DNA of 45,420 nucleotides. Origin: Sandaracinus sp. (GTDB lineage Bacteria; Myxococcota_A; Polyangia; Polyangiales; Houyiibacteriaceae). Below the pieces are notes generated by a model that saw only the letters and a program-made list of their open reading frames with translations, ran no database searches and had not been told where the DNA came from. The stretch is from contig PABA01000119.1 of assembly GCA_002699025.1 (NCBI GenBank), positions 1 to 45,420 of the forward strand, read 5' to 3'. The stretch's first letter is position 1. Each line of letters opens with the position of its first letter. Positions 1 through 45,420 of the stretch are shown piece after piece. The translations under genes and the position numbers were made by a program.

Positions 1-21
1 CCCCTCCTGGCTTCGGCGGGG

Positions 22-85
22 CGGCTGTCGCCGCGGGGGTCGGGGTTTCGTCGCCACAGGCGACGAGCGGCTGTCGCCGCGGGGG
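22..85 (-). repeat. Hairpin repeat, inverted copy of the 418-513 element
   Basis: Positions 46-84 match the reverse complement of the 39-base unit at 418-456. The element has two adjacent hairpins, CGTCGCC/GGCGACG followed by GCGGC/GCCGC. The loops differ from the other copies while the arms are kept. A shorter partial copy lies at 22-41. The layout resembles REP-type palindromic elements in opposite orientations around a short non-coding stretch. Confidence 0.6.
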
Positions 86-417
86 TCAGGGAACCGGGGC
101 ATGTCCGTACGAGCGCGGGAGCTCCCGAGCCGCTCCTGGCTTCCCCGGACGCCAACCGTCGAGGCGACGGCAACCTGCCCGGGCCACGCTCGCGCCGGAG
201 CGGCCGCGCGGGCTTGGGCTCCTCGACCGCTCCTGCTTGCGCGCTACCGCTCGGGCTCGCGCTTGGGCTCGAGCTTCCGCTCCCGCTCGAGCTTCGCCTC
301 CAACTCCCGCTCCCCCGCTCGCGCGCTCCCTCTCCACCGGGGCCGCCCGCTCCGCACCGCGCCCCACGAGCCACGGATGCCCGCCCTCCGGGATCCGACT
401 CGCCCGAGCTCCCCGAC

Positions 418-513
418 CCCCGCGGCCGAAGGCCGCTCGTCGCCACGGCGACGAAACCCCGCGGCCGACGGCCGCTCGTCGCCACGGCGACGAAACCCCG
501 CGGCCGAAGGCCG
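418..513 (+). repeat. 39-base tandem hairpin repeat, about 2.5 copies
   Basis: Unit 1 is 418-456, unit 2 is 457-495 and a partial unit 3 is 496-513. Each unit holds a GCGGCC/GGCCGC hairpin followed by a CGTCGCC/GGCGACG hairpin and ends in GAAA. The array ends four bases before the stop codon of the leftward acyltransferase gene, so in that gene's transcript it would form hairpins directly after the stop. It could act in termination or mRNA 3' end protection. Confidence 0.65.
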
Positions 514-516
514 CCC

Positions 517-1413
517 TCAGGCGCGCTCGTGCGCCTCGGCCTCGGCCTCGAGCGGGGTCTCCTCCGAGACCGGGGCCGCCTTCGGCGCCGGGGCGCCCGC
601 CCTCGCGGGTAGGCTCGGCCGCTCGCGCTGCTCGACCCACGCCGCGAAGCGCCGCTCGTACTCCCCCTGCACGTCGCGCCGCATCGCCTTGGTGCTCCGC
701 GGGTCCGTCGCCGTGTCGATCACCCCGACGATCTCGAACTCGTAGCGCGCCTTGTCCTCCGGCACGTGCCAGAAGGGGACGCCCTTCATGAGCATGGGCC
801 GGTCCACGCGGATGAAGACCTCGACGATCGGCACCTGGTTGCGCCGCGCGATCTCGAAGGCGCCCCGCTTGAAGCGGTGGAGCCTCCGCGCCAACGAGCG
901 CGTCCCCTCGGGGAAGATGATCAGCGGGTGCCCGGCCGCCACGTGGTCGACCATGCGCTCGAAGGCCGCCGGCTCGAGCGGGTCGTCGCTCTCCCCCGGG
1001 ATGCCGCCCGCCGTCGGGATGTAGTGCGTCGAGCGGAGCAGCGGGCCGAAGAAGAAGTTCCGGTACCAGCTCCCCTTCACGACGCAGGTCAGGCCGCTCT
1101 TCCGGAACCAGTGGAGCAGGAAGATCACGTCGATCAGCGAAGGGTGATTCGCGATCAGCACGTAGGGCCGGCCCTTCAGCTCCTCCGGCAGGGCGATGGG
1201 CTGGTAGTCGAGGAGGCCGATCAGCCGCAGCCAGAAGATGAACGTCCCGTAGCCGAAGCCGATGAGCCGCGTCACCCGCGTCCGCCCGCGCTCCCTCGAG
1301 CCCAGCGAGAGCAGGAAGAGGATCGGCGCGACCACGATGCCGAGCAGGAGGCTGCCCCCGAAGAAGATCAGGAACGAGAGGCCGGTCAGGAAGATGCGGA
1401 GCGGGCGGGGCAA
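517..1413 (-). CDS. PlsC-type lysophospholipid acyltransferase family protein
   Basis: A membrane acyltransferase of about 298 residues, expected to move an acyl chain from acyl-ACP or acyl-CoA to a hydroxyl acceptor at the inner membrane. An N-terminal hydrophobic stretch (residues 8-37) and a second one near 50-68 serve as anchors. The family motif HX4D is at H90-D95, and FPEGTR is at 167-172. The reading frame stays open upstream only as a shadow of the ketosynthase gene. I chose the TTG at 1413, just before the first hydrophobic segment, but no strong ribosome site marks it and the start could lie up to about 70 bases further upstream. The gene follows the ketosynthase on the same strand, so it may load the cluster's product onto a lipid, as acyltransferases in aryl polyene clusters are thought to do. 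A housekeeping phospholipid role is the alternative. Confidence 0.85.
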   Translation of the reverse strand: MPRPLRIFLTGLSFLIFFGGSLLLGIVVAPILFLLSLGSRERGRTRVTRLIGFGYGTFIFWLRLIGLLDYQPIALPEELKGRPYVLIANHPSLIDVIFLLHWFRKSGLTCVVKGSWYRNFFFGPLLRSTHYIPTAGGIPGESDDPLEPAAFERMVDHVAAGHPLIIFPEGTRSLARRLHRFKRGAFEIARRNQVPIVEVFIRVDRPMLMKGVPFWHVPEDKARYEFEIVGVIDTATDPRSTKAMRRDVQGEYERRFAAWVEQRERPSLPARAGAPAPKAAPVSEETPLEAEAEAHERA

Positions 1414-1481
1414 AGGCGAAGCTGCTGACTGCTGGAGCGAACGGTGGGGCGGGCCCGGGAGCCTGGGCTCAGGGGAACGGC

Positions 1482-2729
1482 TCAGGGGACCGGCCCGAAC
1501 ACCATCGAGGTGTTGATGCCGCCGAAGGCGAAGTTGTTGTTCACGACGACCTTCGGCGCGCTCTCGCGCTCGGCCGTCACGTAGTCGAGGGACGCGCAGC
1601 GCGGGTCCGGATTCACGAGGTTCCGCCCCGGGAGCAGGAAGCCGCCACGCATCATGGCCACGCACCAGGCGGCCTCCATCGCGCCGCAGGCCCCGAGCGT
1701 GTGCCCGACGTAGCCCTTGAGCGAGGCGACGGGCACCTCGCCGCCGAAGACCGCGAAGGTGGCCTGGCTCTCGGCGATGTCGCCGATCTCCGTGCCCGTC
1801 CCGTGGGCGCAGACGTAGCCGACCTCGCCGGGCGCCGTCTCCGCGTCCGCGAGCGCGAGCTCCATCACGCGCTGCATGCCCGCCTGCCGCGGCGCCGTCA
1901 GATGCGCCCCGTCGCAGTTGCTCGCGTAGCCTCGGAGCTCACAGAGGATCTCCGCGCCCCGCGCCTTCGCGTGCTCGTAGCTCTCGAGCACCACCGCGCC
2001 CGCGCCCTCGCCGACGACCAGGCCGTCCCGCTCGGCGTCGAAGGGCCGCGGCGCCTTCTCCGGCGCGTCGTTGAACTTGTGGGACGTCGCCATGAGCAGG
2101 TCGAAGGTGACCGCGTTCATGTAGTGCATCTCTTCGGCGCCGCCGCAGATCATCACGTCCTGGATGCCCGCGCGGATCGCCTCGAAGCCCGTGCCGATGC
2201 CCTGCGACCCGCTCGTGCACGCCGTGCAGGTCGACGCGATGCGCCCTCGCACCTTGAAGAACTGCGCGACGTTCACCGCGCAGGTGTGCGTCATGAGCCG
2301 GAAGTAGGCGTTCGACTCGAGCCCCTTCATCGAGTGGTTCAGCACCAGCGGCTTCGAGAAGGCCTCGGTCTCGCTGCCCGAGCCGGAGGTCGAGCCGAAG
2401 GCCACGCCGGTCCGCTCGGACGTCAGCGCCTCCTCGCTCAGCCCGGCTTGCGTCACCGCCTGCTCCGCCGAGTGCACCGCCAGCAGCGCGACCTTGCCCA
2501 TGGTCCGCCGCTTCTTCCGCGGGTAGTGCTTCTTGAGGTCGAGCCCCTCCACGGTCGCCCCGAGGCGCCCGTGCATGTCCGTGATGATGTCCCACTCGGG
2601 CATGTAGCGGATGCCGTGGCGCCCCTCGCGGATCGCGGCCACGGACTCCCCCACGGAGTGCCCGATCGGGCTCGTCACGCCGACGCCCGTGACGACCACG
2701 CGCCGCCCCTCGTCGACCCGCTCAGCCAC
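1482..2729 (-). CDS. Beta-ketoacyl-ACP synthase, FabF-like
   Basis: A 415-residue condensing enzyme that extends an acyl chain with a malonyl-ACP unit. The thiolase-fold catalytic triad is complete: nucleophile C171 in the TAC-TSGSQ motif, H309 in CAHGTGTE and H343 in GYVGHTLGA. Length and order match FabF/KAS II and the single-domain ketosynthases of aryl polyene and type II polyketide systems. The ATG at 2729 precedes the usual first strand (RRVVVTGVG). It lies 147 bases downstream of the halogenase-like gene and just upstream of the acyltransferase on the same strand, so one transcript is likely. The divergent ACP and dehydratase genes at 6.7-7.5 kb are plausible partners. No ketoreductase or enoyl reductase is present nearby, so the pathway must borrow these or make an unsaturated or oxidised chain. 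Confidence 0.92.
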   Translation of the reverse strand: MAERVDEGRRVVVTGVGVTSPIGHSVGESVAAIREGRHGIRYMPEWDIITDMHGRLGATVEGLDLKKHYPRKKRRTMGKVALLAVHSAEQAVTQAGLSEEALTSERTGVAFGSTSGSGSETEAFSKPLVLNHSMKGLESNAYFRLMTHTCAVNVAQFFKVRGRIASTCTACTSGSQGIGTGFEAIRAGIQDVMICGGAEEMHYMNAVTFDLLMATSHKFNDAPEKAPRPFDAERDGLVVGEGAGAVVLESYEHAKARGAEILCELRGYASNCDGAHLTAPRQAGMQRVMELALADAETAPGEVGYVCAHGTGTEIGDIAESQATFAVFGGEVPVASLKGYVGHTLGACGAMEAAWCVAMMRGGFLLPGRNLVNPDPRCASLDYVTAERESAPKVVVNNNFAFGGINTSMVFGPVP

Positions 2730-2876
2730 GGCGCACCTGCCCCGGCTCTGCCGAGCTCGTCTCGCTGTCCTGCTTCACCGTTCCCTCCGACGCATCCATG
2801 CGCGCCGCGCCCCCCACCACGGGAGCTGCTGGACCGCCGTGGGTACCACGCCGGCCCCCCCGTGGCGATCGCTCGC

Positions 2877-4442
2877 TCACGCCGAGAGCTGCTTCCATGC
2901 GTCGTAGAGCTCGCGCGAGCCGCTCATCAGCCACTCCACCAGCTCGCCGTCACCGTCGAGGGCCTGGGCGACCATCGCCTGGGTCTTCTGGAAGATCTCC
3001 TCGTTGCGCGCGTTCACCTCGCGCCGCGAGCGCTTCTTGCCGATCTCCTCCATCACGCCGAAGGACTTCCGCCCCTTGAGCCGGAACTCGCCGGTGTTGC
3101 CGCGGAAGTAGGTCCCGCGCTTCTGCATCTCGGCGGCGGCGCCGGAGAAGAGGTCGCCGAAGTTCGTCAGCGCCTGCATCACCCAGTCCTTGCGCCGGAG
3201 CTGCGTGCGGACCCAGCGCGGGTCGAGGTGCTGGTCGCGGGCGTAGCTGTCGAAGAGCAGGTTGTAGTAGCAGGCCGTGTCGAAGAAGACCTTGGCCTCG
3301 TAGAGCTCGAAGCTGCCGAAGACCGGGTACATGCCCTCGTAGATCACGAGGGTCGTGTCGAAGCGGTACTGCATGAACCGGTCGTAGAGCCGGCCCATCT
3401 CCTCCACGTCCTCGCCGGCGAGGTCCCGGCGCACCAGGTCGGCGATCAGATCGTTCGCCGTCGCGATGAAGTCCGAGCCCGGGCTGTAGAAGGGATCGGC
3501 GAAGGCCGACGAGTCGCCCACGGTGGCCCAGCGCTCGGCGCCGTCGAACCACTGGCGCGTGCGGAAGGCGAGCTGCGTGAAGGCCTCGAGGTCGACGCAC
3601 TCGACGTCCTCGAGGATCTCCGCGAGCGCGCCGTGCTGCCGGAGGTAGTCGACGAAGCCCTCGGGCTTGTGCCGGTCCACGCCCCAGAGCGAGCGATCCT
3701 GCACGAGGCCCACGCTCGTCAGGCCTTCGCGGAGCGGGATCAGCCAGATCCAATAGCCCGGGTACATGAAGTGGTTCGTGCTCAGGACCCGGCTCGTGTA
3801 CCGGGCGCGCGCGCGCCACTCCTCGGGCCCCATCTGATCGAGGTCCTTCACGCCGCGGAAGCGCCCCCAAGCGGAGGCGATCTTGTGCTTCTTCTCCGGG
3901 ACGCGGAGGTCGCGGAGCTTGGCGATCATCGACTCGCGGCCAGTGCCATCGATCACCCAGCGCGCCTTCCACTCGCCCCGATCCTCTCCCTCGACGACCG
4001 TGAAGGTGTGCGAGCCGTCCGCGTTCAGCTTCAGGTCCGCGACGCGCGCCGGCATGCGCACCTCGACGCCGTCCGCGCGGTTCATCTCGAGCAGGTCGGC
4101 CTCGAGGCGGGCCCGGTCGAGCTGGAAGGAGGGATACGGCGGGAGCCCGTCGACGCCGATCTCGCTCATCTCGTGGAGCGACGCGTCCTTCTCGGGCGTG
4201 TCGAAGAAGTAGCGGAGCCCGTTCTTCGGGAGGTGCTCCTTGTAGATGTAGGTGCTCAGCCCCTGCTTGCGCACCAGGTAGTTCGTCGCGATCTCGACCG
4301 TCGACTCGCCGACCTTGTAGCGGCGCTCCTCGCTCTTCTCGAAGAGGGCGACCGAGGCGCCCGGGACCTCGCGGCGGAGCTGGCGGGCCAGCAGGTTGCC
4401 GGCCAGGCCTCCCCCCAGAATGGCGACATCGACCTCGTTCAT
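2877..4442 (-). CDS. Flavin-dependent halogenase-like FAD oxidoreductase (first of a pair)
   Basis: A 521-residue FAD protein of the tryptophan halogenase superfamily. The N-terminal dinucleotide site GGGLAG is at 10-15. A KVGEST segment follows at 43-48. A conserved lysine in LPKNGLR (K73) lies where halogenases keep the lysine that relays hypohalous acid. The halogenase signature W-x-W-x-I-P is intact at W231-P236. These features support a reduced-flavin halogenase or a related monooxygenase; the sequence alone does not tell which. The substrate may be tethered to the ACP, since a ketosynthase follows on the same strand and an ACP lies in the divergent arm. The second member of the family starts 469 bases away in the opposite direction, so the two are probably co-controlled from the shared spacer. 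Confidence 0.85.
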   Translation of the reverse strand: MNEVDVAILGGGLAGNLLARQLRREVPGASVALFEKSEERRYKVGESTVEIATNYLVRKQGLSTYIYKEHLPKNGLRYFFDTPEKDASLHEMSEIGVDGLPPYPSFQLDRARLEADLLEMNRADGVEVRMPARVADLKLNADGSHTFTVVEGEDRGEWKARWVIDGTGRESMIAKLRDLRVPEKKHKIASAWGRFRGVKDLDQMGPEEWRARARYTSRVLSTNHFMYPGYWIWLIPLREGLTSVGLVQDRSLWGVDRHKPEGFVDYLRQHGALAEILEDVECVDLEAFTQLAFRTRQWFDGAERWATVGDSSAFADPFYSPGSDFIATANDLIADLVRRDLAGEDVEEMGRLYDRFMQYRFDTTLVIYEGMYPVFGSFELYEAKVFFDTACYYNLLFDSYARDQHLDPRWVRTQLRRKDWVMQALTNFGDLFSGAAAEMQKRGTYFRGNTGEFRLKGRKSFGVMEEIGKKRSRREVNARNEEIFQKTQAMVAQALDGDGELVEWLMSGSRELYDAWKQLSA

Positions 4443-4910
4443 CGTTCTTCCTCCGCCCCGTTCCTTCCGGCGCCGTTCCTACCTGCGCCGTTCCTACCTG
4501 CGCCGTTGCTCTCGCGCCGTTGCTTCTCGCGCCGTTGCTTCTCGCGCCGTGGCTGGCCTCTTCCTCGCGGCGCCGCCCGGGCACCTCGCGCGAGTCCCTC
4601 GTTCCGGCGGGCCGGTCGCCGTGGCCCCGCGTGCCCTGCGAGGACCGTGCCGCAGCGCCGCCGTGAACGCTTTCCGCGCGTGGGAATGAAGGATTTCAGC
4701 GTTGGCGTCCCCCTGTCTTAGCGTCGTGGGCCGGCCCCGTCCACGTGCCGGAGCGTCACCCGGAGGAGGTTTCGCGGCCGGGCGAAGCGGATGAAGGGTC
4801 GCCGCCGCGGCGTGACGAGCCCTTCGCGGGTGTCATCGTGCGTTCACGCACGTGGGGTGGCGACGCGGCCGATTGCCGGCCCCGGAAGGCGCCCCTAACC
4901 TCGAACGGTG
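4443..4910. promoter_or_regulatory. Divergent spacer between the two halogenase-like genes
   Basis: No gene is seen in these 468 bases. They must carry the promoters for both arms of the cluster. Two structures stand out. At about 4456-4555 there is an imperfect tandem repeat of a 15-base GCCGTT-type unit, three early copies ending CCTACCTGC and later ones ending GCTTCTCGC. At 4837-4852 there is a perfect inverted repeat, CGTGCG-TTCA-CGCACG, 58 bases before the rightward start codon. It could be an operator or a leader hairpin. I cannot place a -10/-35 pair with confidence. Confidence 0.5.
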
Positions 4911-6677
4911 ATGCGCGAGCAGTCGGACGTGATCGTCTGCGGAGGGGGGCTCGCCGGCCTCACCCTCGCCTACCAGCTCCGGAAGGAGAACCCCGAGGCC
5001 AGCGTGACGGTCGTCGAGCGGACCACGCGGCCCCTCCCGGAGGCCTGCCACAAGGTCGGTGAGTCGAGCGTCGAGCTCGGTAGCCACTACTTCGGCGAGG
5101 TGCTCGGGCTGAAGGACTACCTCCAGGCGGAGCACCTGAAGAAGAACGGCCTCCGCTTCCTCTGCGGGGACTCGCGGGGGCCGGTGGCCGAGCGGCCGGA
5201 GATCGGCCCGGCGGAGTTCCCCATCGTGCCGAGCTACCAGCTCGACCGGGGGAAGCTCGAGAACGACCTGCGGGCCTTCTGCGAGGAGCTCGGCGTGGAG
5301 CTCCTCGAGGGCGAGCACGTGCGGGCGATCCGCCTCGGGAAAGACGGCGCGCCCCACGAGGTCGAGACGAGCGCCGGAACGCTGAAGGGGCGCTGGGTCG
5401 TCGACGCGAGCGGGCGGCGGCGCATGCTCTCCAAGCAGCTCGGGCTTCGGCGGCCGAGCCCCAACGCCTCGAGCGCGGCCTGGTTCCGCGTCGCCGAGCG
5501 CGTGCTCCTGAACGAGCTGGTCCCGGAGGGCGAGCGGCTCTGGCACCAGCGCGACATCGACGGCAACCGCTGGCTCTCCACGGTGCACCTGATGGGGCGC
5601 GGCTACTGGGTCTGGCTGATCCCGCTCAGCACCGGCTACACGAGCGTGGGCATCGTCGCGGACGCCGAGCACCACCCCTTCGGCACCTTCAACAAGCCGG
5701 AGAAGGCGCTCGCCTGGCTGCGCGAGCACGAGCCGGTGCTCGCCGAGCGCCTCGAGGGGCGGGAGCTCGAGGACTTCCGCCTGATGCACGACTACAGCTA
5801 CCTCACGGAGCGCATGATCTCGGCGGATCGCTGGGCCTGCGTCGGCGAGGCGGCGGCCTTCGTGGACCCGCTCTACAGCCTCGGGAGCGACTTCCTCGGC
5901 ATGTCCAACTGCTACGCGGCCCGCTGCATCGGCGACGACCTGCGGGGCACGCTCGAGGCGGACGTGGTCGAGGCGCTGAACGAGACCTGGGTGCGGGTCG
6001 CCGAGGACGCGGCGCGCACGCTGAGCGGGAACGGCGAGGTCTTCCCGCACGGCGACATCTTCGGCGCGAAGCTCTGGTGGGACTTCTTCAACTACTGGAG
6101 CTTCATGTGCGCGCACTTCTTCCAGGAGATCTGGCGGGAGGACGCGGCCACGCTGCGGCGCTTCCTCGGGATGCAGGCGCGCTACTACGCGCTGAACTCG
6201 CACGCGCAGGCGATCCTCGAAGCCTGGGGCGCGCTGAAGCCGACGCCCTTCGGCGGCCGGAAGCGCTTCATCGGGCTGCCGAGCTTCCCCTCGACGTTGG
6301 CCGACCAGCACCTCTCGCTCCAGGAGGACCTCGACGTGGAGGGCACCTGGGCGAAGATGGAGAGCGATCTGGCGATCGGGCAGCAGCTCGTGGCCGAGAT
6401 CCTCGCGCACGCGCTGCGGGATCTCGGCCCGGAGACGGCGGCGGAGCTCGGGCGGCGCGCCGGGCTCGACGCGAGCTGGGGCCTCCCGCTGGCCGGGGAG
6501 CGCATCGACGCCGACGCCCTGCCGCGGCGGCAACGGATCGAGAAGCTGCCGCGCATCGCGCGCGACATGGAGCGGGCGCTGGGGCGCGTGGACCCGGGCG
6601 TGCCCCTGAGCGAGCTGCTCGCGCGGGCGCTCGGGACCGGAGCCGAAGCCGGCGCGGAAGCCGAGGCGCGGGCCTGA
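4911..6677 (+). CDS. Flavin-dependent halogenase-like FAD oxidoreductase (second of a pair)
   Basis: A 588-residue paralogue of the protein at 2877-4442, about 65 residues longer because of its C-terminal region. The FAD motif GGGLAG is at 11-16, KVGESS at 48-53, the candidate relay lysine at K77 or K78 in HLKKNGLR, and W-x-W-x-I-P at W233-P238. Catalysis therefore looks intact. A GTG three bases upstream (4908) is an equally possible start. It leads an apparent operon with the ACP (58-base gap) and the hotdog dehydratase (25-base gap), which suggests an ACP-bound acyl substrate. Two diverged copies in one cluster could act at different positions on one product or as a heteromer. Confidence 0.85.
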   Translation: MREQSDVIVCGGGLAGLTLAYQLRKENPEASVTVVERTTRPLPEACHKVGESSVELGSHYFGEVLGLKDYLQAEHLKKNGLRFLCGDSRGPVAERPEIGPAEFPIVPSYQLDRGKLENDLRAFCEELGVELLEGEHVRAIRLGKDGAPHEVETSAGTLKGRWVVDASGRRRMLSKQLGLRRPSPNASSAAWFRVAERVLLNELVPEGERLWHQRDIDGNRWLSTVHLMGRGYWVWLIPLSTGYTSVGIVADAEHHPFGTFNKPEKALAWLREHEPVLAERLEGRELEDFRLMHDYSYLTERMISADRWACVGEAAAFVDPLYSLGSDFLGMSNCYAARCIGDDLRGTLEADVVEALNETWVRVAEDAARTLSGNGEVFPHGDIFGAKLWWDFFNYWSFMCAHFFQEIWREDAATLRRFLGMQARYYALNSHAQAILEAWGALKPTPFGGRKRFIGLPSFPSTLADQHLSLQEDLDVEGTWAKMESDLAIGQQLVAEILAHALRDLGPETAAELGRRAGLDASWGLPLAGERIDADALPRRQRIEKLPRIARDMERALGRVDPGVPLSELLARALGTGAEAGAEAEARA

Positions 6678-6735
6678 TCGCACGGAGCCCGGGCTTGCCT
6701 CGCGTGCCAGACGCGCTACATGGGGCCTTCCACTC

Positions 6736-7023
6736 ATGACCCGCGACGAGATCTACGCGCAGATCAAGGAGATCCTCTCGGACTCCTTCGAGCTCGAGCC
6801 GGAGTCGATCACGATGGAATCGACGCTCTACGAGGAGCTCGACCTCGACAGCATCGACGCCGTGGACATCTTCGTGCAGCTGCGCGACATGACCGGGCGG
6901 CGCCCGGACCCGGAGAAGGCGAAGCAGATCCGGACGGTCGCGGAGCTGGTGGCCTTCGTCGAGGAAGAGATCGCGGCGGCCGAGCGGGGCGACCCGGAGC
7001 CCGAGACGCCGATGCCCACCTGA
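6736..7023 (+). CDS. Acyl carrier protein
   Basis: A 95-residue acidic carrier protein that holds the growing acyl chain as a thioester on phosphopantetheine. The attachment serine is S39 in the DLDSID motif. The body fits the four-helix ACP fold, with the usual ELDLDSIDAVD start of helix 2, and ends in an acidic Pro-rich tail of about 14 residues. It sits between the second halogenase-like gene and the dehydratase and is probably a dedicated ACP. Activation could come from the phosphopantetheinyl transferase at 33.9 kb or from a genomic AcpS. Confidence 0.93.
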   Translation: MTRDEIYAQIKEILSDSFELEPESITMESTLYEELDLDSIDAVDIFVQLRDMTGRRPDPEKAKQIRTVAELVAFVEEEIAAAERGDPEPETPMPT

Positions 7024-7048
7024 GGGTGGGGTCGTCCGCGAGAGCGCC

Positions 7049-7489
7049 ATGGCGCTGAGCTCCGACGAGATCCTGAAGCGGCTGCCGCACGGCGGGCCGA
7101 TGCTCTTCCTCGACGAGGTGCTCGAGGTGGGGCCGACGCGCGTGCGGACGCGGACCGTGCTGAAGGAGGGCTTCCTGCTCGCGGACGGCGAGGGGAAGGT
7201 CTCGCCGCTCGTGAGTATCGAGCTCTTCGCGCAGGCGGCGGCAGCGTTCATGGTGAACCGGGTCGCCGACACGGACCGGCCCTTCGTCCAGGGCGCGCTG
7301 CTCGGCACCCGCAAGCTCGAGTGCCACGTGGACAGGTTCGAGGTGGGCGACGTGCTCGAGGTGGAGGCCGAGGAGGTCTTCGGCGCCGGCGCCCTCGCCC
7401 AGTTCCGCTGCGCCCTCTTCCGCGAGGGCGAGAAGGTCGCGGAGGGCGCGATTAACGTCGTCAGCGGCGCCGACGTCGTCCAGGACTGA
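7049..7489 (+). CDS. Hotdog-fold 3-hydroxyacyl-ACP dehydratase, ApeP/FabZ-like
   Basis: A 146-residue hotdog protein expected to remove water from 3-hydroxyacyl-ACP. The FabZ-type opening motif is LPHGGPM, with H14 as the catalytic histidine. The paired acid is E58 in SIELFAQAAAAF on the hot-dog helix. The PHGGPMLFLDEV form is closer to the ApeP dehydratases of aryl polyene clusters than to housekeeping FabZ (PHRYPFLLVD). The gene follows the ACP by 25 bases and closes the rightward arm of the cluster. The next gene is convergent. Confidence 0.85.
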   Translation: MALSSDEILKRLPHGGPMLFLDEVLEVGPTRVRTRTVLKEGFLLADGEGKVSPLVSIELFAQAAAAFMVNRVADTDRPFVQGALLGTRKLECHVDRFEVGDVLEVEAEEVFGAGALAQFRCALFREGEKVAEGAINVVSGADVVQD

Positions 7490-7612
7490 AGCGGCCCCGC
7501 GCACCCGCTCCTCGGAGAAGCGCCCCCGCCGCACGAGGCGACGGGGGCGTCTCACGTTCCGGACGGCGGAGAGCGGAGAGCGGAGCGCGCCACGACCCGA
7601 GGGAGTGACCGC

Positions 7613-9658
7613 TCAAGCGGCGCGCAGGGCGGCCGCCACGAGCGCCTCGGGCACGGGCTCGTAGGCCCGCGGACGGTGCGCGTGCTGACCGCGCCCGTGG
7701 CTGAGCCCGGCGAGCTCCCCGGCGTAGCCGAAGAGCTCGGCGAGCGGCGCCTCGGCCGCGACCCGCGTGCGCTCGCCCTCGGCCTCCATGCCCACGACCC
7801 GCGCCCGTCGCCGAGCGAGGTCGCCGAGCAGGTCGCCGAGCGCGTCCGAAGGCACGCTCACCTCGAGGTCGACCCAGGGCTCGAGGAGCACCGGGCCGGC
7901 CTCCCGACACGCCTCCGCCACGGCCGTGGCGGCGACGCGCTGGAAGTCGCGATCGTGCGAGTCGTTCGGGTGGAACGAGCCGCCGAGGAGCGCGACCTCG
8001 AGGTCGACGAGCGGGAAGCCGAGCGGGCCGGAGGCCATCCCTTCGCGGAGACCCTTCTCGATCGCCGGCACGAGCTCCTTCGGGATCACCCCCTGGGTCG
8101 TGCGGTTCTCGAAGAGGAGCCCCGCGCCGGACGCCGCCGGACCGAGCCGGACGACCACGTGCGCGTACTGGCCCGGGCCGCCCGTCTGCTTCTTGAGCTT
8201 CACCTCGTGCTCCACGGAGCGCTGCACCGTCTCCCGGTAGGCGACCTTCGGCCGCCCGAGGGAGACGCGCACGGCGTGGTCCTCCTCGAGGTGCCTCGCG
8301 GCGATCTCGAGGTGGAGCTCGCCCATGCCGGCGAGGAGGAGCTCCCCGGTCTCCGCGTCCTCGCGAACGCGGAGCGAGGGGTCCTCCACGAGCAGGCGCC
8401 GGAGCGCCTTCCCGAGCGCGTCCCCGTCCTTGGCTTTCGCCGGGCGGATGGCCCGCTCCACGGCGGGCTCGAGCTCGGCCAGGGCCTCGAGGGTGAGGGG
8501 GTGCGCCGGGTCCGCCAGCGTGTCGCCGGTGCGGAGCTCGCCGCCGACCAGCCCCGCGATCTCGCCGGCCCGCGCGGCCTCGAGGGGCTCGCGCCGATCG
8601 GCGAAGAGGCGCACCAGGCGCCCCACGCGGAGCTCTCGGCCTTCGCGGCTGCACCAGACGCGCTGACCTTCGCGGAGCACGCCCGCGTAGACGCGCACGA
8701 AGGTGAGCGCGCCGTAGCGGTCGTGGACGACCTTGAAGGCGAGCGCGGCGAGCGGAGCCGCGTCGGTGGGCGGGCGCCGGGTGGCGCCGTCGAGGGAGAC
8801 GATGGCCCCCCGATCCTCGGGCGAGGGCAGGTAGGCCACCACCGCGTCGAGGAGGGGCTGGACGCCGCGGTTGCGGTACGCCGAGCCGCCGAGCGCCGGG
8901 ACGATGCGCCGGAGCAAGGTGGCGCGGCGGATCGCGCGCCGGAAGAGGTCCGGCGAGACGTCGCCTTCGAGCCACGCCTCGAGGAAGACCTCGTCGACGT
9001 CCGCGACGGCCTCGGCCAGACGCTCCCGCGCCGCGCGCGTCGCCTCGCGGAGCGCTCCGGGGACGGGCTCGATGGCGAGCTCGGACCCCTCGGCGTCGCG
9101 CCAGACGAGCGCGCGCTCCTCGACCACGTCGACGAGCCCCGCCACGCCCTCGCCGCCCGCCTCGGGGAGGGGGAGCGCGAGGGGCAGCACGGGCACGCCG
9201 AACGTCGCCTCGGCCTCGCGGCACGCGCGCTCGAAGCGGGCGCCCGGTCGGTCGAGCTTGTTGACGAAGAGGAGGCGCGGGAGGGCGTGGCGGTCGGCCT
9301 GCGCCCAGACGTTCTCGGTCTGCGGCTCCACGCCGGCCACGCCGTCGAGCACCACGACGACCCCGTCGAGGACGCGCAGGGAGCGGGCGACCTCGACGGT
9401 GAAGTCGACGTGCCCGGGCGTGTCCACGAGGTGGAGGTCGTGATCCTTCCAACGGCAGCGCACGGTCGCGGCCGTGATGGTGATGCCCTTCTCCTTCTCG
9501 GCGGCGCGGTGGTCCAGGGTGGCCTGGCCCTCGTGCACCTCGCCGAGGCGGCGGATCCGACCCGTGTAGAGGAGGATCCGCTCGCTGAGGGTGGTCTTGC
9601 CGGCGTCGACGTGGGCGACGATGCCGAAGTTGCGAATGCGGGTGATGTCGTAGGTCAT
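7613..9658 (-). CDS. fusA-like: Elongation factor G paralogue, divergent
   Basis: A 681-residue translational GTPase. The GTPase motifs are AHVDAGKTT (15-23), GITIT, DTPGHVDF and NKLDRPGA. Domain II, a domain IV start with the TGGPGQYA segment and a shortened domain V follow. The C-terminus reads GLSHGRGQHAHRPRAYEPVP where canonical EF-G has SMTQGR-G and YEEVP, so domain V is degenerate. It is slightly short for EF-G (about 690-700). The start at 9658 is set by a GGAG eight bases upstream and by the conserved first strand YDITRIRNFGI; the frame open beyond it is leader. No rpsL, rpsG or tuf lies beside it, which argues for a secondary EF-G (spd/EF-G2 type or a stress paralogue) and not the main fusA. 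Confidence 0.9.
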   Translation of the reverse strand: MTYDITRIRNFGIVAHVDAGKTTLSERILLYTGRIRRLGEVHEGQATLDHRAAEKEKGITITAATVRCRWKDHDLHLVDTPGHVDFTVEVARSLRVLDGVVVVLDGVAGVEPQTENVWAQADRHALPRLLFVNKLDRPGARFERACREAEATFGVPVLPLALPLPEAGGEGVAGLVDVVEERALVWRDAEGSELAIEPVPGALREATRAARERLAEAVADVDEVFLEAWLEGDVSPDLFRRAIRRATLLRRIVPALGGSAYRNRGVQPLLDAVVAYLPSPEDRGAIVSLDGATRRPPTDAAPLAALAFKVVHDRYGALTFVRVYAGVLREGQRVWCSREGRELRVGRLVRLFADRREPLEAARAGEIAGLVGGELRTGDTLADPAHPLTLEALAELEPAVERAIRPAKAKDGDALGKALRRLLVEDPSLRVREDAETGELLLAGMGELHLEIAARHLEEDHAVRVSLGRPKVAYRETVQRSVEHEVKLKKQTGGPGQYAHVVVRLGPAASGAGLLFENRTTQGVIPKELVPAIEKGLREGMASGPLGFPLVDLEVALLGGSFHPNDSHDRDFQRVAATAVAEACREAGPVLLEPWVDLEVSVPSDALGDLLGDLARRRARVVGMEAEGERTRVAAEAPLAELFGYAGELAGLSHGRGQHAHRPRAYEPVPEALVAAALRAA

Positions 9659-10173
9659 GATCGAGCTCCGGCCCTCGCCTGGAGGGCCGCGCGACGCAGG
9701 GGGGCGCCCCTCCGCGCCGGCCCCGGCGAAGGGGCGCAGCGCAGGTGTCGGCGCGCGCGGTCGCGAAGCGCACGCCGGGGCGCGGTGCCGGGCCCCGTCG
9801 GGACGCGGCATGCCGGCGCACCGGCACCGGTGCGGTGCGCCTCCGCGGCGGGAGCGCGGCCCCCTCGTCAGGGAGACGAGAGCGCGCGCTCGCTCGACCG
9901 CCGCGGCCTCAGCTCGATGCCGGCCAGACGCAGATCACCGCGTAGTCCGCGGAGCGCGGACGCCAGACGACGAAGTCGGGGCAGCGGGAGAGCATCGTGG
10001 CCTCGGGTCGCCCCGGGAGGGCGATGCGCGAAAGGCTAACCACGCCCGCGGGGCGCGCAAGGACCGTCGCGCGCAGCCCCCGGAGTCCCGAACGAGCGGG
10101 GGGCACCCCAGAGACGCCCGAGGGGGTCGAGGAGCGCTCCCCTCATCCCCGACGCGGCCCGCGGCGCGACGCG
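9659..10173. other. Spacer upstream of the EF-G paralogue with a long palindrome
   Basis: This 515-base stretch has no clear gene. At 9816-9840 lies a near-perfect inverted repeat: arms GCGCACC and GGTGCGC enclose the palindrome GCACCGGTGC, with one extra G. It would lie about 160 bases upstream of the EF-G start codon on the leftward transcript and could be an operator or leader structure. A 28-codon leftward frame at 9909-9995 is listed separately. Confidence 0.4.
9909..9995 (-). CDS. Possible 28-residue small protein
   Basis: A short leftward frame starting at ATG 9995 with a GAGG five bases upstream. Its product is Cys/Trp/Val-rich (two cysteines, two tryptophans), unlike the Arg/Ala/Gly-rich chance frames typical here. 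It extends upstream in frame to 10106 without a better start. It lies between the unknown gene ending at 10174 and the EF-G paralogue on the same strand. It could be a leader peptide or chance. Confidence 0.2.
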   Translation of the reverse strand: MLSRCPDFVVWRPRSADYAVICVWPASS

Positions 10174-11343
10174 CTACAGCTTCAGCGCGGCGAAGCGCCG
10201 AGCGGCGCGCGGGTGGAGCGCCTCGACCGTGCCGCGGGCGGCCCCGCGGTCGAGGTAGCGCTCCTCGCGGGAGCCGTCCTCGCGCTCGATCTTCAGCGAG
10301 AGCTCCTTCGGCGAGGGGCTCCGCCGCGCGATCTCGTGGACGACGGGAGCGAAGACCTCGACCAGCCGATCGATCAAGAGCCCCGGCTTCGGGTCCGCCC
10401 AGCACTCGGTCTCGCCCACGTGCACGGTCAGGATCGCGTCCCGATGCTCCATGGCCTCCCGCCCGACCTTCGCGAGCGCCGCCCAGAGCCCGGTCATCTT
10501 CTCGATGTCGCCGGGGACGGCCGGGAAGAGCTTCGTCCCGTCCGCCGACTCGCGCTCGATCTCCGCGTAGATGCCCTCGTCCTGCCGCTCGAGCACCAGC
10601 GTGACCGGCCCGCGCTTGTCGTCCATCTTCCGCCGGAGCGCGATCTCCGCCCGCTCCTTGCCGATGCGCGCGGCGACGATGGTGTGATCACCGACGCGCA
10701 TCATCTCGCGGGTCATGTCGCGCCGGAAGAGCTTCTTCTTCATGCCGACCTGGAGCTTCTCCAGCTCCTCGGAGACGCTCGCGACCTTGCGCGGCTCCTG
10801 CCAGGCCTCGAAGCGCTCGACGTCGACGTGGAAGCACACGTCGATGGGCCCGGGGATGCGCCGCGTGGCCTCGATGGCGTAGCGGCCGCCTTCGAGCGCC
10901 AGCCGCGCGTCGTGCACCACGCCCACCTCGCTCCCGAGGAGGAAGCGCTCGAGGCGCTCGCGCACGCCCGCGCGATGCATCTCCATGTTCTTCAGGTCCT
11001 CGGCGTTCCCCCGGCGGAGCTCGGCGTCCTCGCTCTCGAGCTTCTCCTTCGTCGCGTCGCGGACGAACGCCAGGATGCGCTCCCCGAGCTCGCTCGCCGC
11101 CGGGTGCGAGGTGTCCGTGAGGAGCGTCGTGCCGAGCCCGGCCTCCGCCTCGTCGGCGAAGCGGCGGATGGCCTCCTTGGCCTGCTCCACGCTCGCGGCC
11201 CGGACCTGCATGGCGCGCTCGATCTCGTCGATGGCGGCGAGGTGGTTCGCCGCGTCGCCCCCGAGCCGGAGGAAGTCACGGAGCGTCTCGAGGAAATCGA
11301 AGCGCCACGGGAAGGGCTCGGAGTCGGCGAAGAGGTATTGCAC
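10174..11343 (-). CDS. Conserved protein of unknown function
   Basis: A 389-residue soluble, charged protein that I do not recognise as a named family. There is no signal peptide or membrane segment. Residues from about 40 to 130 are rich in Glu, Arg, Leu and Ala in a helical, coiled-coil-like pattern. The middle and C-terminal parts look alpha/beta. The GTG start at 11343 follows a GGGGGA ribosome site by five bases, and the N-terminus (QYLFADSEPFPW) is distinctive. The frame continues far upstream only as a shadow of the caspase gene on the other strand. It is divergent from the caspase lipoprotein gene with a 111-base spacer that must hold both promoters. No function can be assigned. Confidence 0.8.
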   Translation of the reverse strand: MQYLFADSEPFPWRFDFLETLRDFLRLGGDAANHLAAIDEIERAMQVRAASVEQAKEAIRRFADEAEAGLGTTLLTDTSHPAASELGERILAFVRDATKEKLESEDAELRRGNAEDLKNMEMHRAGVRERLERFLLGSEVGVVHDARLALEGGRYAIEATRRIPGPIDVCFHVDVERFEAWQEPRKVASVSEELEKLQVGMKKKLFRRDMTREMMRVGDHTIVAARIGKERAEIALRRKMDDKRGPVTLVLERQDEGIYAEIERESADGTKLFPAVPGDIEKMTGLWAALAKVGREAMEHRDAILTVHVGETECWADPKPGLLIDRLVEVFAPVVHEIARRSPSPKELSLKIEREDGSREERYLDRGAARGTVEALHPRAARRFAALKL

Positions 11344-11454
11344 CAATCCCCCGACGGTAGACCGCCGCGCGCGGCCACGGCAATCGGGAGCGCGGGGGCG
11401 TCCGGGCGAAGCGCGACGCGGCCACGCGGGGGCTGATACCCTGGGCGGGACACG

Positions 11455-14400
11455 ATGCGTGGATCCCGGCCTCTTCGCGCGCGCCCCGCGGCGCTCTCTC
11501 TCACCCTCGCTCTCGGCCTCGCCGCCTGCTCGACCTGCGGCGGCGGCGACGACGACGAGAACAAAGACCAACGGCAGGGCGCGCCCGAGGTCGCGGCGCC
11601 GACGGCGAGCCTCCTCGACCAGCAGGGCACGCTGGCGGGGAACGGCTCGGCGCGGGCCAACTTCGACGTCCCCGTCCAGCAGGGCGACCACCTGCAGGTG
11701 ACGCTCACGTCCACGGCCTTCGACCCGGTGCTCGAGGTCACGCCGCCGGGCGGCGGCGCGCTGACGAACGACGACTGGCAAGGGAGCCGGAGCGAGTCCC
11801 GGCTCGGGCTCGTCGCGGCGGCCCCCGGCGTCATGAAGGTCACGGTCACGAGCTTCCAGCCCGGCGCCTCCGGGGCCTTCCGCGTGCAGGTGCAGCGCGT
11901 GGGAGGGGCCACCGCGGCGCCGCAGGCCGGCGCGCCGACCGTGGCAGGCCACCAGCTCCTCCCGGCCGGCGGGACGCGGGAGGGCGAGGTGGGCCCGGGC
12001 GACGCGACCCTCGCCGACGGGCGCGCCAACGAGATGATCATGGTGCAGGGCGCCGACGCCGGGCCGCTGGAGCTGCGCATCGAGGCGACGGGGGCGACCG
12101 TGCCGCTCGCGCTCGTGATGGACCCGCAGGGCCACTCGCTGAACCCGACCGGCTCCGGCGTCTACCCGATCACCCAGCCGGGGCCGCACCGCCTCCAGCT
12201 CATCGCGCCGGCTGCCGGCCAGACCGCCGGGTACCGGGCGACGCTCCAGAGCGCGCAGCAGATGACGACGCCGACGCTCTCGCGCTCGCACCACCAGCTC
12301 CCGCCGCAGACGACCGGCGCCGCGCTCGGGCTCGGGCAGACGCAGAGCGGACAGCTCGGCGACGGCACGGACACGGCCCTGCCGACGGGCGAGCCCGCGG
12401 ACCTCTACCTGCTCCAGGGGCGCGCGGGGCAGCAGGTGCGCGTCGAGATGCGCTCGGAGGCCTTCGACAGCTACCTGATGGTCGTCGGGCCCTCCGGGCA
12501 GCATTGGGAGAACGACGACACGAGCGGCACGCTGCACTCGGCGCTCGACCTCCAGCTCCCGAGCGCCGGCACCTACCGGGTCGTGGCGACCGCCTACCGA
12601 GCCGGCATGCAGGGGCCCTACGAGCTCAAGGTGCAGGAGAGCCGCGGCGGGAACCTCCTCGCGGCGACGGCACGGACGCCGACCCCGGGCGCGACGACGC
12701 CGGCGACCGCGGGGGCCGAGGTGACGCGCCAGGGGAGCCTCGCGCAGGGCGACCAGACGCTGAACAGCGGCGAGCTCGCCGACAGCTACAACTTCACCTG
12801 GCAGGCCGGCGCGACCTACGACGTCTCGGTCGAGTCGAGCGACTTCGACACCTACGTGATCGTGCGCAAGCCCGACGGCACGCAGCAGGACAACGACGAC
12901 GTGCAGCAGGGGAACACCAACTCCGGGCTGCAGGTCGCCGTCAGCCAGGCCGGCGCCTACCAGGTCATCGTCACCAGCTACCGGCCCGGCGAGACGGGCG
13001 CCTACACGCTCCGCATCGCGCCGCGCGGTGGTGGTGGTGGTGGCGGCGGCGCGGCGGCGCCCTCCCCGGCCCCGAGCGCGGCGGGCGGCGAGGTGACCGA
13101 GGGCGAGCTGGCGCAGGGCGACCGCACGCTGAACAGCGGCGAGTTCGCGGACACGCACACGCTGAACCTCACGGCGGGGCAGCGCGTGCGGGTGGAGGCG
13201 CGCTCGACCGCCTTCGACACCTACCTGATCCTCCGCGAGCCCAGCGGCGAGCAGCAGGACAACGACGACGCGCCCGGGGGCGGCACGACGAACTCGCGCA
13301 TCGATCTCGTCGCCCAGCAGGCCGGCGCCTACCAGGTCACGGTGACCAGCTACCGCCCCGGCGAGCAGGGGCCCTATCAGCTGGTCGTGAGCGACGGGGC
13401 GGGCGGTGGCGCGGCGGCGCCCTCCCCGGCCCCGGCGCCCCAGGCGGAGGCCCAGCCGGCGACCGGCGACATGGTGCGCGGCGAGCTGGCGCAGGGGGAT
13501 CAGACGCTCGACAGCGGCGAGTTCGCGGACGCCTACAGCCGGAGCTTCCAGGCCGGCCAGTCGGTGCAGATCCGGCTCGCCTCGAGCGCCCTCGACCCCT
13601 ACCTGATCGTGCGCACGCCGAGCGGCCGGCAGCTCGACAACGACGACCTCACGCCGCAGACGCGGAACGCCGGCGTGGACATCCCGGCGGCCGAGGCGGG
13701 CACCTACCGCATCCTCGCCACCAGCTACCGACCCGGTGAGACGGGCGCCTACGAGCTGAGCTTCGGCGCCGGCCAGGCCGTGCCCCGGCCGAGCGGTGCG
13801 GGCGGGAGCGCCGGGAGCGGGGGGAGCGAGGGCGGGCGCGTCTTCGGGCTCTTCGCCGGGATCACCGACTACCCGGACGGCGTGGGCGACCTGCCCGAGT
13901 GCGCGAACGACGCCATCAAGCTGGCCGAGACGCTCCGCGAGGCGGGCCTGCTCCAGGAGGCGAACCAGGTCGTGCTCACGGACGCGCAGGCGAACCGGCA
14001 GAACATGCGCGACGCCATGCAGCGCTTCGCCGGAGAGATGGGGCCCGAGGACATCTTCGTCTTCTTCTACTCCGGCCACGGCGGGCAGACGCAGGGGAGC
14101 TCGGACCCGCGGGAGATCGACGGAACCGACGAGTACCTGGTGCTGCACGACGGCCCCGTGCTCGACAACGACCTGGCGACGCTCTTCGATCCGGTGCGGG
14201 CGCGGGTGTCGGTGGTCGCGCTCGACGCCTGCTTCAGCGGCGGCTTCGCGAAGGACCTGATCACGCGGCCCGGGCGCGTGGGCTTCTTCTCGTCGGAGGA
14301 GGACGTGCTCAGCGCCGTCGCGGGGCAGTTCCAGGCGGGCGGCTACCTGAGCCACTTCATCCGGCTGGCGGTCTCCGGGGACGCGGACATGTCGCCGCGC

Positions 14401-14553
14401 GATCGGGTGCTCACGGTCGGCGAGCTGAGCCACTTCCTCTACACGCAGTTCGGCCGGCACGCGACGGACGTGCAGCTCCAGGGCGCCTACCAGCACCTGG
14501 TGGTGGACCGGGGCGCGGTGACGTCGGACCAGGTGCTGTGGGCGTACCGCTAG
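11455..14553 (+). CDS. Lipoprotein with six PPC-like repeats and a C-terminal caspase (C14) domain
   Basis: A 1032-residue secreted lipoprotein. The signal peptide ends in the lipobox LAAC, with C25 as the lipid site. Then follow six beta-sandwich repeats of the pre-peptidase C-terminal type (about residues 50-150, 180-265, 295-395, 420-520, 545-645 and 670-768). Five carry the motif pattern FD-x-YL...NDD and most end in SYRPGE-x-GAY. The second is degenerate and lacks NDD. Low-complexity Gly/Ala/Pro linkers separate them. Residues 794-1025 are a caspase-like peptidase with the His-Cys dyad H875 (YSGHGG) and C926 (LDACFSGG), both intact. This makes it a bacterial orthocaspase/metacaspase-type enzyme placed in the periplasm or on the outer membrane. 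Substrates are unknown. Confidence 0.9.
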   Translation: MRGSRPLRARPAALSLTLALGLAACSTCGGGDDDENKDQRQGAPEVAAPTASLLDQQGTLAGNGSARANFDVPVQQGDHLQVTLTSTAFDPVLEVTPPGGGALTNDDWQGSRSESRLGLVAAAPGVMKVTVTSFQPGASGAFRVQVQRVGGATAAPQAGAPTVAGHQLLPAGGTREGEVGPGDATLADGRANEMIMVQGADAGPLELRIEATGATVPLALVMDPQGHSLNPTGSGVYPITQPGPHRLQLIAPAAGQTAGYRATLQSAQQMTTPTLSRSHHQLPPQTTGAALGLGQTQSGQLGDGTDTALPTGEPADLYLLQGRAGQQVRVEMRSEAFDSYLMVVGPSGQHWENDDTSGTLHSALDLQLPSAGTYRVVATAYRAGMQGPYELKVQESRGGNLLAATARTPTPGATTPATAGAEVTRQGSLAQGDQTLNSGELADSYNFTWQAGATYDVSVESSDFDTYVIVRKPDGTQQDNDDVQQGNTNSGLQVAVSQAGAYQVIVTSYRPGETGAYTLRIAPRGGGGGGGGAAAPSPAPSAAGGEVTEGELAQGDRTLNSGEFADTHTLNLTAGQRVRVEARSTAFDTYLILREPSGEQQDNDDAPGGGTTNSRIDLVAQQAGAYQVTVTSYRPGEQGPYQLVVSDGAGGGAAAPSPAPAPQAEAQPATGDMVRGELAQGDQTLDSGEFADAYSRSFQAGQSVQIRLASSALDPYLIVRTPSGRQLDNDDLTPQTRNAGVDIPAAEAGTYRILATSYRPGETGAYELSFGAGQAVPRPSGAGGSAGSGGSEGGRVFGLFAGITDYPDGVGDLPECANDAIKLAETLREAGLLQEANQVVLTDAQANRQNMRDAMQRFAGEMGPEDIFVFFYSGHGGQTQGSSDPREIDGTDEYLVLHDGPVLDNDLATLFDPVRARVSVVALDACFSGGFAKDLITRPGRVGFFSSEEDVLSAVAGQFQAGGYLSHFIRLAVSGDADMSPRDRVLTVGELSHFLYTQFGRHATDVQLQGAYQHLVVDRGAVTSDQVLWAYR

Positions 14554-14737
14554 GGACCGGCCCCCGGCCGACCGCTCGGGTGAAGTCCGCGGGTTCTCGC
14601 GGAAGGGGCGCGTCCTCGTGCTCGGCCTCGCACGGGCCGTGCTCCGGGCCTCTCGGCGCCGGCGCGCCGCGGAGGGCCACGACGTGCTCCCATCGGCGAC
14701 GTGCAGGTCGTGCGCGGGGCGGCGCAAGGTTGGCGCC

Positions 14738-15571
14738 ATGAACGGCGCTGCGAAGAGCTCCGGGTGGAGCGCGGGCGCGCGGGGGATGCGCCGGGGCGCT
14801 GGTGCGTTTCGTGCTCCGCGGTGGGCCATGCGCTCGGGGATCGTCGCCGTCGCCTTCTCGGCCGTGTTCGCCCTCGCGCCGGGCGCGCGGGCGGACTGGA
14901 CCGACGTCATTGCGCCGCGGCGCTGCGCGGGGTGCACGGAGGGCGTGCTCGGGGCGGGCTTCGGCTTCGACGTGGACAGCACGCAGCGGCGCGCCGTGGT
15001 CGGCGGGGACCTCCGCTGGAACAGCACCTGGCCGCTCTTTCTGTCCATCGACGGGACGGGCATGGTCGGCGGGGCGCCCCACTCGATCGTGATCGTCTCG
15101 GGGCGCGCGGGCTGGGATTCGCGCTGGGTCGCGCTCGGGGCGAGCTACGACGCGGCCCACGGGCAGGCCGACGCGAGCGAGAGCGCGGGGGCCGTGGTCC
15201 CGACGACGATGTACGTGGGCGGCTATCTGCGCCTCGGCGCGGCGGACGGGCTGCGGCTCGAGGGGTCGCTCGGCGGGGGATTCTGGAGCGACCACGACGA
15301 GGGCGGCGGCTGGCTCCTGCGGACCGGGCTCGGCGTGCCGCTCTTCGCGCGCGACGGACATCGGGTCGAGCTGGGCGTGCACCTCGACTGGGCCCAGGAC
15401 GCGCCGGAGCTGCTCTTCGGGCGGGCCGGGCTCCGCTGGGCGACGGCGCGCCACTTCGTCCTCGGCTTCTCGGTGTTCCACGCACGGGACGCCGGGCTCG
15501 AGTACCGCGGCGGGATGATCCTGGTGGGCTTCCGGCACCGCCGGGGGCAGCTCCGCAGCGCGCTCCGCTGA
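14738..15571 (+). CDS. Probable outer-membrane beta-barrel or secreted protein
   Basis: About 277 residues from ATG 14738, which has an AAGG eight bases upstream; ATG 14828 is the alternative and would leave a compact signal peptide starting MRSGIVAVAFSAVFALAPGA. The mature part begins ADWTDVIAPRRCAGCTEG with a CxxC and continues as alternating aromatic/hydrophobic strands with Gly turns up to the C-terminus (strands ending in LVGFRHRR). This fits a small 8-10 strand barrel. No named family is recognised. It follows the caspase lipoprotein on the same strand after a 184-base gap, so joint expression is possible but not shown. Confidence 0.7.
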   Translation: MNGAAKSSGWSAGARGMRRGAGAFRAPRWAMRSGIVAVAFSAVFALAPGARADWTDVIAPRRCAGCTEGVLGAGFGFDVDSTQRRAVVGGDLRWNSTWPLFLSIDGTGMVGGAPHSIVIVSGRAGWDSRWVALGASYDAAHGQADASESAGAVVPTTMYVGGYLRLGAADGLRLEGSLGGGFWSDHDEGGGWLLRTGLGVPLFARDGHRVELGVHLDWAQDAPELLFGRAGLRWATARHFVLGFSVFHARDAGLEYRGGMILVGFRHRRGQLRSALR

Positions 15572-15584
15572 GCGGCGCGGCGGG

Positions 15585-15607
15585 GCGGCGCGGCGGGGCC
15601 GCGCCGC
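15585..15607 (+). terminator. Perfect GC hairpin after the barrel-protein gene
   Basis: Arms GCGGCGCGGC and GCCGCGCCGC are exact complements of ten bases around a GGG loop, starting 14 bases after the stop at 15571. No T-run follows, so this is a hairpin of terminator position but not a classic intrinsic terminator. The rest of the gap up to 15914 is GC-rich low-complexity sequence with no gene seen. Confidence 0.45.
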
Positions 15608-15914
15608 GGGGGTCGGGAGGGGGCTCGGGCGCTTTGGGGAGGCCGGGGACGAGGTCGCGCGGGCCGGAGGGCTTCGCAGTGAGGCGGCGATGGGGGTCGG
15701 GGAACTCGGGCATGCGGGGACGGCGGCGCGGCGGGGCTCACGGGCGTCGCGCCCCGCATCGGTTCCCCGGCCCCCTTCGGCCCCGTCGGCGCCCTGCCCC
15801 TTTGCTGCGCGACCTCGCCCCCGCCGCGCGCCCGGGGTGCGAGATGCTCCTGTCTCCCTCCGGAAGGGCGCGGGAGTGAGGGAGCGGCGGCGGGGGCGGG
15901 GTAGGATGCGCGCG

Positions 15915-16544
15915 ATGAATGTCTACGACCGCGAGGTGTTGCCGCGGATCACGAAGTGGCTGCTCGATCGGCCCGAGATCTTCGCGCTGCGGAAGAAGAC
16001 GACCGCGGGGCTCCACGGGGACGTCGTCGAGATCGGCTTCGGCTCGGGGCTGAACCTGCCGGCGCTGCCCCCCGAGGTGGAACGGCTGCACGCCGTGGAC
16101 CCGGACCAGACCGGGCGGCGCATGGCCGGCGAGCTCATCGCGCGCTCCCCCGTGGACGTGGAGTTCGTGGGGCTCGACGGGCAGCGCCTGCCGCTCGCGG
16201 ACGCCTCGATGGACGGCGCCCTGAGCACGTTCACGATGTGCTCCATCCCCGATCTCGGGAAGGCCCTCGACGAGCTCTGGCGCGTGTTGAAGCCGGGCGC
16301 GGAGCTCCACTTCCTCGAGCACGGCCGCTCGGACGAGCCCGCCGTCGCGCGGCGCCAGGCGCGCATCAACCCCTTCTACACGCCCTTCGCCGGCGGCTGC
16401 CGGCTGGACGTGCCGATCGCGGAGTCCGTGCGAGCCGCCGGCTTCGAGATCACCTCGCTCTCCGCGCGCCACCGCGGCTTCCCGAAGGTCGCCTCCTACG
16501 TCCTGCGAGGCGTCGCGAGGAAGCCCGCACAGAAGAAGCCCTGA
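15915..16544 (+). CDS. Class I SAM-dependent methyltransferase, UbiE/METTL7-like
   Basis: A 209-residue methyltransferase with a Rossmann SAM fold. Motif I is VVEIGFGSG (37-45). The acidic end of strand 2 is HAVDPD near residue 60, and motif IV/post-I follows in the GALSTFTMCSI region. The FLEHGRSDEP segment and the later FAGGCRLDVPIAESVRAAGF stretch resemble the METTL7-type methyltransferase family. The substrate is unknown; lipids, thiols or quinone-like molecules are options from the family. An AGGA eight bases before ATG 15915 favours that start, with ATG 15906 (three residues longer) as the alternative. The gene stands alone on this strand and meets the convergent RNA-binding protein gene at a shared terminator hairpin. 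Confidence 0.85.
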   Translation: MNVYDREVLPRITKWLLDRPEIFALRKKTTAGLHGDVVEIGFGSGLNLPALPPEVERLHAVDPDQTGRRMAGELIARSPVDVEFVGLDGQRLPLADASMDGALSTFTMCSIPDLGKALDELWRVLKPGAELHFLEHGRSDEPAVARRQARINPFYTPFAGGCRLDVPIAESVRAAGFEITSLSARHRGFPKVASYVLRGVARKPAQKKP

Positions 16545-16576
16545 GGGAGAGAGCCCGGGCGGAAAGGGCCCGGACG

Positions 16577-16616
16577 GAAAAAGCCCCCGAGCAGCATCCG
16601 GGGCTGCTCGAGGGCT
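16577..16616 (-). terminator. Intrinsic terminator of the RRM protein gene
   Basis: On the minus strand, 16 bases after the stop at 16632, a stem of 14 pairs with one mismatch (AGCCCTCGAGCAGC with GCTGCTCGGGGGCT) encloses a six-base loop and is followed by TTTTT. This is a strong Rho-independent terminator. The stem also lies 38 bases past the stop of the rightward methyltransferase gene and may serve that gene too, but the T-run is on the leftward side. Confidence 0.85.
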
Positions 16617-16631
16617 GACTCCGAAGACGCT

Positions 16632-17090
16632 TCAGCGGCGCTCGGTCGCGACGTTCACGACGATGGTGCGGCCGTCGAGCTCGCTGCCGTCCATCGCGTC
16701 GATGGCCTTCGAGGCGTCCTTGCGGTCGGCCATCGTCACGAAGCCGAAGCCGCGGCTGCGGCCCGTGTCGCGGTCTTCGATGACGACCGCGTCCGAGACC
16801 TCGCCGAAGGCTTCGAAGGCCTTGCGGAGGCCCTCGGTGGTCGTGTCCCAGCTCAGGCTGCCGACGAAGAGCTTCGCGGGGATGGGTGCAGCCGCGCGCG
16901 ACGTGCCACCGCCGCCCTGGAGGTCCGCCATGACCGCCTCGATCGACCGGAGGTCACCGGCGACCTCTTCGGCGGAGACGATCTCGGGCTCCGAGGGGCC
17001 CATCTCGCGGCGCTCGCGGCGGCGCATGGCCTTCTCGCGCTTCTTCTGCTGCTTCTTCTTCTCGCGGGCGCGCTTCTCGGGGCTGCTCAT
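16632..17090 (-). CDS. RRM-domain RNA-binding protein with a basic N-terminal tail
   Basis: A 152-residue single-RRM protein. Residues 5-29 are a Lys/Arg/Glu-rich helical tail, and 32-70 are an acidic/flexible linker. The RRM covers 72-149 with RNP2 LFVGSL (74-79) and RNP1 RGFGFVTM (113-120), both with the aromatic residues that stack on RNA. Such proteins in cyanobacteria and Myxococcota are often cold- or stress-responsive RNA chaperones. ATG 17090 has GGGAG upstream; the frame open further up is leader. The 5' leader around 17140-17185 is notably AT-richer than the surroundings and may hold the promoter. A DEAD-box helicase gene lies immediately upstream on the same strand. Confidence 0.9.
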   Translation of the reverse strand: MSSPEKRAREKKKQQKKREKAMRRRERREMGPSEPEIVSAEEVAGDLRSIEAVMADLQGGGGTSRAAAPIPAKLFVGSLSWDTTTEGLRKAFEAFGEVSDAVVIEDRDTGRSRGFGFVTMADRKDASKAIDAMDGSELDGRTIVVNVATERR

Positions 17091-17329
17091 CGCTGGCTCC
17101 CGGGGCGCGTGGAGAAGGGACTCGGGGAGGACTGGGAGTGGCGGTCTACGTACAAATCTCGTTGCTTTCTCTTGGTGATGCGGGGCTCGGGACGCCGCAT
17201 GCGCCCCGCCCGCGTGCATAGGCATAGCATGAGGACGCCGCCGAAGCCGGGCGACGCCGTCCTGGAGGACACCCTAACGCCGCCCGATGGGAGGGCGAAA
17301 GGGGGGCGCGCCCGAGCCCGGCGGGACGC

Positions 17330-19099
17330 TCAGCCGCGGCCCTTGCGCCGGCCCTTGGGCTTGCGCGAGGGGCCCCGGAACGGCTTGCCGCGCCCCTTGG
17401 GGCGGCGGGGGCGGTCCGGAACGGAGCGGGGTCGCGCCTTGGCGACGGGCACCATGCGGCCCCGGACCTGGATCTGCGGCGAGGTCGCGAGCACGTGCTC
17501 GGCGGCCTCGCGGGCGATGCGGACGAAGCTCTTGTGATCGAGGATCGTGACGCGGCCGATGGTGCTGCCGGGGATCCCGGCGTCGCCCGTGAGGGCGCCG
17601 ACGAGGTCGCCGGGGCGCACGCCGCGGCGCTTGCCGACGGGGAGGAAGAGGTCGAGCTCGTCGCCCGAGGCGGCGTCGAAGCGCGCCGACCCGCCGTGAT
17701 CGCGCGGGCCCCGGTCGCGCGGCGCCTTGCTCGCCCAGCGGGGCGGGGTCTCGTCGAGCTCGCCGCCGAGCGTCACGTTCTCCTTCTCGGCGAGGAGCGA
17801 GAGCGCCGCCGCCGCGATCTGCCGGGCGTCGGCGCCCTCGGGGAGCGCGCCGAGGAGCTCGTCCACGCCCGGCAGGGGCGCGTCGAGGTGCTCGGCCAGG
17901 CGCGCGACGAGGCGCGCGCGCTCGGCGCGGGCGATGGCGGCGTCCGAGGGCGGGTCGACCTTGGCGATGGTGACGCCGAGCTTCTTCTGGAAGAAGCGGA
18001 GGCGGCCCCGCTCGCGCGGGGTGACGAGGCTGATGGCGACGCCGTCGCGGCCGGCGCGACCCGTGCGCCCGATGCGGTGCACGTACTCCTCCGGCGCGGG
18101 CGGGAGGTCGTAGTTGATGACGTGGCTGACCGTGTCCACGTCGATGCCGCGGGCGGCGACGTCGGTGGCGACGACGACCTGCAGGCGCCCGGCGCGGAAG
18201 CGCATGAGCACGCGCTCGCGGGCGGCCTGGTTGAGGTCGCCGTGGAGCGCGTCGACGGAGAGGCCGCGCTTGGCGAGGGCGTCGGCCGTCTCGGCGCAGC
18301 CGGCGCGCGTCCGGCAGAAGACGATGGCGCCCGTGAGGGGCTCGGCGGCGAGGAGGCGCTCGAGGGCGTCGAGCTTGTGGCGCTCGGGGACGAGGATGCC
18401 GCGCTGCTCGATGTGGTCGACGCTGAGGGCCGAGTCCTCGACCTGGACCTCGATCGGATCCGGGAGGCGGTTCTCGGCGACGGCCTGGATGGGGGGCGGC
18501 ATGGTGGCCGAGAAGAGGGCCACCTGGCGCGAGTCCGGGGCGCGCTCGAAGACCCGCTCGACGTCCTCGAAGAAGCCCATGCGGAGCATCTCGTCGGCCT
18601 CGTCGAGGACGAGGAGCTCGAGGGCGGAGAGGTCCAGGGTGCCGCGCTCGACGTGGTCGAGGACGCGGCCGGGCGTGCCGACGACGATGGGGACGCCGCG
18701 GCGGAGGGCCTTGAGCTGCGGGCCGTAGGCGGCGCCGCCGTAGACCGTGACCATCTCGATGGGGAGGCCCTCGGCGAAGGAGCGGAGCGCCTTCGTCACC
18801 TGGAGGGCGAGCTCGCGGGTGGGCGTGAGGACCAGAGCGCGGACGCCGTCCGAGTCGGGGCGCGCCGTCGCGACCACGCGCTGGAGGAGCGGGAGGCCGA
18901 AGGCGGCGGTCTTGCCGGAGCCCGTGCGGGCGCGACCGATGACGTCGCGGCCCTCGAGGAGGGGCGGCATGGCCTCGGCCTGGATGGGGGTGGGTGCGTC
19001 GAAGCCGATCGCCCCGAGGGCGTGGACGATGCGCGGGTCGAAGCCGAAGGCGTCGAACGCGCCAGCAGTCTCGGAGGGGAGATCGGAAGGGGAAGGCAT
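17330..19099 (-). CDS. DEAD-box RNA helicase, DeaD/CsdA-like
   Basis: A 589-residue ATP-dependent RNA helicase. It contains a Q motif near 18-42 (GFD-APTPIQ), Walker A ARTGSGKT (57-64), PTRELA, TPGR, DEAD (166-169), SAT (197-199), TDVAARGID and HRIGRTGRAG. After the two RecA domains come a helical segment and a DbpA/CsdA-type RNA-binding domain (VRPGDLVGALTGDAGIPGSTIG...). A Lys/Arg/Pro/Gly-rich tail, useful for unspecific RNA binding, follows. ATG 19099 has AAGGGA six bases upstream. Likely roles are ribosome assembly and RNA unwinding, especially in the cold. The RRM protein gene lies 239 bases downstream in the same direction, a sensible functional neighbour. Confidence 0.95.
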   Translation of the reverse strand: MPSPSDLPSETAGAFDAFGFDPRIVHALGAIGFDAPTPIQAEAMPPLLEGRDVIGRARTGSGKTAAFGLPLLQRVVATARPDSDGVRALVLTPTRELALQVTKALRSFAEGLPIEMVTVYGGAAYGPQLKALRRGVPIVVGTPGRVLDHVERGTLDLSALELLVLDEADEMLRMGFFEDVERVFERAPDSRQVALFSATMPPPIQAVAENRLPDPIEVQVEDSALSVDHIEQRGILVPERHKLDALERLLAAEPLTGAIVFCRTRAGCAETADALAKRGLSVDALHGDLNQAARERVLMRFRAGRLQVVVATDVAARGIDVDTVSHVINYDLPPAPEEYVHRIGRTGRAGRDGVAISLVTPRERGRLRFFQKKLGVTIAKVDPPSDAAIARAERARLVARLAEHLDAPLPGVDELLGALPEGADARQIAAAALSLLAEKENVTLGGELDETPPRWASKAPRDRGPRDHGGSARFDAASGDELDLFLPVGKRRGVRPGDLVGALTGDAGIPGSTIGRVTILDHKSFVRIAREAAEHVLATSPQIQVRGRMVPVAKARPRSVPDRPRRPKGRGKPFRGPSRKPKGRRKGRG

Positions 19100-19150
19100 G
19101 AGCAGTCCCTTGCTATGCGCATGATCCGCCCCTCGCGCCACCCGAAGCGG

Positions 19151-19850
19151 CGGTTTCCGCTCGCTGCGCTCGCGGTTTCTTGGCTTACCAGCGGGCCCGT
19201 GGGGCCCTCGGCGCGACCTTTGGTCGCGTCACACGGGTCGGTTCTTCGTCGGTACACGAACGCGGCTCCGTGGGGCCGGGCGACCGGGCAGATGCTGGAG
19301 CGCTCCCCCTCCGCAGTGGCGGGGCTTTACCGCTCTCGCGGCCGGTGCGCTCCCCCGACGGTGCGGTGACTCTGCCGCTATCACGGCGGTTTCCGCTCGC
19401 TACGCTCGCTGTTTTGCTTACCAGCGCGGCCGTGGGCCGCTCGGCGCCGCCTGCGGCGGCGTCACACGGGTCGGTTCTTCGTCGGTACACGAACGCGGCT
19501 CCGTCGGGCCGGGCGACGGGGCAGATGCTGGAGCGCTCCCCTCCGCAGTGGCGGGGCTTTGCCGCTTTCGCGGCCGGAGCGCCCCCCTCCGCAGTGGCGG
19601 GGCTTTGCCGCTCTCGCGGCCAGTGCGCTCCCCGACGGTGCGGTGGCTTTGCCGCTATCGCGGCGTCTTCCGCTCGTTTCGCTCGCGGCTTCTCAGGCTT
19701 GCCAGCGGGCCCGTGGGGCCGTCGGCGCGACCTTCGGTCGCGTCACACGGGTCGGTTCTTCGTCGGAACGCGGCTCCGTGGGGCCGGGTGACGGGGCAGA
19801 TGCTGGAGCGCTCCCCTTCGCGGTGCGGTGACTTCGCGGCCGGCTGGACT
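19151..19850. repeat. Three tandem copies of a 236-277 base hairpin-rich repeat
   Basis: Copies run 19151-19386, 19387-19663 and 19664 to about 19850. Copy 2 contains an internal duplication of about 48 bases and copy 3 is shortened. Each holds a conserved core with GCTT(A/G)CCAGCG, two hairpins, CACACGGGTCGGTTCTTCGTC and GCAGATGCTGGAGCGCTCCCC. The arms of both hairpins change in step between copies. No gene is supported in 19100-19930: open frames exist but differ between copies by frame and content. The same core recurs at 44.6-44.8 kb. Confidence 0.8.
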
Positions 19851-19885
19851 ACTCCGCTGGTCTGCTGGGCGCCCGATCTCTTCGG

Positions 19886-19906
19886 CCGGGATTCGCAGAA
19901 TCCCGG
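19886..19906 (-). terminator. Hairpin after the secreted protein gene
   Basis: A perfect nine-pair stem, CCGGGATTC-GCA-GAATCCCGG, starts 25 bases past the leftward stop at 19931. No T-run follows on the minus strand, so it is a terminator-like hairpin and may need Rho. Its GGGATTC/GAATCCC core is shared with the hairpin at 23679-23704. Confidence 0.5.
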
Positions 19907-19930
19907 TTCAGCGGCGGCCGGAGGCCGTCG

Positions 19931-20848
19931 CTAGGGGGGGCACTCGACGTTGGAGGCGAAGACCCAGGCGCGGCGGGCGGCGAGGAAGAGCCAGGGGCCG
20001 CGGTTGTCGTCGACGCGGTGCGTGGTGCCGTTCGCGAGCGTGCCCCGGGCCTCGCTGCGGGAGCTGGGGCGAGCGCGGAGCGTGGTCTCGCCGTCGTCGT
20101 CGGCGATGGTGGCGCGCGCACAGCCGGAGGCCGTGGGGCCGGCCTCGCCCGGGGTCATGGTGTCGACGTCGACTTCGCAGAGCGAGCCGCGGCCGGCGGC
20201 CTGGGCGCGGGCGTGGGCCCGGGCGCGGAGGCGCGGCGGCGGGGCGACGTCGCGGGCGGAGGGCAGGAGGCAGAGCACCTGGTCCCGATCGTTCAGCGCG
20301 TCGGGGCGACCGCCGGCCCGGACGCCCTCGCGGACCGCGTCCACCGCCGCCACGTAGGCGCGCACGCTGCCGCCGTCGACGCCGTCCCCGTCGTGGGCCA
20401 TGTCCCGGAGCTCCGCGTACATCATCCGCCAGAGCTCGTCGCGCCGCGTGAGCGTCGGCCGCCCGCGGACCGAGGGGTAGGCGAGCGTCGAGCGGACGAG
20501 GCGGAGCCCGCGGCGCGTCCGCTGGAGCACCAGGCTGCCGGGCCCCTCGCCGTCGTCCAGGTCCACGACCAGCGTGATCCGATCGCCCTCGAGGCGCGCC
20601 TCGTCGAAGGGCCAGCCGGTGCTGTAGACGTTCTCGAGGAAGAGCTCGCCGGCGAGCGCGCCGTTCTCGATGCCGAGCTCGAACGCGAGCTTCACCTGCA
20701 TGTCGCGCCCCTCGGCACCCCAGATGCCCACCAGATCGGCGAGCGCGTGCGGGTCCTCCGGCTCCTCCACCCCGGGCGGCTGGGCGTCCGAAGACGCCGC
20801 GGGGAGCACGAGCAGGAGGGCGACGAGAGCGGGGATGGAGCGCGACAC
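19931..20848 (-). CDS. Secreted protein of unknown function
   Basis: A 305-residue protein with a signal peptide (SRSIPALVALLLVLPAASSDAQ) and cleavage expected after Asp-Ala. The mature N-terminal half (DLVGIWGAEGRDMQVKLAFELG...) looks like a lipocalin-like or beta-sandwich fold, and the rest is mixed and Arg-rich. Two cysteines near the middle and two near the end may form disulfides. I do not recognise the family. I chose GTG 20848 because it places the signal peptide at the N-terminus; a TTG at 20881 would add 11 residues and has a G-rich stretch upstream. It is followed by a hairpin and preceded by the tRNA gene on the same strand. Confidence 0.7.
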   Translation of the reverse strand: MSRSIPALVALLLVLPAASSDAQPPGVEEPEDPHALADLVGIWGAEGRDMQVKLAFELGIENGALAGELFLENVYSTGWPFDEARLEGDRITLVVDLDDGEGPGSLVLQRTRRGLRLVRSTLAYPSVRGRPTLTRRDELWRMMYAELRDMAHDGDGVDGGSVRAYVAAVDAVREGVRAGGRPDALNDRDQVLCLLPSARDVAPPPRLRARAHARAQAAGRGSLCEVDVDTMTPGEAGPTASGCARATIADDDGETTLRARPSSRSEARGTLANGTTHRVDDNRGPWLFLAARRAWVFASNVECPP

Positions 20849-20917
20849 GGTGCTACGAGGGTAGCGGAATCCTGCACCCAATGGACACGCCCCCCGTTCG
20901 GGGACGCTGCCGCTCGG

Positions 20918-20991
20918 CGCCTCCTCGAGGATTCGAACCTCGGACCGTCGGCTTAGAAGGCCGCTGCTCTATCCGGCTGAGCTAAGGAGGC
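20918..20991 (-). tRNA. tRNA-Arg(UCU)
   Basis: The minus strand folds into a standard cloverleaf. The acceptor stem GCCTCCT/AGGAGGC is perfect, the D arm is GCTC/GAGC, the anticodon loop is CTTCTAA with TCT at 20955-20957, and the T arm is CGAGG-TTCGAAT-CCTCG. The anticodon stem has four pairs plus a G-A mismatch at its outer end. The 3' CCA is not encoded (CCG follows the discriminator). It reads AGA codons, rare in such a GC-rich genome. Confidence 0.95.
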
Positions 20992-21342
20992 GGGTCGGGG
21001 GGCAGTGTATGGCGGCGCGCGGGGACCTCAAGTGGGCGGTCGACGGCGGGGCGGGCGCGAGGGCCGGGCGCTCGGGGACCTCGAGGGGGCGCCCGGCGGA
21101 GGCGCGGTGGGCGAGGCGCGGTGGGCGAGGCGCGAGGCGCTCGATCCGCGCGGTGGAAGAGGGCGCTCGCGGGGGGTGGATCGCGTTCCAGCCGGGGCGG
21201 GCGAGGCGTGAGGACGGCCGGCGCACCCGCCGCGCGGCTCTGGTAGGGTCCGCGCCGCAGCCGGGCGACCCGCCCCACCCCGCCCGCCCGCGCGCGGGCG
21301 ATGACGAGAAGCCGCGCCCGACGCGCGCGGAGAGGAGACACG
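20992..21342. other. Spacer between tRNA-Arg and the formaldehyde dehydrogenase gene
   Basis: No gene is supported in these 351 bases. They must hold the leftward tRNA promoter and the rightward promoter of the formaldehyde pair. There is a short direct repeat, GAGGCGCGGTGGGC, twice in a row near 21104-21131. No riboswitch or clear operator is visible. Confidence 0.4.
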
Positions 21343-22452
21343 ATGAAGATCAAGGCCGCCGTCGCGTACGAAGCGAAGAAGCCCCTCACGATCGAGGAGA
21401 TCGATCTCGAGGGCCCGAAGGAGGGCGAGGTCCTCGTCGAGCTGAAGGCCACGGGCGTCTGCCACACGGACGCCTACACGCTCTCGGGCGCGGACCCGGA
21501 GGGCCTCTTCCCCTCGGTGCTCGGCCACGAGGGCGCGGGCGTCGTCGTCGACGTCGGCCCGGGCGTCACCTCGCTCGCGAAGGGCGACCACGTCATCCCG
21601 CTCTACACGCCGGAGTGCCGCGGCTGTAAGTTCTGCCTCTCGCAGAAGACGAACCTCTGCCAGGCCATCCGCGCCACCCAGGGCAAGGGCCTCATGCCCG
21701 ACGGCACCAGCCGCTTCTCGGCGAACGGCAAGATGGTGCACCACTTCATGGGCACCTCGACCTTCGCGACCCACACGGTCCTCCCGGAGATCGCCCTCGC
21801 CAAGGTCCGGAAGGACGCCCCCCTCGACAAGGTCTGCCTCCTCGGCTGTGGCGTGACGACGGGCCTCGGCGCCGTCCTGAACACGGCGAAGGTGGAGCCC
21901 GGCGCGAACGTGGTCGTCTTCGGCCTCGGCGGCGTCGGCCTCTCGGTCATCCAGGGCGCGAAGATGGCGGGCGCGCGCATGATCGTCGGCGTCGACCTGA
22001 ACCCGGCGAAGAAGGCGCTCGGCGAGGCCATGGGCATGACCCACTTCGTGAACCCGTCGGAGGTCGAGAACCTCGTCGACCACCTCGTGCAGCTCACGGA
22101 CGGCGGCGCCGACTACAGCTTCGAGTGCATCGGCAAGGTCGAGGTGATGCGCCAGGCCCTCGAGTGCTGCCACAAGGGCTGGGGCGAGTCGGTCATCATC
22201 GGCGTCGCCGGCTCGGGCGAGGAGATCTCCACGCGCCCCTTCCAGCTCGTCACCGGACGCGTCTGGAAGGGCTCGGCGTTCGGCGGCTACCGCGGCCGGA
22301 CGGACGTCCCGATGCTCGTCGACTGGTACATGGAGGGGCGCATCGACATCGACTCGATGGTCACCCACACGATGGGCCTCGAGGACATCAACGACGCCTT
22401 CGACCTGATGCACGAGGGCAAGTCGATCCGCTCGATCATCACCTTCGCCTGA
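21343..22452 (+). CDS. frmA: S-(hydroxymethyl)glutathione dehydrogenase / class III alcohol dehydrogenase
   Basis: A 369-residue zinc alcohol dehydrogenase, the usual class III length. It oxidises S-hydroxymethylglutathione, formed from formaldehyde and glutathione, to S-formylglutathione with NAD+. Catalytic zinc ligands are C40 (GVCHTD), H62 (GHEGAG) and the later GCGV cysteine. The structural zinc site is C92, C95, C98 and C106. A Rossmann GLGGVG motif binds NAD. ATG 21343 has a perfect AGGAG seven bases upstream; the frame open to 21301 is leader. The next gene hydrolyses the product, making a two-step cytoplasmic detoxification operon. Confidence 0.97.
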
Positions 22453-22530
22453 GCGAGCGAACGAGCGAACGACCGAGCGAACGTCCGAGCGAGCGCCCGA
22501 GCGAACGCCTGAGCGAGCGCGCGAGCGCAC
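22453..22530 (+). repeat. 12-base tandem repeat in the frmA-fghA spacer
   Basis: Directly after the frmA stop lies a run of about six degenerate 12-base units of the CGAGCGAACG(N)C type. The repeats fill most of the 110-base spacer before the hydrolase start. Read in one frame they would encode SERP-like tetrapeptides, but stops interrupt and no ribosome site supports translation. The run may be slippage-derived filler. Confidence 0.6.
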
Positions 22531-22562
22531 CAGCGCCTCCTCCCTCCTTCCAGAGCCATGAC

Positions 22563-23408
22563 ATGAGCGACCTCGAGACCCTCGAAGAGCACGCCAGCTT
22601 CGGCGGCACCACCGGCTTCTACTCCCACGACTCGGAGGCCTGCGGCGGGCCCATGCGCTTCGCCGTCTACCAGCCCCCGCAGGCGAAGGAGGGGCCCGTC
22701 CCCGTCGTCTTCTTCCTCAGCGGGCTCACCTGCACGGCGGACAACTTCACGACGAAAGCCGGCGCCCAGCGCGTCGCCGCCGAGCTCGGCCTGCTCCTCG
22801 TCATGCCGGACACGAGCCCGCGCGGCGCCGGTTACCCAGGAGAGGACGAGGGCTGGGACTTCGGCACGGGCGCCGGCTTCTACGTCGACGCCACCGAGGC
22901 GCCCTGGTCGGCGCGCTACCGCATGTACAGCTACGTCACCGAGGAGCTCCCGGCCCTCGTCGACGCGGCCTTCCCGACGAAGGGCCCGGCCCATCGGAGC
23001 GTCTTCGGGCACTCCATGGGCGGGCACGGCGCGCTGGTCCTCGGGCTCCGCGAGCCGACGAAGTGGCGCTCCATCTCCGCCCTCTCGCCCATCGTCGCGC
23101 CGACGCAGGTGCCGTGGGGGCACAAGGCCTTCGGCGGCTACCTCGGCGAGGATCGGGAGGCGTGGAAGGCCTATGACGCGACCGAGCTGGTGGCGAAGAC
23201 GCAGCACCCGGCGCCGATCCTGATCGACCAGGGCACGGCGGACGGCTTCCTCGAGGAGCAGCTCCGCCCGGAGCTCTTCCAGGCCGCCTGCGCGAGCGCG
23301 GGCCAGGCCCTCGAGCTGCGCATGCAGGACGGCTACGACCACAGCTACTACTTCATCGCCACCTTCGTGGAAGACCACCTCCGGCACCACGCCGCCCACC
23401 TCGGCTGA
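22563..23408 (+). CDS. fghA: S-formylglutathione hydrolase
   Basis: A 281-residue alpha/beta hydrolase (esterase D family) that cleaves S-formylglutathione to formate and glutathione, step two of formaldehyde removal. The catalytic triad is visible: S151 in GHSMGG, D227 in DQGTADGF and H260 in GYDHSYYF. The oxyanion region LSGLTCT is at 52-58, with the family cysteine at C57. The length matches the family (about 280). It is co-directional with frmA after a 110-base repeat-bearing spacer. ATG 22563 gives the typical N-terminus with no competing start nearby. Confidence 0.96.
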   Translation: MSDLETLEEHASFGGTTGFYSHDSEACGGPMRFAVYQPPQAKEGPVPVVFFLSGLTCTADNFTTKAGAQRVAAELGLLLVMPDTSPRGAGYPGEDEGWDFGTGAGFYVDATEAPWSARYRMYSYVTEELPALVDAAFPTKGPAHRSVFGHSMGGHGALVLGLREPTKWRSISALSPIVAPTQVPWGHKAFGGYLGEDREAWKAYDATELVAKTQHPAPILIDQGTADGFLEEQLRPELFQAACASAGQALELRMQDGYDHSYYFIATFVEDHLRHHAAHLG

Positions 23409-23428
23409 CCCCTCCGGCTGCTGCCCCG

Positions 23429-23655
23429 CCCTTCGGTCGGGGGCTGTCCGCCGTCCGCTTTCCGCTGTCCGTGGGGGGCGGTCGGCTGCTCCGGTCCATG
23501 CCGCTTCGCGGAGAGGGGGCGGATGGCCGCGCGCGCGGGTTTCCCCTCCCTTCGGTCGGGGGCGGTCCGCCGTCCGCTTTCCGCTGTCCGTGGGGGGCGG
23601 TCGGCTGCCCGGGTGCATGCCGCTTCGCGGAGAGCGGGGGCGGATGGCGGGCGCG
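23429..23655. repeat. 119-base tandem duplication
   Basis: Two copies, 23429-23547 and 23548 to about 23655, share CCCTTCGGTCGGGGGC, a TCCGCCGTCCGCTTTCCGC segment, GTGGGGGGCGGTCGGCTG and CATGCCGCTTCGCGGAGAG. They differ by scattered substitutions and by a GGTCC versus GGTGC change. The stretch lies between convergent genes (fghA and the tamA-like gene), and no gene is supported in it. Confidence 0.75.
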
Positions 23656-23678
23656 CATGGCGACGCGCGCGTCTCCAC

Positions 23679-23704
23679 GCGGGATTCCTCCCGAGGAATC
23701 CCGC
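23679..23704 (-). terminator. Long perfect hairpin between convergent genes
   Basis: Arms GCGGGATTCCTC and GAGGAATCCCGC are exact complements of 12 bases around a two-base centre. The hairpin is 30 bases past the leftward stop at 23734 and 271 bases past the fghA stop. No T-run is present on either side. Position suggests transcription termination for the tamB-tamA operon. Confidence 0.5.
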
Positions 23705-23733
23705 AGAGCGCCAGGCCGCAGGGCTGGCGCTGG

Positions 23734-25872
23734 CTAGAAGCTCTCGCCGATGCTCAGGTGCCAGGCGCCCGGGAAGCGGAAGAAGCCGAAGCTCACTTCC
23801 GTGTCGTCGCCACCGCGGATGCGCTCGTCCTCCCCGAAGACCGTCAGCGACTTCACCTGCCACGCGAAGTCGAGGCGGATGGGCCCGAGGAAGCTGAAGT
23901 AGCGGAAGCCGAGCCCCACGCTCGTCTGCGGGTGGTCCCAGCGGAAGCGGTCCTGCCGCCCGTCCGAGAGGTCCGGGTCGCGCCGCACGTCCCCCGCGTC
24001 GGCGAAGAGCACGCCGCCGAAGCTCGCCGTGATCGGGAAGCGCAGCTCGAGGCTCGCCTCCCAGCGCCGCGCGCCGCCCGTCTCGGAGTCGCCGAGGTTG
24101 CCCGGCAGGTACCCGCGGTTGCTGGTCGGCCCGCCGCCCTGGAGGATCAGCCCGCGCGGGCCCACGGCCCGGCTGATCGGGTCGAGGTTCTCGTCGGCCG
24201 AGCGGATGAAGTACATGCCGAGCGCGAAGCGCGCCGCGAGGGTGATCCGCCGGGGGAGCGGCACGTAGACGCGCGCGTCCGGGAGCACGCGGAAGTAGGT
24301 CCAGCTGCTCGGCGGGAAGGCCTCGTGCACGGCGAGCTGCAGGAAGAGCCCGCGATGCGGCCGCACCGGATCGTCGCGCGTGTCGAGGCGCAGCACCTGC
24401 TCGAGGTAGAAGAGGTCGTAGCCGCTCGGCGGCGGGATGGGCATGGTGCTCGGATCCCGCTCGCCCGGGAGGCGACGCACGTTGGTGCGGAAGCCGACGC
24501 TCGCGAAGATGCGGTGGCGCCAGAAGAAGCGCTCGAGGAGCAGGCGCGTGCTCACGTCGTGGCGGAAGAAGCGCCCGCCGAAGTTGTCCGGGCCGTAGTC
24601 GTGCGCCGCGCCGATCACGAGCGTCGTCCGCTTCTCGATCGCGCCCGGGATGCGGAGCTCGATGTCGATGAGGTTGCCGAAGCGCGGCGCCTCGTTGACC
24701 TGCGGGAAGGGGTCCGAGAAGACGACGCGCGGCCGGTCCTCGATGGTCAGCCGCGGCAGGCGCCCGAAGACGCGCCGGTTCTCGTAGCGGGCCGAGAGGT
24801 GGAGATCCCACTGCTCGACGCTGACGTTCTCGTACTGGCTCCGGCGCAGGATGCCGCTCTGCACGCCGACGCCGACGCCGAAGCGATGGCGCTTCGCGGG
24901 GGCGACGGCGATGACGATGTCGACCTCGTTCCCCTCCTCGGGGACGCGCGGCTCGACGGCGACGGTGGCGAAGGCGCCGAGGTCGTAGACGGAGCGGCGG
25001 GCCTCGCGCATCTCCGTGAGCGAGTAGCGCTCGCCCCGGTAGAGGCCGGCGGCGGCGAGGATCGGCTGGCGGGGCAGCTCCTCGGCGCCCTCGACGCGGA
25101 TCTCCCCGAAGACGCAGGGCGGGCCGGCGTCGACGTGCAGATCGATCTGCGCCTCGCGCCGCGGCCGGTGCACCTGCACGTGCCCCTCGACCTCGGCCCG
25201 CGCGTAGCCCTCCTCCGCCAGCACCTCGGCGAGCGCGTCCTTGGTCGCGTCGTAGAGCGCCTCGTCGAAGCGGTCCCCCTCGCGGAGCCGGAGCGCGTCC
25301 TCCAGCCGCTCCCGGAGCTCCGCGCCCAGCTCCTCGTGCCCGCGGAGCCGCACGGCCGTCACCTGCGTGGGCTCGCCCTCCTCGATCACGAAGGTCACGT
25401 CCACCGGGCAGCCCTCGTCGTCGTCGCGGCGCTCGCAGCCCGGCTCCTCCGCGTCCGGATCGATCGCGTCGTCCTCGCGCGCCTCCTCCGGCGTCACGCG
25501 CACCTCCACGACCTCCGCGTGGTGGTGACCCCGCGCCTCGTACCAGCGCTCGATGCGCCGCAGGTCCTGCTCGAGGGCGATCCGGTCGAAGAGGGTCCAG
25601 TCGGTCCACGGCCAGGCCCAGAGGTCGACGCGCGTATGGCCGGCGTCGAAGGGCGGGTTGCCGCAGCTGCCGGCCGCCTCGACGCCCAGCACGAGGCCGG
25701 CCCGCGGGCGCATGCTCGTCGTCAGGCAGCCCCGGAGCGCCTCCTCGTCCATGGCCTCGACGCCCTCGAAGCGCACCCGGTCGATGCCGTAGCGGTCCGG
25801 CGGGATCTTCCCGCAGGCGGCGAGGAGGGCGAGCAGGCCGAAGGCCGCGCGCGCGGGGAGGCGCCAGCTCAT
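23734..25872 (-). CDS. tamA-like: TamA-like BamA/Omp85 outer-membrane assembly protein with a lipobox
   Basis: A 712-residue Omp85 family protein. An N-terminal signal with LAAC (C20) suggests a lipoprotein, unusual for this family. Residues about 27-330 form POTRA-like repeats (IDRVRFEG..., VTAVRLRGHEEL..., FGEIRVEGAEELPRQ...). The C-terminal half is a beta-barrel (about 350-712) ending in the aromatic residue typical of barrels (GESF). The barrel contains the GLILQGGGPTSNRGY segment corresponding to the L6 RGF/Y loop motif of Omp85 proteins. The ATG overlaps the TGA of the upstream tamB gene by four bases, so the two are translationally coupled. Expected role: insertion of outer-membrane proteins or lipid transport together with TamB. 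Confidence 0.9.
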   Translation of the reverse strand: MSWRLPARAAFGLLALLAACGKIPPDRYGIDRVRFEGVEAMDEEALRGCLTTSMRPRAGLVLGVEAAGSCGNPPFDAGHTRVDLWAWPWTDWTLFDRIALEQDLRRIERWYEARGHHHAEVVEVRVTPEEAREDDAIDPDAEEPGCERRDDDEGCPVDVTFVIEEGEPTQVTAVRLRGHEELGAELRERLEDALRLREGDRFDEALYDATKDALAEVLAEEGYARAEVEGHVQVHRPRREAQIDLHVDAGPPCVFGEIRVEGAEELPRQPILAAAGLYRGERYSLTEMREARRSVYDLGAFATVAVEPRVPEEGNEVDIVIAVAPAKRHRFGVGVGVQSGILRRSQYENVSVEQWDLHLSARYENRRVFGRLPRLTIEDRPRVVFSDPFPQVNEAPRFGNLIDIELRIPGAIEKRTTLVIGAAHDYGPDNFGGRFFRHDVSTRLLLERFFWRHRIFASVGFRTNVRRLPGERDPSTMPIPPPSGYDLFYLEQVLRLDTRDDPVRPHRGLFLQLAVHEAFPPSSWTYFRVLPDARVYVPLPRRITLAARFALGMYFIRSADENLDPISRAVGPRGLILQGGGPTSNRGYLPGNLGDSETGGARRWEASLELRFPITASFGGVLFADAGDVRRDPDLSDGRQDRFRWDHPQTSVGLGFRYFSFLGPIRLDFAWQVKSLTVFGEDERIRGGDDTEVSFGFFRFPGAWHLSIGESF

Positions 25873-28800
25873 AGGGGCTCCCAGGTGAGGTCGATGGACC
25901 AGGCGTTGGAGCCGCCCTGCCAGCGTCCGGTGCCGACGAGGTCGCGCGGGAAGAGCAGCTCGAGGAGCACGCCGCCGGTCGCGCTCGGCGTCTCGCTCTG
26001 GCCGTCCACGCCGAGCTGCCCCTCGAGGTAGATGCCCTGGACGATGTCCTCGAGGAAGGGCGGGATGAGCTGGTCGACCTGGAAGCCCGCGCGGATCTGC
26101 CCGCTCTGCGAGCCGGTGGACTCGATGGCGAAGACCGGGACGAAGGCGCCCACCTCGCGGCGCGTGAGCGACGAGAGCATGCCCGCCATCAGGCCCGTCA
26201 GCACCGACGCGGCCTGCTCCTGCGCGCTCCGCTCCGAGCCCGAGCTGCTGCGGCCGCGGAGCAAGAGATCGATGGCCTCCTGCTCGCTGTCGGCGGCCTC
26301 CGACTGGAAGGTGAGCGTGGGCTGGCTGAGGAAGCCGGCGATGATGACGGAGACCGTGTCGCCGCCGGCGAGCTCGTGCACGGCCTCGAGCTGGACGCGC
26401 GGATCGACGCTCCGGCCGCCGGTGAAGCGGATCACGCCGCGCTCCATCTCGAAGCGCTTCCCGAGGAGCTCGAGGAAGCCGCGGCGCACCTCGATGGGGC
26501 CCTCGAGGCGCACGCCGTCGCCGTGGTCGCGGATGGCGAGCTCGGCGCGGAGCTGGATCCCGAAGTCCGAGCGGCGCACCCAGAAGGGCCGAGTGCGCAC
26601 GCGGATGGCGAGGGTCGCCGGGGCCTCGGGGGCGTCGTCGCCGTCGGCGCCCTCCCCGCTCGCCGCCCCTTCGTCCTCGAAGCGCACCTCGTGGAAGCCG
26701 GTCGCGTCGACGTATTCGACGTCCGGGTGGGCGTCGAGGGACTGGACGGTGCGGCCCGACTCCTCCGGGAGGCGCACGGAGAGCTGCTCGAAGACGACGT
26801 CGGCCTCGGTGCGCTCGTCCTCGAGCTGGGCGCGCACGCGGGCCTCGGCGTCGAGGTACGCGAAGATCACGCCGTCGACGCGCACGGGGAGCTCGTGGGT
26901 GGCGAGCTCGATCTCGGCGCGGCGCGGCATCCACTCCTCGAGGGCGACGGTGCCGTCGGCGCGGAAGGTGCCGTCCCGGTCCTGGTAGCGGAGGCCCTCG
27001 ATGCGGACCCGTTCGTCCTGGAGCGCGATGCGCCCCTGGAGCTCCTCGACGCGGATGAAGGGATCGGTGACGGTGGCGGAGACGGAGAGGAGCTCGAGGG
27101 ACCCCTCGGCCTCGATCTCCGTGCCGACGCCGCGGACGTCGAAGCGGCCGTCGAGGGCGCCGCTCGGCTCGGCGATCCGGGGCACGGCCGCGACGAGGGG
27201 CGCGAAGGGGGCGCGGTCGAGGGTGAGGCGCGCGCTCCAGGGCTCGTCGCGGAGCGTGGGGACGCCCGCCTCGTCCCAGCTCAGCGGCGCGGCCCCGACG
27301 AGGCGGAGCGCCTCCCGGCCCCCTTCCCGGACGCCGAGATCGATCTCCCCGACGCGCTCGTTCGCGCCGGCCGTGAAGGCGACGTCGACGGGGGGCGCGC
27401 CGGCCACGGCGAGCTGCTCGACCTGGCCGCGGAGGTCCACGACCGGGCGCGGGCCCGGGACCGAGCGCGCGGAACCGGCGAGGCGGAGGCGTCCGGTGGC
27501 GTGCTCGCACGCGATGGGGACGCGACCGAGCTCGACGCCTTCGCCTCCGAAGACCACGGCGACCTGCGGCGGCGTCGTGGGGAAGCCCGCCTGGAGCCAG
27601 CGCCGGAGGGGCACTTCGAGGCCGGTCTCCGCCGTCAGGCGCGCCTCCCCTCGCTCGCGGGCGGCCACGCGCGCCGCGGCATGCCCGTCCTCGACGTCGA
27701 GCACGATGCGGGCGGTCACGAGCGGCGCGCCGCCGCAGGCGGGCTCGGACGGGGTCGCGTCCGGGTCCTCGCCTTCGCCGCTCCCGGCGCCCTCTCCTTC
27801 CGACCAGCGTGCGTCGGCCTCCGCGTGGAGCGTGGGCCCGGCCTCGCCGCCCGCGCCGCGGAGAGCGAGGCCGACCTCGAGCGGCAGGTCGACGCGCAGG
27901 GGCGCCGGGTAGCCGTCGAGGCGCCGGCGGGCGACGTCGAGCTCGAGGGTCCAGGGCGCGTCGAGGGCACCGAGCGCGTCGAGACGGGCGAGCCCCGCGA
28001 CGGGCAGCGGGAGGCCGGCCCGGAGCTCGGCGATGGCCCCCGCCCCATCGGCCACGGCGACGCGGGCCCGCGCCTCCGCGCCGACGTCCGCGTCCGCGTC
28101 GACCGTGATCGGATCGCCGCCGGCCCAGCGGATGGCGCGCCCCTCGAGCTCGAGGTGGCCCCGCGGCTGGAGGGCGCTGCCCGTGGCGCGGAGCTCGGCG
28201 TCGAGCTGACCCTCGAGCTCCTCGAGCTCGGCGAGCGCGCCGACGGCCGCGAGGTCGACGCCCGCCACGCTCAGCCGGACCTCTCCCTCGGCCTCCTCCG
28301 GGCGCCGCGCCGGGTCGCGGGTCGGGAAGCGCGCGTGCCCGCCGGCGTCCACGCGGCCGAGCGCCCCTTCGAGGTCGAGCTCCAGCCGGGCCTCTGCTGC
28401 GCGATCCACCTGCGCGAGGGCGAGGTGCACGGTCCCGCCGACGGGCGGGACGGCCGCGGCGCCGACGCCTTCGAGGCGGACGTCCGCGTCGACCACGGGC
28501 GCGGTCTGGCGACCGGCGGCGCGGAGGTCGGCCTCCACGGCGCCGACGAGCTCGGCCTCGAGCCCGAGCGCCCGGTCGAGGGCGGCGAGCTCGAGCCGCG
28601 TCAGCCGCGCGCGCACGTCCAGGGCTCCTCCGAAGCCGTAGCGGCCGCTGGCGTCGAAGGCGACGGCGCCGCCCCGATCGCGCAGCTCGACGCGCTCGAA
28701 GGCGACGGCGTCCGCGTCGAGGCGGACGGCCGTGAGCGCGACGGTCAGGGGCGTCGGGTAGAGGCCCGCGAGGCGCGTCGTGCCGTCGAGGCGCACCCGC

Positions 28801-30521
28801 TCGCCCGCGACCTCGGCCCGGAGGTCGAGGCCGAGCCGGCGGCCCTGCGCCTCCTGGACGTCACCCTCGAGGCGGTAGACGCCGCGGTCCGCGCCCTCCC
28901 CCACCGGGCCGCCCGCGACGGAGAGGCCGAGCTCCCGGACGCGCAGCCCCGCCGCGGCCAGGCCCGCGCCCTGGACCGAGACGTTCGCCCGCGGGAGGCC
29001 CGGCGCGCCGTGCACGCGGCCGGTGACGCGGAGCCGCTCCACCTCCGTGCCGTCGAGCTCGAGCGCCGTGACGCCGACGTGGCCCCGCGCGTCGATCTCC
29101 TCGCCGTCCAGGCGCGCCCGCAGGTCGAGCTCCACGCCGGCGCGCAGCCCGGGGACGAGGCGGCGGAGGTTCGGGTCGCGCGCGAGCTGCGGGAGGCGCG
29201 CGTCGAGGCGCACGTCGACGTCCCCGTCGAAGCCGACCCGGCCCTCGAGATCGAGGTGCCCGCCGCGCTCCAGATGCGGCACGTCCAGCGACTGGAGCTC
29301 GACGTGCTCCTCGTGGAGGTCCGCGACGAGCTCGAAGGCCTCGAGGCCATAGACGTCGTAGGCGAGCCCCTCGCCCCGCACGGTGACGCGCTGGGCCGCC
29401 GCCTCGCCGTCGGGCCCGGCCTCGAGCGGCGCCAGGGTCGCCTCCACGCGCCCCCGCGCGCTGGCCTCCGGGGCCGTGCCGATGAGCTGGTGCAGCGCGA
29501 GCCCCTCCGTCTCCACGGCGGCCGCATAGCGCGCCCCCTCCATGGACGCCTCGAGGGAGACGGCGCCCGCGTCGGTCTCGAGCCGCCCCTCGGCGCTCAG
29601 GTCGTCGAGCGCGCCTCCGGCCTCGACATGGCCCCGCACGCGCTCGGTCGCGAGGAGCTCGGCGACCTCCGGCGCCCCGGCCCGCCGGGCGAGCTGCCGG
29701 GAGACGTCCAGGTCCACCACGGCGCCGACGCGCGCCGGCCCGTCGGCGAGCGCCTCCCCCCAGGTCGCGCGCGCCTCCACGTCGACCCGATCGGGCGCCG
29801 CCTCGGGGCCGCTCCGGATGGCGAGCTCGAGCCGGCTCTCCGCGCTCGGCCCGAGGTCCAGCGTGCCCGTCGTGCGCTCGAGCCGCGCGAGGGGCTCCCC
29901 GTCGAGCTCGACCTCGGCGGCGAGCTGCGCGACCTCGACGGCCACGGCGGGGCCCAGGCTGCCGCGCGCGTCGAGCTCGAGCCCCTGGACCACCAGCCCG
30001 TCGGCGAGGGTCACGGCGCCGCGGTCGAGGCGCCAGCGCCCGAGGGCCACGTCGGGGAGCGGGCCGCTCTCCTCGTCGTCCTCCTCCTCGCTCGGCTCCG
30101 CGAGGGAGACGGCGTCGAGGAAGGCGTCCATGTCGGCGAGGTCGAGGCGCGGCGCCTCCAGATCGCCCCCCTCGAGGGCGAGCTCACCGCGCAGCAGGCG
30201 ACCGAGGGCGGGGCGCACCTCGAGCGCGTCGATCCGCGCGAGCGGGGCGCCGTCGGCGGAGCGGAGCGCGATGCCCTCGAGCCGGAGGCGCCCGGGGCGG
30301 AGCGCGGCGCAGCGCTCGACCTCGAGGGAGCCCCGCAGGAGCGCCGAGACCTGGGCCTCGAGCTCGGCGCAGGTGGCCTCCCGGCCGACGGGCTGATCCA
30401 GGTGCGCGAAGGCGCTCGCCAGCAGCGCGCCGAGCGAGAGCAGCAGCCAGAAGACGAACGCCCCGAGGCGACGCGCCCAGCGGCGAGGCCCGCCCTTCGC
30501 GCGGTCGGCACGCGACGACAC
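25869..30521 (-). CDS. tamB-like: TamB family translocation and assembly module / AsmA-like protein (DUF490)
   Basis: A 1550-residue envelope-spanning protein. An N-terminal signal anchor lies at residues about 20-42 (FVFWLLLSLGALLASAFAH). A very long repetitive beta-helix region follows, with many LxLEGxVxxDxxG-like strands. The conserved C-terminal TamB domain (about 1190-1550) contains the FTGGRSVDPRVQLEA and DTVSVIIAGFLSQPTLTFQSE segments and ends in a barrel-like strand. TamB/AsmA proteins are thought to form a hydrophobic groove carrying lipids across the periplasm and to partner with TamA. GTG 30521 is the start, and no membrane segment would be lost by it. The next gene overlaps by ATGA. 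An unusual feature is the acidic, Ala/Glu/Arg-rich composition, probably from GC pressure. Confidence 0.9.
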   Translation of the reverse strand: MSSRADRAKGGPRRWARRLGAFVFWLLLSLGALLASAFAHLDQPVGREATCAELEAQVSALLRGSLEVERCAALRPGRLRLEGIALRSADGAPLARIDALEVRPALGRLLRGELALEGGDLEAPRLDLADMDAFLDAVSLAEPSEEEDDEESGPLPDVALGRWRLDRGAVTLADGLVVQGLELDARGSLGPAVAVEVAQLAAEVELDGEPLARLERTTGTLDLGPSAESRLELAIRSGPEAAPDRVDVEARATWGEALADGPARVGAVVDLDVSRQLARRAGAPEVAELLATERVRGHVEAGGALDDLSAEGRLETDAGAVSLEASMEGARYAAAVETEGLALHQLIGTAPEASARGRVEATLAPLEAGPDGEAAAQRVTVRGEGLAYDVYGLEAFELVADLHEEHVELQSLDVPHLERGGHLDLEGRVGFDGDVDVRLDARLPQLARDPNLRRLVPGLRAGVELDLRARLDGEEIDARGHVGVTALELDGTEVERLRVTGRVHGAPGLPRANVSVQGAGLAAAGLRVRELGLSVAGGPVGEGADRGVYRLEGDVQEAQGRRLGLDLRAEVAGERVRLDGTTRLAGLYPTPLTVALTAVRLDADAVAFERVELRDRGGAVAFDASGRYGFGGALDVRARLTRLELAALDRALGLEAELVGAVEADLRAAGRQTAPVVDADVRLEGVGAAAVPPVGGTVHLALAQVDRAAEARLELDLEGALGRVDAGGHARFPTRDPARRPEEAEGEVRLSVAGVDLAAVGALAELEELEGQLDAELRATGSALQPRGHLELEGRAIRWAGGDPITVDADADVGAEARARVAVADGAGAIAELRAGLPLPVAGLARLDALGALDAPWTLELDVARRRLDGYPAPLRVDLPLEVGLALRGAGGEAGPTLHAEADARWSEGEGAGSGEGEDPDATPSEPACGGAPLVTARIVLDVEDGHAAARVAARERGEARLTAETGLEVPLRRWLQAGFPTTPPQVAVVFGGEGVELGRVPIACEHATGRLRLAGSARSVPGPRPVVDLRGQVEQLAVAGAPPVDVAFTAGANERVGEIDLGVREGGREALRLVGAAPLSWDEAGVPTLRDEPWSARLTLDRAPFAPLVAAVPRIAEPSGALDGRFDVRGVGTEIEAEGSLELLSVSATVTDPFIRVEELQGRIALQDERVRIEGLRYQDRDGTFRADGTVALEEWMPRRAEIELATHELPVRVDGVIFAYLDAEARVRAQLEDERTEADVVFEQLSVRLPEESGRTVQSLDAHPDVEYVDATGFHEVRFEDEGAASGEGADGDDAPEAPATLAIRVRTRPFWVRRSDFGIQLRAELAIRDHGDGVRLEGPIEVRRGFLELLGKRFEMERGVIRFTGGRSVDPRVQLEAVHELAGGDTVSVIIAGFLSQPTLTFQSEAADSEQEAIDLLLRGRSSSGSERSAQEQAASVLTGLMAGMLSSLTRREVGAFVPVFAIESTGSQSGQIRAGFQVDQLIPPFLEDIVQGIYLEGQLGVDGQSETPSATGGVLLELLFPRDLVGTGRWQGGSNAWSIDLTWEPL

Positions 30522-30767
30522 GCCGCCGACTCTAAACCAGGGTCCGGGATTGTGGATACGCCCTCAGCGGTCCTGGGCGACGCGTTCCGCCGGCCTGCTC
30601 GAGTGGCCTTGGGGCCGTGCTTCGCTGGCCCGAACGACGAGCCGCGACGCCCAGAGTCTCGGCGGTTCTCCCATCCAGGGTCACGAGCCCCGGTCTAGCA
30701 GATCGGCGAGCGAGGGACGCCCTGGAGGGCGTTCGTGCCCCGCGCTCCCCGGTGTAGGGTCGGAATC

Positions 30768-31625
30768 ATGATGGCGCGGTCCCCCGTGCGGCGCGTGTGC
30801 GTCGCGACCCGCTGGGCGCTCGGCGAGGGTGATCCCTCGCCGGTGGGAGCGGCCGTGGTGGACCCGTCGGAGGCCGCCGGCCGGCGAACGCTGGTGAAGG
30901 CCGCCTGGGATCGGCGCCGCACCGGTGGCCGCGCCCAGCTCGGGCTCGGTCTCCTCTCCGGCGGGGTCGCGATCAACGTGGGCCTCCTCGCCCCCGACGG
31001 GCTCGGTGCGGGGCTCGGCGCGCTGAGCTTCGCCGTGGGCGTGGGCGTCTCGCAGGTCGTCCTCGGGCGCTGGCGAAAGGAGCGCTTCGTCCCCGCCCCG
31101 GGCCGTCGCGCTCCCTGGCCGGCGGAGGAGCGCGAAGGCACGCTCGAGCCCGTGGGCGAGGCGGAGCAGGCGGCGAAGGGCGAGGCTGCGGAGGAGGCGG
31201 CGCCCCTCGGCTGGCAGCTCCGGCTGGAGGTGGAAGGCGGCGCCACCCTGGTCGCCGGGGTGCTACAGGGCGCCGTGGTGCGCCTGGACGACGGGCAGGC
31301 GGTGCACGTCCCGGCGGGGCCGGTGCACCTCGAGGGGCCGCCCCACCCGTTGAGCGGGCCCGCACTCGAAGAGGCGCTCGCGCGGCTCGAGCTCGCCGCC
31401 CTCGTCGCCCCCCTGCAGGGTGACGAGGGCCTGGAGGACGCGCCGGCTGCGCCCTTTCCTTACCGGCGCGCGAGCACCGTCACCCTGGAGGTGGGCGCGC
31501 GGGTGCGCGTGGCGGGCCCCTTCGCGCCCTCGTTCCGGCGGGGCGAAGAGCGCGGCGCGTTCCGGACGGCGGCTTCGCGGGAGCTGGCGCCCGTCGGGCT
31601 GCCGCGTCTGAGCCTCGTCGAGTGA
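30768..31625 (+). CDS. Membrane protein of unknown function
   Basis: About 285 residues from ATG 30768 (ATG 30771 is the alternative; an AGGG lies about nine bases upstream). A cytoplasmic N-terminus is followed by two hydrophobic segments near 56-74 and 78-98 (LGLGLLSGGVAINVGLL, LGALSFAVGVGVSQVVL). A Glu/Ala-rich linker and a beta-rich C-terminal domain (GAVVRLDDGQAVHVPAGPVHLEG, later VTLEVGARVRVAGPF) follow. The C-terminal part resembles GIDE-like or NfeD/OB-type beta domains in pattern only. It is divergent from tamB with a 246-base spacer in which I see no gene. Confidence 0.7.
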   Translation: MMARSPVRRVCVATRWALGEGDPSPVGAAVVDPSEAAGRRTLVKAAWDRRRTGGRAQLGLGLLSGGVAINVGLLAPDGLGAGLGALSFAVGVGVSQVVLGRWRKERFVPAPGRRAPWPAEEREGTLEPVGEAEQAAKGEAAEEAAPLGWQLRLEVEGGATLVAGVLQGAVVRLDDGQAVHVPAGPVHLEGPPHPLSGPALEEALARLELAALVAPLQGDEGLEDAPAAPFPYRRASTVTLEVGARVRVAGPFAPSFRRGEERGAFRTAASRELAPVGLPRLSLVE

Positions 31626-31667
31626 GGTGCGGCGGGCGCGCTGGCCGGGGGTCCCCGGTCTCGACGC

Positions 31668-32102
31668 TCAGCCGAGGTTCTCGAGCCAGTCGTCCTCGAC
31701 CTCGGTCCAGCCGCTCTCCGCCGTGAGCACCTGGAGGGGCTGCCGCCCCGTCTCGTCCTGGCGCGCCGGCCGCGCCAGCATCGGCGTGTCGACCACGGTC
31801 CGGCCCGAGACGAGCGGGTACTGGGCCTGCTCGTCGAGCGTCGCCGGACGCACGGCGCGGACGCTCCCGGTGGTCACCTCGATCTCCGCGAAGCAGAGCG
31901 AGCTGCCGATGCGCTGGGAGAGCGCGTGGCGGCGCCATTGGCGACCGCGGCGGGCGAGCATGTGGGTCACGGCGGCGCCGAGGGTCGGGTGATCGACGTG
32001 CCACTCCCCGCTGCGCCGGTCCCGCACGGCCACGCAGACCCCGTTGCGGAGGTGGTACTCGGTGTTGCGGGTGGCGAAGACCATGGGGAGGGCGGCGTTC
32101 AT
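31668..32102 (-). CDS. Small protein of unknown function
   Basis: A 144-residue soluble protein starting at ATG 32102. The N-terminal part (FATRNTEYHLRNGVCVAVRDRRSG-WHVDHPTLGAAV) has a regular beta-strand pattern and is not the Arg/Ala-rich junk of chance frames. The C-terminal 40 residues carry acidic and Trp residues (GWTEVEDDWLENLG). No family is recognised. The frame extends upstream into the next gene only as a shadow. It is divergent from the PilZ-like protein gene with a 174-base spacer. Confidence 0.6.
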   Translation of the reverse strand: MNAALPMVFATRNTEYHLRNGVCVAVRDRRSGEWHVDHPTLGAAVTHMLARRGRQWRRHALSQRIGSSLCFAEIEVTTGSVRAVRPATLDEQAQYPLVSGRTVVDTPMLARPARQDETGRQPLQVLTAESGWTEVEDDWLENLG

Positions 32103-32276
32103 CGCCCACCCAAGGGAGCAAGGCCCGTGCCGGGGCTTCCCCCACAGGAAAATCGTGCAATTCCAGCACCGCTGAAGTCCAGAGCGGGGCGAAGAGACCC
32201 CAGACGGGCAGGTCAGGTGGCGTCTCGAGAAGCCACCGTTCCGCCGAGGCCTCGAACCCGGTAGCCTGCCGGGGAC

Positions 32277-33731
32277 ATGGGCTACCGCATCGCGCTGCGC
32301 ACCTCGCACTCCGACAACGGGGACGCGATCGAGGAGCTGGCGGCGCAGCTCGAAGACGAGGCGCTGGTGCTCCCGGCGGAGGAGTCCATCCCCGTGGGGG
32401 CGTGGGTGGCGTTCGAGGTCGCCCTGCGCGATGGCTCGGTGGTCATCGAGGGCATGGGGCGCTGTCAGGCGGCCGAGTCGAACGGCGCGGGCTTCCAGGT
32501 GATGCTGGGCGCGCTCCAGCTCGACGCGGCGAACGACCTGATGTTCGAGCGCATCCTCCTCGCCCACGAGGATCAGATGGCCGGGGGGCGCGCGACGGGG
32601 ACCATCGACTTGAAGAAGATCGCCGGCCTCTCGGGGCCGAGCGACCCGTCCTGGCGCCCGCCGCCGGCCGCGCGCGGGGCCGCCCCGCCGCCCGTCCGCG
32701 CGCCGAAGGTGCCTGCTCCGGAGGACGACGACTTCGACCCGGAGAGCGAGCGCACGGTGGCCGACGCGCGCGCCATGCCGCACCCCTTCACGGGCGAGGG
32801 CACGCGCATCGTGCCGCCCCGGCCCCCGACCCCGTCGGGCCCGCCGCCTCCCCGGCGACCGGGCCCCCCACGGCCGGCCGCCACACCGAAGCCCGCCGCG
32901 GCCCGGCCCTCCTCGCGCCCGAAGCCCCCGGCGCCGAAACCCTCCTCCCCGCCCCCGGCGCCGCGCGCCTCCGGGCCGCGCCCGTCCGCGCCGCCGCGCC
33001 CGTCCGCACCGTCAAAGCCCGCGCCGCCAAAGCCCGCGCCGCCGAAGCCTTCCTCCCCGCCCCGCGCAGCGACCCCGCGGCGGCCCGCGACGCCGAAGCC
33101 CGCCGCCTCCGCGCGCCCCTCGACGCCGCCCAGGCCCGCGACACCCAAGCCTTCTTCTCCGCCCCGCCCATCCTCCCCGCCGAGGCCGGCGACGCCGAAG
33201 CCCTCCCAGCCGCCACGCCCCGCCGCCGCGCCGCGGCCCGAGGCCGAGCCCACGGACGAGCCGAAGAAGAGCACGTCCGAGCCGGCACCGCGCCCCGAGC
33301 CCGCGCCGCGCGAGACGCACGAGCGCACGCAGGTCGGCCCCCCACCCGCCGCGCCGCCGCTCGAGGCGACGCGGGTGGGCCCCCCGCCTTCGTCGCCGGC
33401 CGCCCGCGGCGCCGAAGCCCCAGGCGACGACGCCGCCGAGGACGCGGAGTCGGCCGAGGCGCGCGCGCGGCGGCTGCGCGAGAGCTGGCCCTGGATCGAG
33501 GAAGGCAACGAGGAGACGACCCGCGTCGGCTACCTCCCGGAGGCCGGCGCGGACGGCGACGGGAAGACGCGCGTCGCCCTGACGCCGCCGGCGCTCTCGC
33601 CGGTGCTGAGGGCCCGGGTCGCGGCGCTGGCGGCGCGCCTCCTGGAACGCGGCCGCATCGAGCACGAGGCCGAGGCGCTCCAGCTGGTCGTGCGCGTCGG
33701 CCTCGCCGCCCTCGAAGAGCTGGACGACTGA
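32277..33731 (+). CDS. PilZ-like domain protein with a long Pro/Ala/Lys-rich linker
   Basis: A 484-residue protein. Residues 1-95 look like a myxobacterial PilZ/TIGR02266-type beta-barrel (VGAWVAFEVALRDGSVVIEGMGRCQ). The c-di-GMP-binding RxxxR and D/NxSxxG motifs are not clearly present, so nucleotide binding is doubtful. Residues about 150-330 are an extreme Pro/Ser/Lys/Ala repeat region (KPAPPKPSSPPRP-like), probably an extended spacer. Residues about 345-440 carry Thr-Arg-Val-containing short motifs (ERTQVGPP, EATRVGPP, ETTRVGYLP, KTRVALTPP) that repeat a T-x-V-G/A pattern and could be phosphorylation or FHA-binding sites. The last 45 residues form an amphipathic helix. Start ATG 32277 follows a GGGGA. 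Confidence 0.75.
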   Translation: MGYRIALRTSHSDNGDAIEELAAQLEDEALVLPAEESIPVGAWVAFEVALRDGSVVIEGMGRCQAAESNGAGFQVMLGALQLDAANDLMFERILLAHEDQMAGGRATGTIDLKKIAGLSGPSDPSWRPPPAARGAAPPPVRAPKVPAPEDDDFDPESERTVADARAMPHPFTGEGTRIVPPRPPTPSGPPPPRRPGPPRPAATPKPAAARPSSRPKPPAPKPSSPPPAPRASGPRPSAPPRPSAPSKPAPPKPAPPKPSSPPRAATPRRPATPKPAASARPSTPPRPATPKPSSPPRPSSPPRPATPKPSQPPRPAAAPRPEAEPTDEPKKSTSEPAPRPEPAPRETHERTQVGPPPAAPPLEATRVGPPPSSPAARGAEAPGDDAAEDAESAEARARRLRESWPWIEEGNEETTRVGYLPEAGADGDGKTRVALTPPALSPVLRARVAALAARLLERGRIEHEAEALQLVVRVGLAALEELDD

Positions 33732-33762
33732 CGACGGCCCACCGTCGCGGCCGCGCTCCCGC

Positions 33763-33945
33763 CCACGCGCCCGCTCAGCGCGCGACGCGCCCGGCCGGGA
33801 TCACGCGCCGTGCAGACGAAGCTCCCCACGCGCCCGCTCAGCGCGCACCGCGCCCGGCCGGATCACGCGCCGTGCAGACGAAGCTCCCCACGCGCCCGCT
33901 CAGCGCGCGACGCGCCCGGCCGGGATCACGCAGGCCGTGCAGACG
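33763..33945 (-). repeat. Triplicated 62-63 base segment from the 3' end of the PPTase gene
   Basis: Copies begin at 33763, 33826 and 33888. The third copy is the real 3' end and stop of the phosphopantetheinyl transferase gene (stop at 33900-33902). The other two are downstream duplicates of the segment encoding its last residues (VCTA...PAGR-AR) plus the stop and trailing GAGCGGGCGCGTGGGGAGC. Both duplicates share a two-base deletion relative to the gene. No gene is supported in this gap. Confidence 0.75.
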
Positions 33946-34577
33946 AGGCCCCGCTCCCGCCGAAAGACGCCCTCGATCGTATCGCCCGGCCGAAAGCCGC
34001 CGGACTCCTCGTTGAAGGTCGTCCGCCAGCGCCGCCCGGGCACGTCGATCGCCACGCTCATCGCCTGGAACCCCAGGAACTGCTCCGTCTCGAGGTACTG
34101 CGCCTTGTAGGCGCACTCCTTCGCGCTGAACACCAGCTTCCCGAGCCAGCCCCGCTCCCCCGGCGGCTGCGCCTCGAGCCACGCGAGATCCGCCGGCGTG
34201 CAGATCGTGTCCCAGAGGTTCCGCTTCAGGTCGTCGTCGCCCTCCACGTCGAGCCCGACCCCGCGCACGCTCCCCCGCGGCGCCAGCGCCACCGCGCACC
34301 AGCTCTTCGTGTGCGTGATGCTGCCCACGACCTCCGCCGGCCAGCGCGGCGCCCGGTCCTCACCGTTCACGATCGGCGCCTCCGGCACCCCGAGCCGCCG
34401 CATGGCCTTCCGCGCGAGCACCCGCCCGGCCGTGAACTCGCGGCGGCGCTTCTCCACGGCGCGCGCCATCATCGCCGCCTCCTCCGGCCGGAGCGGCGAG
34501 AGGTCCGCCGGCATCCCCCGCGGGTCCGCCTCCTCGACGACGATCGGCGGCGCGAGCAGCTCGGCGAAGAGGCTCAT
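33900..34577 (-). CDS. 4'-phosphopantetheinyl transferase, EntD/Sfp family
   Basis: A 225-residue enzyme that transfers phosphopantetheine from coenzyme A to a serine of carrier domains. Family motifs are GSITHT (85-90), the magnesium-binding GLDVEGD with D110 and E112, and FSAKECAYKA (150-159) with E154 and K158. The order and spacing are of the EntD subgroup. Its natural target should be the carrier domain of the NRPS 0.7 kb upstream on the same strand, and it may also serve the ACP at 6.7 kb. The ATG overlaps the TGA of the preceding DUF2378 gene (ATGA), so the two are translationally coupled. Its 3' end has been duplicated twice downstream. Confidence 0.93.
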   Translation of the reverse strand: MSLFAELLAPPIVVEEADPRGMPADLSPLRPEEAAMMARAVEKRRREFTAGRVLARKAMRRLGVPEAPIVNGEDRAPRWPAEVVGSITHTKSWCAVALAPRGSVRGVGLDVEGDDDLKRNLWDTICTPADLAWLEAQPPGERGWLGKLVFSAKECAYKAQYLETEQFLGFQAMSVAIDVPGRRWRTTFNEESGGFRPGDTIEGVFRRERGLVCTACVIPAGRVAR

Positions 34578-35161
34578 CGGCCTCGCCAGCGGAGCTCCAC
34601 CAGCATGAAGCCGCTCTCCCCGCCGCCTTCGCGGATCACCGCGTCCACTTCGTGGCAGCCCACGGCCTCGAGCATGCCGACCAGCGACCCCCGGAAACGA
34701 TCCCAGAGCGTCTGCGCGAAGCCGGGCCCCTCGTAGCGGCGGAGCGCGCGGCCACGCTCCCGCTCGAGCTCCTCGCAGCCGGCGCCCTCGAAGTACGCCC
34801 GCATGAGCTGCGGGGAGCGCTCGAAGAGGCGCTCGAGGGGGACCATGTGCGGCTGGCGCCCGAGCTCGGCGCGGATGGTCGGCCCGGCCGTGTCGTGACC
34901 GAGCTCGTAGAGCGCGTCTGGGTTGCCGGTCGCCTCCACGACCGCCGCGTCGAGCCCGTTCTGCCAGGCGACCGGGTACCAGCCGCCGTCCACGACGCTC
35001 CGGATGGCCCCGGCGATGGCCGGCCGACACGCCTCGAGGACCGCCCCCCGGACGTCCTCCCCCCAGCGGGTCTCGACGTACTCGAGCGTGGCGGAGATCA
35101 TGATGCCGCGGACCTGCGCCTGCACGGGATCAGTGGTGGCCGAAACCGTCGCCCCGAGCAA
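34574..35161 (-). CDS. DUF2378 / TIGR02265 family protein
   Basis: A 195-residue protein of the Myxococcota-specific family DUF2378, whose function is unknown. Typical features are the RGIMISATLEYVETRWG start and the YPVAWQNGL segment, with the later GHDTAGPTIRAE and MEAVGC-like C-terminal beta strand (here MLEAVGCHEVDAVIREGG). TTG 35161 has GAGGGATGGGG upstream; GTG 35125 is an alternative, 12 residues shorter. It lies between the NRPS gene and the PPTase gene and overlaps the latter, so it is probably part of the metabolite locus, as a regulator or scaffold by inference only. Confidence 0.8.
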   Translation of the reverse strand: MLGATVSATTDPVQAQVRGIMISATLEYVETRWGEDVRGAVLEACRPAIAGAIRSVVDGGWYPVAWQNGLDAAVVEATGNPDALYELGHDTAGPTIRAELGRQPHMVPLERLFERSPQLMRAYFEGAGCEELERERGRALRRYEGPGFAQTLWDRFRGSLVGMLEAVGCHEVDAVIREGGGESGFMLVELRWRGR

Positions 35162-35238
35162 GCCCCATCCCTCGCGAGCCCCCTGCGAACCCCCGCGAAC
35201 CCCACCGCGAAGTGACCGCGAAACGAGCGCGAAACGAG

Positions 35239-35268
35239 CGCGGCCGCCCCGAGAGCGAGGCGGCCGCG
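35239..35268 (-). terminator. Hairpin after the NRPS gene
   Basis: Arms CGCGGCCGCC and GGCGGCCGCG, exact complements of ten bases, enclose a ten-base loop 34 bases past the leftward NRPS stop. Short T-triplets follow on the minus strand (CTCGTTTCGCGCTCGTTTCG). It may weaken read-through from the NRPS gene into the DUF2378-PPTase pair. The trailing CGCGAAACGAG is itself a two-copy direct repeat. Confidence 0.6.
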
Positions 35269-35302
35269 TCGTCCGTTCGGCTCCGCGCGGGAGCCCGACT
35301 CG

Positions 35303-38300
35303 TCAGCGCCCCCGGCGCCGGCGCATGAGCTCCCGGCGCTTCGCGGCGCGGTCCGCCGCCTTGCCGAGCTTCTCCTGGCTGTCGCCCGCTCCGTCGAGGT
35401 GCTTGGCGAGCTCGCCGAGCACGGGGAAGCGGAAGATGTCCGTGATGGAGAGGGTCGCCCCCGAGAAGGCGGCCTTCAGCTCCCGATGCGCCTGCACGGC
35501 GAGGAGCGAGTGCCCCCCGAGCTCGAAGAAGTTGTCCTTCGAGCCGACCTGCCCGACGCCGAGCACCTTCTTCCAGACGTCCGCGATCTTCTGCTCCGCC
35601 TCGCTCTCGGGCGCGACGTACTGGGCGACCTTCTTCTTCTGCACCTCGTCCGGGCGCGGCAGCCGCTTGCGGTCGACCTTCGCGTTCGGCGTGAGCGGGA
35701 AGGCGTCGAGCACGACGAAGTGGCTCGGCACCATGTACTCCGGCAGCGTGCCGCCGAGGTGCGCCCTCAGCGCCTCCTCCTCGACCTCGCCGCTCGTGGT
35801 GAGATAGGCGACCAGCCGCTTGTCCCCGGGCGTGTCCTCGCGCGCGATGACCACCGCCTCGCGCACGGCCGAGAGCTCGTTCAGGCGCGACTCGATCTCC
35901 CCGAGCTCGATGCGGTAGCCGCGGAGCTTCACCTGGTGATCGACGCGCCCGATGAAGCCGAGCGTGCCGTCCGCGTTCCAGCGCACGAGGTCGCCCGTCC
36001 GGTACATGCGTGCGTCGCCCCCGCGGAAGGGATCCTTCAGGAAGCGCTCCCGCGTGAGCTCGTCGCGGTAGAGGTAGCCGCGCGTCACGCCGGCGCCGCC
36101 GATGTAGAGCTCGCCGGGCACGCCCACGGGCACGGGCTGCCGGTTCGCGTCGAGCACGTAGAGCTGCGTGTTCGCGATCGGCGTGCCGATGCCGGTGATC
36201 CCGTCGCCGGGCGCCGCCACCTGCGTCGACGACCAGATCGTCGTCTCCGTCGGCCCGTACATGTTCACGACCTGGGCCTTCGTGAGCTTGCCGATCTCGC
36301 CGACGAGCGCCCCCGGCAGCGCCTCGCCGCCGATGAGCCAGGCCTTCAGCCCGCCGAGCGCCTCCCGCGCCCGATCATCGAGCGTCATCATGCGCGCCAT
36401 CGACGGCGTGCACTGCATGTGCGTGACCTGCTCGCGCTTCAGCTGCGCGCCGAGGCTGTAGTCCTCGCTCGGCGCGTCCGTGACCACCGGCTGGTTCGTC
36501 CGGCGGATGACCGCGCCGACCCGCTCGATGCTCTCGAGCACCTTCGGCGTGGGCACGCCGTAGTCGACCAGGCAGGCGATCTCGTCGACGCCGATGGCCT
36601 TGCACTGGTTCACGCGCTTCACGGCGTCGTCGACCGTGCCGAAGAGGCCGCTGTCCTCGAAGTAGCGCTGGAAGGCGAAGTCGAGGATCGCCTCCATCTC
36701 CTCCGAGTCGAGCGAGCCGAGGTCGATGTCGAAGGGCGAGTCGACGCCCTCGGGCTTCTTGAACGCGGGGAAGGCCCAGGCGTAGGCCTTGATGAGCCCG
36801 GCGGCGCTCCGCAGGTAGTCCTTCATCGGCTCGCGCGCGATGTCCCGCGACAGCTCCCGGGTCTCGTCGATGTACGAGTGGAGCATGAGCGTGACCTTGC
36901 GCGAGGCCGGGTCGTAGCCCGCCTTCTCGAGCGCCTCCCGGTAGATGCGGATCTTGTCGGCGACCTCGTCGAGGCTCTGCCCGAGCAGGTGCGTCAGCAC
37001 GTGCGCGCCCGCCTCGCCGGCCATCCGGTAGGTCTCCGGGTTGCCCGCCGTCGTGACCCAGACCGCGAGCTCGTCGCTCACGGGCCGGGGCTGCGTGACG
37101 ACCGCGTGCATGGAGCCGTCGGCCTTCGGGAACTCGACCTCTTCGCCGCGCCAGAGCTTCTTGACGATCTCGATCGACTCGAACATCGCCTTCTTGTTGT
37201 TCGGCGGCGCGTTCTCCGGGCGCAAGATGAAGTCGTCGGGCTGCCAGCCGCTCGCGAAGGCGAGGCCCGTGCGGCCGTTCGAGATGTTGTCGAGGACGGC
37301 CCACTCCTCCGCGATGCGGATCGGGTGGTGGAGCGGGGCGACGCAGCTGCCGGCGCGGATGTCGAGGTTCTTGGTGACGGCGGCCACGGCGGCGCCGGTG
37401 ACGGCCGGGTTCGGGTAGGGGCCGCCGAAGGCGTGGAAGTGGCGCTCGGGCGTCCAGCAGGAGGTGTAGCCGAGCCGGTCGGCGAGCTTCGCGCCCTCGA
37501 GGAGGCACTCGTACTTCTTGGGGCCCTGCCCGTCGTCGTTGCCCCAGTACATCAGGCCGAAGGCCATGGGCTTGGCGGCCACGCTCGGGTCCACGTCGCC
37601 GGCGGCCTTCACGCGCTCGCGGTCGCGGTGCACGACGACCTCGAAGCCGCGGGCGAGCGTCCAGAAGAGCTCGAGCACGCTGATGTCGAAGCTGAGCGAG
37701 GTGACGGCGAGCCAGACCTCGCGGCTCCCCTCCTCGCGCGGGATGCGCGCGTCCATCCCGGTGAAGAAGTTCGAGGCGTTCCGGTGCTCGACCATCACGC
37801 CCTTCGGCCGGCCCGTGGAGCCGGACGTGTAGATCACGTAGGCGAGGTTCGCGCTGGTCCAGCCCGGCACCTCCACGCGCCCGTCGCTCGCCCGCTCGAG
37901 GTGCGGGTCGTCGTCGATGACGAGGACGTCCGCGTCCGTGCGCAGGCCCCCGCGCGCCTCGCGATGCGTGACCACCACCTTCGCCCGGCTGTCCTCGAGC
38001 ATCAGGTGGATGCGGTCCTCCGGGTACTCCGGGTCGAGGGGCAGGTAGGCGCCACCGGCCTTGAGGATGCCGAGCGCGCCGACGACCAGCTCGAGGCTGC
38101 GCTGGCAGTAGAGGCCGACGATCTGGTCCGGCCCCACGCCGCGCTCGCGGAGCACGTGCGCGACCTTGTTCGCCCGCGCGTCCAGCTCGCGGTAGCTCAG
38201 CGCCTTCCCCTCGAAGACCAGGGCGCGCGCGTCGGGCGTGCGATCGACCTGCGCCTCGAAGAGCTGGTGCATGCCCTGCGTGGACTCGTAGGGCACCTCG

Positions 38301-39877
38301 GTCGCGTTCCACTCGTGGAGGAGCGTGCGCCGCTCGGCGTCCGTGAGGAGCGGCAGCTCGGAGACCTCCGTCTCCTCCTCGTCGGCGGCGGCCATGAGCA
38401 CGCCGAGCCGGCGGGCGAGCGTCTCGGCCTCGGCCTTCTCGAGGCGCGTGGCGTCGTAGTGGATCGCGGCGGAGGTGATGGTCACGCCCGCGTCGTCCAC
38501 GGGGCCCGACTCGGTCGGCGCGAGGATCACGTCGAAGCGGCCCCGGGTCGCCCGCGGGTGCCGCGCCGTCAGATCGCGCGCGTAGGTCACGCGCTTCTCC
38601 ACCCGCGCGAGCTCCTTGTCGAGGAGCGCCACGAGCGAGCCGACGTCGTCGCTCGCGTCGACGTGCAGGGGCACGGCCGGCGCGAAGTAGGCCTCGTCGC
38701 CGGCGATGGCCTCGGCCAGGCCCTTCGAGCGCCACCCCACGTGGAACTCGCTCTTGCCGCCGTTCCGCGCGAGGAAGGCCACGACGCCGGCGACCCAGGC
38801 CGAGCCCTCGAGGCCGGCCGCGTCGAAGGCCACGCTCTCGAAGCGCGGCGCCTCGCCGTGCGGGCCCACCTGCGGCACCTCGATCGGGTCGAGCTGCACC
38901 AGGCGCTTGGCCCAGAAGTCGTCCGCCTTGCAGATCTCGGCGTTCCGCTCCGTGAGCCGCTGGCGCACGTCGGCGCCCGGGTTCTGGAGCGTCTGCCCCT
39001 CGAGCGTCGACGGGCAGCGCGGCTGGCCCTCCTGATCGCTCAGCGCGAGCAGGCGCACGGCCCCGGTGCCGGCGGCCACGGTGGCGCCGTCCGGGCTCGC
39101 CTCGAGCACCTGGCCCGGCGCGCCGCTCCCCTGGGCCGTCTCGGCGGCCCGCACGACGAGCACCTCGCCGTCCTGGGTGACGACCTTCGCGAGGTGGAGC
39201 GGGTTCGGGTAGTTGGCGCCGTAGTCGAGCGCGCGCACGAGGCGCACGGCCGCGTCCGCGTCGGCGCTCCAGTCGACGAGGGCCAGGGCCTCGGGCCGGT
39301 CGTGCTTGCCGAAGTAGGTGCGCTGGGAGAGGTCCTGCTCCTCGCCGCCGGCCGTGCCGCCCTCGATGCGATCGAGCACCTCGGGGAAGCTCTCGATGGC
39401 CGCCTCGTAGCAGCGCGTGTTCAGCTCGAGGGCCGTCGCGCCGGGGGCGATGTCGAAGAAGCGCTGCGCGAGCAGGCGCCCCTCGTCGACGCCGCCTTCG
39501 ATGCGGTGCCAGCTCACGCCGTGCTGGCTCTCGCCGTTCAGGAGCGCCCAGTTCGGCGCGTTCAGGCCGGCGTAGCGCGGGAGCGGGCCGTCGTGGAAGT
39601 TCACGCCGCCCTGGCGCGCCTTCGCGAGCACCGCGTCCGGGATGATGCGGAGGTTCGCGATGCTGAAGAACCAGTCGAAGTCCTCCGTGATCCGCTCGGC
39701 GAGGCCCTTGCCGGGGCTGAGCACGGGGATCGAGCGCGAGAGGGCCCAGGCGGCGATGTCCGCGTTGTCGCTGATGACGCCGCGCACGGTGTGCCCGCGC
39801 TGCAGGAGGATCTCGGCGCACTGCACCAGGAGGGACTCGGCCCCCATCAGGTAGCTGCTGAAGGTCTGACTGCTCAT
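35303..39877 (-). CDS. Single-module NRPS: formyltransferase - degenerate C - A split by luciferase-like monooxygenase - PCP
   Basis: A 1524-residue enzyme. Residues 1-300 are a formyltransferase-fold domain with the catalytic N93, H95 (NFHDGPLP) and D131 (GVDEGRLL). Residues about 320-520 resemble the tail of a condensation domain without HHxxxDG. The adenylation domain starts near 520, with A3 YTSGSTGRPKG (683-693) and D731 in SFDISVLELF. A luciferase-like FMN monooxygenase (about 765-1125) is inserted there, and the A domain resumes with NMYGPTETT (1205-1213), YRTGDLV (1292-1298) and K1400 in NAKVDR. The carrier domain has S1457 in GGHSLLA. This matches the MupA/Atu3671 type of LLM-bearing NRPS. 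There is no thioesterase, so release must be in trans or spontaneous. ATG 39877 follows a strong GGGAGG site. Formylation and oxidation of one tethered amino acid is my inference. Confidence 0.93.
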   Translation of the reverse strand: MSSQTFSSYLMGAESLLVQCAEILLQRGHTVRGVISDNADIAAWALSRSIPVLSPGKGLAERITEDFDWFFSIANLRIIPDAVLAKARQGGVNFHDGPLPRYAGLNAPNWALLNGESQHGVSWHRIEGGVDEGRLLAQRFFDIAPGATALELNTRCYEAAIESFPEVLDRIEGGTAGGEEQDLSQRTYFGKHDRPEALALVDWSADADAAVRLVRALDYGANYPNPLHLAKVVTQDGEVLVVRAAETAQGSGAPGQVLEASPDGATVAAGTGAVRLLALSDQEGQPRCPSTLEGQTLQNPGADVRQRLTERNAEICKADDFWAKRLVQLDPIEVPQVGPHGEAPRFESVAFDAAGLEGSAWVAGVVAFLARNGGKSEFHVGWRSKGLAEAIAGDEAYFAPAVPLHVDASDDVGSLVALLDKELARVEKRVTYARDLTARHPRATRGRFDVILAPTESGPVDDAGVTITSAAIHYDATRLEKAEAETLARRLGVLMAAADEEETEVSELPLLTDAERRTLLHEWNATEVPYESTQGMHQLFEAQVDRTPDARALVFEGKALSYRELDARANKVAHVLRERGVGPDQIVGLYCQRSLELVVGALGILKAGGAYLPLDPEYPEDRIHLMLEDSRAKVVVTHREARGGLRTDADVLVIDDDPHLERASDGRVEVPGWTSANLAYVIYTSGSTGRPKGVMVEHRNASNFFTGMDARIPREEGSREVWLAVTSLSFDISVLELFWTLARGFEVVVHRDRERVKAAGDVDPSVAAKPMAFGLMYWGNDDGQGPKKYECLLEGAKLADRLGYTSCWTPERHFHAFGGPYPNPAVTGAAVAAVTKNLDIRAGSCVAPLHHPIRIAEEWAVLDNISNGRTGLAFASGWQPDDFILRPENAPPNNKKAMFESIEIVKKLWRGEEVEFPKADGSMHAVVTQPRPVSDELAVWVTTAGNPETYRMAGEAGAHVLTHLLGQSLDEVADKIRIYREALEKAGYDPASRKVTLMLHSYIDETRELSRDIAREPMKDYLRSAAGLIKAYAWAFPAFKKPEGVDSPFDIDLGSLDSEEMEAILDFAFQRYFEDSGLFGTVDDAVKRVNQCKAIGVDEIACLVDYGVPTPKVLESIERVGAVIRRTNQPVVTDAPSEDYSLGAQLKREQVTHMQCTPSMARMMTLDDRAREALGGLKAWLIGGEALPGALVGEIGKLTKAQVVNMYGPTETTIWSSTQVAAPGDGITGIGTPIANTQLYVLDANRQPVPVGVPGELYIGGAGVTRGYLYRDELTRERFLKDPFRGGDARMYRTGDLVRWNADGTLGFIGRVDHQVKLRGYRIELGEIESRLNELSAVREAVVIAREDTPGDKRLVAYLTTSGEVEEEALRAHLGGTLPEYMVPSHFVVLDAFPLTPNAKVDRKRLPRPDEVQKKKVAQYVAPESEAEQKIADVWKKVLGVGQVGSKDNFFELGGHSLLAVQAHRELKAAFSGATLSITDIFRFPVLGELAKHLDGAGDSQEKLGKAADRAAKRRELMRRRRGR

Positions 39878-40068
39878 CGATTCCTCCCTCTCCCCCGGAC
39901 GCGGCGGGACCCACACCCGAGTCACGCGCCGCGTTCAAGCGTGTATGCCACCCTCCTACCCTGCCTGGCAATCGACGACTCGCTGCGGTGAGCGGGTCGT
40001 CACGCGGGTGACGCAAGGTCACGCGGTCGTCCGGCACGACGCGCCGGACGCTCCTCCGCCGCGCTCCC

Positions 40069-41643
40069 TCAGCCGCCCTCCTCGAAGTCCTCGCTCGGTG
40101 GGAGCCGCTCGGGCCGGGTTCGCTCCCGGGGCAGCGCGTCGGGGGGCTCGGCGCCGTCCCCCAGGCGCGTCGGCGCGTGGAAGTCCTCGTGGGACATGGG
40201 CAGGCCGTGGCGTCCGTCGCCGAGCTCGTCGCGCTCCTCCCCCTCCGAAGAGCGGATCGCGTCGTAGGCGCTCAGGAAGACGGCCGAGACCACCTCGGCG
40301 AAGACGTCGCGGGTCGGCTCGTCGGCGAAGACGAAGCGCACCTCGTCGAGGTGCACGGTGCCGAGCTGGAGGTGGAGGCGGAGCGCCGAGGCGATCGCGT
40401 GACCGGAGGCCTCGACGGTGATGCCGCCGCGGCCCGTGCCGAGGGCGGGGACGGCGAGGCGCCGGTAGCCCTCGCGCTCGGCGATGGCGAGGGCCCGGTG
40501 CATGGCGCGACCGACGCAGGAGACGCGGCGCCAGGCGGAGACCGCATGCAGGACCGCGCGGCAGGGCAGCGAGCCGGCCGTCGTGGGGACACAGGCGCCG
40601 AGGGCGCGCTCGCCCCCGGCGCGGGCCTCCTCCTCGATCGCCGCGCCGCCGGCCCGGACCAGGGCCGCGCCGACGCCATCGTCCATGCGCATCTCGGCGT
40701 AGGCGCTGTTGACGACCGCGTCGCAGGGCACCGCCGCGATGTCGCCGACCTCGAAGGCCAGGCGGCAGCCCCCCGCCTGGAGGTAGCGCCCCTGGCGGCG
40801 CGTCGGCAGGCGGGGGTGGATGGTGCGCGCGAGCTGCCGGAGCACGGCGGCCGTGGTGCCGGCGGTGCGCGGGCGGGCCTCCGGGCGGCGCGCGAGGAGG
40901 CGCTCGAGCACGTGCTGGAAGTAGGCCTCGTCGGGGCTGGTCGCCGGCGGGAAACGCGGCGGCACCTCGGGCCGGGCCGCGTCCGAGCTGCTCGCGAAGG
41001 GGGCGAGGCCGTAGCGGAGCGCGAAGGCCGTCGCGCCGAGGGACCAGAGATCGGCGCGCCGATCGACGCCCTCCCCGAGGAGCTGCTCCGGGGCCATGTA
41101 GTCGACCGTCCCCGCAGCCCGGCTCCCCTCGGCGGCGGCCGCCTCCACGGCGACGCCGAAGTCGCCGACCTTCACCCGGCTCTCGCCCTCGAGGAAGAGG
41201 TTGGCGGGCTTCACGTCGCGGTGGATGACGCCGGCCTGGTGCGCCGCGTGGAGCCCCTGGGCAGCCTGCGCGGTCCACTCGGCGACGGCCCAGAGCGGCA
41301 GCGGGCGGCGGAGCGCCTCCCGGCGGGCCGCGGCGAGCTCGGCGAGGTCGAGGCCGTCCACGTACTCCTCGACGACGCAGGGCGTCCGGCGGCCGTCGCG
41401 GAGCTCCGCGTCGCCCACGTCGAGCACGCGGACCACGTGGGGCGAGGCGACGCGCGCGACGAGCCGCGCGGAGCGGTGGACGCCGGCCGCGACGTCCTCC
41501 CGATCGGCGAGCACGGGCGCGATGGTCTTGACCACGACCGGCGCGGAGAGCGCGACGTGCTTGCCGAGGTAGACCTCCGACATGCCGCCGCCGGAGAGCC
41601 GCCCCCAGACCTCGTAGCGATCGAAGAGCTGCCCCTGGATCAT
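40069..41643 (-). CDS. Ser/Thr protein kinase fused to a macro domain
   Basis: A 524-residue cytoplasmic protein. The Hanks-type kinase spans about 9-275: the Gly loop GRLSGGGMSEV, K39, HRDVKPAN (141-148), DFG (161-163) and APE (184-186) are all present, so it should be active. Residues about 298-452 are a macro domain (VGDIAAVPCDAVVNSAYAE, DDGVGAALVRAGG, CVPTTAGSLPCRAVLHAVSAW, ALGTGRGG), a fold that binds or removes ADP-ribose. An acidic tail follows. No membrane segment is seen. The ATG at 41643 is embedded in a 20-base repeat array and overlaps the stop of the last mini-ORF (ATGA). Neighbours are a Wza-like export gene upstream and the NRPS 191 bases downstream. Targets are unknown. Confidence 0.92.
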   Translation of the reverse strand: MIQGQLFDRYEVWGRLSGGGMSEVYLGKHVALSAPVVVKTIAPVLADREDVAAGVHRSARLVARVASPHVVRVLDVGDAELRDGRRTPCVVEEYVDGLDLAELAAARREALRRPLPLWAVAEWTAQAAQGLHAAHQAGVIHRDVKPANLFLEGESRVKVGDFGVAVEAAAAEGSRAAGTVDYMAPEQLLGEGVDRRADLWSLGATAFALRYGLAPFASSSDAARPEVPPRFPPATSPDEAYFQHVLERLLARRPEARPRTAGTTAAVLRQLARTIHPRLPTRRQGRYLQAGGCRLAFEVGDIAAVPCDAVVNSAYAEMRMDDGVGAALVRAGGAAIEEEARAGGERALGACVPTTAGSLPCRAVLHAVSAWRRVSCVGRAMHRALAIAEREGYRRLAVPALGTGRGGITVEASGHAIASALRLHLQLGTVHLDEVRFVFADEPTRDVFAEVVSAVFLSAYDAIRSSEGEERDELGDGRHGLPMSHEDFHAPTRLGDGAEPPDALPRERTRPERLPPSEDFEEGG

Positions 41644-41823
41644 GGCTTCGGGAGAACGCTCATCGCTTCGGGAGGACGCTCATCGCTTCGGGAGAACGCT
41701 CATGGCTTCGGGAGGACGCTCATCGCTTCGGGAGAACGCTCATCGCTTCGGCAGGACGCTCATCGCTTCGGGAGGACGCTCATCGCTTCGGAAGGACGCT
41801 CATCGCTTCGGCAGGACGCTCAT
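41641..41823 (-). repeat. Chain of nine overlapping mini-ORFs (MSVLPKR/P), 20-base tandem repeat
   Basis: Nine exact 20-base units (41641-41820), with a diverged tenth at 41821-41840. On the minus strand each unit reads ATG AGC GTY CTN CCG AAG CSA TGA and encodes MSVLPKR (seven times) or MSVLPKP (twice). Starts are at 41823, 41803 and every 20 bases to 41663. Each TGA overlaps the next ATG as ATGA, so the frame shifts at every step. The last TGA overlaps the kinase start at 41643. Two of the three variable sites are wobble positions. No strong Shine-Dalgarno precedes each unit, so terminating ribosomes would have to reinitiate. The peptides, the act of translation, or repeat number could matter, or the array could be slippage-derived. 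Confidence 0.85.
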
Positions 41824-41888
41824 CGCTTCGGGACGACCTGCCGCGGGACGACGCACGAGACGGGGACCGCTGCGGGCCCGTACGGCAT
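41820..41888 (-). CDS. Possible 22-residue leader ORF feeding the mini-ORF chain
   Basis: ATG 41888 lies nine bases after the wza-like stop codon, with CCAGGG just before it. The product has 22 residues, is rich in Pro and Val, and ends in VVPKR, matching the PKR end of the repeat peptides. Its TGA overlaps the first chain ATG (41823) as ATGA. This links the wza-like gene to the kinase gene by uninterrupted stop-start steps. Translation is not proven. Confidence 0.4.
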   Translation of the reverse strand: MPYGPAAVPVSCVVPRQVVPKR

Positions 41889-41897
41889 CCCTGGCTG

Positions 41898-42905
41898 TCA
41901 GGGGCTGTCGCTGAGGGCGCGCGCGGTGACGTAGAGCAGGCCGATGCTCGTCGGCTGGGAGAGGAGCGCGGAGATGCGCCCGAGGACCTCGCCCGTGTGC
42001 GCGGTCCACTCCTCGGTCACGTACACGATGTCGCCCGGCGCCATGACGATGTCGTTCCGGTTGCCGTTCACGACCTCGCGGAGGCTCGCGCGGTAGACGA
42101 GGGGCTCGCTGACGGGCCCGCGGACGATGTGCACGTCCGTGCGATCGCCGCGCTCGTTCAGGCCGCCGACCCCCGCGAGCACCTCCGTGAGCCGGATGCC
42201 CTCGTAGTGGCGGAGCACGGCCGGGTCCCGCACGGCCCCGAGCACGACGATGCCCTGCCCGAGGACCGGCGGTACGAAGAGGTGGTCGCCGGGGCGGACG
42301 TAGATGTTGTGCCGCGGGTCGCCCTCGTAGGCGCGGGCGACGCTGATCGGGAGCTCCTCCCCGTCGCGGACCAGCCGGGCCGCGTCGACGTCGGCCGCGA
42401 ACTCGCCTTCGCCGGGGTTGAGCACGAGGTGGGCGCTCGCCAGCAGGTCGACGACCCGCATGCCGGGCCGCACGGGGACGGATCCCGGCGAGGAGACGGC
42501 CCCCAGCACGGTCGCCGTGTGCCCGTCCGGGTCCTCGATGCCGATGGAGACGCGGACCACCGAGTCCAGCCGGCGCATGGCGGCCTGCACGCGCTCCTCG
42601 GCCTGGAGCAGGGTCAGCCCGCCGACCTCGACGTCCCCCACGAGCGGCAGGTGCACCTGGCCGCGGGCGTCGACGACGAGCCCCTCGTACTCGGTCACGT
42701 CGGCGGAGAAGGCGCGCACGACCACGACGTCCCCGGGCAGGATGACCATCGCCGGCGGCGGGTCCTCGTCCACGCCCGGGCGCTCGGCGATCTCCGGTGC
42801 GGAGAACGCCGGATCCTCCGTGGGGAGCGTCGGCGCGTCGGGGAGCCGCACGCATCCGAGGAGAACCACGCACGCCAACATTCCTCGCCACATGGGCGAA
42901 TGCAT
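41898..42905 (-). CDS. Polysaccharide export lipoprotein, Wza-like (Poly_export + SLBB domains)
   Basis: A 335-residue outer-membrane lipoprotein. The signal peptide ends in LLGC with C18 as lipid site. Residues about 55-135 form the polysaccharide export domain (ILPGDVVVVRAFSADVTEYEGLVVDARGQVHLPLVGDVEV). Two SLBB-type domains follow (VTVLGAVSSPGSVPVRPGMRVVDLLA and IVVLGAVRDPAVLRHYEGIRLTEVLAGVGGL). The family forms a channel for capsule or exopolysaccharide. I chose ATG 42905; ATG 42893 is four residues shorter and equally possible. It is divergent from a WcaJ-type transferase gene, which together point to an exopolysaccharide locus continuing to the right. The 216-base spacer (42906-43121) must hold both promoters. 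Confidence 0.93.
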   Translation of the reverse strand: MHSPMWRGMLACVVLLGCVRLPDAPTLPTEDPAFSAPEIAERPGVDEDPPPAMVILPGDVVVVRAFSADVTEYEGLVVDARGQVHLPLVGDVEVGGLTLLQAEERVQAAMRRLDSVVRVSIGIEDPDGHTATVLGAVSSPGSVPVRPGMRVVDLLASAHLVLNPGEGEFAADVDAARLVRDGEELPISVARAYEGDPRHNIYVRPGDHLFVPPVLGQGIVVLGAVRDPAVLRHYEGIRLTEVLAGVGGLNERGDRTDVHIVRGPVSEPLVYRASLREVVNGNRNDIVMAPGDIVYVTEEWTAHTGEVLGRISALLSQPTSIGLLYVTARALSDSP

Positions 42906-43121
42906 ACCGCGGCTGAGCGGGACCATCAACGGCGGAGCGCGCCGGCGGCGCTCGGATGCGAGCTCGTCACGTCGGTCCCACTTGCGTGGCCGGGAGGGCG
43001 TCGGTAAACCCTGCGCGGTGGCACGGTGGGAGGCACTCGGTCGAGGCGGACGCGCGCGCGCGCCGTCGGCGACCCCTGAGGGCGCGGGCGCGCCGCCCCC
43101 CTCACGTGGTGGGAGGCTGAG

Positions 43122-44525
43122 TTGGCCGCCGGCTTGGTGAAGCCCCACTCGCCCGCGCTGAGCGTGATCACGCGGGTCTTCGACGCGGGGCTGATCGCGC
43201 TCGCGCACTGGGTCGCGATCCTCGCCCACCAGGAGGAGTGGCGGAACATCCACACCACGGCGACCGTCGTGGCGGGCGCGGTGTTCCTGCTCGCCGGGCA
43301 GAGCCTCGGCCTCTATCGGGCGTGGCGCGGCGAGTCGATCGGCCGGGAGATCTGGCGCGTCTTCGCGAGCTGGGCGGCCGCCGCGAGCGTGCTCCTGCTG
43401 CTCGCCTTCGTCTCGAAGCGCTCCGAGGAGTACTCGCGCTTCATCTCGCTGGTCTGGGCGATCTCCTCCCCGGTCGCGATCGCGGCCTGGCGGACCGGGC
43501 TGCGGCTCAGCCTACGGCGCGCACGCAGCCGGGGGCGGAACACGCGGAGCGTGGCGATCGCCGGCCTGACCGAGCTCGGCGAGCGGGTCGCGCAGACGAT
43601 CGCCGAGAGCCCCTGGCTCGGCATGCACCTCGCGGGCTTCTACGACGACCGCTTCGAGGAGCGCGGGCACCCCATCCCGCCGGAGCTCGGCAAGCGCGAG
43701 GGGAACCTCGACGATCTCGTCGAGCTGGCGCGGAAGGGCGAGGTCGACCTCGTCTACATCGCGCTCCCGCTCCGGGCCGAGCCGCGCATCAACGAGCTCG
43801 TGCGGCGCCTCGCGGACTCGACGGCCTCCGTCTACATGGCCGCGGACTTCTACGCCTTCGACCTGCTCCACGCGCGCTGGGGCTCGCTCGGGGACGTGCC
43901 CGTCGTGAGCATCCACGAGACGCCCTTCTACGGCGTCGACGGCTGGCTCAAGCGCATGGAGGACATCGTCGTCGGCTCGATGATCCTCTCGATCATCGCG
44001 CTCCCGATGCTCTTCATCGCCCTCGGCGTGAAGCTCACCTCGAAGGGCCCGGTCTTCTTCCGGCAGCGCCGCTACGGGCTCAACGGCGAGGTCATCCACG
44101 TGCTCAAGTTCCGCTCCATGACCGTCATGGAGGACGACGGGCAGGTGAAGCAGGCGACGAAGAACGACAAACGCATCACGCCCTTCGGGGGGTTCTTGCG
44201 CCGGACCTCGCTCGACGAGCTGCCCCAGTTCTTCCACGTGATCAGCGGGACCATGAGCATCGTCGGTCCGCGGCCGCATGCCGTGGCGCACAACGAGCTC
44301 TACCGGACCAAGATCGAGGGCTACATGCTCCGGCACAAGGTGAAGCCGGGGATCACCGGCTGGGCCCAGGTCAACGGCTGGCGCGGCGAGACCGACACGC
44401 TCGAGAAGATGGAGAAGCGCATCGAGCACGACCTCGCCTACATCCGGAACTGGACGCTGCTCTGGGACATCAAGATCATCTTCCTGACCGTGTTCGGCCG
44501 GAAGGTCCGCAAGAACGCGTACTGA
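43122..44525 (+). CDS. Undecaprenyl-phosphate glycosylphosphotransferase, WcaJ/WbaP-like
   Basis: A 467-residue membrane enzyme that starts polysaccharide synthesis by moving a sugar-1-phosphate from a nucleotide sugar to undecaprenyl phosphate. Several membrane segments fill the N-terminal 120 residues, then a CoA-binding-like Rossmann domain (NTRSVAIAGLTELGERVAQ). A further anchor follows (VVGSMILSIIALPMLFIALGVKL), and then the catalytic domain with KFRSMTV, RRTSLDELPQF (D365-E366), GPRPH and KPGITGWAQVNGWRGETDT. The start is a TTG at 43122, set by GGAGG five bases upstream. Works with the Wza-like exporter on the opposite strand. The first sugar is probably glucose or galactose, not proven. 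Confidence 0.93.
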   Translation: MAAGLVKPHSPALSVITRVFDAGLIALAHWVAILAHQEEWRNIHTTATVVAGAVFLLAGQSLGLYRAWRGESIGREIWRVFASWAAAASVLLLLAFVSKRSEEYSRFISLVWAISSPVAIAAWRTGLRLSLRRARSRGRNTRSVAIAGLTELGERVAQTIAESPWLGMHLAGFYDDRFEERGHPIPPELGKREGNLDDLVELARKGEVDLVYIALPLRAEPRINELVRRLADSTASVYMAADFYAFDLLHARWGSLGDVPVVSIHETPFYGVDGWLKRMEDIVVGSMILSIIALPMLFIALGVKLTSKGPVFFRQRRYGLNGEVIHVLKFRSMTVMEDDGQVKQATKNDKRITPFGGFLRRTSLDELPQFFHVISGTMSIVGPRPHAVAHNELYRTKIEGYMLRHKVKPGITGWAQVNGWRGETDTLEKMEKRIEHDLAYIRNWTLLWDIKIIFLTVFGRKVRKNAY

Positions 44526-44775
44526 TTTTGCGCTCGCTGGCGCTCGCTATTGCGCTCCGGTCGTCGCTGCGCTCCTCCCTTCGCTGGCTTGCCAGCGCCT
44601 CGCCGTAGCCGGCGAGAGCTCGGCCTCGCTTCGCTCGGTCGCGGTGCTGTTTTTGCGCTCGCTGGCGCTCGCTATTGCGCTCCGGTCGTCGCTGCGCTCC
44701 TCCCTCCGCTGGCTTACCAGCGCCTCGCCGTGGCCGGCGAGAGCTCGGCCTCGCTTCGCTCGGTCGCGGTGCTGT
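44526..44775 (+). repeat. 125-base tandem duplication with hairpins
   Basis: Copies 44526-44650 and 44651-44775 differ at only three positions. Two of these fall in hairpin loops. Hairpins are CGCTGG-CTTR-CCAGCG and CTCGCCG-TRGC-CGGCGAG. The first copy starts right after the WcaJ-type stop. The GGCTTACCAGCG core with a hairpin after it is shared with the 19 kb repeats. Open frames are chance. Confidence 0.85.
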
Positions 44776-44947
44776 GGCGTATCGACGGGACCCGGCGCGC
44801 CTCTCCGCTGGGAGGGCTGCCGGGGACCAACCTCACACGGGGGGGGGCGGGCGCCCTCGGGTTCTCTCGGGTCTGCACCTTCGTAGCCTCGGTCGCTGGG
44901 CGCTCCCTCGGTCGTCGCGCCGGGCGCGTGGGCTGCATCTCGACCTC

Positions 44948-45240
44948 GTGAGCTTCGGTCGCCGCTGCGCGTCTCCCTGCGCACGAGTGGGTGCGTCGGC
45001 GTCGCCTGGCGCGTGAGCTGGGTCGCCGCTTCGCGCCTCCCTGCGCACGAGTGGGCGCGTCGGCGTCGCGTGAGCTTCGGTCGCCGCTTCGCGTCTCCTT
45101 GCGCACGAGTGGGCGCGTCGTCGTCGCGTGAGCTTCGGTCGCCGCTTCGCGTCTCCCTGCGCACGAGTGGGTGCGTCGGCGTCGCCTGGGGCGTGAGCTT
45201 CGGTCGCCGCTGCGCGCCTCCCTATGCGAAACCGCGCTTC
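44948..45240 (+). repeat. Five-copy 57-65 base tandem repeat
   Basis: Units begin with GTGAGC at 44948, 45013, 45070, 45128 and 45193. Each contains TCGCCGCTTCGCG-type and GCACGAGTGGG segments. Spacing alternates 65, 57, 58, 65 because an 8-base CCTGGCGC-like insert is present or absent. The stretch 44776-44947 has no gene or repeat that I can support. Confidence 0.75.
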
Positions 45241-45270
45241 GCTCTTTCCGCCGTCGCCGCGGCGTATGGG

Positions 45271-45299
45271 CCGGGAGGCGCCTCGGAGGCGCCTCCCGG
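45271..45299 (-). terminator. Hairpin after the partial gene at the right edge
   Basis: Arms CCGGGAGGCGCC and GGCGCCTCCCGG are exact complements of 12 bases around a five-base loop, seven bases past the leftward stop at 45307. No T-run follows. It is a terminator-like hairpin of the partial gene. Confidence 0.55.
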
Positions 45300-45306
45300 C
45301 GAGGGG

Positions 45307-45420
45307 TCAGACGAAGCGGGCGAGGATGCGCTCGACCTCGAGGAGCTTCTCGGCGCCGGGCGTGATCTCGGCGAGGGAGACGTATCGCTTCACGTAGGCG
45401 GTCGCGAGGCGTCCTCGGGC
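45307..45420 (-). CDS. C-terminal fragment of a protein (cut by the window edge)
   Basis: The last 37 codons of a leftward gene that continues beyond 45420, stop at 45307. The visible residues (YVKRYVSLAEITPGAEKLLE, then VERILARFV) look like a helical C-terminus with normal amino acid use, unlike chance frames here. No family can be named from so little sequence. A terminator-like hairpin follows directly. Confidence 0.6.
   Translation of the reverse strand, partial: ARGRLATAYVKRYVSLAEITPGAEKLLEVERILARFV

Follow-up and report, generated by a model that had tools for sequence, protein, structure and literature searches.

How does a gene stay open to ribosomes when a tandem repeat runs directly into its start codon? 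The question is raised by a locus of Sandaracinus sp. on contig PABA01000119.1, of which we analysed the whole 45,420-nt stretch (the window). A wza-like polysaccharide export lipoprotein gene (minus strand, 41898–42903, start codon approximate, stop TGA at 41900–41898; Pfam Poly_export 2.5e-13, SLBB 6.2e-16) is followed on the same strand by a gene for a Ser/Thr protein kinase with a macro domain (40069–41643; Pkinase 3e-34, Macro 2.3e-14), and the stretch between them is largely taken up by a 20-bp minisatellite. On balance we think it probable that this is a young, lineage-specific start-codon minisatellite that keeps stop–start coupling, with behaviour resembling that of mycobacterial interspersed repetitive units (MIRUs).

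A chain of mini-ORFs ending on the kinase start codon

TRF delimits the array at 41640–41837 (minus-strand consensus ATGAGCGTYCTNCCGAAGCS, period 20, 9.9 copies, score 333). Direct reading and translation resolve nine 20-bp units at 41823–41640 on the minus strand, starting at 41823, 41803, 41783, 41763, 41743, 41723, 41703, 41683 and 41663. All nine are mini-ORFs of seven codons plus TGA, with the reading frame ATG AGC GTY CTN CCG AAG CSA TGA, in which the TGA sits within the ATGA of the following unit; seven encode MSVLPKR and two MSVLPKP. The tenth ATGA of the array (41643–41640) is the start of the kinase gene (ATGATC). On the other side, a 22-codon ORF (MPYGPAAVPVSCVVPRQVVPKR, 41820–41888, minus strand) begins at 41888, leaving a gap of 9 nt to the wza-like stop, and shares an ATGA with unit 1; its 3′ end, GTCGTCCCGAAGCGATGA, is the first repeat unit in degraded form. 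There are ten ATGA junctions, each with the –4 nt stop–start overlap of termination–reinitiation coupling. A preliminary description had reported nine ATGA-coupled MSVLPKR or MSVLPKP mini-ORFs with a 20-base period, which proved exact to the base, and a chain leading from 9 nt past the wza-like stop through the 22-codon ORF to the kinase start, which translation confirmed. It had also placed the differences between copies at two wobble positions and one further site, and the variable columns of the unit are indeed 9 (C/T) and 12 (any base), both wobble positions, and 20 (G/C), with the other 17 of the 20 invariant. The kinase frame is independent of array copy number because every unit restarts. 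The array TGAs close all frames upstream of the kinase, and the kinase-domain match runs from residue 13 (orthologues conserve this domain start), which leaves 41643 as the sole plausible start codon.

The repeat itself is far beyond chance; the coding chain by itself is not. A unit with a period of 2 mod 3 and an ATGA produces the chain automatically, provided that the frame is otherwise free of stops. Single-base changes that break it number 12 of 60, and the probability of an unbroken chain after four to eight events is 0.41–0.17. The earlier remark that no copy carries a nonsense change therefore holds, with no chain-breaking change in nine copies, as an outcome expected by chance (P ~0.2–0.4), and the position of ATGA among the invariant columns has a P of 0.49. 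A selection signal was looked for in the within-array variation and none was significant. The genome has a GC content of 74%, and a 1.14-Mb sample of it contained 204 non-redundant arrays and 166 TRF rows with a period of 14–30 and at least four copies, and chains of at least three ATGA, GTGA or TTGA occur in 6 of the 35 arrays whose period is 2 mod 3. The chain is thus weak evidence of function, as it follows automatically from period and motif, the genome is rich in minisatellites and the unbroken state is expected by chance.

Other repeats of the same genome are described here in their own right. The window contains further large tandem arrays at 44522–45223 and 19148–19825, with periods of 125, 58 and 233–275 bp. 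A dispersed 37-bp tandem-repeat family, CGTCCCGGGTACGGGTGTGCGTCATCTCACGCGATTC, forms GTGA-type chains at L092 10271–10648 and L104 10988–11288. Two 14-bp ATGA arrays were found (C46 ~10000–10060, L668; C165 37161–37234, L669), one of which leads from an epimerase-like stop to no gene, while the other stops ~70 bp before a gene start.

This abundance, the occurrence of chains in other arrays, the lack of significant junction or nonsense conservation and the existence of ATGA arrays without a gene are all points in favour of an inert minisatellite, one that expanded by slippage between the two genes, with the ATGA chain as a by-product and the kinase AUG initiated de novo, regardless of the mini-ORFs, at a weak non-Shine-Dalgarno or leaderless site. 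We consider this explanation credible, though doubtful. Where the array ends speaks against it: gene calls from a simple codon-usage predictor, with approximate starts, put 22 of 109 intergenic array flanks within 10 nt of a facing stop codon and 6 of 83 within 10 nt of a facing start, and among those 83 start-facing flanks this array alone makes a clean start-codon overlap at a period that is not a multiple of 3. The unusual feature is the array running into a start codon, and not the chain.

The regular spacing of 20 bp, about two helical turns, and the 17 invariant columns might also be read at the level of DNA, as direct repeats that make up an operator array bound by an operon regulator. 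This is very unlikely in our view. A search of the genome with the unit returned no second array, the matches to its 17-mer being isolated and carrying 1–2 mismatches, and the array lies between co-directional genes, has no detectable promoter and overlaps a start codon. The same search bears on a suggestion that MSVLPKR-like repeats might precede other genes of this genome; the unit occurs as an array at one locus only.

Initiation signals and the locus in relatives

No Shine-Dalgarno-like match was found at the kinase start; such a match is present in 55% of close operon-internal genes of this genome, where 4-nt overlaps join 76 of 398 co-directional neighbours (19%). A –10-like TAnnnT element is enriched ~12 nt before the starts of genes that have no near neighbour upstream. 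None occurs in the interval from the wza stop to the kinase start, which is weak evidence, as only ~18% of genes so placed have the element. Sigma-70-type promoter-like sites and terminator-like sites were looked for in the region and none was found. These signals fit coupled initiation but do not prove it, and the lack of any Shine-Dalgarno-like or –10-like element for independent initiation counts against the inert minisatellite. The array RNA is less folded than 100 of 100 shuffled sequences (z +2.1), so hairpins offer no explanation of the array. A structured leader RNA or attenuator was rejected on this weak fold, the absence of any Rfam family match at the array and the absence of a terminator-like site.

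Orthologues of the kinase-macro protein, at 62–64% identity, are encoded by G008 and G015, both from a single sister genus, and the array is absent at both. The gene order in the sister genus is a divergent sugar transferase, wza, an opposite-strand kinase gene, the kinase-macro gene and the megaenzyme gene described below; G015 has an outer-membrane-type gene as well, likewise placed after wza and before the kinase-macro gene. In G011 and G049, wza is directly followed by the megaenzyme gene. With orthologous kinases lacking both the array and adjacency to wza, the wza–array–kinase junction is lineage-specific, and a relay is not needed for the kinase elsewhere. Conserved ATGA junctions in related genomes, which the preliminary description had looked to as a check, are accordingly not what the sister genus offers, and the idea of a conserved or selected device finds no backing either in these relatives or in the within-array constraint, which is not significant.

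Two neighbouring genes deserve mention. The second Ser/Thr kinase gene of the sister genus, on the opposite strand in the gap between wza and the kinase-macro gene (L073 5062–5985, L074 3899–5893), is absent from the window. The megaenzyme gene, downstream of the kinase gene in the window (35303–39925, minus strand; assigned by profile matches and by synteny in relatives), is one ORF with a formyltransferase, an AMP-binding (adenylation) domain split by a luciferase-like monooxygenase insert, and a carrier protein, and adjoins wza in several relatives.

Start-codon arrays in other genomes and their periods

One genome per species, ~85,000 species in all, was scanned for five ATGA at 20-bp spacing, and 80 loci were read among the matches listed. 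Many 20-bp ATGA arrays are found among these matches, most of them ordinary repeats in intergenic gaps, where the flanking genes often converge. Several have the architecture of the kinase locus; hemB, hemL and oxidase genes were named by reading the sequence, and the remaining ones, with the class-III aminotransferase, by Pfam. In Marisediminicola senii (L170), four MSTDVAA units lead from a hemB-like stop to a hemL-like start (MSTDVKDD), the unit having the first 15 nt of hemL in common with that gene. A Pseudomonadales MAG (L197) has five units, mostly MSEDKQP, between an oxidase-like stop and an amidohydrolase gene. MTARLGT/MTVRLGT units run into an alpha/beta hydrolase beginning MTVESEE in a Streptosporangiaceae MAG, MIRTALR/MTRTALR units into a methyltransferase beginning MIRHRPP in a Planctomycetota MAG, and a further array into thiamine-phosphate synthase in Halocynthiibacter. 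A scan of the phylum added G133 (L678), where an MRKAPAR chain leads from an upstream stop to a gene beginning MRKAPKA (GC3 0.93), and G211, with seven MTESHPR/MTEGHPR units running into MTAYTL.... The loci of this architecture are L197, L170, L678, L216, L201, L159 and L672, and at the first three the array is continuous with the stop of the upstream gene. The array of the kinase locus is not an isolated oddity: in unrelated bacteria, too, arrays run up to the start codon of a real gene, and several are made from the first bases of that gene. Where the units repeat the 5′ end of the gene they precede, an origin by tandem duplication over its start codon is suggested. At the kinase locus the unit has only ATGA in common with the kinase's own 5′ end, and there birth from the start codon is suggested by analogy.

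A relay role for every 20-bp ATGA array was rejected, as those of Sporosarcina and G072 lie mostly at 3′ ends or antisense to the next gene. The Sporosarcina/Planococcaceae loci (including L187, L162, L139, L210 and L149) have 20-bp arrays of up to 24 units, of the form ATGA[GT]C..TT, a variable core and TTT, with low unit identity (0.55–0.75); some alternate MITFxDL and MSAFxGL, and most are found at the 3′ ends of genes or in the gaps of convergent gene pairs. Their conserved ends and variable core suggest what may be an unknown repeat family. Bacillus niameyensis (L196) has 89 near-identical units. In G072, two homologous genes share the ending ...HAISLFVAE, and just past their stops lie two related 20-bp arrays, ATGAGCGAGCTTTNNCGGCG and ATGAGAGAGCTTTCCYGCCW (L076 5730–6230 and L077 5625–6100); ATAA and GTGA interrupt the junctions of these arrays, and no sense gene is evident beyond them.

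If arrays at gene starts are translated, periods that rebuild the stop–start overlap should be favoured. We took as gene start the last ATG opening a candidate ORF of at least 80 codons, a threshold held constant throughout, and counted each unit sequence once, a rule added after one duplicated family appeared. In viral contigs, ATGA arrays end at a gene start in 12 of 126 cases at periods 17, 20, 23 and 26 versus 3 of 129 at periods 16, 19, 22 and 25 (one-sided Fisher P=0.013). Joining the viral contigs to the phylum scans (periods 20 and 19), with the window left out, gives 14 of 137 at 2 mod 3 versus 3 of 139 at 1 mod 3 (Fisher P=0.005), a roughly five-fold higher frequency of gene-start endings at the former. 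This bias agrees with coupling being kept and is a further point against the inert minisatellite; with 17 events, and with viral genes that are candidate ORFs, it is supportive and not decisive. A depletion of stop codons in low-identity arrays elsewhere (24 observed in the relay frame versus 31 expected, P 0.006) was set aside, because ATGA had been a selection criterion for the sample and an excess appears in another frame.

Known systems and a possible route to the kinase AUG

The closest precedent is the MIRU, reportedly described by Supply et al. in 1997 (Mol Microbiol 26:991). These elements are known at 41 loci (PMC2734929) and, in a later account, are start-codon tandem repeats in co-directional gene pairs whose internal ORF is coupled to the next at –4 nt and which are proposed to leave the expression of the gene largely unharmed (PMC12548453). 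The working principle is shared, with an internal small ORF in the sense direction that overlaps the following ORF by 4 nt, and the earlier statement that no such system had been described therefore fails. MIRU units are, however, ~40–100 bp, scattered and apparently mobile, whereas the array has 7-codon ORFs in a 20-bp unit, at one locus and with no sign of mobility. It also does not overlap the upstream stop, from which it is separated by the 9-nt gap and the 22-codon ORF, while L197, L170 and L678 do. On its unit length, single locus and lack of continuity with the upstream stop, we would not class the kinase-locus array as a MIRU. The intergenic repeats of senX3-regX3, which can drive senX3-independent expression (PMC4213456), are a caution that such regions may hold a promoter.

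Other systems share single features with the array. Termination–reinitiation gene pairs have the –4 nt overlap in common with it (PMC6728339, PMC10666635), but have one junction between two genes where the array strings ten together through mini-ORFs. Coupling peaks at –4 spacing, works best at short overlaps and declines with distance (PMC12548453, PMC10666635). In the axe-txe minigene (PMC8708949) and in uORF delivery (PMC12548453), a short ORF delivers ribosomes or influences downstream translation, but as a single ORF and not as a tandem, minisatellite-generated series. M. tuberculosis fpg1 is likewise preceded by variable intergenic tandem repeats, with units of 55/79 bp and no mini-ORF chain claimed for them; repeat length is linked to the expression of fpg1, longer repeats giving more of it (PMC2734929).

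A further proposal, in line with the preliminary description, is an adaptive, slippage-tuned attenuator, in which selection would act on mini-ORF copy number to fix and to vary the output of the kinase. The ten clean junctions with no chain-breaking change in nine copies, the recurrence of independent arrays at gene starts and the link between length and expression at fpg1 would suit such a device. We nevertheless judge it improbable, as the array is not conserved, gives no within-array selection signal and, were it to attenuate, would act against the direction seen at fpg1, where longer repeats raised expression (PMC2734929).

Under the start-codon minisatellite reading that we favour, the 20-bp repeat would have grown by tandem duplication across the kinase-macro start codon, presumably through slippage. 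Its period of 2 mod 3, together with the gene's own ATGA, would have recreated the stop–start overlap in every copy and turned the leader into a chain of 7-codon ORFs. Ribosomes could enter from wza by reinitiation, across 9 nt and then the 22-codon ORF, if wza and kinase share a transcript, or directly at any AUG of the array, and termination–reinitiation at each –4 overlap would hand them on to the kinase AUG. The repeat would be tolerated at the start codon, in the manner of a MIRU, as coupling persists. Most likely, then, the kinase is translated through the array, by ribosomes arriving from wza and entering at AUGs within it. Were the relay a pure one of 11 steps starting at wza, 9% of ribosomes would pass at 0.8 per step and 0.05% at 0.5 per step. 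Such leakiness suggests that direct entry at array AUGs matters too, and that the array probably attenuates expression or is merely tolerated, rather than promoting it. To the ribosome passage from export gene to kinase envisaged in the preliminary description, the relay architecture, the absence of Shine-Dalgarno-like and –10-like elements, the analogues and the phase bias lend support, and conservation and selection do not; the gene-less ATGA arrays (the 20-bp arrays of G072 with broken junctions and the 14-bp array after the epimerase-like stop in this genome) also count against a relay.

The locus illustrates how an unstable repeat can expand across a start codon and need not silence the gene, a four-base stop–start overlap being kept in each copy. 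If translation does run through the chain, the array would offer a ready series, from one to nine junctions, in which to study repeated reinitiation, as well as a slippage-prone means of altering protein output. A more general claim, that start-codon minisatellites with periods of 2 mod 3 form a general class of ribosome relays that has arisen many times in bacteria and phages, with slippage producing the serial junctions and their number tuning downstream translation, is one that we put forward tentatively and hold to be rather unlikely as it stands. The phase bias of start-codon arrays makes it testable in silico, and the broader pattern of independent start-codon origins with a period-phase bias is a more interesting result than the single locus.
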